DNA of 47,250 bases from Verrucomicrobiota bacterium (lineage in GTDB: Bacteria; Verrucomicrobiota; Verrucomicrobiia; JADLBR01), in the NCBI GenBank assembly GCA_029560585.1, contig JAKQKQ010000209.1, positions 1 through 47,250 on the forward strand, read 5' to 3'. Made by a program: the position numbers and the translations under genes. Each line of letters begins with the position of its first letter. Position 1 is the stretch's first letter. The notes below the pieces were generated by a model. It was given only the letters and a program-made list of their open reading frames with translations. It had not been told where the DNA came from and made no database searches. This document shows, piece by piece, positions 1-47,250 of this stretch.

Positions 1-1
1 C

Positions 2-370
2 GCGGAATGGAAATCGATCAAGCCGACCTATTCGGGCTCGATCGGCTCCGCCATCGCGGCATGGGATGGCTCAAGCAGCGCGAGCTACCCCTTCCGGTGG
101 GTCGTGATGATCAGGGACGCGCGGCCCTGGTTCCACCCGACAAACAATCTCTCCTGGGCGTACACGGTCTACCGGGCGACGACGGGAGAGGGCGCCGGCT
201 TCCCGCCGAAGATCAGGGCGAGGAACGGGACGACCCTCCTGAACAACACCGTCTGGAACAAGGCCGTGCCGATGTGGGTGACGCAGGACCCGAGGCCCAG
301 GCGGTTCCGCGCGTTCGACAACTCCAGCGCGGACGTGGTGGAGATCACGAGGCAGCACCAGCAACCGTGA
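2..370 (+). CDS. Partial protein, probable phage structural protein (5' end outside window)
   Basis: An open frame enters from the left edge and reads at least 122 codons before TGA at 368-370. It is rich in Trp, Ser, Asn and Thr, ends in RQHQQP, and has no signal peptide in the visible part. The next gene starts nine bases after its stop, with a GGTGAG ribosome-binding site between them, so the two are probably co-transcribed. I do not recognise a family. The position upstream of small membrane and lysis genes fits a tail or virion protein, but that is inference. An ATG at 104 is in the same frame; coding seems to run through it from upstream because the frame stays open to the edge. Confidence 0.55.
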   Translation, partial: AEWKSIKPTYSGSIGSAIAAWDGSSSASYPFRWVVMIRDARPWFHPTNNLSWAYTVYRATTGEGAGFPPKIRARNGTTLLNNTVWNKAVPMWVTQDPRPRRFRAFDNSSADVVEITRQHQQP

Positions 371-379
371 GGTGAGACG

Positions 380-652
380 ATGAAGAGGGCATTGTTGATG
401 GCATTGGCGGCGGTCGCGATGGCGGTGCGGGGGCAGGAATCGACGAACAACGTCGTCGGTTTCACGACCCGCGAGCTACCGCACGCGATCCGCTATGAGG
501 CGACGATGGGCGCGGGACAGATCGCGGCGTTCCGGGAGCTGATCCGGCCCTCCGTGCAGATCCCGTCGATCGCGTCCAATGCGACGCTGCGGATCTGGGT
601 TAGGCCCGAGACCAACGGCTCGGCCGCGGTGATCGTCGAGATCGCCCGTTGA
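380..652 (+). CDS. Small exported protein of unknown function
   Basis: A 90-residue protein with a clear signal peptide: MKR, then a hydrophobic Ala/Met/Leu stretch (residues 4-16), with probable cleavage near residues 17-19 (VRGQE). The mature part of about 70 residues is predicted mostly beta (FTTRELPHAIRYEA, then LRIWVRPE and AVIVEIAR) and has no cysteines. The start is supported by GGTGAG seven bases upstream. It sits between the probable structural gene and a small coiled-coil/membrane protein in the prophage. No family recognised. It could be a spanin-like or virion-associated factor, but nothing in the sequence proves this. Confidence 0.6.
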   Translation: MKRALLMALAAVAMAVRGQESTNNVVGFTTRELPHAIRYEATMGAGQIAAFRELIRPSVQIPSIASNATLRIWVRPETNGSAAVIVEIAR

Positions 653-668
653 CAGGACCGGAGGCGAT

Positions 669-890
669 ATGTCGGTGGACTGTGAGGAATGCCGCGAGGA
701 GGTGCTTCGCCGCATCGAGCGCATCGAGGTCTGGGCCTTCGGGCCCACCGAGCAGAACGGCGCTCGGGGCGCCATCGAGGAGCTTCGGCGGAAGGTCGAG
801 GCAGTCCAGCGGTCGATCTGGCTCACGACCGGGGCGCTGGTCATCCTTCAGCCGGTGCTGATCGCCGCGCTGGTTAAGTGGCTTTTGTAA
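669..890 (+). CDS. Small coiled-coil plus membrane-helix phage protein (XhlA/holin-like)
   Basis: A 73-residue protein with an N-terminal amphipathic helix (about residues 5-45, with heptad-like Glu/Arg/Leu spacing and a CEEC pair at 5-8) and one C-terminal membrane helix (about 50-72, LTTGALVILQPVLIAALVKW). This layout and length match the XhlA-type haemolysin/holin-associated proteins of phages. A GGAGGCGAT ribosome-binding site stands directly before the ATG. Its neighbours are prophage genes, and the membrane protein at 4196 and the lysis enzymes at 4408 and 4911 are on the same strand, interrupted by the inverted cargo gene 926-4012. A holin-accessory role is inferred. Confidence 0.6.
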   Translation: MSVDCEECREEVLRRIERIEVWAFGPTEQNGARGAIEELRRKVEAVQRSIWLTTGALVILQPVLIAALVKWLL

Positions 891-925
891 AACAAGCGAA
901 GTCCGCCGCAGCGGCGCAGTGTGCG

Positions 926-3900
926 TCAGGGCTCGGTCACCTTGAGCCGCATGAAGAGTTTGTGATTCGAACCGACTGGGTAGGTGAAGGTGTGCGTTGT
1001 CCCGCCACCGGTGTCGGACACGGAGTCCCAGTGCACAAGGTCGGTTGAAACTTCGGCCCCGTAAATGATTCCGCTCACGCTAGAGGGCTGGGTGAACGTG
1101 ACGGTCAAGTTGTTCCCGTTGCGCGTCGGCAGAGGGAGCGCGGCCAAGTCCGCACGCCAAGGATGGAGACCGAAAGCGAACTCTTCTAGGTTCTTCACTC
1201 CATCACCGTCCGGGTCTGCCCCATCCGCTGCGCTGCCAGAGTTAGCCATGGTGCCAAAGTACTGGAAACGCCAACTTTCTGACGCCGTGATCACATTTGC
1301 CTTAGCGACAAACGCGGATACTTTCCCGCCCGCCGTCGCGAAACGGCCCCCCGCGTAAAGGTCCGTTCCGGATATGACCAGAGCATACATCATGTCGCTC
1401 GTTCCCGAGCCCAGGGCCGACCACGAGGTTCCGTTCCACTTGGCCACGAAATTCGCGGGGTTGCCGCCCGCCGTGGTGAAGTCGCCCCCCGCGTACAGGT
1501 CGTTGCCGGACACCGCCAGTGCACTCACCATGCTGTTCATTCCCGAGCCCAAGGCCGACCACGAGGTTCCGTTCCACATCGCGATGTTTGTTGCCCCGAT
1601 GCCGCCAGCCGTAACAAAACTACCACCTGCGTACACGTTCGAACCGGCCACTGCCAGCGCTCCAACGTAGGGCTCAAATCCGGTCACTCCCCCGTTGAGT
1701 GCCGACCACCATGTGCCGTTCCATTTTGCGATCCGACTCGCCCCGATGCCGCCTGCGGTGGTGAACCAGCCCCCCGCGTACAGGTTGGTCCCGGATACCG
1801 CCAGAGCACGGACCGCGTCGTTCATTCCTCCCAAAGGTGACCATGTGCTCCCGTTCCATCTTGCGATCCGATTGGCCGTGATGCCGCCTGCGGTGGTGAA
1901 CCAGCCCCCCGCGTACAGGTTGGTTCCGGATACCGCCAGAGCAGAGACCACGTCGTTCATTCCCGCACCCAAGGGTGACCATGTGCTCCCGTTCCATCTT
2001 GCGATCCGATTGGCCGTGATGCCGCCTGCGGTGGTGAACCCGCCCCCCGCGTATAGGTTGGTCCCGGATACCGCCAGAGCACAGACCTCGTTGTTCATTC
2101 CCGAGCCCAATGGGAACCATGTGCTCCCGTTCCATCTCGCGATATAACTGGCGTTGGTCTCGCCCGCCGTGATGAAGGCGCCTCCTGCGTACAGATCGTT
2201 GCCGGATACCGCCAGCGCCGTGGCGGCCATATTCATCCCCGAGCCGACATCCAACCAGTCGCAGCCGTTCCACCTGGCAATGTGGTTCATGCTGCGGCCA
2301 CCCATATCAAGGAAATTGCCGCACGCGTAAAGGTCGTTGCCCAATACCGCAAGCGCAGAGACACCGCCGTGTGTTCCCGATCCCACAGCCGACCAAGAGG
2401 TTCCGCACCACTTTGCGACATTATTCGCGGGGTTGCCGCCTGCGGTGCTGAACGCGCCCCCCGCGTATAGGTTGGTCCCGGATACCGCCAGAGCACAGAC
2501 CGCGTCGTTCAATCCCGAACCCAGAGGGGACCATGTGCTCCCGTTCCACTTCGCGATATTTTTCGCCCCGATACCGCCTGCGGTGGTGAACCCGCCCCCC
2601 GCATACAGATCGTTGCCGGATACCGCTAGCGCAGAAACAGAACCGTCCGTACTCAAACCCACGTCCGACCAATTGGTGCCATTCCACATGGCGATGCCGT
2701 TCGCAAAGAACCCGCCCGCCGCATTGAAGCTTCCCCCCGCGTATAGGTTGTTACCGAATATCACCAGTGCGATAACCCAGCCAGCCGTCCCCGATCCGAG
2801 AGCCGACCATGCAGTTCCGTCCCACTTGGCGATGTTGTACGCGAGACGGTCGCCTGCTCTGGTGAACAAGCCCCCGGCGTACAGGTCCTTGCCGGACACC
2901 GCCAGCGCGCTGACGCAGTTACCGTAGACTGGTTCGCCTATCCCCGAGCCCAGGGCCGACCACGAGGTTCCGTTCCACTTGGCCACGAAATTCGCGGGGT
3001 TGCCGCCCGCCGTGGTGAAGTCGCCCCCCGCGTACAGGTCGTTGCCGGACATCGCCAGTGCACGCACCATGCCGTTCATTCCCGAGCCCAGGGCAGACCA
3101 CGAGGTTCCGTTCCATTGGGCGATTCGGTTAGCAACCACATCGCCGACGAACCTGAAAGCGCCACCAATATATAGATTCCCTGAAGCATCCACGGCCATA
3201 GCATTGACGTACTGATCCGCGCCACGGATGCCCCCCATGCTAACCCAATCCTCGTCACTGAACGTGGGGTCGATGCGCACGGGATAGGTGGCGCCCGTGT
3301 CGTCCAGGACGAGGTCGAGGCGAGAGACGGAAGCGACCTCGATGCGGGCGGACAGTTCGCGGTTCTGTGCGTCTATCGCGCGCAAACGGCTGTAGGCGAT
3401 CTTTCGCCCCGTGCCTTCGTACACCAGCCGGGCGCCGTGGGCGAGCGGTTCAGCCCGCGCGCCAGTCACGTCGAGTTCCAAGCGAAGCTCACCTTTCCCG
3501 CCGGGCCGTTCCAAAATGAGAAAATCCTGCCGCACCCCGTCCATGCTCACGGAGTATTCCTCCTCCACGCCGGGACGAATGAAGCGCGCGACTTTTCCCT
3601 GCACGCTCACCTCGCCGTTGGCGGGCAGGGTGATTTCGGCTGTGTCCTTGCGTCCGAGCGCTGAGGCGATCACCCGGAAACGCACGCTCCGGGATGCCTC
3701 CTCCGTGGAGGTCAGCCACAGCCCCTCAGTCGTGGCTTGGCCTTCGAGCTTCTGGAATACGCATCGCAGCCGCGCCCCGCCTTCGGTGGCTGAGACGCCG
3801 AGGCCGTCACCCTTGTACTGCTTCTCCGCGGCGGCCCCGATCTGGTCGAACGGGATCGGCGCGGCCTTCTTTTCGGCGGGCGCGTTGGTTTGCGCATCGG

Positions 3901-4012
3901 CGGCCAGCGGCAGGGCCATGGCGAGCAGCAGGCACCGGCGGCCGAAGGTGGCCAGCGGTTTGGACGGAGCAGAGACGGTGGACGCGATGAGGGCGAGGCG
4001 GCGCGGGTACAT
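926..4012 (-). CDS. Large secreted 14-repeat protein (beta-propeller-like), prophage cargo
   Basis: A 1028-residue exported protein. Residues 1-41 form a long signal peptide with the hydrophobic part CLLLAMALPLAADAQ. Residues about 45-260 form an N-terminal beta-rich region ending in YPVRIDPTFSDEDW. Then come 14 repeats of about 48 residues, each with a core like 'WNGTSWSALGSGM', 'ALAVSGNDLYAGGDFTTAGG' and 'ANFVAKW' (residues about 270-905). The C-terminal part has a calcium-binding-looking loop (ADGADPDGDGVKNLEEFA) and an 'EVSTDLVHWDSV' domain seen at the ends of verrucomicrobial exoproteins. The repeats resemble beta-propeller blades. The gene is transcribed against the phage lysis genes on both sides and does not look like a phage function, so it is probably a lysogenic-conversion gene. 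Role unknown; adhesion or an extracellular structure is possible. Confidence 0.8.
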   Translation of the reverse strand: MYPRRLALIASTVSAPSKPLATFGRRCLLLAMALPLAADAQTNAPAEKKAAPIPFDQIGAAAEKQYKGDGLGVSATEGGARLRCVFQKLEGQATTEGLWLTSTEEASRSVRFRVIASALGRKDTAEITLPANGEVSVQGKVARFIRPGVEEEYSVSMDGVRQDFLILERPGGKGELRLELDVTGARAEPLAHGARLVYEGTGRKIAYSRLRAIDAQNRELSARIEVASVSRLDLVLDDTGATYPVRIDPTFSDEDWVSMGGIRGADQYVNAMAVDASGNLYIGGAFRFVGDVVANRIAQWNGTSWSALGSGMNGMVRALAMSGNDLYAGGDFTTAGGNPANFVAKWNGTSWSALGSGIGEPVYGNCVSALAVSGKDLYAGGLFTRAGDRLAYNIAKWDGTAWSALGSGTAGWVIALVIFGNNLYAGGSFNAAGGFFANGIAMWNGTNWSDVGLSTDGSVSALAVSGNDLYAGGGFTTAGGIGAKNIAKWNGSTWSPLGSGLNDAVCALAVSGTNLYAGGAFSTAGGNPANNVAKWCGTSWSAVGSGTHGGVSALAVLGNDLYACGNFLDMGGRSMNHIARWNGCDWLDVGSGMNMAATALAVSGNDLYAGGAFITAGETNASYIARWNGSTWFPLGSGMNNEVCALAVSGTNLYAGGGFTTAGGITANRIARWNGSTWSPLGAGMNDVVSALAVSGTNLYAGGWFTTAGGITANRIARWNGSTWSPLGGMNDAVRALAVSGTNLYAGGWFTTAGGIGASRIAKWNGTWWSALNGGVTGFEPYVGALAVAGSNVYAGGSFVTAGGIGATNIAMWNGTSWSALGSGMNSMVSALAVSGNDLYAGGDFTTAGGNPANFVAKWNGTSWSALGSGTSDMMYALVISGTDLYAGGRFATAGGKVSAFVAKANVITASESWRFQYFGTMANSGSAADGADPDGDGVKNLEEFAFGLHPWRADLAALPLPTRNGNNLTVTFTQPSSVSGIIYGAEVSTDLVHWDSVSDTGGGTTHTFTYPVGSNHKLFMRLKVTEP

Positions 4013-4195
4013 AGAGGTAGAGGGTAGGGAGCTTGGTTCTGGATGTCCGGGGGAGAGACTTCACCATGGGGGGCGCCTTGAATGCCGACAGGGCCGCTGA
4101 AGGCACTCGGACCACGGATGCCTTTGTAACGGATCGGTGTTCGTTAATCAACCACCATCGCCTGGAAGCCGGATCTTTGACACGCGCCCAGGGGA

Positions 4196-4408
4196 ATGAA
4201 CTGGGCACTCGCCGCGAAGATCCTCACCAGCCCGAAGGCCAAGGCGTTCCTCGGGTCTTCGGCCCGCCACGCGCTGACGGTTGGCGCGGGATGGCTCGCG
4301 GCCCACGATCTGCTTGATCCCTCAAAGAAGGAGACATGGGTGGCCGCCGCCCTCCTGCTCCTCGGTTGGGGCTGGGGTCTGATCGAGAAGGCGGCCCGGG
4401 AGGCGTGA
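4196..4408 (+). CDS. Small membrane protein, holin candidate
   Basis: A 70-residue protein with an N-terminal helix, a weak hydrophobic stretch (HALTVGAGWLAAHDLL, about 25-40) and one strong membrane segment (WVAAALLLLGWGWGLI, about 48-63), ending in a charged tail EKAAREA. The ATG follows an AGGGG ribosome-binding site. Its stop overlaps the start of the next gene (ATGA at 4408-4411), so translation of the two is coupled. Size, topology and placement directly before two cell-wall enzymes suggest a holin, but small holins have little sequence signature and the call rests on context. Confidence 0.6.
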   Translation: MNWALAAKILTSPKAKAFLGSSARHALTVGAGWLAAHDLLDPSKKETWVAAALLLLGWGWGLIEKAAREA

Positions 4409-4914
4409 TGATCGTATCCCTGTTTGAGCGGGGTTCCGGTCCCGGTACGGCCGCTTTGCGATGGTGGCAGCGGTGTCCCTTCGCGCACGTCAAGACGGCG
4501 TTCCTGCTGCCCGATGGTTCATGGAAGATCCTCGAGGCGCTGGGGGAGATCAATCGGGTGATTTGGCGGGATCCGGTCCCGGCCGATGCCCTGGCGCGGA
4601 CGCTCGCTTTCGTGGACGCGCCCGATCCGGTGGACGAGGCCCGGGCCGCAGAATTCGCCGCCGCCCAGGACGGCAAGGGCTACGACTACGCCGGCATCGG
4701 CGCCTTCCTCGCCCGGAGGGACCGGACGGCCGCCGAACTCCAGCGCGAGCGCGAGGGAAGGGAGGTCTGGTTCTGTTCGGAGATTGATTTTGCCATCGCC
4801 GCCAAGGCGGGCCGACTGCTTCACGCACGCATGCAGCCCTTCGAGTGCAGCGTCCGCGATGCGTGGATCAGCCCCGTCCGCATCGAAATCCCCAACCCCC
4901 TACCACGCACATGA
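4408..4914 (+). CDS. Permuted NlpC/P60 (YiiX/YaeF-like) papain-fold hydrolase
   Basis: A 168-residue protein. It has the order of landmarks of circularly permuted NlpC/P60 amidases: a His early (H27 in PFAHVK), an acidic residue on the next strand (E43 in ILEAL), a GYDYAGIGAF helix start (91-100) and the nucleophile Cys late (C123 in WFCSEI). Such enzymes act on peptidoglycan peptides or lipids. The start at 4408 was chosen because it overlaps the previous stop (ATGA) and gives a protein that begins at the first beta strand; upstream in-frame codons belong to another gene. The gene also overlaps the next one by four bases. The lysis-cassette context suggests an endolysin-type role; a host-modifying role is not excluded. 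Confidence 0.65.
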   Translation: MIVSLFERGSGPGTAALRWWQRCPFAHVKTAFLLPDGSWKILEALGEINRVIWRDPVPADALARTLAFVDAPDPVDEARAAEFAAAQDGKGYDYAGIGAFLARRDRTAAELQREREGREVWFCSEIDFAIAAKAGRLLHARMQPFECSVRDAWISPVRIEIPNPLPRT

Positions 4915-5492
4915 GCACCATAGTCCCATCCCAGCGTCCCAAGGTTTCCGAAAAGAGGATCGCTGAGATCCTCGTCGAGCGCGGCGTGCGCGATCCGGTA
5001 GCGGTGGTTGGCTGGCCCGGTTGGTTCGCGGACATGGGCAGGCCCGGCAATGACCGCGGGATCTACGACGACGCCATCATCGTGGCCACGCCCACGGCGT
5101 TCGCCGCCTTCAACGGCAACGTCGATCCGGTCGGCAGCGGATGGAATCCGGGCGTGGGTAAACCCTACGCGTCGCTGAAGCCCGGCGTGTGGCAATATCA
5201 TCCCGGCTGGCACAAGTGGGGCAGCCCATTCGGCCACCCCGCCTTCCGCCAGGCCGATGAGGTCACCGTCATCCGCGATCCCGCGAACGGGAAGGGGACG
5301 TGGGAGGAGACCGGCGACTTCGGCATCAACATCCACCGGGGATCGTACAGTTCGCCGTCTTCGTGGGGTTGCCAGACCATCTGGCCCGACCAGTGGAAGG
5401 CGTTCTACGAACTGGTCACTTCCGAGCTGCGGCGCCACGTCGCGCCGAAGATCGAGGACGCCGTGTTCCCGTACGTGCTCCTCGGGCGCTAG
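4911..5492 (+). CDS. YkuD-like (L,D-transpeptidase-fold) putative endolysin
   Basis: A 193-residue protein without signal peptide. Its C-terminal half carries an H-x-G ... S-x-G-C pattern (IHRG at 141-144, SSWGCQTI at 150-157) matching the catalytic layout of YkuD-type L,D-transpeptidase-fold enzymes, where Cys154 would be the nucleophile and His142 a partner. The pattern is followed by a PDQWKAF helix. Residues 1-60 include a helical segment (VSEKRIAEILVERGV). The start overlaps the stop of the permuted NlpC/P60 gene (ATGA at 4911-4914). Phage proteins with this pattern are usually left as hypothetical; a peptidoglycan-cleaving role is inferred from fold and location. Its last 77 bases overlap the integrase gene on the other strand. 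Confidence 0.55.
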   Translation: MSTIVPSQRPKVSEKRIAEILVERGVRDPVAVVGWPGWFADMGRPGNDRGIYDDAIIVATPTAFAAFNGNVDPVGSGWNPGVGKPYASLKPGVWQYHPGWHKWGSPFGHPAFRQADEVTVIRDPANGKGTWEETGDFGINIHRGSYSSPSSWGCQTIWPDQWKAFYELVTSELRRHVAPKIEDAVFPYVLLGR

Positions 5493-6687
5493 CGGGTCCG
5501 CGAGGCACGACTTCGCCCGAAAACCACTTCTTTGCCTGGTCTGGAGTGACCAAGTTGCCGGCGAGATCGCGGATGGACCGGTAGGATCGGTAGATCTCCT
5601 GGGGGCTGTTGCCGCATTCGTCCGCGACGCGGGCGACGTCACCGATCTCGGCGACCCGGTAGCTAATATATGAGTCGCGAAGGCCATTGCGGGGCCAGCG
5701 ACCGAGGAGCGCGCGGGCGATGGGCTCCATGCGATGCTGGGGGCGACCCTCGATCAGGAGCGACAGTTTCGACATGAGCGGTTCGAGTTTGCTGGCCAAT
5801 TCGGGCCGGAGGGGGATGAGCCTCGGACGGCCCGTGAGCAGTTGTGCGTGGCCCTTGGTCTGGGTTTCGTCGAGCGCGATCCAGCCGGTGTCCCAGTGGA
5901 GCGAGTTCGGGGTGATGCGCTCTATTTCCGCGGAGCGAATGCCCGCGAGGCCGCCCAGCAGCAGCCAGACGCGGCATTGATCGTCCGGGGCCATCTCGTA
6001 AAGGCGCCAGAACCACTCGGGCGGTATGACGGACTTTTCGCCATGCCGGATTCGGGCGCGGGTCACGCGCTCCGGCGCGGTCTTGCCCTCTGGCAGGAAG
6101 CCGCGGGATTGGGCGAACCGGAAGAGCGTGGTCCATGCCGCCCGGTAGTTGTTGCGGGTGCGGGCGCCGCCCACGCCATCGAGAGCCCTTTCGATGTCCT
6201 GGGTGGAAATCTCTCCGATGCCGCGTTGACCGAAGTGCTCCGTGATCCGGATCATGTAGTGGTGGAGCGTCCAGCGGTACCGCTTCGACCGGTCCTCCCG
6301 GGACTCGAGGAACTGCTGCGCGAGTTCGGCGACCTTCGCCACGCCCGCGGGGGGGCGGTGCTGGACGTAGAAGCGGGCGGCCTCGATGAGTCCTGCACCG
6401 GTGCCTTGCAGGATTGTTTTGGCCTCGGCGAATGCGGCCGCGTCGGCGGGAGAGATCCATTTGCCGAACGAGGCGATCTTCGGGCTGCGGGAGCGGAGCT
6501 TTTCGAGGAGGGCCTGTTTCGATGCGGCGCGGGCAAAATGGTTCTTTCCGCCCATGCGCGCATAGGCGCGCCAGTCCCCATCCTGCCAGATGCGCCACGT
6601 GACTCCGTTGAGGAGCTGATTTTGCCGGATTTTGTCAGACGCTTTTTTCGCCACCGCTGACAAAATCTGACAAAACCGGAGGGCCAT
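5416..6687 (-). CDS. int: Tyrosine recombinase / phage integrase
   Basis: A 423-residue site-specific recombinase that would insert and excise the element at the neighbouring tRNA-Leu gene. An N-terminal arm- and core-binding region (about 1-200) includes the SAM-like segment KVAELAQQFLESRED. The catalytic domain shows the first Arg in GLAGIRSAEI, a Lys region (DETQTKGHAQ), the second Arg in NGLRDSYISYR, and the Tyr in IYRSYRSIR. The two positions usually His are Asn here (NGLR and ECGNSP), a pattern I know from many verrucomicrobial integrases, so it is probably active. The last 25-30 residues are Arg/Ala-rich and lie antisense to the endolysin gene; they look like a tail gained by read-through. 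The start is the first ATG in the frame. Confidence 0.9.
   Translation of the reverse strand: MALRFCQILSAVAKKASDKIRQNQLLNGVTWRIWQDGDWRAYARMGGKNHFARAASKQALLEKLRSRSPKIASFGKWISPADAAAFAEAKTILQGTGAGLIEAARFYVQHRPPAGVAKVAELAQQFLESREDRSKRYRWTLHHYMIRITEHFGQRGIGEISTQDIERALDGVGGARTRNNYRAAWTTLFRFAQSRGFLPEGKTAPERVTRARIRHGEKSVIPPEWFWRLYEMAPDDQCRVWLLLGGLAGIRSAEIERITPNSLHWDTGWIALDETQTKGHAQLLTGRPRLIPLRPELASKLEPLMSKLSLLIEGRPQHRMEPIARALLGRWPRNGLRDSYISYRVAEIGDVARVADECGNSPQEIYRSYRSIRDLAGNLVTPDQAKKWFSGEVVPRGPASARGARTGTRRPRSSARRGAAARK
6625..6679. promoter_or_regulatory. Repeated TGACAAAA boxes near the integrase start
   Basis: Three copies of a ten-base motif lie within 50 bases: CTGACAAAAT (6657-6666), CTGACAAAAC (6667-6676), and the reverse complement ATTTTGTCAG (6629-6638). 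With flanking CCGG the outer two form an inverted repeat of about 13 bases. They lie inside the first 20 codons of the integrase gene, close to the presumed attachment site. Arm-type integrase or excisionase binding sites, or a repressor operator, are possible. No function can be proven from sequence. Confidence 0.35.
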
Positions 6688-6738
6688 TTCAAGCCCAAAT
6701 GGACCATTTCTTCCCTCTGAGCCTCATGGGTGAGAGGG

Positions 6739-6819
6739 TGCTGGAGACAGGACTTGAACCTGCACGCCTTGCGGCACTGGAACCTAAATCCAGCGTGTCT
6801 GCCATTCCACCACTCCAGC
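6739..6819 (-). tRNA. tRNA-Leu, anticodon UAG
   Basis: Read on the minus strand from 6819, the sequence folds as a class II tRNA: a seven-pair acceptor stem (GCTGGAG with CTCCAGC), an anticodon stem CTGGA/TCCAG with loop TTTAGGT giving anticodon UAG, a long variable arm (TGCCGCAAGGCGTG) and a T loop TTCAAGT. The discriminator is A at 6739. The next bases are CCC, so a full CCA end is not encoded. The 3' end points to the integrase and is the likely attachment site of the prophage. Confidence 0.95.
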
Positions 6820-6941
6820 GGTGCGTGGGACGAACGATGAACATACTCTGGGATACCCGTGGTGGAAGGTCAAATATGCGCGGAAATTGGGCGTTCTTGG
6901 GGTGGCTGGGAGAGTCCTCGACGTAAGCCCTTGGCGGGGCT

Positions 6942-9900
6942 ATGATTTACCATAGCATGGCTGTTGTGGCGGCGAGCGCAGGTCAAGAGCACTGGCTGTC
7001 TTACACCTGTCCGCATTGCCTCTCGATCTTGGAGGTCGACGGGGATTGGTCGGGACAGGTGGTGGGATGTCCTAGTTGCGGGAGCAGTGTGCAGTTGCCA
7101 CGGCTGGGTGATCCGGGTTTGCGCGACCGGCGTTGCACGTGGTGTGGACTGCGGGCCTCATTCATGGGATTTCGGGCGAACGGGCAATTCGTTTGTCCGG
7201 GCTGTCGTGCGGCGGTGGACAAGAGTCCGGAGCGCTCCAGGGCGATGGACGCGGGGCCGGTTTCGGTGGTGGTGCCCAAGGTTGCACCTGAAAAGCGATC
7301 GAAGCAGGAGACGCAGCATATCACGCTTCCGACCCGCGACCCGAAGAAGAGCGGGGCGGAGGCAGGTCTGCTGAGGGCTGCGCCCATCGTGCCTCGACCG
7401 CAACCGTCGGCCGGTGCGAGATTTGCGGGGAGCGGGCCGACGTCGCCCGTCTCACCGCCGGTGGTGCCCGTCCCAGCGGTTCAGGCTACACAGGCCCAAC
7501 CGTCGCCGGACACCGCGAGAGTGGCGCGGCCGTCTGCCACGATCGCCGCGTCGCCGACGCCGCTATTTCCGCCGATCGTGCCGCGGCATACGCCAGTCAT
7601 GGCGCCGCCAGTCACTCAGAAACCGGGGACACCGAAGCCCGGCGCGCCAGAATCGGTGTCGGGCGTGGCGGCGACCCCGGAATCGCAAGCGATCAAAGCG
7701 AGCACGGGAACAGGCCGGGGGCCATTCGCGTCGGTTTCGAAAGGGCCGAAGGAGGCCGTCATGGCCACGCCCGTCAAGGGGGAAGAGCCCAGGCCGAAAA
7801 AGGAGTACGCGAAGTTTTTCCAGGCGGAGCCAAAGGCGGAGGCGGTGAGTCCGGAGAAACGGGAGCCCACCCCTCCGCGGAAAGAGGGGCCCTTGGGCGT
7901 GGCGGTGGAGCGTCCGGCGCCAGCGGCGGCCGAAGTGCGGCCGGTGGCGCGCGAGAAACCGCAAGGATTCCCGTGGATGGTCCCGGCCCGCGTCACGAAG
8001 AAAGACGTGCCGGTGCCGATTGTGCGGCCACCGGTGACATTGCCTCCGGTGTTCAAAGGCAGTGCCACGGGAGGACCCTCTGCCACGCTCGCCAAGAAGG
8101 CGACGGACGTGATTGCGGACCTGCGCGGGGTCACTGAAGTCGCCAAGTTTCCGAAAACCGGGATTTCCAAAGGCGGGCCGCAGGCGGCGGTGCCCGCACC
8201 CGTTCAGCAGGGCGAGCCCGAATCCCACGCCGCTCCCTCGCGGCCACTCGCAGAGGGAGGGGCTGGCCCCGCCGAGAAAGCGCCGAAAAAGGTCGAGCCT
8301 GTTGCGGCAAAGGTCGAAAAAGGCGGACCGTCGGCCGAGGCCAAAGACTTGGCTGGGCCTGGAGAGTCGCCTGCTGGGAAAGGTGCGGCAGAGGCAACGC
8401 CGCAAGCGTCCGCGATCGAGATTGCGGCGGAAATCTCGCCCGCTCCGTCCGAGAAGGAGGCACAGCCCGAGTCCGCCTTGGGTCCCAGGGAAGGCGAGGG
8501 TCGGGGGGCGAGTGCCGAGGATGCGCGTGAGGCGGAGTTGGCCTCTTTGGGGCCGGCTTGGCTGGAGGCTTTTGACAGGGAACGGGTGATCGCTGGTAAA
8601 GCGGCCCGTCGCGACGCGAAGAAGGCCGCGGCCGTCTCCGAGATCCCGGCGAAGGGGCCAGTGCCGCACGTTGAGGGGTCCGGGGTGGCTGTCGGGGCAG
8701 AGCCGATGCCTGCCGCGAAGGAGGCGGCTCCAGCGGTGTTTATCACGCCCGCTGAGACCGTCCCCCCCTTGGCCGGGCCTGAAGCGGAGGTCGTTGAGGA
8801 ACCGATATTCGAGATGCCCGCGCTCGAGGACATGGGGGCGGAGGCCGCCGCTGAGGAAGCGGGAGGCGGAGGAACCCTCGAATCGGAGGGCGAGGCCGAG
8901 ATCAGGTTCGAGGCCGAAGAACCGGCTGAGCCATCCGACCTGTCGGAGGCGGTGGCCGAGGCCGCCGCGGTGGTCCCATCGGATTTGGCGGGAGAGCAGA
9001 CCGACGAGGTGATGTTGGGCGCCCCTCCCGCTGAGGGAGGAGACCAAGGGGGCACCTTCGGGCCCTCAACCATTGCCTTGCCTGCCGCTGTCCCCATAAG
9101 GATAAGGGCGACCACCCGGAAGAAGACGGATCGCATCCCGCAGCCTGGGCCGTCCGGAAACGGGGGTGCTCTGGCGAGCGCTGTCCCGCCAGAGGTGTCT
9201 GCGAGGGCACTGAGACTCGCGGACGCGATTTCTGGCGCGGGCGCGAAGGACTCGACCCGCGGCCCGGTGGGCGCTGTCCGGGATTGGATCGAAGACCATC
9301 TGCCACTCCTGTTGGTGACCGGGCTGCTGCTGACGGTCGGGGCCACCGTGTTCGCGCTCTGGCGTTCGGCGGAAGGCAAGGCCATCTCCGAGGTGGGGTT
9401 CTGGACGCCGGCGGATTTCCAGACATTCCAGAAGGGGATGTCGATGGTCAGGGATGGCAAGCTTCGCGAGGCGGTGGACGCGATCAGGGCTTCCGCGACG
9501 CGGGTTTCGGCCGATCCGGGCCTGCGGACATTCTATCTCGAATTGCGCGCAGCCCTGGGCGAGGCCCCCTCGACCACCGCGGAGATCGGCGGATTGCTAC
9601 AGGCGCGCGAAGCCGGCCCCGGCATCGCGGCCCGGATATTGACATGGGAGGCCGCATGGCACCACCCGAATATCGATGGGCGGATGCGGGCCGCGGACGT
9701 CCTCAGCCGACTGGGGGCAACCCACCGGCTGCCGCTCGCGGAGCGGGAGATCCGGAGAGCCCTCGGCGACAGCGCGGATGCGGCACTCGGGCCGAGGCCC
9801 GGGGGCCTGGACGGCTACCGGTGGGACGAGCGGTTTGTCAGGTGGTACTACCTGAGGGCGGCCACCGGCGACAATGATGCCCGGGATCGGCTGATCGCCT

Positions 9901-10802
9901 GGGTCAAGGACCCCCAGACCGACAGGATTCGGCGCGAGGCCGCGAGTCTGGCATTGCTCGCGCTGGATGAGCCCGATGCGGAGAAGATTGTGCACGATGT
10001 CTGGCAGGAACAGATGCGGATCGAGGCGATTAATTTCCGCGTGACCACCAGCAGGGCGCTGGGCATCGATGGCGGCAAACTGCCTCCCGAAGAGGTCCGC
10101 CGCATCCGCGATTGGGCCACCAAGGAGGTCGGTTTCTCGATCGCGCGGGCGTTCGGACTCCTTTATGAGCACGGGATACCGTCGGGGCTGGAGCTGCTGG
10201 ATACCACCGCGCGAAACGACGGGGTCTATGGCTTCCCGGCGATGGCCGCGGTCGCCGAACTGAACCGCGTCCTTGGGGGCAAGGCGCTCGGGCGGATGGC
10301 GGCCATCCGGGAATACTGGAGGGCGGAGCTTGAGAAATTGCGGGCCGATCCCAAGGAGGCGGCCAGCGAGGTGGGGCAGACATTCCAGAAAGTCATGGGG
10401 CGGATCATTGAGGCCGTCACGATCGAGATGGCGAGGGCCGGGGACGAGGCAGCCGCCAAGGAGGTCACGGCCGGACTGAGCGCCGAGAACGATTTTGACA
10501 AGGTGCAGGCGGCGCTGAAGTTGGGCGAGCGGGGCCTGGAAGTGGCCATGCCGATGTTGGTGGACATCGCCAAGGGAGCCGAAAAACCCGTCGCCTCACA
10601 GGAGGAGAAGAAGGAGGTCAAGCGCGTGCTGTTGGAGGATGGGCGCGGTCCGGTGGCAAAGGCGTATCTGGAGGGCCTGCTCCAGGATGCCGACGCGGCG
10701 ACGCGTTTCGGGGCCGCGTGCCGCTTGCTCGAACTGCATCTGGAGGCGCAGCCCAAGGCGGTGCCACCGGCAGACCTGTCGCCCCCCAAGGCCGCCAAAT
10801 GA
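6942..10802 (+). CDS. Giant zinc-ribbon / disordered / transmembrane / helical-repeat protein, function unknown
   Basis: A 1286-residue protein with four parts. Residues 20-92 hold two zinc-ribbon-like units (CPHC at 23-26 with CPSC at 43-46; CTWC near 65-68 with CPGC near 85-88). Residues about 95-780 are a low-complexity Pro/Ala/Glu/Lys-rich stretch, surely disordered. One membrane helix follows at about 786-806 (LPLLLVTGLLLTVGATVF). The last 480 residues are mostly alpha-helical and look like TPR/HEAT-type repeats (for example KGMSMVRDGKLREAVDAI). The N-terminus should be cytoplasmic and the helical domain on the other side of the membrane. It lies 56 bases upstream of a CtpA-type protease gene, so the two may act together. 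A second ATG at 6957 is possible. No family is recognised. Confidence 0.8.
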   Translation: MIYHSMAVVAASAGQEHWLSYTCPHCLSILEVDGDWSGQVVGCPSCGSSVQLPRLGDPGLRDRRCTWCGLRASFMGFRANGQFVCPGCRAAVDKSPERSRAMDAGPVSVVVPKVAPEKRSKQETQHITLPTRDPKKSGAEAGLLRAAPIVPRPQPSAGARFAGSGPTSPVSPPVVPVPAVQATQAQPSPDTARVARPSATIAASPTPLFPPIVPRHTPVMAPPVTQKPGTPKPGAPESVSGVAATPESQAIKASTGTGRGPFASVSKGPKEAVMATPVKGEEPRPKKEYAKFFQAEPKAEAVSPEKREPTPPRKEGPLGVAVERPAPAAAEVRPVAREKPQGFPWMVPARVTKKDVPVPIVRPPVTLPPVFKGSATGGPSATLAKKATDVIADLRGVTEVAKFPKTGISKGGPQAAVPAPVQQGEPESHAAPSRPLAEGGAGPAEKAPKKVEPVAAKVEKGGPSAEAKDLAGPGESPAGKGAAEATPQASAIEIAAEISPAPSEKEAQPESALGPREGEGRGASAEDAREAELASLGPAWLEAFDRERVIAGKAARRDAKKAAAVSEIPAKGPVPHVEGSGVAVGAEPMPAAKEAAPAVFITPAETVPPLAGPEAEVVEEPIFEMPALEDMGAEAAAEEAGGGGTLESEGEAEIRFEAEEPAEPSDLSEAVAEAAAVVPSDLAGEQTDEVMLGAPPAEGGDQGGTFGPSTIALPAAVPIRIRATTRKKTDRIPQPGPSGNGGALASAVPPEVSARALRLADAISGAGAKDSTRGPVGAVRDWIEDHLPLLLVTGLLLTVGATVFALWRSAEGKAISEVGFWTPADFQTFQKGMSMVRDGKLREAVDAIRASATRVSADPGLRTFYLELRAALGEAPSTTAEIGGLLQAREAGPGIAARILTWEAAWHHPNIDGRMRAADVLSRLGATHRLPLAEREIRRALGDSADAALGPRPGGLDGYRWDERFVRWYYLRAATGDNDARDRLIAWVKDPQTDRIRREAASLALLALDEPDAEKIVHDVWQEQMRIEAINFRVTTSRALGIDGGKLPPEEVRRIRDWATKEVGFSIARAFGLLYEHGIPSGLELLDTTARNDGVYGFPAMAAVAELNRVLGGKALGRMAAIREYWRAELEKLRADPKEAASEVGQTFQKVMGRIIEAVTIEMARAGDEAAAKEVTAGLSAENDFDKVQAALKLGERGLEVAMPMLVDIAKGAEKPVASQEEKKEVKRVLLEDGRGPVAKAYLEGLLQDADAATRFGAACRLLELHLEAQPKAVPPADLSPPKAAK

Positions 10803-10858
10803 CGTGGGGATGTGGCGGCCTTTACTAGTGCCCACGATGGTCTAACATATCTTTCCCG

Positions 10859-12184
10859 ATGAAAAAGCGAGCGGTCGAGTGGCTGCTGATTGCACTGCTG
10901 GGGGGCAACCTGGCCCTGGGGGCCAGGCTGCTGATGAGCCAGGATGCGCCCGCCGACAACGAAAACGACTTGCTCGGGGATGGCTACAGCTACATGCGCC
11001 TGCTGGCGGATGTCATGGTGACTGTCCAGCAACATTACGTCGACGAGGCGAAGACGGGCGACAAGGATCTCATCTACGGTGCCCTGAAGGGCATGCTGTC
11101 GGCGCTAGACCCGCACAGCCAGTTCATGGAGCCCAAGCTGTTCGAGGAGATGAAGGAGGACGCCGAAGGCCGGTTTGGGGGCATCGGCATTTCGATCCAC
11201 AAGCCGGGCCAGACCGAGTGGGTGTCCATCATCACGGCGATGGAGGGGACCCCGGGCGATCGCGCGGGGCTCCGCGGCGGCGACAAGATCATCAAGATCG
11301 ACGGGAAGGCGACGCAGACGATGTCGATGGAGGAGGTGCTCAAGGGCCTGCGAGGCGATCCGGGGTCCGAGGTGGATCTAACGGTGCTCAAGGGCGGCAC
11401 CGGCAAGATGGATCAGGTGCACATCGTGCGCGAGTTCATCGCCATCCAGAGTGTCAAGGATGGCCGGATGCTGGAGAAGGAGATCGCGGGCGACGACAAG
11501 GTCGGCTACATCCGGATCCTCAATTTCAACGAGCAGACCGACGAGGATTTCGAGAAGGGGCTCACGAAGCTGGAGACCGCCGGGATGGAGGGGCTGGTGA
11601 TAGATCTCCGCCGCAATCCCGGGGGCCTGCTGGATGCGGCGGCGCGCGTCGCGGGGAAGTTCATACCGTCGGGCGAGGTGATCGTGTCGACGATTGGCCG
11701 CGGCGAGCAACAGGGGACGGTGATCCGCAGTGTCGCCGAGAGAAAGCGCTTCGATTATCCCGTGGCGGTCCTGGTCAATGGCGCGAGCGCGAGCGGGGCG
11801 GAAATCGTGGCGGGGGCGCTCAAGGATCTGCGTCGGGCGATCGTGGTGGGGGAGACGACCTTCGGCAAGGGGAGCGTGCAGAGCGTGCTGAAGAACTTCG
11901 ATGGATCCGGCGTGAGGCTGACGACCGCGCGGTATTACACCCCCAGCAACCGGACCATCCATGAGGTGGGTGTGGAGCCGAACGTCTCGGTGGCGATGGA
12001 GCCCGAGGTGGCTGCGGCGCTGTCGCGGCACCGACTGAAGGTGACAATGGAGGGCGCCGGCCGTCTCGAGCCGGAGGGCACCTGCGACGTGCAATTGCGC
12101 CGGGCGGTGGATGCGCTGCGGGCGGTGCACATCTACAATCGGCGGGTGATGCCAGAGGTCATGGCGCGCACGGCGGCGCGCTGA
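10859..12184 (+). CDS. ctpA: S41 carboxyl-terminal processing protease
   Basis: A 441-residue exported or membrane-anchored serine protease of the CtpA/Prc family, which trims C-termini of envelope proteins. An N-terminal hydrophobic helix (VEWLLIALLGGNLALGARLL) anchors or exports it. An N-terminal helical part follows, then a PDZ domain (about 105-190, with FGGIGISI and GDKIIKIDGK), then the S41 core with GYIRILNFNE and the catalytic Ser312 in NGASASGAE and Lys337 in TFGKGSVQ, spaced 25 residues apart as in E. coli Tsp. The start at 10859 gives a normal signal anchor. It is followed 38 bases later by tsaD on the same strand. The partner could be the large membrane protein upstream, but this is inference. 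Confidence 0.93.
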   Translation: MKKRAVEWLLIALLGGNLALGARLLMSQDAPADNENDLLGDGYSYMRLLADVMVTVQQHYVDEAKTGDKDLIYGALKGMLSALDPHSQFMEPKLFEEMKEDAEGRFGGIGISIHKPGQTEWVSIITAMEGTPGDRAGLRGGDKIIKIDGKATQTMSMEEVLKGLRGDPGSEVDLTVLKGGTGKMDQVHIVREFIAIQSVKDGRMLEKEIAGDDKVGYIRILNFNEQTDEDFEKGLTKLETAGMEGLVIDLRRNPGGLLDAAARVAGKFIPSGEVIVSTIGRGEQQGTVIRSVAERKRFDYPVAVLVNGASASGAEIVAGALKDLRRAIVVGETTFGKGSVQSVLKNFDGSGVRLTTARYYTPSNRTIHEVGVEPNVSVAMEPEVAAALSRHRLKVTMEGAGRLEPEGTCDVQLRRAVDALRAVHIYNRRVMPEVMARTAAR

Positions 12185-12222
12185 GCCGCCGGGGGGTGGC
12201 CATCGTGAAGCCGGTGCGAGGG

Positions 12223-13272
12223 ATGGCGGGGCGTCTGGTCTGTTTCGGGGTCGAGACGTCCTGTGACGAGACGGCCGCTGCGGTCGTTTCGCTCGAGGAG
12301 GGGCGGCCCCTGATCCTGGGCTCGGTGGTCGCTTCGCAGGCCGACCGACATGCGGCGTACGGGGGCGTGGTGCCGGAGCTGGCGACGCGGGAGCATCTCA
12401 GGGCGTTGGAATGGGTGGCCGCGGAGGCAATGCGCTCTTCGTGCCTGGCGTGGGCGGATATCGATCTGGTGGCCGCGACCCGAGGCCCGGGTTTGGCCAG
12501 CGCGCTGATGACGGGCCATTGTTTCGGGCGCGCCGTCGCGATCGCTGCGGGGAAGCCATTTCTGGGAACAAATCACCTCGAGGGGCACATGGTGTCGGCA
12601 TTCTTGGATGGCGCGGCGCCCCCGATGCATGGCGTCGGATCGTGGCTGGCCCTCGTGGTCAGCGGCGGGCACACGCTCTTGGCGGTCGGGAGGGCGGATG
12701 GCACGCATGAGGTCATCGGTTCGACGCTGGACGATGCGGCGGGCGAGGCCTTCGACAAGGGGGCCAAGATGCTCGGGCTGGGATACCCTGGCGGCGCGGC
12801 CCTGGAGGCGGCCACGAGGGGAGGGAATCCCTCGGCGCACCGCTTTCCGCGGGGCATGCTGCGGTCAGGGGATCTGGCGTTCAGCTTCTCGGGGCTCAAG
12901 ACCGCGCTCAGGATCTATCTGGGCAAGGAGTTTGGCGGATCGGCCCCGGAGGGCGAGGCGCTGAGGGATATCTGCGCATCATACCAGCAGGCGATCGTCG
13001 ACGTGCTCGTCGGCAAGACCGCCGCGGCGTTGCAACAGACCGGCCTGCGTGTTCTGGTGGTTGCCGGTGGCGTGGCGTGCAACGCCGCCCTGCGCGCCGC
13101 ATTGACAGAGCTCTGCGGGCGCGATGGGATCCGGCTGCTGGCGGCCCGTCCCGAGCATTGCACCGATAACGCCGCGATGATCGCCCTGGCCGGCGCCTGG
13201 CGCCATGCCGGTTCCGGTGCCGTCTCCCCCTGGGACGAGGATGTTGTTCCGGGTCTCGGGCTGACAGCCTGA
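12223..13272 (+). CDS. tsaD: tRNA N6-threonylcarbamoyladenosine transferase subunit TsaD
   Basis: The protein makes t6A37 in tRNAs that read ANN codons, transferring threonylcarbamoyl from TC-AMP with TsaB and TsaE. It is an ASKHA-fold protein of about 349 residues, normal for the family. Landmarks are GVETSCDETAAAV at the N-terminus, the metal-binding HLEGH motif, LVVSGGHTLL, GEAFDKGAKMLGLGYPGG, and GGVACNAALRAAL near the C-terminus. The ATG at 12223 was chosen because it starts seven residues before the GVETSC motif, as in homologues; GTG codons at 12196 and 12205 are in frame and remain possible. It follows ctpA closely. TsaB and TsaE are not in the window. Confidence 0.95.
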   Translation: MAGRLVCFGVETSCDETAAAVVSLEEGRPLILGSVVASQADRHAAYGGVVPELATREHLRALEWVAAEAMRSSCLAWADIDLVAATRGPGLASALMTGHCFGRAVAIAAGKPFLGTNHLEGHMVSAFLDGAAPPMHGVGSWLALVVSGGHTLLAVGRADGTHEVIGSTLDDAAGEAFDKGAKMLGLGYPGGAALEAATRGGNPSAHRFPRGMLRSGDLAFSFSGLKTALRIYLGKEFGGSAPEGEALRDICASYQQAIVDVLVGKTAAALQQTGLRVLVVAGGVACNAALRAALTELCGRDGIRLLAARPEHCTDNAAMIALAGAWRHAGSGAVSPWDEDVVPGLGLTA

Positions 13273-13332
13273 ATCCGATCGCGAGCATCAGCCCGTTGAA
13301 AAACCCGCCCGAGAGAACGCCGCGACGGGCGC

Positions 13333-13360
13333 GGGAGGTATGCCGGCCCCGGCGTCCGCG
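13333..13360. repeat. Palindromic module B (reverse orientation)
   Basis: GGGAGG followed by TATGCCGGCCCCGGCGTCC and GCG, a near-palindrome seen again at 20042, 22893, 30464 and 38702. It can form a hairpin with CCGG/CCGG at its base. It lies in the gap between tsaD and the fucosidase gene. Confidence 0.7.
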
Positions 13361-13490
13361 ATCCACCCGCATGCGCTGATAACTCGTGGCGACGCGGGTC
13401 CGTCCTCCAGCAAAATTCTACAATGCCAATTGCACGAATTTGATTGACCCGTCGGGTCTCCATTTCAGATTGGCGGCGGAGGACCGCGAC

Positions 13491-15245
13491 ATGAGATGGA
13501 TGAGATGGTGTTTCCCGGTGATCCTGACGACGATCTTCCTTTCGCCTGCATCCGGCGCCGAGAGGATACCGATTGCTGAGAGGGCGGGTTGGTTTCGGCA
13601 CGACCGTTTTGGCATGTTCGTCCACTTCGGTGCCTACGCGCTCATCGGCAAAGGCGAGTGGGTGCAGGACACCGGCAAGATCCCCCTGGAGGAATACATA
13701 AAATATCCGCCCCGATTCAATCCCGAGAAATTCGATGCGGGCAAGTGGGTGGGGTTGGCCAAGCGGGCGGGGCAGAAGTACATCATCATCACCACGAAGC
13801 ATCACGACGGCTTCTGCCTGTTTGATTCGAAGCTGACCGACTACACCATCATGCGCACGCCTTTCGGGCGGGATCTATGCCGGGAACTGGCCGACGAATG
13901 CCGGCGCCAGGGCCTCCGGATCGGCTTTTATTACTCGATCATGGACTGGCACCACCCGGATTACGTGCCGAGGCGGAAGTGGGAGAAAGGCCGGACGACC
14001 GAGGGCGCAGATTTCAACCGCTATGTCGAATACATGCGGGGGCAGATCCGCGAACTGATGAGCAACTATGGGGAGATCTGCGCGCTTTGGTTTGATGGGG
14101 GCTGGGAACACAAGTCGCAGGAGGATCTCGACAAGTTCCGCCCGATCATCGAGATGGCCCGCGACGTGCAACCCCGCATGCTGGTGAACAATCGCGCCAA
14201 TATCGGCGGCGATTACGAGACGCCGGAGCAGCGCATCCCCGCCACGGGAGTGCTGGACCCGCAGGGCAAGCCCGCCATGTGGGAGGTCTGCATGACGATG
14301 ACGACCGGCCACGGATCTTTCGCACCGACCGCGTGGTGGGGCTATGATCGGGATGAGAAGGTCTTCAAGCCGGCGGATGAACTCATCCAGAAACTGGTCG
14401 ATGTCACGAGCAAGGGCGGCAATTTTCTCCTGAATGTGGGTCCCACCGAGAAGGGGGAGATCCGGCCCGAGGAGACCGATCGTCTGGAGGCCGTGGGCCA
14501 ATGGATGGGGCGGCATGGCGAGGCGATCTACGGCACGGTCGCGAGTCCTTTTCGACTGTTGCCATTCTTTGGTCGGGTGACCCGCAAGGGCAACCGGCTC
14601 TTTGTCCACGTGTTCGATTGGCCGACAGACCGGAAGATCGCCTTGCCGGGACTCCGGGATCAGCCCACGTCCGCATTCATGATGGAGCAACCGGGCGCGC
14701 GAGTGGGCGCGGTTTGCGAGCAGCGCAATGGTGCCGATCAGCTCGTCCTGACGCTGCCAGCGGAACGCACGGATCCGGTGGCGAGTGTCGTGGTGCTTGA
14801 GTTCGCCTCCGAACCGCGCGTCGAACCGTTCGTGCTTCGGTCCGGCTCCGACGGGAGAATAGAACTCCCCGCCGCGTTTGCCGAGATCGAGGCCAAGCAC
14901 GGGCAGAGGGCGAAGGCTTCATCGGAATCCGGCCGCGTCTACATCGCCAACTGGTCCAATCCGAACGACGTGGTCGTTTGGAACTTCAATGCGCCCGCTG
15001 ACGTGGCCTGTCGCGTGATCATCGATGGGCGACCTGCATCCCCCGAGGCGGATGGGCAGAAGGTCCAGGTCGCCATCGGGAACCAGAAGATCCTCGGCAC
15101 GATCACGGGGGGCGGCGTCCGGCTGGAAGGCGACCTGAAGGTGACCGCGGGCGCCCAGACCCTCGCCGTCAGCTTGCCTGGCGCGAAGCGAACGGGCCCG
15201 CCCGTCCTCGATCTGTTTGGCGTGAAGCTGGTACCCGCGAAGTGA
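13491..15245 (+). CDS. Exported GH29 alpha-L-fucosidase
   Basis: A 584-residue secreted glycosidase that removes terminal alpha-L-fucose from glycans. A signal peptide (MRWMRWCFPVILTTIFLSPA) precedes the GH29 barrel: WFRHDRFGMFVHFGAYAL, the substrate-pocket KHHDGFCLFDSK segment, FYYSIMDWHHPDY, and the nucleophile Asp202 in ALWFDGGWE. GNFLLNVGPT near residue 310 is typical of the family. A C-terminal beta domain of about 200 residues follows. The ATG at 13491 was chosen over an upstream in-frame GTG because it begins a good signal peptide and has a GGCGGAGG ribosome-binding site 8 bases upstream. The acid/base residue varies in this family and I did not assign it. It converges with a symporter gene, with which it may form a fucose-use pair. 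Confidence 0.92.
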   Translation: MRWMRWCFPVILTTIFLSPASGAERIPIAERAGWFRHDRFGMFVHFGAYALIGKGEWVQDTGKIPLEEYIKYPPRFNPEKFDAGKWVGLAKRAGQKYIIITTKHHDGFCLFDSKLTDYTIMRTPFGRDLCRELADECRRQGLRIGFYYSIMDWHHPDYVPRRKWEKGRTTEGADFNRYVEYMRGQIRELMSNYGEICALWFDGGWEHKSQEDLDKFRPIIEMARDVQPRMLVNNRANIGGDYETPEQRIPATGVLDPQGKPAMWEVCMTMTTGHGSFAPTAWWGYDRDEKVFKPADELIQKLVDVTSKGGNFLLNVGPTEKGEIRPEETDRLEAVGQWMGRHGEAIYGTVASPFRLLPFFGRVTRKGNRLFVHVFDWPTDRKIALPGLRDQPTSAFMMEQPGARVGAVCEQRNGADQLVLTLPAERTDPVASVVVLEFASEPRVEPFVLRSGSDGRIELPAAFAEIEAKHGQRAKASSESGRVYIANWSNPNDVVVWNFNAPADVACRVIIDGRPASPEADGQKVQVAIGNQKILGTITGGGVRLEGDLKVTAGAQTLAVSLPGAKRTGPPVLDLFGVKLVPAK

Positions 15246-15297
15246 GTCCCACCGCGGCAGGCAGCCCGTGGGCATGAACTTTTGGGGGCGGAGCCGA

Positions 15298-15441
15298 TTT
15301 GGACTGCGGTGGCAGAGCGAAGCGACGGCACCGCTTTTGCTTCCGGCGGAGCCGAGGCTGATGGCCCCGGCGCGCGCTTCGCGCGCTGCCAAAGCGGTGG
15401 CTCCGTCCGGCGGTTGCCGGACTCTGCCACCGCAGTCCAAA
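15298..15441. repeat. Large branched palindromic element (family D)
   Basis: The ends are a perfect 20-base inverted repeat: 15298-15317 (TTTGGACTGCGGTGGCAGAG) pairs with 15422-15441. Inside, CACCGCTTT pairs with AAAGCGGTG, and smaller hairpins such as GCGCGC-TTC-GCGCGC fill the middle, so the strand can fold into a multi-branched structure. The layout matches the element at 31792-31886. It lies between the 3' ends of two converging genes, where it could end transcription from both sides. Confidence 0.8.
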
Positions 15442-15566
15442 ATCTTCCCGGCCCGGATCATGGGTCGTGCAATCCTGCCCGCGACGGCAATAGGATTGTC
15501 TGCCCCACGGTGCGCGCATGGCCACCGAGTCGTTCAGACCCCATCCCGAAATCCCGGGTTTTCGGA

Positions 15567-17384
15567 TCAGGTGCGGGCACCCGTCCAGAGGCGATTGATC
15601 GCTCGGATCAGGACAAGGCCGGAGCCGATGAAGACCGCCAGGAGCAGGCCCGCCTGCGCGTGGCGGCCGTATAGGAAGTTGCCGACCGCGAAGAGGGAGG
15701 ACCAGATCGTGGCGCAGCCGGCGCTCCAGCCGAGGAGCGCGAGGGGGATATTCTCGTGGGTGGCGGCGGCCTCGGCATCGCTGATGCCCGCCTCGCGACG
15801 GATGCGGCGCCATCCCGGACCAAAGGGCAGGACCTTCCTGTAGAAAGCCAGGAGCGTGGGGCGCGCGGTCGGGGGCCCCAGGTAGGCCGTGGCGACCCAG
15901 CAGACGGTGGTGATGCCGATCGTGATCAATAGCGCGTGGTGCGTGCCGAACTCGATGCCCCAGACTTTGCGCAGCACGAGGAAACCGAGGGACACCCCGA
16001 ACGAACTGATCATGGCGACGACCTCGCACCAGGCGTTGATCCGCCACCAGAACCAACGCAGCAGATAGAGGAGTCCGGTGCCCGCGCCCACCTGCAGGAT
16101 GATGTCGAAGCTGTCTTTTGCGGATTCCATCAGGAACACGGTCGCGGAAGACGCGAGGAACAGCAGGACCGTGCCGACCCGTCCGGCGAGCACGTAGTGC
16201 TTCTCGGGGGCGCCCTTGCGGATGAAGCGCTGATAGAAGTCGTGGACCAGGTAGGAGGAACCCCAGTTCAGCAGCGTCAGGATGGTTGAGGAGTTGGCGG
16301 CGATGAGGCCGCCGACCATCAGGCCGATGAAGCCGGTGGGCAGGAATTTCAGCATGGCGGGATAGGCGATGTCGTGGCCCATGAGCGCGGGATCGAGCGA
16401 TGGGAAGGCGGCCTGGATGTCCGAGAGTTTCGGGTAGACGATCAGCGAGCAAAGTCCGACGAGGATCCATGGCCACGGCCGGAGCACGTAGTGCGCGAGG
16501 TTGAAGAAGAGGACCGCGCCGAGAGAGTCTTTCTCCGATTTCGAGGCCAGCATGCGCTGGGCGATGAAACTGCCGCCGCCGGGTTCGGCGCCGGGGTACC
16601 ATGTCGCCCACCATTGCACGGCCAGGGGCATGACGAACACGGCGATCGCCAGATCCCAGTTGCTCGTGAAATCGGGAAGGATGTTCAGGTAATGGATCAT
16701 GCCGCCCCCCTCGGGCGCGGGCATGGGCGCGGAGAGTTTTTCCACCAGAACGCCGAGCCCGCCCACCTGCTTCACGGCAAAATAGGCCGCGGCGATGACC
16801 GCGGTCATCTTCAGGAAGAACTGGATCATGTCGATGACCAGCACGCCCCAGAGGCCGGAGTGGGCGGCGAAGGCGACGTTCAGCACGCCGACGAACAGGA
16901 GTGTCTGCCAGCGCGGCATCCCAAAGAGGATGTTGGCGATCTTGCATGCCGCCATGTTGACGGTCGCGATGATGACGCAGTTGAAGAACAGTCCCAGGTA
17001 CAGGGCGCGAAAGCCGCGGACGACCGAGGCCGCTTTGCCGGAGTAGCGGATCTCGTAGAACTCCAGGTCGGTCATGACCTCGGAGCGGCGCCACATGCGC
17101 GCGTAGAAGAACACCGTTGCGACGCCCGTCAGCGTGAATGCCCACCAGCACCAGTTGCCCGCCACGCCCTGGCGCCGGACGATGTCGGTCACGAGGTTTG
17201 GCGTGTCGCTGCTGAAGGTCGTCGCGACCATCGAGAGGCCCGCGAGCCACCAGGGGACGGATCGGCCCGAGACGAAGAATTCCGAAGTGCTCTTGCCGGC
17301 GCGCTTGCCGAAGAACAGCGCGGGCACGAAACAGAGGAGGAGGGACGCGGCGACGATCAACCAGTCGAGGGGCTGGAGGTGCAT
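15567..17384 (-). CDS. Sodium:solute symporter (SSS family)
   Basis: A membrane transporter of about 605 residues that would use the sodium gradient to import a sugar or similar solute. The sequence shows about 13 hydrophobic helices, the first being LDWLIVAASLLLCFVPALFF, and SSS landmarks such as KSTSEFFVSGRSVPWWLAG in helix 2, DLEFYEIRYSG, and the sodium-site region near GGLIAANSSTILTLLNWG. The ATG at 17384 starts just before the first helix; an in-frame GTG at 17411 is also possible. The gene converges on the fucosidase gene, so fucose or a fucoside is a reasonable but unproven substrate. Confidence 0.9.
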   Translation of the reverse strand: MHLQPLDWLIVAASLLLCFVPALFFGKRAGKSTSEFFVSGRSVPWWLAGLSMVATTFSSDTPNLVTDIVRRQGVAGNWCWWAFTLTGVATVFFYARMWRRSEVMTDLEFYEIRYSGKAASVVRGFRALYLGLFFNCVIIATVNMAACKIANILFGMPRWQTLLFVGVLNVAFAAHSGLWGVLVIDMIQFFLKMTAVIAAAYFAVKQVGGLGVLVEKLSAPMPAPEGGGMIHYLNILPDFTSNWDLAIAVFVMPLAVQWWATWYPGAEPGGGSFIAQRMLASKSEKDSLGAVLFFNLAHYVLRPWPWILVGLCSLIVYPKLSDIQAAFPSLDPALMGHDIAYPAMLKFLPTGFIGLMVGGLIAANSSTILTLLNWGSSYLVHDFYQRFIRKGAPEKHYVLAGRVGTVLLFLASSATVFLMESAKDSFDIILQVGAGTGLLYLLRWFWWRINAWCEVVAMISSFGVSLGFLVLRKVWGIEFGTHHALLITIGITTVCWVATAYLGPPTARPTLLAFYRKVLPFGPGWRRIRREAGISDAEAAATHENIPLALLGWSAGCATIWSSLFAVGNFLYGRHAQAGLLLAVFIGSGLVLIRAINRLWTGART

Positions 17385-17462
17385 GGGCGCGGCGATGCTG
17401 CCCGAAGACACGGCGTCTTTCGAGCCGAAAACGGGGGATCGTCCCAGAATCGACTGTGCTCA

Positions 17463-17840
17463 ACCGATTTGAGAAACTTATCAGAATACCACCGCGCCGT
17501 CGCCAAACTGGAGGAGCCCGATCAACAGCGATGGCTGGACGTCGCCGCCAACGAAGATCTCACGTCGCGCCGCCTCCGGGCCTCCATCACCGCTGGCCGC
17601 GTCGTGGCAATCGAGGAACTCGGCGCCCCCGCCGATCCCGGCATCCCCAACCACATCGCCCCCATCAACAGGCTGGCGGCGTGGTGAGGTCAGCTCTCCG
17701 AGGGCGACTGGCTCCAGCAGCGCACGCTCGATCAGCTCGAGGCCATGCTACGGGACTTTGCCCCCGTCGAGGCGATCCTCGGACAGCTCCGGGCGGCCAT
17801 CGATCGGAGAGGAAAGGGGATGCAGGGGAGATTGGTGTGA
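17463..17840 (+). pseudogene. Broken phage- or plasmid-type gene (remnant)
   Basis: A reading frame from about 17463 to the stop at 17838-17840 encodes a protein-like sequence (LSEYHRAVAKLEEPDQQRW ... TSRRLRASITAG ... EGDWLQQRTLDQLEAMLRDF) but is split by an in-frame TGA at 17685-17687 and has no clear start. The pieces read naturally across the stop: RLAAW then GQLSEGDW. The first part resembles the helical 'YH-x-VA-x-L ... LR-x-I-x-G' segment of phage and plasmid DNA-binding proteins. It fills most of the 520-base gap between the symporter and the FGE-fold gene. The name of the original gene is not known to me. Confidence 0.6.
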
Positions 17841-17906
17841 CGACGTGCGCTCTGACGCAGAATTGTCGCTTGACCAAAGAATGCCCGGAGGATTTGATTT
17901 AATCGC

Positions 17907-18854
17907 ATGATCGTGAGTCAGCGCTCAAAGAGTGCCACCATTTGGCGCCGAATTGTCCGAACCGTCGGTCGGGTGAGGGCCGAACGTGCTTGTTTCCGGC
18001 TCGGGTCCCTTGTCGTTGCTTGCCTCCTTTCGACGGGCGTTCCGTCGCGAGTCGCGGGTCAGCAGTCGCCGCCGGCGGCCGGCCCGCTGGGCACCGCATC
18101 GCCGAGCACGATTCGCGCCGTGGGCGAAGCAAAGCGCGACAAGCCGTTCGTCAATTCTCTCGGGATGAAGTTTGTCCCCGTGAGCGGGACGCGCGTGCTG
18201 TTTGGCATCTGGGAGACTCGCGTGGCTGACTTTCAGGCGTTCGTGCGCGAGGCGGGCTACGCGTGGAATTCTGGTGGGAAGAGGATGCCGGCGGGCGACC
18301 AGCCGGTGAATTTCGTGAGCTGGCAGGACGCCGCGGCCTTTTGCAAATGGCTCTCGCAGAAGGAGGGGCTGGACTACCGGCTTCCGAGCGACAAGGAATG
18401 GGACGTCGCCGTCGGGCGCGACAGGTATCCCTGGGGCAACGAGTTTCCTCCGCCGCCCGCGGCGGAGAACCTCTCCGGCCAAGAATCGGGGCTCCAGCAC
18501 TTCATCAAAGGATGGCGGGACAACCACAGGGGCATTGCCCCGGTGGGCAGTTATCCGGCCAACAAGAGCGGCCTCCACGACATGGGCGGCAATCTGCAGG
18601 AGTGGTGCGACGACTGGTACGACAATGGCGTTTACCGGGAGCATCTGGCCGCGAACAAGGGCGGGGACAGGTTCGGCGAGGATCGCGAGAAGGCCATCAA
18701 GAGCGGCAACGTGTTTCGCGTCGTCCGGGGCGGCGCGTGGACGTCGTGCATCGGCCCGCAGGCTAGTTCCGGACATCGCGACGCGATGAAGCCCGGCGAG
18801 TCGAATCAATTCACGGGCTTTCGCTGTGTCCTCGTGGACCCGACCAGGCGGTGA
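17907..18854 (+). CDS. Exported formylglycine-generating-enzyme-fold (SUMF1/EgtB type) protein
   Basis: A 315-residue protein with an N-terminal hydrophobic segment (LGSLVVACLLSTGVPSRVAG, about residues 32-51) and an FGE-sulfatase domain: FVNSLGMKFVPV, VNFVSWQDAAAFCKWLS, YRLPSDKEWDVAVG, YPWGNEFP, NKSGLHDMGGNLQEWCDDWY, FRVVRGGAWTSC and FTGFRCVL. True bacterial formylglycine-generating enzymes have two active-site cysteines about five residues apart in the RGG segment. Only the first is clear here (RGGAWTSC, then IGPQASSG), so it is probably not a sulfatase activator. Members of this fold have many other roles. The start at 17907 gives a long n-region; a GTG at 17973 would give a shorter signal peptide. 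Confidence 0.85.
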   Translation: MIVSQRSKSATIWRRIVRTVGRVRAERACFRLGSLVVACLLSTGVPSRVAGQQSPPAAGPLGTASPSTIRAVGEAKRDKPFVNSLGMKFVPVSGTRVLFGIWETRVADFQAFVREAGYAWNSGGKRMPAGDQPVNFVSWQDAAAFCKWLSQKEGLDYRLPSDKEWDVAVGRDRYPWGNEFPPPPAAENLSGQESGLQHFIKGWRDNHRGIAPVGSYPANKSGLHDMGGNLQEWCDDWYDNGVYREHLAANKGGDRFGEDREKAIKSGNVFRVVRGGAWTSCIGPQASSGHRDAMKPGESNQFTGFRCVLVDPTRR

Positions 18855-19341
18855 TGACGCCAGCGGTGGTCAGCGCCACCGACCGGCCCCAGCGCCGCGC
18901 CGCCGACCAGATCGAGCATGCCCGCCGAGACGTCCCGAGATTCTCAGCAGGCCACGCCGCGTGACGGATTGATCGTGTCAAACGAGCGCGCGATCATGTC
19001 AACCTCACGCTCAAGAGCCCTCCCGAAAGAAGGGGTCCGGCCGGGATCGAGTAGCCCCGCCGGATGCCGCCGTTTCTGGAGCATACTTTACACCCCCGGG
19101 GGACATCGGACCGGGCTTGGTTGCCCGTGGGAAACGTCTGAATAACCCGCTGGGGTGGAGATGGTTGCAGCCCCCGCCAAGGCCTCCAAAAAGCCCGTTT
19201 TTGGCCCGAATTGCCCGCCTAAAAAGTGTAAAGTGAGAAAACGCCCTCCTCATAGAAAAAGGGAGGGGTGGCGCGCCCCAGAGGACTTAGACTAACTCAT
19301 AAAAGTTTGCTTATAACTTTGGCAACAAACTCCTACTGCGC
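18855..19341. other. Gap without a supported gene; locally AT-rich
   Basis: No reading frame here looks like a real protein. A short open stretch just after the FGE-fold gene (18854-18964, coding for a sequence like RRAADQIEHARRDVPRF) could be a gene scrap. Around 19245-19360 the DNA turns AT-rich (for example CTCATAAAAGTTTGCTTATA) in an otherwise GC-rich region, next to IS and intron remains, which suggests imported DNA. Confidence 0.4.
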
Positions 19342-19524
19342 CTATCTCTCTATTATGCGCCTCGTCTCGTAGTTGCCGAATGCCCCGTCGAAGGCGCCCA
19401 GGTCCAGCCGCTCCTCCACCACGTAGTGGATGGTGTGCTCAAGCGTCCCGGGCACCAGCTGGTCGCCCAGCGACACCGGCACCAGCTGCGCTTGGGAGTA
19501 ATCGCATGGCTTGTATCTCGCCAT
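19342..19524 (-). pseudogene. N-terminal stub of an IS1182-like transposase
   Basis: The 60-codon frame starts MARYKPCDYSQAQLVPVSL and continues DQLVPGTLEHTIHYVVEERL and DLGAFDGAFGNYETR, which matches the conserved start of IS1182-type transposases (usual pattern 'KYKPYDYSQ ... LVPGTLEHTIHYLVEERLDLS.FD..F.NDETG'). It then ends at a stop where a full enzyme would have about 400 more residues, including the catalytic acidic residues. The IS is therefore broken and inactive. Its upstream flank 19581-19596 (GTTTTGCGACAGTCTC) looks like the terminal inverted repeat of this IS group. Confidence 0.8.
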
Positions 19525-19600
19525 GCCGCCAACTTAGCGGCCAGCCTCGCCGCGCGCGACCCAAACCGGCCACGAAGTGGGTTTTGCGACAGTCTCAACG
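19342..19600 (-). mobile_element. Remnant of an IS1182-family insertion sequence
   Basis: It covers the transposase stub and the 5' non-coding end with the likely inverted repeat near 19581-19596. The other end and most of the transposase are lost. A group II intron fragment begins about 45 bases beyond the remnant. Confidence 0.65.
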
Positions 19601-19644
19601 TCGAGGGTCAGGTGCGAGCTATCGCGAGTCGCCTGCACCCTCTG

Positions 19645-19990
19645 GTGTGCGCCCAGCATGGGCGCGCTGCAAATGGGGTGCAAGTCCCCAGTAGGAGAAC
19701 CAGACATGGAAACATGAAGAGACTACCACTCGAAGCCAACTCCGAAAGGGCAACCGACCGGGGGGAGGAAGGCTAGAGGAATGGGGGCGCAGCGAACATA
19801 AACAGCCGACAGCCTGCCCCGCAGGGGTGAAGCGAAGCGGAATTCAACCCGCGAGCCGATGAACAAGAACCGCATAGAAGGCCGACGCGCCGGGACGAGC
19901 TGGCATTACACAGCGAAGTCCCTTGGTTTGGGCGCGGAGGTAAATGCGGCGGTTGCGCGGGGAAGCAACGCGTCCTTACCTGGGGAGGGC
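19645..19990 (+). mobile_element. 5' fragment of a group II intron (RNA domains I to early IV, no reverse transcriptase)
   Basis: The segment starts with the typical 5' boundary and first stem of bacterial group II introns (GTGTGCGCCCAGCATGGGCG) and continues with features of their domain I, for example GGGGTGCAAGTCCCCAGTAG, AGAGACTACCACTCGAAGCC and CCGAAAGGGCAACCGAC. It ends with AACGCGTCCTTACCTGGGGA, the sequence that usually leads into domain IV. No intron-encoded reverse transcriptase follows, and I found no domain V-like hairpin downstream; palindromic modules E and B begin right at the break. It cannot move or splice by itself. Subclass not assigned. Confidence 0.75.
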
Positions 19991-20072
19991 CCGCGGTCTC
20001 GCGGGCCGGGTTGGCAAATGTCCGGCGCGAGCCGGTGGGACGCGGACGCCGGGGCCGGCGTCCCTCCCGGCT
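19982..20072. repeat. Palindromic modules E and B in tandem
   Basis: Module E at 19982-20014 (GGAGGGCCCGCGG...CGCGGGCCGGGTTGG) is followed by module B at 20042-20071 (GCGGACGCCGGGGCCGGCGT, then CCCTCCCGGC). The same pair occurs in opposite orientation at 38702-38801. A copy of module C (GGCGTCTCCGTGAGAC) follows at about 20096-20111. Confidence 0.75.
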
Positions 20073-20120
20073 GATGCGGGCGGCAAGTGTTGTGCGGCGT
20101 CTCCGTGAGACCTCTGCCCC

Positions 20121-20194
20121 GCTTTCCGCGACCGGCGGAGCGGGTCGGTCGCTGCGCGACGTGCCAAAGCGGCGCGCTGGCGCGCCGCACTCCA
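20121..20194. repeat. Family D element lacking its left arm
   Basis: The sequence from GCTTTCCGCGACCGGCGGAG to CCGCACTCCAAGACGC closely follows the right two-thirds of the element at 31792-31886, including GTCGCTGCGCGACGTGCCAA and the right arm GCACTCCA. The left outer arm is missing, so this copy is truncated. It sits beyond module C in the gap before the beta-helix gene. Confidence 0.7.
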
Positions 20195-20360
20195 AGACGC
20201 TTCGCGCAAGCCACGGCCCGTTGATGAATGCAACATCTTTTGGCGCGGCAACACGTCATAGAATACGCACCTGCTCCCAAAAGGAGCATAGGGCCACGCG
20301 TTGCGGTTCCGGGCGCGTTCGTATGGGCTCAGACCGAGTGGGAGAAGCGCATGGATTTCG

Positions 20361-21590
20361 CTAGGGAGCGGGTGTGCGCGGGGGTTCCCCTGGTTCGTTG
20401 TTCTTCATGACGTGGGATCCCTCTTTGATCGCGATGGGTTTGCCCTTGGCGCCAGAGATCGTGTTGCCCTCGATGATCTGATTATTTCCTGCGACGGAGA
20501 TGCCATGGCCGACCGGGGAAGTGATCGTGTTGCCGCGCACGGTGTTTTGCTCCGTGCCGGTGGCGAGGCGGATGGCGTCACCGGCGGTCGTCGAGAAGCG
20601 GTTTGACTCGATGAGGTTCCCGACGTTGAGGCGGGGCTGCCGACACCATCGCCAGATATTGACGCCCATCCCGCACTCGGTGAATTCATTGCCGGAGATC
20701 GTGGAGTCGTTCGCATCGTTAAGCTCGACGCCGATCCGCGCACGGGAGACGCGATTGTTGCGGGCGATGCACCGGACCGCGAAATGGTCGAAGTCGATGG
20801 CCTCGTCGGCGCAGTTCTCTATGGCGCAATTCTCGACCAGTGCATCTGCGACGGCGTAGAGGGCGATGCCGCGCCCGAAGCAGTTCCGGATGGTGCAGTT
20901 TCCGACCGTCAGGTTGGAAATGGGCGGGCCGGTGGGGCCTTTCTCGTAGGAGTACGGACCCGCCGCGAAGATGCCGCAAAGCTGGGCGTGTCCCTGGATG
21001 AGGGGGTCGTCGGCGCCGCGGCCGCCGTCCAAGGTCAGGTTTTCGATCGTGATGTTCCCGCCGCCGCGGATGTCGATGAGGTTCGGCGCGGCGTCATCGC
21101 GGATCAGCGTGCTGCCGGGGACAGGGAATGGGAGAGGTTCCGCGAGGAGGAGCCGGGTCGGCTCCGCGCGGTCCAGGCGGACGATGAAGTTGGGCCTGGG
21201 CTTTTTCGTGAATGGTTCGATTGCGCCCGGGGCGGCGATCTGGAGGCGCATGCCTGGGCGCATGGCGCGGGAGCGGGCGATGGAAATCCGGGTGTCGCCA
21301 GCCGAGGCGGCATCACCCGCGATGGCGAATGACACGGGTGGCAACTGGAGGACGGCACCGGTTTCGCCGCGGAGCGCGAACCCGTGGACATCGCGCAGGC
21401 GGATGGCGGCATCGATCACGTGGGTGCCGCCGGGGACGATGAACTCCTTGGCGCCCGAAGCGATCGACCGCTGGATCTGTTCGGCGATGGGTGCGGTTGC
21501 TTGCGCCGAAAGGGGCGCGGGGGCCGCGAGCGCGATCAGACAGGCGGCAATTGCCCAGCGCTGGTGCTTCATCGGGGGCAGTTTGGCCAT
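20361..21590 (-). CDS. Exported right-handed beta-helix (pectate-lyase-like) protein
   Basis: A 409-residue protein with a signal peptide (about 1-30, IAACLIALAAPAPLSAQA) and a parallel beta-helix of stacked turns rich in Asn/Ile/Val: GGGNITIENLTLDGG, NLTVGNCTIRNCFGRGIAL, ALVENCAIENCADEAIDF, DSTISGNEFTECGMGV, QNTVRGNTITSPVGHGISV. It resembles NosD/CASH and polysaccharide-lyase folds, but no catalytic set can be assigned. The N-terminal part (about 31-160) is a separate beta region. Given its sulfatase and fucosidase neighbours, binding or cutting an acidic polysaccharide is plausible. An ATG at 21572 would give a shorter signal peptide and is equally possible. Confidence 0.8.
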   Translation of the reverse strand: MAKLPPMKHQRWAIAACLIALAAPAPLSAQATAPIAEQIQRSIASGAKEFIVPGGTHVIDAAIRLRDVHGFALRGETGAVLQLPPVSFAIAGDAASAGDTRISIARSRAMRPGMRLQIAAPGAIEPFTKKPRPNFIVRLDRAEPTRLLLAEPLPFPVPGSTLIRDDAAPNLIDIRGGGNITIENLTLDGGRGADDPLIQGHAQLCGIFAAGPYSYEKGPTGPPISNLTVGNCTIRNCFGRGIALYAVADALVENCAIENCADEAIDFDHFAVRCIARNNRVSRARIGVELNDANDSTISGNEFTECGMGVNIWRWCRQPRLNVGNLIESNRFSTTAGDAIRLATGTEQNTVRGNTITSPVGHGISVAGNNQIIEGNTISGAKGKPIAIKEGSHVMKNNEPGEPPRTPAP

Positions 21591-21658
21591 GGCGCTAACC
21601 TACGGGACAGCGGCGCGCGCCGCGAGAACGTGTTTGGGGAGGTTGCGGCCCTCCCGAT

Positions 21659-21716
21659 GGCGTCTGGCACAGACGCCGTACAGAATGAGTCGTAGGCCGC
21701 CTGTGTCAGGCGGCGT
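21659..21716. repeat. Palindromic modules C and F
   Basis: Module C (GGCGTCTGGCACAGACGCCG, 21659-21678) is a hairpin with a seven-pair stem, followed by module F (21692-21715, GTAGGCCGCCTGTGTCAGGC, then GGCG). Module F recurs without a mismatch at 22801-22824, about 1.1 kb away, again next to module C. A third small palindrome (CGCGGGTCGTGGCCCGCG) follows. Confidence 0.75.
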
Positions 21717-21739
21717 TCCGCGGGTCGTGGCCCGCGCGA

Positions 21740-22453
21740 CTAGGGCAGGATGATCGCCTGGGCATGGTAGGATTGGCGAATGCCTTTGCCGAACCGGACG
21801 TCGATGCGGATGTCGGCGCGGACGGGCCCATCTGTGCTCGCGGGCTTGATCAGCAGGCGCCGGTGGCGGCCCTCGCCCTCGCACCGGAGGGAGAATCGCC
21901 CTGGCTCGGCACACGTGATGGAATCGATGAAGATGCCGGGTGCATCGGCCAGGGTGATGGCCACCGCCTGCTCCGCAGGAGGCCGGCCCACGTGCCATTG
22001 GACCGAAGGGGGTTTGACTTGGATCACCTCCGGTATGCGCGCCAGGACCGCCAGGTACACGTTGGGTCGGTACGGATCGTCGGTCTGCAGGGCGGCGTGT
22101 TTGATGAACTGGCCGGGCCGACCGTCGGCATCGAAGCTCAAGGTGAAATCGCCCTTTTCGGCCGGGCCGTAGGCGCGCTGCACGAGATTCGATGTGGAAC
22201 ACCCGCATCCGTCCTTTAGGCCGAAGAGGGTCACGGGGCGCGCGCCGACGTTCTCGAATCGGAAATGTGCCTCGATCTTCTTCTGTCCGGGGGCGGCATC
22301 GATCTCGATCTGGGTGGTCGCCCAGCGGAGTTGGGCGTGGGCCGCGGCAAAAGGGACGAGCCATGCCAGCAGTCCCGGGATCCACGCCCAGATACAAGGA
22401 ATGCGGGACGGCGGCCTTATCAGCGCGTGGCCCTGTGGCGTGGCGTGGTTCAT
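21740..22453 (-). CDS. Exported DUF1573-family protein
   Basis: A 237-residue protein. An N-terminal hydrophobic stretch (IPGLLAWLVPFAAAHAQ, about 21-37) gives export, and the DUF1573 domain follows with its signature 'FRFENVGARPVTLFGLKDG' and CGCSTSNL, which places a conserved Cys pair at the domain edge. The domain is an Ig-like beta sandwich common in secreted proteins of Bacteroidota, Planctomycetota and Verrucomicrobiota. Its biochemical role is unknown. The ATG at 22453 was chosen because it gives a normal signal peptide; the longer frame upstream (to 22618) codes for a sequence without protein character. It is transcribed toward the beta-helix gene, 150 bases downstream. Confidence 0.8.
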   Translation of the reverse strand: MNHATPQGHALIRPPSRIPCIWAWIPGLLAWLVPFAAAHAQLRWATTQIEIDAAPGQKKIEAHFRFENVGARPVTLFGLKDGCGCSTSNLVQRAYGPAEKGDFTLSFDADGRPGQFIKHAALQTDDPYRPNVYLAVLARIPEVIQVKPPSVQWHVGRPPAEQAVAITLADAPGIFIDSITCAEPGRFSLRCEGEGRHRRLLIKPASTDGPVRADIRIDVRFGKGIRQSYHAQAIILP

Positions 22454-22770
22454 GTTGTGTGCAAGATGGCGGAAGATGCGGCGGGATCTCGCACTGATCA
22501 ATGCGACTTTTTGGGATCTTGCGGAAAAACAGTGGCTTCCGACGGAACGAGGAGGAAATGGATGCGGGTGCGTGGCGCCAAAGTTATCTGTTGCTCGTTC
22601 TGTGGTGCGTTTCGACAAACGAAGTGTATCGACCGCGATATGAGGTTCGGGGAGGGCCCGCGGCCTGAGGCTGTCTCAAAACTCAAACGCCCAACACGGA
22701 CCATCCAAGAATCAATGCCCATCTGATGATAGAGGGGACGTCCGATGGCGTGCGGCGTGCGACAAAGGAC

Positions 22771-22824
22771 GGCGTCTCGCAGAGACGCCCTACAAAATTT
22801 GTAGGCCGCCTGTGTCAGGCGGCG
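22771..22824. repeat. Palindromic modules C and F
   Basis: GGCGTCTCGCAGAGACGCCC (22771-22790) forms a stem GGCGTCT/AGACGCC and is followed by the 24-base module F at 22801-22824, identical to that at 21692-21715. Confidence 0.75.
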
Positions 22825-22892
22825 CTGTTCGGAGATTTTGAGACACTTTCGCCTCGCGGGTCGCGTCGACGGTGTTGCGGGTCTGTCACACC

Positions 22893-22919
22893 CGGACGCC
22901 GGGGCCGGCGTCCCTCCCA
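22893..22919. repeat. Palindromic module B
   Basis: CGGACGCCGGGGCCGGCGTC with CCTCCCA to follow; it shares 26 of its 27 bases with the copy at 20042-20071. The core GACGCCGG/CCGGCGTC is a perfect inverted repeat. Confidence 0.75.
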
Positions 22920-23187
22920 GCCTAGGACAAAACCGTCCCGGACCGTTCTCCCTGCCTTCCTGAGTTCCAGATTGCCTGGGACTGGCGTCTGCCACAGACA
23001 CCGTACGATATGGGTTGTGCGGGGGCCATCCTGGTGTTGTCCTGCGGGGATTTCTTGGTGTGGCCGCTTGAAGGTGGCTGGGTGGTGGGGCATGCTGGCT
23101 CGCGATCGCAGCCGGAGGTCGATCAAGCGAGGGCCTCTCGCGGAGCCACACAAAGGTACGGAGAATAGCGGGAACGGGATTCACGGT

Positions 23188-24441
23188 ATGGCCGAGTCGC
23201 GACGTTACATTTTCGTGCCGCTGGGGAGCGCGGGGGACGTGAACCCGCTGCTCTGGCTCGCGAGATTGGCCGCGGCCCGCGGGCACGATGTCGTGGTGAT
23301 CACGCACGCGGCGGTGTCGGACCTGTCGCGGGCGGCGGGATTTCGGACGGTGCCCGTCGGCAGGGGGGAGGATATTGATCGGATCATCCGGGACCCGGAC
23401 ATCTGGCATCCGGATCGCGCGTTCGTGCTGCTGGCAACCCAGCTGCCGATCTGGGCTCGGCACATGATTCCCGTCATCCGCGAAGAGATAGTTCCGGACC
23501 GCACGGTGATCGTGGCGGGCGGAATTGCATTTGGGGCGCGGATCGTGGCGGAGGCGCATCGGATTCCGGTCGTGACCGTCCAGTTGCAGCCCGCGGTGTT
23601 CATGGGAGCCGATGATGCGCCCGTCATGCGTTTCGGTCTAGAATGGATGAAAAGGATGCCGCGTTGGGTGCGCGGCTTGTTCTTCGGCCTAGTCCACTGG
23701 CGGGTAGACCAACTGATGCGAGGTCCGATCAACGCGCTCCGTGCGGAATGTGGCCTGCGACAGCCAATCCGCGGCGTGATGCGCGATTGGTGGATGTCGC
23801 CGGATCGCGTGCTGGCGATGTTTCCGGAGTGGTTTGCCCCGCGGCACGCGGATTGGCCGCGACAGACGATGCTGACGCGATTCCCTCTTTATGATCTGGG
23901 GGATGCAAGGCCGGTGCCCCGGGAATTGGAGGTATTTCTGGGCGAGGGCGATCCACCGGTGCTGGTCACCCCTGGCTCGGCGAACGCGCACGCCCGGGAG
24001 TTTCTCGCGGAGTCCGCCGAGGCGTGCAGGCGAATCGGTCGCCGCGCGCTGCTGGTGACGCGATTTCCCGAACAGCTCCCCTCATCGCTGCCGACCGATT
24101 CGGCATGTTTCGATTACGTTCCCTTCGGACAGGTATTCGGGCGGTGTGCGGCCGTGGTGCATCACGCGGGGATCGGCACGTCCTCGCAGGCGCTGGCCGC
24201 AGGGGTGCCCCAGCTCCTCATGCCCATGAGCCACGACCAGCCCGACACCGCATGGAGGCTCAGGCAACTGGGCGTTGCCGAGTCCCTGCGCCCGCGCGTG
24301 TTTCGCGCCAGGGCCGTCGCCGATGCGCTTGCGCGGTTGATCGGGTCCCGGCCGGTCGCCGCGGCATGCCAGAGCATCAAGGATCGGATGGCCGCGCAGA
24401 TGGCGCCGGATAAGGTGGCGGACCTGTTGGAAGTGGGTTGA
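23188..24441 (+). CDS. GT1-type glycosyltransferase (UDP-glucuronosyl/glucosyltransferase fold)
   Basis: A cytoplasmic GT-B enzyme of 417 residues that would move a sugar from a nucleotide donor to a lipid or small molecule. The N-terminal domain begins YIFVPLGSAGDVNPLLWLA and GHDVVVITHA, typical for the family. The C-terminal domain has PPVLVTPGSANAH and the donor-binding signature VHHAGIGTSSQALAAGVPQ followed by MSHDQPDTAWRL. The ATG at 23188 was chosen because the family motif starts seven residues later; the open frame further upstream covers repeat modules. Acceptor unknown; sterol- or macrolide-type substrates occur in relatives. Confidence 0.85.
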   Translation: MAESRRYIFVPLGSAGDVNPLLWLARLAAARGHDVVVITHAAVSDLSRAAGFRTVPVGRGEDIDRIIRDPDIWHPDRAFVLLATQLPIWARHMIPVIREEIVPDRTVIVAGGIAFGARIVAEAHRIPVVTVQLQPAVFMGADDAPVMRFGLEWMKRMPRWVRGLFFGLVHWRVDQLMRGPINALRAECGLRQPIRGVMRDWWMSPDRVLAMFPEWFAPRHADWPRQTMLTRFPLYDLGDARPVPRELEVFLGEGDPPVLVTPGSANAHAREFLAESAEACRRIGRRALLVTRFPEQLPSSLPTDSACFDYVPFGQVFGRCAAVVHHAGIGTSSQALAAGVPQLLMPMSHDQPDTAWRLRQLGVAESLRPRVFRARAVADALARLIGSRPVAAACQSIKDRMAAQMAPDKVADLLEVG

Positions 24442-24486
24442 GGGCATGGATCTGATCCGCGGTCTCCGATGAACCTGGGCACGGGT

Positions 24487-24502
24487 GGCGTCCCTCCCGG
24501 CT
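24487..24502. repeat. Half of palindromic module B
   Basis: GGCGTCCCTCCCGGCT matches the right half of module B at 20056-20072. It lies in the 75-base gap between the converging ends of the glycosyltransferase and hydrolase genes. Confidence 0.5.
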
Positions 24503-24516
24503 ATTCTCGTGTGGCC

Positions 24517-26487
24517 TCAGCGGACGATGGGCTTCCAGCGCTCGTCGAAGAAGCCGGTCTCAACGATCTTGCCGGGCCAATTGGCATCGGGCGGTGTCTT
24601 TAAATCGACGATGGCCCAGTCCGGGAGTTTCGGGGTCTGCTGGGCATTGTTGAGTGCGGCGGCCTCGCGGAACGTGAATCCGCTATTGATGACGACGTAG
24701 CGATCTGGATTGAGGGGATTCGGGAAGATGAGGATCGGCGCGTGGGTTTTCACATCATAGGACTGGCCGCCGATGCTCACGCCGCGGATGTCCCATTTGA
24801 GGGGGAGCTTGTCGAGGATCCGGCGGATCATGGCGTTGCTGTTTGGGTCGCCCCAGAGGATGAGGTTCGAGCCGGTGATGTCGGCGGGCGTGACCGAGGT
24901 GTCGCGCGTGACGCGCGCGTCGCCGCGGAACACCTGGCGCCACTGCACGATCGCGCGTTCGAGTTCGGATTTCGTCCAGTCCTCAATCGCCTTGTTCGTG
25001 GATCGGCCGGTAGGCGCGACGAAGATGAACGAATCCATGAAGGCGTGATCGATCGGGCCGCACAGGCCGGGGCGTTTCAGAAGGGTGCCCTTGGGCGGTG
25101 CGACGGGACCCGCCGCCCAACGCGCGCCCTCCATGTGAAAGCGCGCGCCGTCCTTCGACCACGCCGCTGGGACTTCCTGCCCATCGAGGACGACCTTCTT
25201 GAGCGCTGGCCCGGCGGACGGCGGATCGAAACGGACCGCGGTGACGTTGCGGGTCTTGGCGACGATGCGGTCGGCGGCGAGTTCTGCTGTCAGGTCGGCG
25301 CGCTCCCAGTGTTTGGCGAGGCCCTCGATCTCGACCCATGCCATGCGCGGGTAGACGAGGGTGTAAGTGGTGAAGCGGACTTTCTTGGGCTCTGGGTCGC
25401 GGCCTTTTTCGGCGGCTGCGGTGACGAGTTCCTCGATCTTCGGCTTGGCGTCGGGGTGATACTTGTGGCCCGTATCGGGGCCGATGATGTGTGGGATGGT
25501 GAGCCCTTCCTCGGCGAGGTAGCGGATCATGATGTCGGCGGCCTGCTTCTGGCCGTCCTTTTCGCCGGAGTAGGCGACGGTGGTGCAGTTTGCGAGATTC
25601 GCGGCGGAGAGGGTCGAGTCATACCATCGCCAGAGCGTCTGCTCCCACTCGGGCGGCATTGGCCTATCGGGCGCGGTGCCCAATTTCAGGAACTCTTTGG
25701 ACTCCCCAAAACCGGCGCCGGGTGCCGCGGCCGCCCAGTGTGAGGCGAAGTGCGTCGCGAATTGCCACGTGCTGCCACCGCCCATGCTAAATCCCCGGAC
25801 CACGAGACGGTCCATGTCGATGGGGTAATGCTTGCGGGCGTCCTCCAGCGCCTCGAACAGGTCGATCTCGCCCGCGAACTTGTTCGCGCAGCAGTAGCGG
25901 CCATAGAGATGCAGGACGAACGCGCCGGGTGGCGTGAACTCGCCCCGGTTGGTCATGCGTTGATTCAGGAAGTCCAGCTCCGAGAGCTTCTCCCCGCGGC
26001 CGTGGCACCAGAAGTCGAGGCGGCGCGGCTTGGTGTCCCCGGGTTTCCAGTCGTCCGGAACGATCATCCCGTACGGCTGGATGGAGCCGTCGATCTTCGA
26101 GCAGTAGGCGCGGACCACGAGGCCGGTGGATGCATCCCACGACGTCTTGCCAGTGCTGAATTCCTCCGCGCGCCGGCGACCGATCTCCAAGAGGTTCTTG
26201 GCGACGGCGACCTGTTTGGTGTCGAAGAACTCGTCGTAGCGCAGCGCCCAATCCACCGCCTTGTGGAAGATCTGAACGTCCGGCAACTGTGCGACCGCCT
26301 GTGGCCGTGTGATGAGGGAGGACCTGAGCGAGGCGATCCGCTTTGCGAGGGATTCGACCCCCGCGGCGAGATCGGATCGGTCCTTCTCGGGGATCGCGAC
26401 GCCGGGCGGCGGGACGCGGCGGACGGTTTGGGGTTCGGCCGCGGGGCAGGATGTGGCGATGAGGCACGCGCAGAGGAGTTTTTTCAT
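24517..26487 (-). CDS. Exported alpha/beta-hydrolase (prolyl-oligopeptidase/esterase type)
   Basis: A 656-residue exported hydrolase. A signal peptide (MKKLLCACLIATSCPAAE) is followed by a helical N-terminal region (about 20-130), then an alpha/beta-hydrolase domain with nucleophile motif RGFSMGGGSTW (GxSxGG), preceded by ALEDARKHYPIDMDRLVV, and a likely catalytic His in GPDTGHKYHPDAK. A C-terminal region of about 270 residues includes a second Rossmann-like part (NLILWGDPNSNAMIRRIL). The order resembles large 'prolyl oligopeptidase family' and acetyl-xylan-esterase-like proteins of Planctomycetes and Verrucomicrobia. The ATG at 26487 gives the signal peptide directly; the frame upstream is unlikely to be translated. 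Substrate unknown. Confidence 0.82.
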   Translation of the reverse strand: MKKLLCACLIATSCPAAEPQTVRRVPPPGVAIPEKDRSDLAAGVESLAKRIASLRSSLITRPQAVAQLPDVQIFHKAVDWALRYDEFFDTKQVAVAKNLLEIGRRRAEEFSTGKTSWDASTGLVVRAYCSKIDGSIQPYGMIVPDDWKPGDTKPRRLDFWCHGRGEKLSELDFLNQRMTNRGEFTPPGAFVLHLYGRYCCANKFAGEIDLFEALEDARKHYPIDMDRLVVRGFSMGGGSTWQFATHFASHWAAAAPGAGFGESKEFLKLGTAPDRPMPPEWEQTLWRWYDSTLSAANLANCTTVAYSGEKDGQKQAADIMIRYLAEEGLTIPHIIGPDTGHKYHPDAKPKIEELVTAAAEKGRDPEPKKVRFTTYTLVYPRMAWVEIEGLAKHWERADLTAELAADRIVAKTRNVTAVRFDPPSAGPALKKVVLDGQEVPAAWSKDGARFHMEGARWAAGPVAPPKGTLLKRPGLCGPIDHAFMDSFIFVAPTGRSTNKAIEDWTKSELERAIVQWRQVFRGDARVTRDTSVTPADITGSNLILWGDPNSNAMIRRILDKLPLKWDIRGVSIGGQSYDVKTHAPILIFPNPLNPDRYVVINSGFTFREAAALNNAQQTPKLPDWAIVDLKTPPDANWPGKIVETGFFDERWKPIVR

Positions 26488-26641
26488 TGGTTTGAACGAA
26501 GAACGATACTCTTTAGGTCCCCAGACATGGTCAACGCTATTCCGGGTGTGGTGGTGGCGGAGTGCCGGGTCGCCGGGTTGGGGGTCGGGCATGACGGGAT
26601 AGTTTTTGCGGCGGCCAGAAACCAGCTAGGAGTTGAAAGCC

Positions 26642-26980
26642 ATGAATGAAATTGCGTTGCGATGTGCGGTGGTGGCCGTGGCCGCGTGGGCGATCGCGCG
26701 AGTCCCGGAGGCGCAGGGCGCGCCATCTGGCCGGGAGCTATTCACGAAGAACTGCGCCCAGTGCCACGGAAAGGATGGCCACGGGTTCACGCCTATGGGG
26801 AAGCAATTGCGGATCAAGGATCTGACGGCAAGCAAATTGGGGGACGCCCAGATACGCACACAGATCATGGACGGGACAAAGGATGCCAAGGGAACGGTCA
26901 GGATGGCGGCATTCAAAGATAAGATTTCTGTTGAGGACGTGGAGCAGCTCGTGGCCTTCGTGAAGAGCCTGCGGCACTAG
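26642..26980 (+). CDS. Small exported c-type cytochrome
   Basis: A 112-residue protein with a signal peptide (IALRCAVVAVAAWAIARVPEA) and one haem-attachment motif CAQCH at about residues 38-42 (ELFTKNCAQCHGKDGHG). A Met that could be the distal ligand lies in GTVRMAAF. It ends with the usual helix VEQLVAFVKSLRH. It is a class I mono-haem cytochrome that would carry electrons outside the cytoplasm. The start was chosen because AGGAG lies 9 bases before the ATG; an in-frame TTG at 26633 is less likely. It stands alone on its strand between the hydrolase and the sulfatase. Confidence 0.88.
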   Translation: MNEIALRCAVVAVAAWAIARVPEAQGAPSGRELFTKNCAQCHGKDGHGFTPMGKQLRIKDLTASKLGDAQIRTQIMDGTKDAKGTVRMAAFKDKISVEDVEQLVAFVKSLRH

Positions 26981-27105
26981 CCGGAAAATAGGGCGTAACG
27001 ACCGAGTAGCGAAGGGCTTGCGCCCTTCGGCGTAGGTCGGGGCGTTCGCCCAAGCCGGGATGTTGGTAAAATCGCCTCTGGCGATCGGCTTGGCTACGAT
27101 TTTCC

Positions 27106-27138
27106 GCCCCGGTGGTCCGGCAGCCGCCGGATGGGATC
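27106..27138. repeat. Module A2 (CCGGTGGTCC... palindrome)
   Basis: GCCCCGGTGGTCCGGCAGCC then GCCGGATGGGATC; the reverse complement occurs at 38540-38571 with few changes. It stands before module A here but on the other side of A in the second copy. Confidence 0.75.
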
Positions 27139-27147
27139 TGGTTCGAA

Positions 27148-27221
27148 AATTCAGATGCCGGGCAGTAGGAGCCTGCTTGCAGGCGATCCCATGCGCGAAT
27201 CGCGCGCAAGCGCGCTCCTAC
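27148..27221. repeat. Module A, 74-base nested palindrome
   Basis: The sequence starts AATTCAGATGCCGGGCAGTA and contains GTAGGAGC at 27165-27172 pairing with GCTCCTAC at 27214-27221, around inner hairpins CCTGCTTGCAGG and GCGCGCAAGCGCGC. It matches the reverse complement of 38579-38652 almost base for base, 11 kb away. Confidence 0.8.
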
Positions 27222-27407
27222 GTCTCATATTTACCCTCGATGGTGCCCCTAATGCCCACCGTCGGGCGGGCGGCCGGGAATGATGTCTGACCTAAGACTT
27301 CGCGCGCGTTTGGTGCCTCGCAGAGACGCCCCACAAGTCGTGTGGGACGCGGCAACGGGCGTCGAGTTTCCCCATGAATGATGCGGCGCGAGCCGTGAGG
27401 CTCTGCA

Positions 27408-28889
27408 CTAAGGCGCGCGAGGCGCCGACGGTTGCGTGCGCCTGGGGCGCTTGGTATAGTCGGGCCGCTCGATGCGTTTTCCTTCGGCGCCGGTGAATTT
27501 CCACGCGGGCCAAGTGGGGCCTTCCGATCGGACCTCCGCGTATTTGCGTTCGAGCAGGCCGCGGAGTTCGCGGAACTTGTCGGGATTTGCCGTGGCGAGG
27601 TCTTTGGATTCCCCGATGTCATTGCGGAGGTTGTACAGTTCGAAGGTGGACAGTTCGGCGGTCTTGAAATCGCGCTCATCCGCGTCGGTGATGTCGTTGG
27701 TCGGTCGGCCCTGCGGTGGCTTGTCCAGGGTTGCGAGGATTTTCCAGTCGCCGACGCGCATGGCGACCTTGGGCGCACTGGTCGCGCGATTGAAGTGCCA
27801 GTAGAGGGGGACCGTGCGTTTCAGGGGGCGGCCTTCGAAGATCGGCAACAGGCTGGTCCCATCCATGGCCCTGTCGCTGGGTGGTGCGATTCCGGCCAGA
27901 TCGCAGGCGGTGGGGAGGAAATCGACGCCGCAGGCGGGCTCGTCGCTGACGGAGCCGGGCTTGATATGACCCGGCCAGCGGAGGATGCCCGGGACCCGGA
28001 TGCCGCCCTCGTACAGTGACCCTTTCTTGTCCCGGAGCGGTCCGGCGGAGCCGTGGGGATGCTGGGGCGTGATCGCTGGCCCGTTGTCGCTGGTGAAGAA
28101 GACGAGGGTCTTATTGGTGAGTCGCTGGGCATGGAGTTCGGCCATCAGGCGGCCGAATGCGTCATCCATCTGGGTGATGTTGCCGTGGTGGGCGGAATAG
28201 CTGGGGTCGTCAGAGGGGTAGAGCGCGGTGTGACGGGGCGCGGTGGCGATCGGCTCGTGTGGCTCGTGAAAGCAGAGGTACAGGAAGAAAGGTTTGTCCT
28301 TGTCCCTGATTTCGCGGAGCCAGCGGATGGCCTCGTCCGCTACGATGTCGGCCGAATAGCCCTGCAGCTTGCCGACCGCGGTGCCATTGCGGACGAAATT
28401 GTCGGGATCGCGGTGCGAGGGCAGGGCGATGTTCTGGGTGGAGAACCAGTATTCGAATCCGTGGTCGCCGGGCTGCGGTTGCCCCGGGAGGGTGAGCCCG
28501 CCATTGAGGTGCCACTTGCCCGAGTGGCAGGTGGCATAGCCAGCCTGACGGAGGAGCGTCGCCACGGTGATCTCGGTGGATCGCACGTGGACCGGCGAAT
28601 CTTGGGGGATCCAGTTGCGCACGCCCACGCGCGTCGGTGTGCGGCCGGTCATGAGCGCCGTGCGCGCGGGCGAGCAGTTCGCGTGGCCGGCGTAGCAACT
28701 CGTGAGCCGCAGCCCTTCGGTGGCAAGACGGTCCAGATTTGGCGTGTGCAGATCTTTTGCGCCGAAGCAGGCGAGGTCCCCGTAGCCCAGGTCATCGGCG
28801 AGCGCCAGGACGATGTTGGGCCGTTCCGCGGCGGGCGTTGAGATCGGGAGCAGGACGAGGGCGAGCAGCCAAAGGATGGCGGTTTTCAT
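27408..28889 (-). CDS. Exported type I sulfatase
   Basis: A 493-residue arylsulfatase-family enzyme that would cleave sulfate esters from polysaccharides or other substrates in the periplasm or outside. A signal peptide (AILWLLALVLLPISTPAA) precedes the metal-site motif ADDLGYGD (Asp32, Asp33) and the C-x-P-x-R motif NCSPARTALMTGR, in which Cys72 would be converted to formylglycine. A further metal site appears in FFTSDNGP, and SGKWHLNGG carries conserved Lys and His. Length is normal. The Cys type needs a formylglycine-generating enzyme; the FGE-fold protein at 17907 lacks one expected cysteine, so the true one is probably elsewhere. It is divergent from the ceramidase-like gene, 127 bases away. 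Confidence 0.92.
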   Translation of the reverse strand: MKTAILWLLALVLLPISTPAAERPNIVLALADDLGYGDLACFGAKDLHTPNLDRLATEGLRLTSCYAGHANCSPARTALMTGRTPTRVGVRNWIPQDSPVHVRSTEITVATLLRQAGYATCHSGKWHLNGGLTLPGQPQPGDHGFEYWFSTQNIALPSHRDPDNFVRNGTAVGKLQGYSADIVADEAIRWLREIRDKDKPFFLYLCFHEPHEPIATAPRHTALYPSDDPSYSAHHGNITQMDDAFGRLMAELHAQRLTNKTLVFFTSDNGPAITPQHPHGSAGPLRDKKGSLYEGGIRVPGILRWPGHIKPGSVSDEPACGVDFLPTACDLAGIAPPSDRAMDGTSLLPIFEGRPLKRTVPLYWHFNRATSAPKVAMRVGDWKILATLDKPPQGRPTNDITDADERDFKTAELSTFELYNLRNDIGESKDLATANPDKFRELRGLLERKYAEVRSEGPTWPAWKFTGAEGKRIERPDYTKRPRRTQPSAPRAP

Positions 28890-29016
28890 AGGCGCTAATG
28901 AGGCAATCTATGGGCGTCGTGGAAATTTGGTAGGCATAAAACCTCTGGGCGTGGCCGACGGTCGCGCGGGCTGGCGCTTGTGGGGCGGCGGTGCCGTGCA
29001 TATGCTGCCAGGTAAG

Positions 29017-30396
29017 ATGTGCCAAAGAAACTATTGGCTCTCAAGAGCCACACATTATCCCATCATCGGTCTCATGCTGCTGCTCGCGTCTGTCGCGGGC
29101 GATGCCCGGGCGCAGGAGCCACCGGGCTGGCGGGCGGGGGTGGCGAACGCCCGGATCACGCCGCAGACATCGCTCTGGATGGCGGGCTACGCCTCCCGCA
29201 AGAAGCCGTCCGAAGGGGTGGCCCTCGATCTCAATGCAAAGTGCCTGGCCCTCGACGATGGGTCTGGCTCGCACCTCGTGATCGTCACCCTCGATCTCAT
29301 TGGCGTTCCGCGCGACTTGCGGGATGCGATCGAGCGGCACGCGCGCCAAAAGTGGGATCTCCCATCGGCGGCTTTGCTGATGAACGCGTCGCACACCCAC
29401 TGCGGGCCGGAGTTGCGCCCGGATCGGCTGGATGGCTCCGCGGCGGGAGATGAAGAACGGAAGGCCGGCGGGGCTTATTACGAGGGGTTGAAGGCGACGC
29501 TGTGCGGCCTGATCGATCGGGCGATCGGTGCGTTGGCGCCGGCGAAGCTTGAGTTTTTTCATGCGCGTGCGGGTTTTGCGATGAATCGGCGCAGGCCGAC
29601 GGAGAAAGGCTACATCAACGCGCCGTATCCCGATGGCCCTGTCGACCACGCCGTGCCGGTCTTGCGCGTGTCGGGGGCGGATGGCTCGCCGCGGGCCCTG
29701 CTCTTCGGATACGCGTGCCACAACACGACCCTCAACTACTTCAAGTTCTGTGGCGATTACGCCGGCTTCGCGCAGCGCGACATCGAGGCGGCGCACCCGG
29801 GCGTCACGGCGCTGTTTGCGATTGGCTGCGGCGCGGACCAGAACCCGTACCCGCGCGGCACGGAAGAGCAGGCGCAGCAGCATGGGCGGGCGCTGGCGAA
29901 CGGCGTGGAGGCGGCCCTGCTCACCGTCCCGAAGCCCATTCGGGGTCCGCTGAAGATCGGGCTCAAAGAGATATCCCTTGATTTCGCGCCCGCCCCGTCG
30001 CGCGCGGAGTTGGAGAAGATTGCGATAGAAAGCAAAGATCCCGACCGGGGGCACGCGCGGCGGTTGCTTCAGGAGCTTGATCGCGAGGGCAAGATCCGTT
30101 CCACTTACCCGTACCTCGTGCAGGTGATCCGGTTCGACGACGATCTGACGGTGGTGGCCCTGGCGGGAGAGGTTGTCGTGGATTATTCACTCCGCCTCAA
30201 ACGCGAGCTGGCGGGACCGGCCGTGTGGCTGATGGGTTATTCCAATGACGTCTTCGGATACGTGCCATCGGTCCGCGTCCTGAAGGAGGGGGGCTATGAG
30301 GCGGGTGGGGCGATGCACTATACGTCGTTGCCGGGGCCCTTCGCCGAGAGCATCGAGGAGAAAATCATCGCCGCGGTCCATGAATTAGCGCGGTGA
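29017..30396 (+). CDS. Exported neutral/alkaline ceramidase-like hydrolase
   Basis: A protein of about 459 residues. A signal peptide (HYPIIGLMLLLASVAGDARA) leads into the N-terminal domain of neutral/alkaline non-lysosomal ceramidases: WRAGVANARITPQTSLWMAG, HLVIVTLDLIGVP, ALLMNASHTHCGPEL with likely zinc-binding histidines, FGYACHNTTLNYF and AIGCGADQNPYPRG. The family's C-terminal domain is short or missing. In environmental PVC bacteria such proteins often have no proven ceramide substrate, so a general amidase/esterase role cannot be excluded. The ATG at 29017 follows AGGTAAG; an ATG at 29002 is also in frame and only five codons longer. It is divergent from the sulfatase. Confidence 0.85.
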   Translation: MCQRNYWLSRATHYPIIGLMLLLASVAGDARAQEPPGWRAGVANARITPQTSLWMAGYASRKKPSEGVALDLNAKCLALDDGSGSHLVIVTLDLIGVPRDLRDAIERHARQKWDLPSAALLMNASHTHCGPELRPDRLDGSAAGDEERKAGGAYYEGLKATLCGLIDRAIGALAPAKLEFFHARAGFAMNRRRPTEKGYINAPYPDGPVDHAVPVLRVSGADGSPRALLFGYACHNTTLNYFKFCGDYAGFAQRDIEAAHPGVTALFAIGCGADQNPYPRGTEEQAQQHGRALANGVEAALLTVPKPIRGPLKIGLKEISLDFAPAPSRAELEKIAIESKDPDRGHARRLLQELDREGKIRSTYPYLVQVIRFDDDLTVVALAGEVVVDYSLRLKRELAGPAVWLMGYSNDVFGYVPSVRVLKEGGYEAGGAMHYTSLPGPFAESIEEKIIAAVHELAR

Positions 30397-30463
30397 GCAC
30401 GTGCCCGCGGCCGGGCGAGCCGCGCATGCCGGGTTGGCCCAGATGTCGCGCGGCTGGTGAATC

Positions 30464-30490
30464 GCGGACGCCGGGGACGGCGTCATGCCC
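30464..30490. repeat. Palindromic module B
   Basis: GCGGACGCCGGGGACGGCGT then CATGCCC, one base different in the core from the copy at 20042. It lies in the 108-base gap between two converging genes. Confidence 0.7.
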
Positions 30491-30504
30491 ACCTCAGTGG
30501 GTTC

Positions 30505-31695
30505 TTACCAGATCGCAACGACAGTGCCGTCCTCGGTGGCGACGAATATCTTCCCGGCGCCGACGGCGGGCGAGGCCGATATCGGACTGCCGAGATCGAT
30601 AGCGAGGACTTCTTTTCCGTCCGAGAGCGCGACGATGTACAGGCGGCCGTCGCGGGAGGCGACGATGACGCGATCCCCACAGATCACGGGGGAGGCGTCG
30701 ATATGGCCGCGGGTTGTGAAGCTCCAGATGAGCTTTCCGGAAGCGGCATCGAGGCAGTGCAGGCGCTTGTCTCGACCACCGATGACGATGCGGCCACCGG
30801 AAACCGCCGGCGACGAAAAGAACCCTTCCTTGGACTCGTATTTCCAGATGATCTGGCAGGCCCCCACATCGACGCAGAGGACCTCGCCGCCATAACATCC
30901 CACGTAGAAACGACCGTCGGCCATGGCGCCGCCCGCCGCAACGTACGACCCGGCCTCCACGGCGTGGCCCTGCCGACCGGTCGCCACGTCGATCACGCGG
31001 ATCAGTCCGTCGCAGCCGCCGACGACCGTGCGGCCACCGGCGACCGCGGGCGTGGCGTTCACGTAGCCATCCGTCTCGAAAGACCAGACGACGGCCCCGG
31101 TGGCGGCATCGGCGCAGCGGAGGGAGTTGTCGTGGCTGCCAAAGAGCACGCGGAGGCCCCCGTCGGGCACTTGGAATGGCACGGCGCCGCCGACGATCTT
31201 GTCGCCAGTCGCGCATTGCCATTTGGGCCGCCCCGTGGCGGCATCCAGCGCGCGAAGGGTGCCTCCCTCATCCCCGATGATGACGAGGCCATCGCAGAGC
31301 AGGGGGGCCGCCTCGATGGCGCCATCGGCGGCAGATTCCCAGAGAAGGCGGCCCGCTGTTTCGTCCAGGGCGCGAAGCTTGCCGTCATCCGATCCGAAGA
31401 CCACCCTGCCATCGGCGATCGCGGGTTGCGATTTGATCCCGTCACCGGCCCGGCAGGTCCAACGTATCCGGGGCGAGTCGCCGATCGAACCCGCGGCCAC
31501 GCCCCGGAGGTCGGGGGAACCCCTGAACATCGGCCAGGATGCCCCGGGGAGCGGTTGGGGCCGCGCCCCGTGACGTGCGCCACCGCCGCAACCCCCCAGC
31601 GCGAGCGCGATGGCCACCGCCACGGGCCCGAGGAAGGACCGGTTCCGCGCCGCATCGCCGACCGCCGGCAGGAGGTTAGTCGCTCTACCCAGCAT
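30505..31695 (-). CDS. PQQ-type beta-propeller lipoprotein
   Basis: A 396-residue protein with a lipoprotein signal (AVAIALALGGC, lipid-anchored Cys36) and about seven to eight PQQ-like propeller repeats such as KSQPAIADGRVVFGSDDGKL, RALDETAGRLLWES, AAPLLCDGLVIIGDEGG and SSPAVSGGRIVIGGRDKR. It resembles BamB, the outer-membrane assembly lipoprotein, and the many 'outer membrane protein assembly factor BamB family' proteins of PVC bacteria. The start at 31695 was chosen because it gives the lipoprotein signal; the open frame further upstream crosses a palindromic element. No catalytic or cofactor role is visible. It converges with the ceramidase-like gene. Confidence 0.87.
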   Translation of the reverse strand: MLGRATNLLPAVGDAARNRSFLGPVAVAIALALGGCGGGARHGARPQPLPGASWPMFRGSPDLRGVAAGSIGDSPRIRWTCRAGDGIKSQPAIADGRVVFGSDDGKLRALDETAGRLLWESAADGAIEAAPLLCDGLVIIGDEGGTLRALDAATGRPKWQCATGDKIVGGAVPFQVPDGGLRVLFGSHDNSLRCADAATGAVVWSFETDGYVNATPAVAGGRTVVGGCDGLIRVIDVATGRQGHAVEAGSYVAAGGAMADGRFYVGCYGGEVLCVDVGACQIIWKYESKEGFFSSPAVSGGRIVIGGRDKRLHCLDAASGKLIWSFTTRGHIDASPVICGDRVIVASRDGRLYIVALSDGKEVLAIDLGSPISASPAVGAGKIFVATEDGTVVAIW

Positions 31696-32014
31696 CGCGG
31701 AAAAACGGTAGCCCACGAGACCCGCCCGTCCAGCGCGCTGTCCGCCCGTGCCGGGCTCCCCTCGCAGGGCCCTGGACCACGCCCCGCGTCGTGGAGTGCG
31801 GCGGCAACGCCGCCGCTTTTCGCGACCGGCGGAGCCGATCCGTCGCTGCGCGACGTGCCAAAGCGGCGACACGTCGCCGCACTCCAAAAGCTGGCGCCCC
31901 CTACGAGAGCCTTGGGCAACGCCGCCGCTTTTCGAAGGATCAGAGGTTGGGGGGATACGACGCTATTCTGGAGCGACCAATAGGAGAACCGTTTCCCTTG
32001 TCGTCGCCCAATAT
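31696..32014. other. Divergent gap with palindromic element and regulatory DNA, no gene
   Basis: The gap holds family D element 31792-31886 and a further scrap of it at 31917-31938 (GCAACGCCGCCGCTTTTCG). The Fur/PerR box and promoter of the next gene follow at 32015-32061. The promoter of the propeller gene should lie near 31700-31790; I could not place it. Confidence 0.55.
31792..31886. repeat. Family D branched palindromic element
   Basis: Outer arms TGGAGTGCGGCG (31792-31803) and CGCCGCACTCCA (31875-31886) pair perfectly. Inside come the hairpins GGCGGCAACGCCGCC, CCGGCGGAGCCG, GTCGCTGCGCGAC and GCGACACGTCGC, with GCTTT/AAAGC closing an inner stem. The architecture equals that of 15298-15441, and the right part is nearly identical to 20121-20194. 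Confidence 0.8.
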
Positions 32015-32029
32015 TTAGAACGATTCTAA
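32015..32029 (+). promoter_or_regulatory. Fur/PerR-type operator
   Basis: TTAGAACGATTCTAA is a 7-1-7 inverted repeat with a single mismatch to the PerR/Fur box TTAGAATnATTCTAA. It lies three bases upstream of a -35 element and 37 bases before the regulator's GTG codon. It most likely mediates self-control of the regulator gene and control of the downstream suf genes. Confidence 0.8.
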
Positions 32030-32032
32030 TTT

Positions 32033-32061
32033 TTGACAGGTGGGGGGAGCTCGGCAATAGT
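32033..32061 (+). promoter_or_regulatory. Promoter of the fur-suf operon
   Basis: A consensus -35 TTGACA (32033-32038), a 17-base spacer and a -10 like AATAGT (32056-32061). Transcription would begin near 32068, at or just next to the GTG start at 32067, so the regulator mRNA may be leaderless. Confidence 0.6.
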
Positions 32062-32066
32062 TCGGC

Positions 32067-32624
32067 GTGACAGCGAAGCAATGGGAGAGCGAGGCCGCGC
32101 GCCGACTGGAGGCGGCGGGCCTGCGCGTGACGACGCAGCGACGGGGTGTGCTGCGCGTGCTGCGCGAGGAGTGCGACCATCCGACCGCCGAGGAGCTATT
32201 CCTCCACGCGCGGGCGAGATTGCCGGAGGTGTCGATGGCGACCGTCTACAACACGCTGGACGCCCTGGTGCGCTGCGGGGTGGTGAGGCAGGTCAAGCTG
32301 GATCGGACCGCGATCCGCTATTGTTCGAACATGAGGGAGCACGCGCACTTTTACTGCGAGGACTGCGGGCGGGTTTTCGACGTGAACATCGAGCCGGCCG
32401 CGCTTGCGCTGGCGTGCCATCTGCCGAAGCATCTGGAGCCTGCGCGCGTCGAAGTCGCGATGCGGGGACACTGCCGCGGGTGCCCGAGGAAGGGCAGGAT
32501 GTCGGCGACGCAGGGCCAGGCGACGCTCGCCTTGATTTCTGGTGCGCCAATGCTTTATAGGCCCACTTCCCGGCATGGCGCCCGGGAAAACCAGAAGTTA
32601 TTGCACGACAGGAGGGCCCGATGA
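32067..32624 (+). CDS. Fur/PerR-family metal-dependent regulator
   Basis: A DNA-binding repressor of the Fur family, probably controlling itself and the suf genes. A winged-helix domain (about 10-85) includes [21 protein letters not shown] with H38 at the PerR/Fur metal-site position, and the recognition segment [12 protein letters not shown]. The dimerisation domain has [10 protein letters not shown] (H92, H94, C97, C100), D105, and the second structural-zinc pair C136/C139 (CRGC). The position six residues before H92, Asp in PerR, is Cys86 here. After residue 145 the frame goes on for 40 residues without family similarity and ends in a four-base overlap with sufB (ATGA). The GTG start is the only good one next to the promoter. 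Confidence 0.88.
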
Positions 32625-34069
32625 GCAAAGCCACGGATGCGACGATCGACCATTTCGTGAAGCAGGACTACAAGTGGGGCTTCACGACCGACATCGAGCA
32701 GGATTCGCTCCCGGCTGGCCTGAACGAGGACGTGATCCGCGCCATTTCCAAGAAGAAGGGCGAGCCCGAGTTCATGCTCGAGTGGCGCCTGGGCGCGTAC
32801 CGGAAATGGCGTGGCATGGAAGAGCCGCGCTGGGCGAACTTGCGGTATCCGACGATTGACTATCAGTCCATCGTTTACTACGCGGCACCGAAATCGAAAA
32901 AGGATGGGCCCAAGAGCCTGGCCGAGGTGGACCCGAAACTGCTGGAGACGTACGAGAAACTGGGCATTCCCCTCCACGAGCGCGCGCGGCTGGCCGGCGT
33001 GGCCGTGGACGCCGTCTTCGACAGCGTTTCGGTGGCCACGACTTTCAAGGCGCAGCTGGAAAAGGCGGGCGTGATCTTTTGCCCGTTTTCGGAGGCCGTT
33101 CGGGAGCACCCGGAACTGGTGAAGAAATACCTGGGCACGGTGGTTCCCCCGGGGGACAACTTTTTCGCGTCGCTGAATTCGGCGGTATTCAGCGATGGGT
33201 CGTTCTGTTTCGTGCCGAAGGGCGTGCGCTGCCCGATGGAGCTATCGACATACTTCCGCATCAACGCGGCGAACACGGGGCAATTCGAGCGGACGCTGAT
33301 CGTGGCGGAGGAGGGCGCATACGTGAGTTATCTCGAGGGCTGCACGGCCCCGATGCGCGACACCAACCAGTTGCACGCGGCGGTGGTCGAGCTCATCGCG
33401 TTGGAGGGCGCGGAGATCAAATACTCCACCGTCCAGAATTGGTATCCCGGCGACGAGAACGGAGTGGGCGGAATCTACAATTTCGTGACAAAGCGAGGGA
33501 AGGCCATGCGGCGCGCCAAGATCTCTTGGACCCAGGTGGAGACGGGATCGGCCATCACGTGGAAGTACCCCAGCGTGATCCTCCAGGGGGACGATTCGGT
33601 CGGGGAGTTCTATTCCGTGGCGCTGTCCAACATGCGGCAGCAGGCGGACACCGGCACCAAGATGATCCACCTGGGGAAGAACACGCGAAGCACGATCGTG
33701 TCGAAGGGCATCTCGGCCGGGCACGGGCAGAACAGCTATCGCGGACATGTCAGGGTGGCCCGCGGGGCGGACGGCGCGCGAAATTTTTCGCAGTGCGACT
33801 CGTTGCTGGTCGGCGACAAGTGCGGGGCCCACACATTCCCCTACATCGACGTCCAGAATCCGACGGCCGTCGTGGAGCACGAGGCCTCCACGTCCAAGAT
33901 CGGGGAAGATCAGATATTCTACCTGACCGCGCGGGGCATCGAGCTGCAGGATGCCGTGAACATGATCGTCAACGGCTACTGCAAGGAGGTTTTCCGGCAG
34001 CTGCCCATGGAGTTTGCCGTTGAGGCCCAGAAATTGCTGGGCGTGAGCCTCGAGGGCAGCGTGGGCTGA
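32621..34069 (+). CDS. sufB: Fe-S cluster assembly protein SufB
   Basis: The scaffold subunit of the SufBCD complex, which builds Fe-S clusters in the cytoplasm. At 482 residues it has the usual length and shows conserved SufB segments: [81 protein letters not shown] and [15 protein letters not shown], with the late Cys in [30 protein letters not shown] ribosome-binding site precedes the ATG, which overlaps the regulator's stop. It is followed 36 bases later by sufC. It heads an operon sufB-C-D-U-T-S. Confidence 0.96.
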
Positions 34070-34105
34070 GGCGGCCCAGAGGTTTTCGACTGAGGAGAGA
34101 AGGAT

Positions 34106-34867
34106 ATGGACACGCTACTGGAAATAAAGGGCCTGCGGGCCGGGGTCGAGGGACGGGAGATCCTCAAGGGGATTGACCTGGTCATTCGGGCCGGAGAGAC
34201 GCACGCCATAATGGGGCCAAACGGCAGCGGCAAGAGCACGCTCTCGCAAGTGCTGATGGGCCGTCACGACTACGAGGTCACGGGTGGTTCCGTGACGTAC
34301 CTCGGCAAAGACCTGTTGGAGCTGGAGACGCACGAGCGGGCGCTCGAGGGCATCTTTCTGGCATTCCAGTACCCCATCGAGATCCCGGGCGTGAACAACG
34401 TCTACTTCTTGAAGGCGGCCTACAACGCGCTCCGGAAGCACCGCGGGGAGCCGGAGATCGACGCGATGGATTTCCTGGCGATGGTGAAGGAAAAGGCAAG
34501 GCTGCTGGAGTTTGAGGACGATTTCTTGAGGCGGTCTGTGAACGAGGGCTTTTCGGGCGGAGAGAAGAAGCGGAACGAGATATTCCAGATGGCGATGCTG
34601 GACCCGAGGCTGGCGGTGTTGGACGAGACCGACTCGGGGCTGGACATCGACGCGCTGAAGATTGTGGCGCACGGGGTCAACTCGCTCCGGCGCAAGGATA
34701 ATGGATTCCTGGTGATAACGCACTACCAGCGGTTGCTGAATTACATCGTGCCCGATTTTGTGCACGTTTTGGTGGACGGCAGGATCGTGAGATCTGGCGG
34801 GAAGGAGCTGGCGCTTGAGCTCGAGGAGAGAGGTTATGAGTGTGTCGAGCAGCACGCGGCGGCGTAA
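34106..34867 (+). CDS. sufC: Fe-S cluster assembly ATPase SufC
   Basis: A soluble ABC-type ATPase of 253 residues that drives the SufBCD scaffold. Walker A is GPNGSGKST (37-45), the Q-loop region is FLAFQYPIEIPGV, the signature is SVNEGFSGGEKKRNEIFQM, and Walker B is LAVLDETDSGLDIDAL, followed by the switch His in VITHYQRLL. The ATG follows GAGGAGAGAAGG. The gene overlaps the start of sufD by 32 bases. Confidence 0.97.
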   Translation: MDTLLEIKGLRAGVEGREILKGIDLVIRAGETHAIMGPNGSGKSTLSQVLMGRHDYEVTGGSVTYLGKDLLELETHERALEGIFLAFQYPIEIPGVNNVYFLKAAYNALRKHRGEPEIDAMDFLAMVKEKARLLEFEDDFLRRSVNEGFSGGEKKRNEIFQMAMLDPRLAVLDETDSGLDIDALKIVAHGVNSLRRKDNGFLVITHYQRLLNYIVPDFVHVLVDGRIVRSGGKELALELEERGYECVEQHAAA

Positions 34868-36257
34868 GCCCGCAGTGGCCCCGGGGAAGGACGATCGGCG
34901 GGCGAGGGGTGTGGCGCCGCGCGGTGCAGCGGATCCCTCGCGCGACGGGAAACACGCGAAGGACGATCCATTCGTCACGGCGTTCGATCGGACTGCGGAG
35001 GCGCTCTTCGGTGCGGAGCCCGAGTGGTTGCGGGCCGCGAGGCGCGCGGGGATCGGCCACTTTTCGGAACTGGGTTTTCCGACGCCCAAGCACGAGGACT
35101 GGAGATTCACGAACGTGGCGCCGATCCGGGATGCCGGGCTCGCGCCAGCGGTTTCTGCCGGCCAAGTCGCGGGGGCCGGGGTGGGGCGCATCCCCGGCCT
35201 CGAATCCAACGTGCTGGTGTTCGTGGATGGATTTTTCGCGCCGGCGCTTTCTCGGTCAGGGGCGTCTGAGGGTCTCCGGGTGGAGGCGCTATCGGCCGCG
35301 GTGGCCGCAGAGGGAGACGGGATCGTTCGGGAGCATCTCGGAAAAGTGGTCGCCCCGGGCACGCATCCGCTCGTGGCCCTCAACACGGCGTCTTGGCGCG
35401 ACGGGGCCCTCGTGGTATTCGCCGCAGGCCAAACGGTCAAGGAGCCCGTGCATCTCGTGTTCCTCTCCACCGGCAGGTTCGCGGTTGCGCCGCGGGTTTT
35501 GATCGTGTGCGAGCGGGGCAGCGAGGGCTCGGTCGTCGAGAGTTTCCACGGGACTGGCGATACGCCTTGCTGGGTGAACGCCGTGACCGAGGTGGCCGTC
35601 GGTGACGGGGCGCGCATGGAGCACACGAAGTTCCAGTGCGAGAATATGGCCTCCTTCCACACGGCCACCGTGCAGTCGCGCCTGGGACGGGATGCGTATT
35701 TCACATCACACTCGATCGCACTTGGCGGTCTCATAGCGCGCAACGACATCAACACGGTGCTGGCGGGGCAGAATTCCACGAGCGACCTCAACGGCCTGTA
35801 CATCTGCCGCGGGGCGCAGCTGTGCGATCATCACACCATCGTGGATCACGCCGTGGCCAACTGCGCCAGCCACGAGTTCTACCACGGGATCCTCGACGAG
35901 AGATCGCGCGGCGTTTTCAACGGAAAAATATTTGTCAGGAAAGATGCGCAGAAGACGGACGCCAAGCAGACCAACCGGGGCCTGCTTTTGAGCGCCGACG
36001 CGCGCATCGACACAAAGCCGCAGTTGGAGATCTTCGCGGATGACGTCAAATGCACGCACGGTGCCACCGTCGGCCGGCTGGATCGCGAGGCCCTGTACTA
36101 CCTCGAGGCGCGGGGCGTCAATCCGGCCGAGGCCGGGCGGATGCTGACGCACGCCTTCGCGGGTGAGATCATCGGCAGGGTCGCGTTCGCTCCACTCCGG
36201 GAATACATCGACAGATTCATTTTTGATTATCTTGAGGGACTGCCCGCGCTCAGATAA
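34836..36257 (+). CDS. sufD: Fe-S cluster assembly protein SufD
   Basis: The second scaffold subunit of SufBCD, 473 residues. The typical N-terminal part is FPTPKHEDWRFTNVAPI, and the beta-helix core includes FHTATVQSRLGRDAYFTSHS, DLNGLYICRGAQLCDHHT, SHEFYHGILDERSRGVFNGK and QLEIFADDVKCTHGATVG, close to the family signature. The start at 34836 has a GAGGAGAGAGG ribosome-binding site inside sufC. Compared with most SufD proteins, the first 45 residues form an extra basic, low-complexity tail (STRRRKPAVAPGKDDRRARG). Function of the tail unknown. Confidence 0.93.
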   Translation: MSVSSSTRRRKPAVAPGKDDRRARGVAPRGAADPSRDGKHAKDDPFVTAFDRTAEALFGAEPEWLRAARRAGIGHFSELGFPTPKHEDWRFTNVAPIRDAGLAPAVSAGQVAGAGVGRIPGLESNVLVFVDGFFAPALSRSGASEGLRVEALSAAVAAEGDGIVREHLGKVVAPGTHPLVALNTASWRDGALVVFAAGQTVKEPVHLVFLSTGRFAVAPRVLIVCERGSEGSVVESFHGTGDTPCWVNAVTEVAVGDGARMEHTKFQCENMASFHTATVQSRLGRDAYFTSHSIALGGLIARNDINTVLAGQNSTSDLNGLYICRGAQLCDHHTIVDHAVANCASHEFYHGILDERSRGVFNGKIFVRKDAQKTDAKQTNRGLLLSADARIDTKPQLEIFADDVKCTHGATVGRLDREALYYLEARGVNPAEAGRMLTHAFAGEIIGRVAFAPLREYIDRFIFDYLEGLPALR

Positions 36258-36268
36258 AGGAAACGCCC

Positions 36269-36754
36269 ATGTTCGAGGATCTCGACGAGCTCTACCAGGA
36301 GGTGATCCGGGAGCACAGCACGCATCCCAGGAATTTTCGGGCGCTTCCGTCTCCCGCGAGGGCCGTGGATGGCCACAACCCGCTATGCGGTGACCAGGTG
36401 CGGCTGTACGTGGCCATGGATGGCGACAGGGTCGCGGATGTTGGATTCACGGGCCAGGGCTGCGCGATTTCGCGGGCATCCGCCTCGATGATGACGGAGG
36501 CGATCAAAGGGAAATCCCGCGAGGAGATTCGGCGGGCATTCGATTCATTCCACGAGATGGTGACGACCGGTCGATCCGACGCGAAGGGCCTTGGCAAGCT
36601 GACGGTGTTCTCCGGCGTCCACAAGTATCCCGTTCGGGTGAAGTGCGCGATGCTGGCGTGGCACGCGGCGATCGCCGCAATGGAGGGCGGCGTTGCCGAG
36701 GTGTCCACGGAGCAGGCCGAGGAGGCGCCGTCTCCCAAAGGGGGTGAGGCATGA
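36269..36754 (+). CDS. sufU: SufU-type scaffold / sulfur-relay protein
   Basis: A 161-residue IscU-fold protein that accepts sulfur from the cysteine desulfurase. Zinc/sulfur ligands are Cys40 (NPLCGD, with Asp42), Cys65 (GQGCAIS) and Cys126 (VKCAML). The segment after GCAISRASASMMTEAIKGK carries the insertion typical of SufU against IscU. The last 20 residues are acidic and variable. It lies 11 bases after sufD and overlaps sufT by four bases (ATGA). The SufS-SufU pairing is typical of the Gram-positive type SUF system, and is found in other phyla too. Confidence 0.92.
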   Translation: MFEDLDELYQEVIREHSTHPRNFRALPSPARAVDGHNPLCGDQVRLYVAMDGDRVADVGFTGQGCAISRASASMMTEAIKGKSREEIRRAFDSFHEMVTTGRSDAKGLGKLTVFSGVHKYPVRVKCAMLAWHAAIAAMEGGVAEVSTEQAEEAPSPKGGEA

Positions 36755-37296
36755 GTGGGGGGGAATCCATCGAGCTATCGAGGGATTGCGCCGCGGTGGC
36801 GATCCCGGCCGGCCATGTCACGGTGCTGACCAAAGGAACCACCGGCGTGGTGACGCAGGCGCTTGGCGGTTCCTACACGCTGATGACGCCCTCTGGGCTC
36901 TTCCGGATCGACGGCCGCGATGGCGATGCAATTGGTCGGGAGGTGGGGCCGGCCCCCGCAGCGAAGACGGCGCCGGTTGGCGAATTCAACGAGGATGTGA
37001 TCTGGGATCAGATGAAGGCGTGCTTCGATCCTGAGATTCCCGTGAACATCGTAGATCTGGGTCTGGTCTACAGCGTCAGCGTTGAGAAGAGGGAGGACGG
37101 CGGCCGCAAGGTGGGCGTGAAGATGACACTGACGGCGCCCGGATGCGGCATGGGTGAGATCATCCGCCAGGACGTGGTCAATCGCGTGGCCTCCGTGCCG
37201 GGCGTTGATGAAGTAAATGTCGAATTGGTCTTCGACCCGCCATGGAATCAGGGGATGATGACGGAGGCGGCTCGCTTGCAGCTGGGACTGCTGTGA
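36751..37296 (+). CDS. sufT: Probable Fe-S assembly protein SufT
   Basis: A 181-residue protein with an N-terminal beta region (about 1-55: DCAAVAIPAGHVTVLTKGTT) and a C-terminal MIP18/DUF59 domain (VIWDQMKACFDPEIPVNIVD, then LGLVYSVSV, TLTAPGCGMGEIIRQDVVNR, VNVELVFDPPWNQGMM). Cys in PGCGMG is the conserved residue. The two-part form is SufT, a maturation factor for Fe-S proteins seen in SUF operons. It overlaps sufU before it by four bases and sufS after it by four bases (GTGA), so translation of the three is coupled. Confidence 0.9.
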   Translation: MSGGESIELSRDCAAVAIPAGHVTVLTKGTTGVVTQALGGSYTLMTPSGLFRIDGRDGDAIGREVGPAPAAKTAPVGEFNEDVIWDQMKACFDPEIPVNIVDLGLVYSVSVEKREDGGRKVGVKMTLTAPGCGMGEIIRQDVVNRVASVPGVDEVNVELVFDPPWNQGMMTEAARLQLGLL

Positions 37297-38540
37297 GCCG
37301 GGCGGCTCGTCCTTCGAGTTTTGCGGACATGGAGGCCCGGCGCCTGGATTTTCCGGCGCTGGATCAGGACGTCAACGGGAACCGGCTCGTTTATCTGGAC
37401 AACGCGGCCACGACGCAGAAGCCGCGCGCGGTGATCGGAGAGATCCGGCGGTTCTATGAGCGGGACAACAGCAACGTCCATCGCGGTGTCCACGAGCTGA
37501 GCAATCGGGCGACCCTCGGCTACGAGGGCGCGAGGAAGCGGGCCGCCGAGTTCCTGAACGCGACCTCCGCGGAAGAGATCATTTTTACCAGGGGAACGAC
37601 CGAGAGCATCAATCTCGTTGCGTCGGCATGGGGCGCGCGGCACCTGCGGCGGGGCGACCGCATCCTGCTCACGGAGATGGAACACCACAGCAACCTCATC
37701 CCGTGGCAGTTGCTTGCGGCGCGCGCCGGGGCACGATTGGATTTCGTTCCGGTGACGGGCGATGAGGGGCTGCTGGATCTCGGGCGGATCGATGAGTTGC
37801 TCGACGGGACACGGTTGTTTGCGTTTACCCACATCTCGAACGCGCTGGGGACGGTGAATCCGGTCGGGGAATTGTGCCGCCGGGCCAAGGCGGCGGGCGC
37901 CGTGACGCTCGTGGACGCGGCGCAGAGCGCCGGTCATGCGCCACTAAACGTGCGCGAGATCGGGTGCGATTTCCTGGCCCTGTCGGCCCACAAGATGGCG
38001 GGCCCGACGGGCATGGGCTTGCTCTATGGCCGCCGGGAGTTGCTGGAGGCGATGGATCCGTATCAGGGCGGGGGAGAGATGATCTCGAGCGTCGACTTTG
38101 GTGGCAGCACATGGGCGGCGGTGCCCCACAAATTTGAGGCGGGGACGCCCGATATCTCCGGCGCTTTCGGCCTGCGGGCGGCCATGGATTATCTCGACGG
38201 CATCGGCCGCGACAGGATTCTGGAGCATGATCGGGCGCTCGGAGCCTATGCTTACGCCCGGCTCGCGGAGATCCCCGGAATCCGGTTGCTCGGTCCCGCC
38301 GAGGGACGCGCCGGACTCGTCAGCTTCGTGCTCGGCGACGTGCACGCGCACGATGTCGTGATGCTCGCCGACCGGGTGGGCATCGCCCTGCGGGGTGGCC
38401 ACCATTGCACCCAGCCCCTCCACCGGAAACTGGGCGTCGAATCCACCACGCGCGCCAGTTTCTATCTCTACAACACCGCCGAAGAGATCGATCGGTTGGC
38501 GGATGTCCTGCGCGAGATAAAGCGGTATTTTTCGCGCTAG
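37293..38540 (+). CDS. sufS: Cysteine desulfurase SufS
   Basis: A PLP enzyme of 415 residues that takes sulfur from cysteine and passes it to SufU. Motifs are LVYLDNAATTQKP at the N-terminus, NVHRGVHELSNRAT, TEMEHHSNLIPWQ, the PLP lysine Lys234 in LSAHKMAGPTG, and the active Cys372 in RGGHHCTQPLHRK. The motif order and length are those of group II desulfurases. The GTG at 37293 was chosen because it overlaps the sufT stop and leaves the usual 20-30 residues before the LDNAATT motif. It ends the suf operon; repeat modules follow. Confidence 0.95.
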   Translation: MSRAARPSSFADMEARRLDFPALDQDVNGNRLVYLDNAATTQKPRAVIGEIRRFYERDNSNVHRGVHELSNRATLGYEGARKRAAEFLNATSAEEIIFTRGTTESINLVASAWGARHLRRGDRILLTEMEHHSNLIPWQLLAARAGARLDFVPVTGDEGLLDLGRIDELLDGTRLFAFTHISNALGTVNPVGELCRRAKAAGAVTLVDAAQSAGHAPLNVREIGCDFLALSAHKMAGPTGMGLLYGRRELLEAMDPYQGGGEMISSVDFGGSTWAAVPHKFEAGTPDISGAFGLRAAMDYLDGIGRDRILEHDRALGAYAYARLAEIPGIRLLGPAEGRAGLVSFVLGDVHAHDVVMLADRVGIALRGGHHCTQPLHRKLGVESTTRASFYLYNTAEEIDRLADVLREIKRYFSR

Positions 38541-38571
38541 GTCCCATCCGGCGGCCGCCGGACCACCGGGG
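38540..38571. repeat. Module A2, reverse orientation
   Basis: GTCCCATCCGGCGGCCGCCG then GACCACCGGGGG, reverse complement of 27106-27138 with small changes. It starts at the last base of the sufS stop codon. Confidence 0.7.
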
Positions 38572-38578
38572 GTAAGTC

Positions 38579-38652
38579 GTAGGAGCGCGCTTGCGAGCGA
38601 TTCGCGCATGGAATCGCCTGCAAGCAGGCTCGTACTGCCCGGCATCTGAATT
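38579..38652. repeat. Module A, reverse orientation
   Basis: GTAGGAGCGCGCTTGCGAGC, inner hairpins, then TACTGCCCGGCATCTGAATT. It is the reverse complement of 27148-27221 with only a handful of differences. Confidence 0.8.
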
Positions 38653-38701
38653 CTCAGCCCGCTGGAGAACGCCATCGACTCCGCGCGCGTGGTCCGATTT
38701 C

Positions 38702-38732
38702 GCCGGGAGGGATGTCGGCCCCGGCGTCCGCG
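38702..38732. repeat. Palindromic module B (reverse)
   Basis: GCCGGGAGGGATGTCGGCCC then CGGCGTCCGCG, reverse complement of 20042-20071 with small changes in the left arm. Confidence 0.75.
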
Positions 38733-38764
38733 AAGCATCAGGATGCGAACCAATCGCCGCGGCG

Positions 38765-38801
38765 GCTTGGCCGACCCGGCCCGCGAGGCCGCGGGCCCTC
38801 C
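38765..38801. repeat. Palindromic module E (reverse)
   Basis: TTGGCCGACCCGGCCCGCGA then GGCCGCGGGCCCTCCCC, the reverse of module E at 19982-20014 with a stem CGGCCCGCG/CGCGGGCC. Confidence 0.75.
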
Positions 38802-38833
38802 CCAGGATGCCCGCATGGTGCGCCCAAGATCCT

Positions 38834-38856
38834 GTAGGGCGTCTCCGTGAGACGCC
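38834..38856. repeat. Palindromic module C
   Basis: GTAGGGCGTCTCCGTGAGAC then GCC. A seven- to eight-pair stem with a loop of about five bases; related to copies at 20096, 21659, 22771 and 22984. Confidence 0.75.
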
Positions 38857-38938
38857 GCAAGGCAAGGCGGAACGCCATGCGCCGCCCCATCTGCCCAGAT
38901 TGAACTGGGGCGCCATCCATGTTCAGATTCGGATTTGT

Positions 38939-40621
38939 TCACGGCGCGGGGCGGAAGTCGCGCAGGCGCCACTCGATCTTGGGTGCACCCCAGTAGCTGT
39001 TTTCGACCAGTGACGCCACGATCTCGAAGGGTTCCTCCGGGATGGTGCGGCCGGCCATCCCAAAGGCCATGGCATCCATGGCGGGGCCATCCTGAGTCAG
39101 ATGCAGCTTGAGGTGGTTTTCGCCCACGACCGTCGGCGGGCGCGCCAAACGGACGCCCCGGACAAGGAACAGCGGCTCGGGATTGCTTTGGCCGAAGGGT
39201 GCCAGCGAAGCCAGCGCAGGCATGAACGTGGCGTCGATGTCGCGGAAGGTGATTTCGGCGTCGATCTTCAGGGGAGCCGTCCTGAGTTCGCCGCGGAGGC
39301 AACTGCCAGCCCATGCGTTGAAGGCCTCGCGGAAAGCGGGGATCGAGGTCTCGCGCACATAGAGGCCCGCCGCCAGAGCATGACCGCCGAAACCCTCGAG
39401 GTGCTCCTGGCACTGGCGCAGTCCCTCCACCAGATGGCAGCCCTCGACGCTGCGCCCGCTGCCCTTGCCGCGCCCGTCCCGATCGATGGCGACGATAAAT
39501 GTGGGCCGCCAGAAGCGCTGCTGCAGGCGCGAGGCGATTAGGCCGATGATGCCGGGGTGCCATGACCGATCGCCCATCACGATGGCGTGGTCGCGGCCCT
39601 CGTCGAAATCGCGCTCCGCGCGGGCCATCGCGCCGGATAGCGCGGCTCTTTCTATCTCCTGGCGCTCGCGATTGCGTGCATCGAGCTCATTCGCGAGCCG
39701 CGATGCCTCGGCCTCGTCTGGAGTCGTGAGGAGGCGGACGGCAGCCATCGCATCATCCAGGCGACCGGCGGCGTTGATGCGCGGGGCGAGCTTGAAGCCG
39801 GTGTCGAAGGTGGTGGGGACATCGCCGACGCGTGCGACCCGGAGGAGTTGGCGGAGCCCCGGTTTGGTGCTGGCGGCGATGCGGGCGAGGCCGGCGCGTG
39901 CGAGGATGCGGTTGTCATCCACCAGTGGCACGATGTCGGCGATCGTGCCGAGGGCCACCAGATCCAGATGATCGCGGAGGTCGATGCAGCGCTCGCCGAT
40001 CACCTTGAGCAGCGCGTGCGCCAGCTTGAATGCGATGCCCGCGGAGCAAAGGTGGTGGTCGTGCTGGCCGCGCTGGGGGTTGACGAATGCGTGGCAGCGG
40101 GGCGTGCGCGCGGGCAGCTGGTGATGGTCCGCGATGATCAGGTCGATGCCCTGGGCGAGCAGCCACTCGGCCTCATCGACGCTGGTGGTGCCGCAGTCCA
40201 TGGCGACGACCAGCGAGGGACGGATCGATTCGCAGCAGCGGTGCAGTGCGGCGAGCGTCAGCCCGTAGCCCTCTTCGAGGCGACGAGGCACGAAGCACTC
40301 GGCCCGGCCACCGAGGGATGTCACGACGTGCCAGATCAGCGATATGGATGTGACCCCGTCGACGTCGTAGTCCCCGTAGAGGGCGATCTGTTCCCGGCTG
40401 CGGATAGCCGCCCAAAGGCGCTCCGCGGCGCGGTCGATGTCGGGCAACCGCATGGGATCGTCGAGATCGCGGAGCCTGGGGTCGAGGAAACGCCGGGCCG
40501 CGTCCGCGGCACCTATGCCGCGATTGTGAAGGATGCGCGCGATGGCGGGGTGCAGGCCGCAATCCCGGGCGAGGGGTTCCGCGGTCGCGCCGTCATCGGC
40601 CAACACCCAGCGGCGTTTCAT
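38939..40621 (-). CDS. recJ: Single-stranded-DNA exonuclease RecJ
   Basis: A 560-residue 5'-3' exonuclease of DNA repair. DHH-family motifs are LYGDYDVDGVTS (81-92; Asp84, Asp86, Asp88), VVAMDCGTT, IIADHHQLP (Asp165, His166, His167), and the DHHA1 domain with GKGSGRSVEGCHLV and GFGGHALAAGL. The C-terminal OB-like part (FGQSNPEPLFLVRGVRLA) is present. Length is normal. Its ATG overlaps the secDF stop (ATGA at 40621-40618), so it is the last gene of the tgt-yajC-secDF-recJ group. Confidence 0.96.
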   Translation of the reverse strand: MKRRWVLADDGATAEPLARDCGLHPAIARILHNRGIGAADAARRFLDPRLRDLDDPMRLPDIDRAAERLWAAIRSREQIALYGDYDVDGVTSISLIWHVVTSLGGRAECFVPRRLEEGYGLTLAALHRCCESIRPSLVVAMDCGTTSVDEAEWLLAQGIDLIIADHHQLPARTPRCHAFVNPQRGQHDHHLCSAGIAFKLAHALLKVIGERCIDLRDHLDLVALGTIADIVPLVDDNRILARAGLARIAASTKPGLRQLLRVARVGDVPTTFDTGFKLAPRINAAGRLDDAMAAVRLLTTPDEAEASRLANELDARNRERQEIERAALSGAMARAERDFDEGRDHAIVMGDRSWHPGIIGLIASRLQQRFWRPTFIVAIDRDGRGKGSGRSVEGCHLVEGLRQCQEHLEGFGGHALAAGLYVRETSIPAFREAFNAWAGSCLRGELRTAPLKIDAEITFRDIDATFMPALASLAPFGQSNPEPLFLVRGVRLARPPTVVGENHLKLHLTQDGPAMDAMAFGMAGRTIPEEPFEIVASLVENSYWGAPKIEWRLRDFRPAP

Positions 40622-42942
40622 GCCACGGCGGGTTTTTCCTCTTCGGATTCAACCACCTGGCGGCGCAGCCACTCATCGCTTCCGCCGGTCCACCAAAGGA
40701 CAATGGGCGAGGCGATGTACAGGGTGGAATAGCTGCCGGCGATCGAGCCGACCAGCCAGGCGAAGGAGAAATCGCGGAGCATGGGTCCGCCGAAAAAGAG
40801 CAGCGACAGGATGGTGATGAACACGGTCAAGTTGGTGAGGACGGTTCGGCTGAGCGTCTCGTTCAGTGCTCGGTTCATCAGCTCGTACAGCGTGCCTTTC
40901 TCCGAGTTGCGCAGGCACTCGCGGACCCGGTCGAAGATCACGATCGTGTCGTTGATCGAGAATCCGGCGATGCCGAGCGCCGAGCCGACGACCGTGAGCG
41001 AGATCTCCTGACCCGTGAGCGGGAAGGCGACGAGGACGATCGCGACATCGTGGATGAGCGCGACGATGCCGCCCACGGCGAAGGACATCTCGAAGCGCGC
41101 GGTGACGTAGATCAGGATGCCGAACAGCGCGAGGAAGAGCGCGATGGCGGACTTCGTGAGGAGTTCCTTGCCGACCACGGGGCCGACGCTGTCAATCGAA
41201 CTCAGGGTGAAGCCGGCCTTGGGCAAGGCGCGCGTTATGGCGTCCGCGGCCTTCTGTCCATCCCCGAACTTGGTCCTGACAAGGTAGGATTCTCCCTGCG
41301 CGCCGGCCGAGCGCTGGGCCTGGATCATGGCGCTGTCGAGACCGGCGTCGGCAAGGGTCTTGCGGACGACCGCGATGTCGGTCGGCGCGGACGCGGTCAG
41401 GGTGACGGCCTCGCCGCCCGCGAAATCGACGCCGAAGCAGGCTTCGCCCCGCGTCTTGAAGGCGATCGCCCCCGCCACGAGCACCGCGATCGAGAACGCG
41501 ATCGCGTACCATCGATATCGCAGCAGGTCGAATTTCGGGTCTATGATGAACTGCCTGGCGGAGAAGGTCCGCATCACGTTCTTGGCCAGGGCCCACTCGA
41601 AGAGGTTTCGGCCCACGATCAGCGCGCCGAAGAGCGTGCCCACGATGCCGAGCGTCAGGGTCACGGCAAAGCCGCGCACCGGCCCAGAGCCGAGATAGAA
41701 CATGATGATCGCCGTGATGATGGTGGTGAGGTTCGAGTCGATGATGGCGCTGAAGGCCTTGTCGAAACCGCCGATGATGGAAGGGCCAAGGGCCTTGCCG
41801 GCCGCGATCTCCTCGCGAACGCGCTCGTAGATGAGGACGTTGGCGTCCACGGCCATGCCGGCGGTCAGGATGACGCCCGCGATGCCCGGGAGCGTCAGCG
41901 TGAATCGGAACTGGGCCATGAGGCCAAAGAGGACGATGAAGTTCGCGGCCAGCGTCAGGACCGCGACGACGCCGGAAAAATGATAATACCAGACCATGAA
42001 CACGATGACCGCGGCGAAGCCGATGGCGGACGCGATCACGCCACTGCGGATCGAGTCGTGCCCGAGCGTGCCGGCGACGGTACGCTCCTCGACGATGCGC
42101 ACGGGCGTGTCGAGGGGGTTCTCGAGGACGCTGGACAGCTCGGTGGCCTCCTGCGGCGTGAAGTCGCCGGTGATCTGCGCCCGGCCGCCGTAGATGGCCT
42201 CGTTGATCCGCGGGGCGCTCTTGAGTTCGCCGTCGAGCACGATGGCCAGCTGGCGGCCGACGTTCTGCTCGGTGATGCGGCCAAACAGCTCTTTGCCCTC
42301 GGGTTTGAACTCGAGCGAGACAAACGACTCGCCGATGGCGCCCTGGGCATGGTAGGCGCGGCGCACGTGCTTGCCGCTCATCTCGGGGCGGCGCTTGACG
42401 AGGTAGCGGCTCTCTTGTTTCTGGCCGTCCTTGTCCTTCTGGGAGGTTTTCATCAGCTCGTAGCCGATCGGCACAGGGCCCCCGGCATCGACCTTCGCAA
42501 GCTCGGCCGCGTTCTCGGGATGCACGAGGCGGAATTCGAGCTGGGCGACGCGGGAGAGCTGATTACGCGTGGTTTGGATGTTCTCCTCGGAGAGGCCGGG
42601 CATCTGGACCATGATGCGGCGCTCGCCGACGGGCTGTATGATGGGTTCCGCGACGCCGAGGTTATCGACGCGTTTGCGCACCACCTCGACCGCCTGCTGC
42701 AGCGCGGCGGGCCTGACCTCTCCGTTGAGTTCCATGAGGAAGGAAGAGCCGCCCTTGAGATCGAGGCCCAGCCGTATCGTCTTGTGCAGCGGGTACGTCG
42801 CGATGATGCAGGTGCAGATGGCGATGACCCACAGTGCGGCGCCGACCTTGCGGCGGGAGCGGTCCTCGGTGGCCGCCAGGTGCCAGACAAACAGGACGAG
42901 GGCCATCAGGCCGCCGAAGAAGATGATCGTTTCCGTGGTCAT
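40618..42942 (-). CDS. secDF: Fused protein-export subunit SecDF
   Basis: A 774-residue membrane protein that uses the ion gradient to complete export through SecYEG. The SecD half has helix 1, the motif IRLGLDLKGGSSFLMEL, the periplasmic P1 domain (about 75-260), and five helices with AVDANVLIYERVREEIA. The SecF half begins near residue 465, with CFGVDFAGGEAVTLT, and ends with the helices containing NDTIVIFDRVRECLRN. Many bacteria have separate SecD and SecF; the fusion is found in several phyla. It starts 11 bases after yajC and overlaps recJ by four bases. Confidence 0.96.
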   Translation of the reverse strand: MTTETIIFFGGLMALVLFVWHLAATEDRSRRKVGAALWVIAICTCIIATYPLHKTIRLGLDLKGGSSFLMELNGEVRPAALQQAVEVVRKRVDNLGVAEPIIQPVGERRIMVQMPGLSEENIQTTRNQLSRVAQLEFRLVHPENAAELAKVDAGGPVPIGYELMKTSQKDKDGQKQESRYLVKRRPEMSGKHVRRAYHAQGAIGESFVSLEFKPEGKELFGRITEQNVGRQLAIVLDGELKSAPRINEAIYGGRAQITGDFTPQEATELSSVLENPLDTPVRIVEERTVAGTLGHDSIRSGVIASAIGFAAVIVFMVWYYHFSGVVAVLTLAANFIVLFGLMAQFRFTLTLPGIAGVILTAGMAVDANVLIYERVREEIAAGKALGPSIIGGFDKAFSAIIDSNLTTIITAIIMFYLGSGPVRGFAVTLTLGIVGTLFGALIVGRNLFEWALAKNVMRTFSARQFIIDPKFDLLRYRWYAIAFSIAVLVAGAIAFKTRGEACFGVDFAGGEAVTLTASAPTDIAVVRKTLADAGLDSAMIQAQRSAGAQGESYLVRTKFGDGQKAADAITRALPKAGFTLSSIDSVGPVVGKELLTKSAIALFLALFGILIYVTARFEMSFAVGGIVALIHDVAIVLVAFPLTGQEISLTVVGSALGIAGFSINDTIVIFDRVRECLRNSEKGTLYELMNRALNETLSRTVLTNLTVFITILSLLFFGGPMLRDFSFAWLVGSIAGSYSTLYIASPIVLWWTGGSDEWLRRQVVESEEEKPAVA

Positions 42943-42953
42943 GGGGGTGGCCG

Positions 42954-43307
42954 TTATGAGCTGGAAGAGGTCTTGCTGCCGCCGGCCTTGGTGACGCTCT
43001 GGACGGCGGAGCGGAGGACCTCGATCTTCACGTTATCCGCGATCTTGATGGTGAGGGTCTTTTCCTTGCGGTTCGTGACCGTGCCGAGGATGCCGCCGGT
43101 TGTCACGACCTCGTCTCCCGTGTCGATGGAGCCGATCATCTTCTCGTGTTCTTTCTGCTTCTTCGTCGAGGAGCGGAACAGCAGGAACATCAGGAGTCCC
43201 AGGATCAGGAGTGGCATCAGCCCGGTCCATGCCGGGGCCGTGGATTCTTGGCCCGCGGGGGCCGAGGGCGCCATAAGCAAAATGGGCGTGCATGCGTCTG
43301 GGGTCAT
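42954..43307 (-). CDS. yajC: SecDF accessory protein YajC
   Basis: A 117-residue protein with an Ala/Pro-rich N-terminal stretch, one membrane helix (about 28-47, WTGLMPLLILGLLMFLLFR) and the small cytoplasmic domain typical for YajC (KKQKEHEKMIGSIDTGDEVV, then TTGGILGTVTN). It helps SecDF in the translocase. The start at 43307 has GAGAGAGA upstream; the longer open frame lies inside tgt and has no YajC character. It lies between tgt (16 bases) and secDF (11 bases). Confidence 0.94.
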   Translation of the reverse strand: MTPDACTPILLMAPSAPAGQESTAPAWTGLMPLLILGLLMFLLFRSSTKKQKEHEKMIGSIDTGDEVVTTGGILGTVTNRKEKTLTIKIADNVKIEVLRSAVQSVTKAGGSKTSSSS

Positions 43308-43323
43308 AGTTCTCTCTCTCTGG

Positions 43324-44481
43324 TCATTCGGCGGTTTCGTCGATGTCACTGCTGGGACCGTGCGCCTGGAATCTGGCTGCGACATCCCGGCGGAACTCTC
43401 CGAAGCGACCGCCCGCGATGGCATCCCGGATCCTGTCCATCAACCGCATGTAAAAATGCAAATTGTGCACCGTCACCAGCCTCAGGCCCAGGATCTCCCT
43501 AGACTTGAGAAGATGGCGAATGTATGCCCTCGAAAACGTTTGGCAAGCATAACAGGCACAATCGGTTTCGATGGGTCCTGGGTCGAGGCTGAAGGGGGCG
43601 TTGTGAAGGTGCAGGAGGCCGTCCTCCGTGAAAGCGCTGCCGTGGCGGGCCATCCGCGTGGGCAGCACGCAATCGAAGAGATCGATGCCGCGCGCGACGA
43701 GTTCCACGATCTGGCCCGGCATGCCGAGCCCCATGGCATAGCGCGGCTTGTCTCCCGGGAGATGCGGTTCCGTTGCCTCGATCGCCTCGTACATCATGGC
43801 CTCGGGTTCACCGACGCTGACACCGCCGATGGCGTAGCCGTCGAAATCCATCACCACCAGCTCGGCCGCGCACCGTGCGCGAAGTCCGGGCGAGGCGCCC
43901 CCCTGGACGATGGCGAAATGGCGCTGGGCTCCGGGGAGAATGCCGCCGCGGTCCCGCGACGCATCGATGAAGCGCCGGGATTCCTTGGCCCATGCGATGG
44001 TGCGATCCACGGCCCTTGCGACGGCGGCGGCATCCGCGGTCCACGGCGGGCATTCGTCGAAGAGCATGGCGATGTCACTGCCGATCACGGCCTGGGCCTC
44101 GAGTGCCTCGCGCGGGCCGAGGAAGAGCGGGGAGCCATCCACGTGGCTGCGGAATGACGCGCCCTCGTCGGATATCGCGCGCAGGGGCGCAAGGCTGAAC
44201 ACCTGATAGCCTCCGCTGTCGGTCAGGATTGGACCTGACCACCCGTTGAAGCGATGGAGGCCGCCGAGTTCCCGGATCGCCCCGAGACCGGGCCGGATCA
44301 TGAGGTGATAGGTGTTGCCCAGAATGATGGGGACGCCTAGCTCGCGAAGCTCCCGCGGGGAGATGCCCTTCACGGAACCCTGGGTGCCGACCGGCATGAA
44401 TGCCGGCGTGGCGAAGTCGCCGCGCGCCGTGCTGATGCGCCCGAGTCGCGCGCGCCCGTCGGTTTTGGTCAGATGGAACAT
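43324..44481 (-). CDS. tgt: tRNA-guanine transglycosylase (Tgt)
   Basis: A 385-residue enzyme that swaps guanine 34 for preQ1 in tRNAs with GUN anticodons, on the way to queuosine. Landmarks are TPAFMPVGTQGSVKGI, ILGNTYHLMIRPG, the base-binding LTDSGGYQVFSL (Asp88), AIVQGG, GYAIGGVSVGE, the nucleophile Asp in LFDCVLPTRMARHGSAF, and the zinc site CACYACQTFSRAYIRHL with a later His. The start is the first ATG, a few residues before the usual domain start. It is the first classical gene of the tgt-yajC-secDF cluster. Confidence 0.96.
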   Translation of the reverse strand: MFHLTKTDGRARLGRISTARGDFATPAFMPVGTQGSVKGISPRELRELGVPIILGNTYHLMIRPGLGAIRELGGLHRFNGWSGPILTDSGGYQVFSLAPLRAISDEGASFRSHVDGSPLFLGPREALEAQAVIGSDIAMLFDECPPWTADAAAVARAVDRTIAWAKESRRFIDASRDRGGILPGAQRHFAIVQGGASPGLRARCAAELVVMDFDGYAIGGVSVGEPEAMMYEAIEATEPHLPGDKPRYAMGLGMPGQIVELVARGIDLFDCVLPTRMARHGSAFTEDGLLHLHNAPFSLDPGPIETDCACYACQTFSRAYIRHLLKSREILGLRLVTVHNLHFYMRLMDRIRDAIAGGRFGEFRRDVAARFQAHGPSSDIDETAE

Positions 44482-44545
44482 GGGCGAACTGTGCCGGGGC
44501 CGACCGGCTCAGCCGAATGGGGCGAGGTTTCTCGCCCGGGAGCGA

Positions 44546-44734
44546 TCAGCGCTGGTTCGGGACCATCCCGCCGAGCATGCCCTGGCCTTCCCATGATTGC
44601 GGGCGGCTCCATGGCAACTGCGAGATCTCTTCCCCCCCCGTCGAGTCCTGCGGCGAGGACGACGCGCAACCGGCGCAACAGATCGCGGCGGCCGCGGCCA
44701 AGCAGAGCCCAAGGAGACGTGCTATCGAACTCAT
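44546..44734 (-). CDS. Small lipoprotein with WEGQG motif
   Basis: A 62-residue protein: a signal peptide with lipobox (LCLAAAAAICCAGC, anchored Cys about 23), a Ser/Gln-rich linker, and a short C-terminal motif QLPWSRPQSWEGQGMLGG. I have seen similar tiny lipoproteins ending in a 'PW-x-RP-x-x-WE' pattern in verrucomicrobial genomes, which makes it a likely real gene despite its size. It stands 64 bases before tgt and 21 bases after the coiled-coil gene, on the same strand. Function unknown. Confidence 0.7.
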   Translation of the reverse strand: MSSIARLLGLCLAAAAAICCAGCASSSPQDSTGGEEISQLPWSRPQSWEGQGMLGGMVPNQR

Positions 44735-44755
44735 GACGGGCGGTGCGCCGCGGGA

Positions 44756-45520
44756 TCAATTAGAGATCGCGATGTCGCCCACCGTTGGGCGGACTTTCTG
44801 GGACGCCTTGACGATGTCGGCCACTGCGGTCTGCGGGTCCACTTTGGCGACCTTGAGTTTGGCGATCGGCTGGTTGCCGCGGACGACGACCATCTCGGCG
44901 TTTTCCGCGAGGCCGCGCTCGCCGCCGACGTTGAGCACGACGAAATTCCACTGGTGGTTGACCGCGACGATCTTGCCCTGGATCCCGGGGGCCGATGGGC
45001 GCCCGGCGGCCGGGGCGCCTGGCGTCACGGCGGCCTGCGCCGCTTTCTCGGCCTTCTCCTGGAGTTTCTTTTGGAGGACGTCGATCTCCTCTTGCGCGAC
45101 TTTGATCTGGTTATCCTTTTGCTTGATGCTCTCGATGATCTGCTCCGGCGTCTGGTCGGGCGGGAACTGCGACTTGAGATTCTCGAGCTGCTGCTTCGCC
45201 TCGGTGGCGCTCGTCTCGGCCGTGGCGAGCTTCCCCTTGGTGTCCGTCAGTTCGGTGTTGGCATCGCTGAGCGACTTTTCAGTGGCGGCCAGCTTGGTCT
45301 CGAGCCCCGAGGCCTTGGATTCCGCGGCCTCCTTCGCCGCGGTCGTGGCCTGCAGTTTGGCCTTTTCCTCATCCAACGATTTCTTTGTGCCGGCGAGCTC
45401 GGTGCTGGTCTGCTTGAGTTCATCGACCTTGGCGGTGAAGTTGGTTTTGGCATTGAACGCGAGCACAGCGGAGGCGATTGCACCGAGGGCAGCGAGCACG
45501 AGTACTAGGGTCTTGGCCAT
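44756..45520 (-). CDS. Membrane-anchored coiled-coil protein
   Basis: A 254-residue protein with an N-terminal membrane anchor (TLVLVLAALGAIASAVLAF, residues 4-22), a long coiled coil (about 28-165, heptads with Lys/Glu/Leu, for example ETKLAATEKSLSDANTEL), an Ala/Pro hinge (VTPGAPAAGRPSAPG), and a small beta domain at the C-terminus (IQGKIVAVNHQWNFVVLNVG, then IAKLKVAKVDPQTAVADIV). The layout resembles cell-shape or envelope-bridging proteins such as MreC, which also joins a membrane helix, a coiled coil and a beta domain, but I see no direct MreC signature. A ribosome-binding site GAGAGAAAG lies upstream. It is probably co-transcribed with the lipoprotein gene downstream. Confidence 0.75.
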   Translation of the reverse strand: MAKTLVLVLAALGAIASAVLAFNAKTNFTAKVDELKQTSTELAGTKKSLDEEKAKLQATTAAKEAAESKASGLETKLAATEKSLSDANTELTDTKGKLATAETSATEAKQQLENLKSQFPPDQTPEQIIESIKQKDNQIKVAQEEIDVLQKKLQEKAEKAAQAAVTPGAPAAGRPSAPGIQGKIVAVNHQWNFVVLNVGGERGLAENAEMVVVRGNQPIAKLKVAKVDPQTAVADIVKASQKVRPTVGDIAISN

Positions 45521-45569
45521 GGGCTCTTTCTCTCTTCAGGTTGAAACTTGTTATGATTTTCCTTGGCAA

Positions 45570-46061
45570 TCAAGTGTTTAGGGGAGTGGTGCGGAGCGTG
45601 TCAACGGCAATTTTTTTCGTTCCATGGGCGGGTGTGCGGGGGCCTTCGGGAGGGCCGGGCGGGCAGGCATCGCGCATCCAGTCGAGCAACCCCTCGGGAG
45701 AAAGCGTCTTTGCGCCGAGGGCCTCCACCGTCGTGCGCTCCTGGATGTCGCCGCTGACGACGACCAGTTCCGAGGGGCGCGGGTGTGACGCCACGGATTT
45801 TTCGATGATGGCATCGGCCGTCTGGTGGCTTCCCGCGTAGCGGATCTCCAGTGTGCCTGGGGCGCGGAATTCGCCGGCGCCCCCGCGGCCGTCAAAGGCG
45901 ACGGAGACACCGATTCCCGAAAAGTCCTGGAATCGCTGGAGCGCGTGGATGAGGGCGCGCCGCGCCGCGCGCGACGCGGGCGCGTGGGGGGCGGCCAACT
46001 GTGGCAGCGAGAACAGGACGCTGTGGCCATCGACCACCAGATGCCGGCAATCGGGGGACAC
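45570..46061 (-). CDS. NYN-domain (YacP-like) putative RNA endonuclease
   Basis: A protein of about 163 residues with the PIN-like NYN fold of YacP/Rae1: VVDGHSVLFSLP with the first acidic residue, ALIHALQRFQDFSGIGVSVA, FDGRGGAGEF (second acidic site), SHQTADAIIEKSVASH and LVVVSGDIQERTTVEALGAK. Such enzymes cut mRNA on ribosomes in Bacillus. The GTG at 46061 was chosen because it starts nine residues before the first beta strand; a CTG overlapping the stop of the small gene upstream, or a TTG at 46217, are possible but less natural. It follows the small basic protein with 20 bases between. Confidence 0.75.
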   Translation of the reverse strand: MSPDCRHLVVDGHSVLFSLPQLAAPHAPASRAARRALIHALQRFQDFSGIGVSVAFDGRGGAGEFRAPGTLEIRYAGSHQTADAIIEKSVASHPRPSELVVVSGDIQERTTVEALGAKTLSPEGLLDWMRDACPPGPPEGPRTPAHGTKKIAVDTLRTTPLNT

Positions 46062-46081
46062 GGAGAGCGTTTGGATGGAGG

Positions 46082-46180
46082 TCAGGAAGCTGCCGCGGCG
46101 CCCTTCCTTGCTTGCCGCCGCCGTTTCTGGCGGGCAACCCGCCTGCGCTTCTTGATTTGCTTGTTGTATTGCTTGCCCAT
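46082..46180 (-). CDS. Small, very basic protein (32 residues)
   Basis: A short frame gives MGKQYNKQIKKRRRVARQKR followed by RRQARKGAAAAS, with 16 Lys/Arg in 32 residues. Starts of the form 'MGK-x-YNK-x-IK-(K/R)RRR' occur in short conserved proteins of Verrucomicrobiota and relatives, so it is probably real. Its charge suggests RNA or ribosome binding, by inference. It lies directly upstream of the NYN nuclease gene on the same strand, and both may act on ribosome-bound RNA. No clear ribosome-binding site is seen. Confidence 0.65.
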   Translation of the reverse strand: MGKQYNKQIKKRRRVARQKRRRQARKGAAAAS

Positions 46181-46248
46181 GGCGGAAAGGAATGCCCGTC
46201 ACTTTTTTTCTTGTCAAGGCCGCGGAATGGGGCGAAAAGTCTCGGAGG

Positions 46249-46953
46249 ATGAAGAGGTTCCTCTGCGCTGTAGCACCCGTGTTGTTCGCCCTGGCGCCGT
46301 GCCACGCGATTCAGTTGCGCCTTACCGACATGGCGGGTCCAGAATTGATCGTCTCTGGCGAGGACGGCGCCGAGGTCAAACGGTTTTCGGCGGGCACGGT
46401 GGGCGAGACGATTGAGGCGGACGGGCAGAAGTTCGTCCTGAGTTTTGGCGAAGATGCGGACGGATCCTGGGTTGCGGTGCTTTCTCCTTCGTCGCCCGAG
46501 CCGAAAGATTTCGAACTCAAAGTCTCCAGCGAACTCCCGGCAATCTTGCGTTCTGTGGAGTCGGGCCTGGTCGGCGCTGTCACCATCAACGGCAGGAAGA
46601 TTCCCGCCGGTATGCTGTGGCTGGCCTCTTCCAACGTGAAGGGACCCGTGGCCATCGCCGCCAAGGAGGAAGCGACGGTGACAGTCCGCTGGGTTGGGCC
46701 AGGCATGTCCGTCGAACCGCGCCAGACCCTGGCCGTCTTCGAGGAGTCGAAGGAGCGTGGCCCCGCCGAGTTCGTTGAATTCGCCCAGCCCGACCCCGGG
46801 ATTCCGCCCGGCCAGATATCGCCGGTGGCGGACCCCGAGATCCTGACGTTGCCGTACGAGCCGGTCATCAATCCCGCCCTCTTGGGGTTCGATTTGGTTA
46901 GCATCAGTCCGCGCATCCACGGCCCCGATATGACCCCCTTCGAGGCGCCTTGA
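46249..46953 (+). CDS. Small exported protein of unknown function
   Basis: A 234-residue protein with a signal peptide (MKRFLCAVAPVLFALAPCHA) and a mature part of beta character: QLRLTDMAGPELIVSGEDGA, FVLSFGEDADGSWVAVLSP, GAVTINGRKIPAGMLWLAS, ATVTVRWVGPGMSVEP. The last 60 residues are Pro-rich (FAQPDPGIPPGQISPVADPE). No cysteines remain in the mature part. The ATG at 46249 was chosen because it opens the signal peptide; a GTG/ATG further upstream would put about 19 hydrophilic residues before it. It is divergent from the small basic protein, 68 bases away. No family recognised. Confidence 0.7.
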   Translation: MKRFLCAVAPVLFALAPCHAIQLRLTDMAGPELIVSGEDGAEVKRFSAGTVGETIEADGQKFVLSFGEDADGSWVAVLSPSSPEPKDFELKVSSELPAILRSVESGLVGAVTINGRKIPAGMLWLASSNVKGPVAIAAKEEATVTVRWVGPGMSVEPRQTLAVFEESKERGPAEFVEFAQPDPGIPPGQISPVADPEILTLPYEPVINPALLGFDLVSISPRIHGPDMTPFEAP

Positions 46954-47062
46954 TGGCGTTCTGCGTTTCTGGGTGAGTCCCGCGTCGGGTTCTGGTGTTG
47001 CCCGAGACCGCTGTGCGATGGATGGGGGGCGGCAAAACTGTGGGCGCGCCGAGGATTTGGGA

Positions 47063-47091
47063 TTGACGGATTGGCGTTAACAGCGTAGGTT
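47063..47091 (+). promoter_or_regulatory. Probable rRNA operon promoter
   Basis: TTGACG at 47063-47068, a spacer of exactly 17 bases, and TAGGTT at 47086-47091. The -10 is weak by consensus, but the spacing and the boxA sequence 22 bases downstream support a strong stable-RNA promoter. Confidence 0.55.
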
Positions 47092-47113
47092 TAAACCCCC
47101 TATTGATGGGGAT

Positions 47114-47125
47114 TGCTCTTTGACA
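47114..47125 (+). promoter_or_regulatory. boxA antitermination site of an rRNA leader
   Basis: TGCTCTTTGACA differs by one base from the E. coli rrn boxA TGCTCTTTAACA, which binds NusB and S10 to prevent early termination. The bases after it (to 47250) are very GC-rich with short hairpins (CCCCCTTTTGGGGG), and no gene is seen. A 16S rRNA gene should start shortly beyond the window's right edge. Confidence 0.7.
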
Positions 47126-47250
47126 GACCGGAGGAATGGCAAGCCACGAATAGAGAAGAGCTAGAGCACCCCGGGCGTCGGCGCGGGGGCGGGTCCGAGG
47201 CCGGTCCCCCTTTTGGGGGGCGGGCGGTGGGCGCCGCCCGGCGTGGCGCC

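Follow-up and report, generated by a model that had tools for sequence, protein, structure and literature searches.

The window, by which we mean the whole stretch of 47,250 nucleotides analysed here, is a complete contig (C234) of a 7.06-Mb, 336-contig draft assembly with an estimated contamination of 4.2%, and it opens with the end of a prophage. Because the contig start cuts this element, only its last ~6.7 kb are visible: late genes on the forward strand, one long gene that opposes them, and an integrase gene beside a tRNA-Leu gene. The features of this region are as follows.

2–370, + strand: conserved late (tail-side) protein, end only, cut by the contig start
380–652, + strand: smallA, a 90-aa late protein, 91% identical in the related prophage C83
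669–890, + strand: smallB, a 73-aa membrane-type protein with one C-terminal hydrophobic segment (by eye); left border of the slot
891–4170, no strand, right border approximate: variable cargo slot of the prophage family; flank homology ends at both borders
926–4012, − strand: cargo gene for a 1028-aa secreted-type beta-propeller protein (intact ORF, Rax2 profile, AlphaFold)
3890–4012, − strand: signal-peptide-like N-terminus, ~residues 1–41 (by eye; hydrophobic stretch before AQ conserved in homologues)
3248–3892, − strand: N-domain, residues 41–255 (~215 aa), without a Pfam family
1295–3208, − strand: 14 repeats of ~46 aa with four strands each, a tandem beta-propeller
929–1270, − strand: C-terminal tail, residues ~915–1028, 69% identical between the two prophage copies
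4196–4408, + strand: holin (PF23987, E 1.5e-7, score above cut-off); right border of the slot
4408–4914, + strand: conserved late protein, possible NlpC/papain-like lysis enzyme (name by eye)
4911–5492, + strand: conserved late protein, phrog_3000 (6e-13)
5416–6687, − strand: tyrosine-type integrase (phrog_1, 9e-18)
6737–6819, − strand: tRNA-Leu (ARAGORN), the integration site; the integrase starts beside its 3′ end

We compared this region with five further related prophages or prophage ends, three in the same genome (C83, C61 and C198) and two (C201 and C299) in G001, the single available sister species, deposited as Verrucomicrobiia bacterium SJ186; the window's own genome thus holds at least four such elements. 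The comparison covers six elements from two draft-assembly genomes of one genus, with neighbour genes taken from home-made gene calling. The truncated first protein is 95% identical to the end of a C83 protein (L006:14004-15362), smallB is 89–93% identical in C83, C61 and C299, and the proteins at 4408–4914 and 4911–5492 are conserved across all six prophages (83–89% and 86–94% identity, respectively); from their position and the neighbouring holin we infer a lysis role for both. That the genes flanking the long gene belong to a prophage, as the first-pass annotation had assumed, is borne out by the integrase, tRNA-Leu, holin and late genes, and by the sister element C61, a long prophage with terminase, portal, major head protein, tape measure, primase, helicase and integrase genes.

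Integration sites differ within the family. The window prophage and G001:C201 both lie at tRNA-Leu, with integrases 96% identical and syntenic chromosome beyond the tRNA, whereas C83 lies at the tmRNA gene with its own different integrase (L006 6405-8000) and C61 lies beside tRNA-Asp. Past the window's tRNA-Leu, sampled genes are chromosomal (S41 peptidase, TsaD, SufB/D and SecDF); a search for a second attachment copy of the tRNA-Leu end gave no convincing partner. The chromosomal gene adjoining the integration site (6942–10802) encodes a 1286-aa protein with a zinc-ribbon-like start, a long Ala/Pro/Glu-rich stretch and weak family matches. A dispersed REP-like repeat occurs at 27001–27250 and 38527–38655 of the window, ~86% identical to pieces of C83 (L006 188-349 and 3927-4207). 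A decayed family remnant, with its NlpC-like and phrog_3000 genes broken, lies beside tRNA-Asp on G001:C234 (L042 8574-9929). Scans of IMG/VR with the propeller, phrog_3000 and NlpC-like proteins found no relative of the window phage, and distant phrog_3000 homologues from other families, which have a different late-gene layout, were uninformative on the slot.

The cargo ORF runs for 1028 codons from an ATG start without internal stops, antisense to the tail-side, small-protein, holin and lysis-side genes, and separates two small membrane proteins, smallB and the holin, an arrangement already described in the first-pass annotation. It is not a chance ORF, given that an intact homologue occupies the same place in a second prophage (C83) and that dN/dS between the two copies is ~0.23–0.26 (ratio of computed dN and dS values), suggesting that the protein is maintained by purifying selection. 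Read by eye, its N-terminus consists of a long n-region followed by CLLLAMALPLAADAQ, a signal-peptide-like start that would fit export through Sec; a 19-residue hydropathy scan found no strong transmembrane helix (maximum 1.56). The N-domain that follows is 54–74% identical in four relatives within the genus and turns up across the class in 31 of 384 genomes.

The repeat array spans residue 269 to ~906, with repeats starting at residues 269, 315, 366, 412, 458, 504, 550, 596, 642, 688, 733, 782, 828 and 874, a spacing of 45–51 aa that is mostly 46. At the DNA level repeats 2 and 13 share 95% identity, which points to recent exchange or duplication. The protein matches the Pfam Rax2 beta-propeller profile (PF12768) at 7e-17, with 62.1 bits against a curated cut-off of 28.8, and its repeats match phrog_5490 at 2e-37. 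An AlphaFold model built on a 17-sequence alignment, which replaced an earlier five-sequence run that reached a pLDDT of only 55, has a pLDDT of 87.1 and a pTM of 0.74 over residues 41–910 and contains 14 four-stranded units. The count of 14 propeller-like repeats made at first reading, for which structure prediction had been suggested as the blade check, agrees with the repeat array and the model. Foldseek searches with this model retrieved tandem propellers at TM 0.41–0.44, among them a GH74 enzyme (6p2k, E 8e-13, TM 0.41) and a ribosome-assembly double propeller (7mq8_LT, TM 0.44); the natural reading of the modelled 14 blades is as two seven-bladed rings. With a profile score above cut-off and a predicted propeller fold, the protein is a beta-propeller of the Rax2 / WNGxxW type. 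It resembles the PF12768 propellers in repeat motif and fold but is bacterial, with its own N-domain and 14 repeats, and the role of fungal Rax2 is not applicable to it.

Homology between the flanks of the related prophages stops at the smallB stop codon (890) and ~25 bases before the holin, and a TTGACA-like stretch recurs near the holin-side border. The interval between these borders holds the propeller gene in the window and C83. In C61 it holds a 757-aa DNA methyltransferase (N6_N4_Mtase; DUF1156-type by PADLOC), a 264-aa partner without known family and a membrane protein. In G001:C201, whose left border lies off the contig, the holin side of the slot encodes a type III restriction enzyme and methyltransferase (PADLOC 7e-125 and 8e-207), so that the prophage sharing the window's tRNA-Leu and a near-identical integrase has restriction-modification instead of the propeller. 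G001:C299 carries a DUF3223/HamC-type gene (PADLOC 2e-29), and the C198 slot is only ~300 bases long, with at most a tiny membrane ORF. The five filled slots thus show four kinds of content, and the sixth lacks large cargo; in each of the five, the large cargo runs antisense to the late genes, and the propeller is absent from C61, C198, G001:C299 and the holin-side part of the slot in G001:C201. A second, truncated smallB inside the C61 slot (L038 11203-11324), 81% identical to window 694–815, suggests that recombination at smallB has stacked cassettes there.

Each of the three cargo loci without a propeller has a PADLOC match of 1e-29 or better, a small sample, whereas in a control at 1e-10 only 1 of 10 chromosomal window genes matched, a cysteine desulfurase with a generic match; the propeller protein itself has no PADLOC match. 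Judged by differing cassettes and defence-gene enrichment within this small sample, the slot is a prophage hotspot of defence type.

The two prophage copies of the propeller gene seem not to have simply followed their flanks. DNA identity between window and C83 is ~90% on both flanks and drops to ~65% across most of the cargo, the shift lying near the cargo borders, and synonymous divergence is 0.28–0.44 for most flank genes and 0.71 for one, compared with 0.73 for the N-domain and 1.11 for the full propeller protein, the latter probably inflated by repeat misalignment. Common descent of cargo and flanks in its simple form is doubtful, as cargo identity falls far below that of the flanks. The immediate cargo junctions are alignable in both elements, so both may go back to one insertion, with replacement or fast divergence afterwards; for the low cargo identity, faster evolution and cassette replacement are both possible and not fully separable.

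In an N-domain tree, both prophage copies group with a copy that the same genome carries on C36 (98/96), and only weakly with each other (82/71); within 7.5 kb of the C36 copy we found no relatives of these phage genes. In other genomes, the strong homologues that we inspected look chromosomal (two stand in tandem in G001), with LpxA-type, DnaK, TyrRS, RibBA, 6PGDH and UvrD-like genes as neighbours and no defence tie. The phage collection yielded only Leptospira phage LE1, a weak match of 30% identity over 27% of the query, and the plasmid search three Hymenobacter records and one Leptospira record. The copies of the window and C83 thus lie in prophages and the others look chromosomal, which points to a captured host-lineage gene rather than a phage gene family. 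Judging from these relatives, the propeller gene most likely entered the phage from the host lineage, the opposite direction being conceivable.

That the gene is lysogenic-conversion cargo, as first proposed, is very probable: it lies in a real prophage end, and related prophages carry other antisense genes in the same slot. In our reading, a temperate tailed-phage family keeps a variable accessory slot inside its lysis region, between smallB and the holin, and the cassettes in this slot run opposite to the late operon. Because the cassettes oppose that operon, they could be expressed from an otherwise silent prophage, and the orientation of the propeller gene would fit expression during lysogeny; a simple sigma-70 scan found no promoter for it. 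The propeller protein would most likely act on or outside the cell and shield the lysogen against competing phages, with a receptor or DNA entry masked or blocked. Taken whole, as cargo in a lysis-region slot together with surface exclusion of competing phages, this best explanation has in our judgement about an even chance of being right. Counting against it are the negative promoter scan, the lack of a PADLOC match for the propeller, the chromosomal setting of the other homologues with no tie to defence, and the small set of six elements from two genomes.

Among adhesion, phage exclusion and biofilm use, the roles raised at first reading, phage exclusion at the cell surface, considered alone, is the leading but tentative choice. 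It is favoured by the other identified slot contents, which are of restriction or defence type, and by the existence of known exported exclusion proteins; since defence hotspots also take non-defence cargo, we hold it well short of an even chance. The propeller could instead serve host fitness, as a secreted carbohydrate- or protein-binding protein for attachment, nutrient capture or biofilm that benefits the lysogen. Many genomes of the class have chromosomal homologues in ordinary contexts, which is consistent with such a role, as is the occasional toxin or partition system in P2 hotspots (PMC9122126), but the restriction or defence character of the slot's other identified contents speaks against it, and we regard it as possible without expecting it.

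Accidental capture of a host gene by imprecise excision or recombination, with no benefit, would fit a nearest non-prophage relative in the same genome; it is nevertheless improbable for a gene that is intact in two prophages at the low dN/dS given above and sits in a slot where functional cassettes have been taken up repeatedly. We give hardly any credence to a role in the virion, for instance as tail fibre or receptor-binding protein. Foldseek does find propeller-like viral proteins, including the tail fibre of Caulobacter phage Percy, and the phrog_5490 match to the repeats and the weak LE1 match point the same way, yet the N-domain is common to chromosomal proteins, and the tail-fibre idea was set aside on the antisense orientation to the late operon, the signal-peptide-like start and the absence of the gene from sister prophages that retain other late genes. 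A bolder form of the surface-exclusion reading, less likely than that reading itself, is that a host-recruited secreted tandem propeller, placed where sister phages keep restriction-modification systems, would be a surface-acting exclusion factor and a structurally new class of prophage defence acting before DNA entry.

A few phage groups are known to have prophage defence hotspots. Those of P2-like phages and P4-like satellites occasionally hold non-defence cargo, for example a toxin (PMC9122126), and both prophage defence hotspots and prophage accessory genes are known kinds (PMC9122126; PMC7067206). The P2/P4 hotspot adjoins the cos site, whereas the slot described here splits the lysis region of a phage family that is unrelated to these and occurs in Verrucomicrobiia, its cargo is antisense in all cases seen so far, and one cargo is a giant protein with predicted export. 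Exported superinfection-exclusion proteins include Ltp of TP-J34 and Glo, a soluble periplasmic protein of a Vibrio cholerae phage (PMC3952083). Both are prophage-encoded, exported and act outside the cytoplasm, and we liken the propeller to them as a putatively exported protein, claiming no sequence relation; unlike the propeller, Ltp is a small lipoprotein encoded in the lysogeny module, and exclusion by the propeller is a proposal. The lambda genes bor and lom, accessory genes of the envelope type, are expressed while the prophage is silent (PMC7067206) and are alike in kind although the proteins are unrelated, and expression of the propeller from a silent prophage is likewise proposed.

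New here are the host group, the position in the lysis region and the alternation of restriction-type cargo with a giant propeller that is predicted to be exported; a literature search of incomplete coverage found no published description of such a propeller-holding slot. As a relative of the host's own proteins in a slot that sister prophages fill with restriction-type genes, the propeller is a candidate factor that may protect or alter the cell carrying the prophage. Should it exclude phages, an extracellular class would be added to prophage defence hotspots, and the unexplained secreted propeller family of this class would become testable. The slot also offers a rule for candidate defence genes, namely to read the content between smallB and the holin.

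Pieces of the propeller family occur elsewhere as well. In the window's genome, a degenerate fragment lies amid chromosomal genes on C94 (L008 8870-9436) and contig C1 ends in another N-terminal piece (L019), which suggests that the family gains and loses copies. In IMG/VR (L121 7530-8639 and L122 7530-8639), the YPVRIDP part of the N-domain recurs, as two weak matches, in an unrelated phage-like protein, 40% identical over ~60 aa, suggesting that this module is wider than the propeller family.
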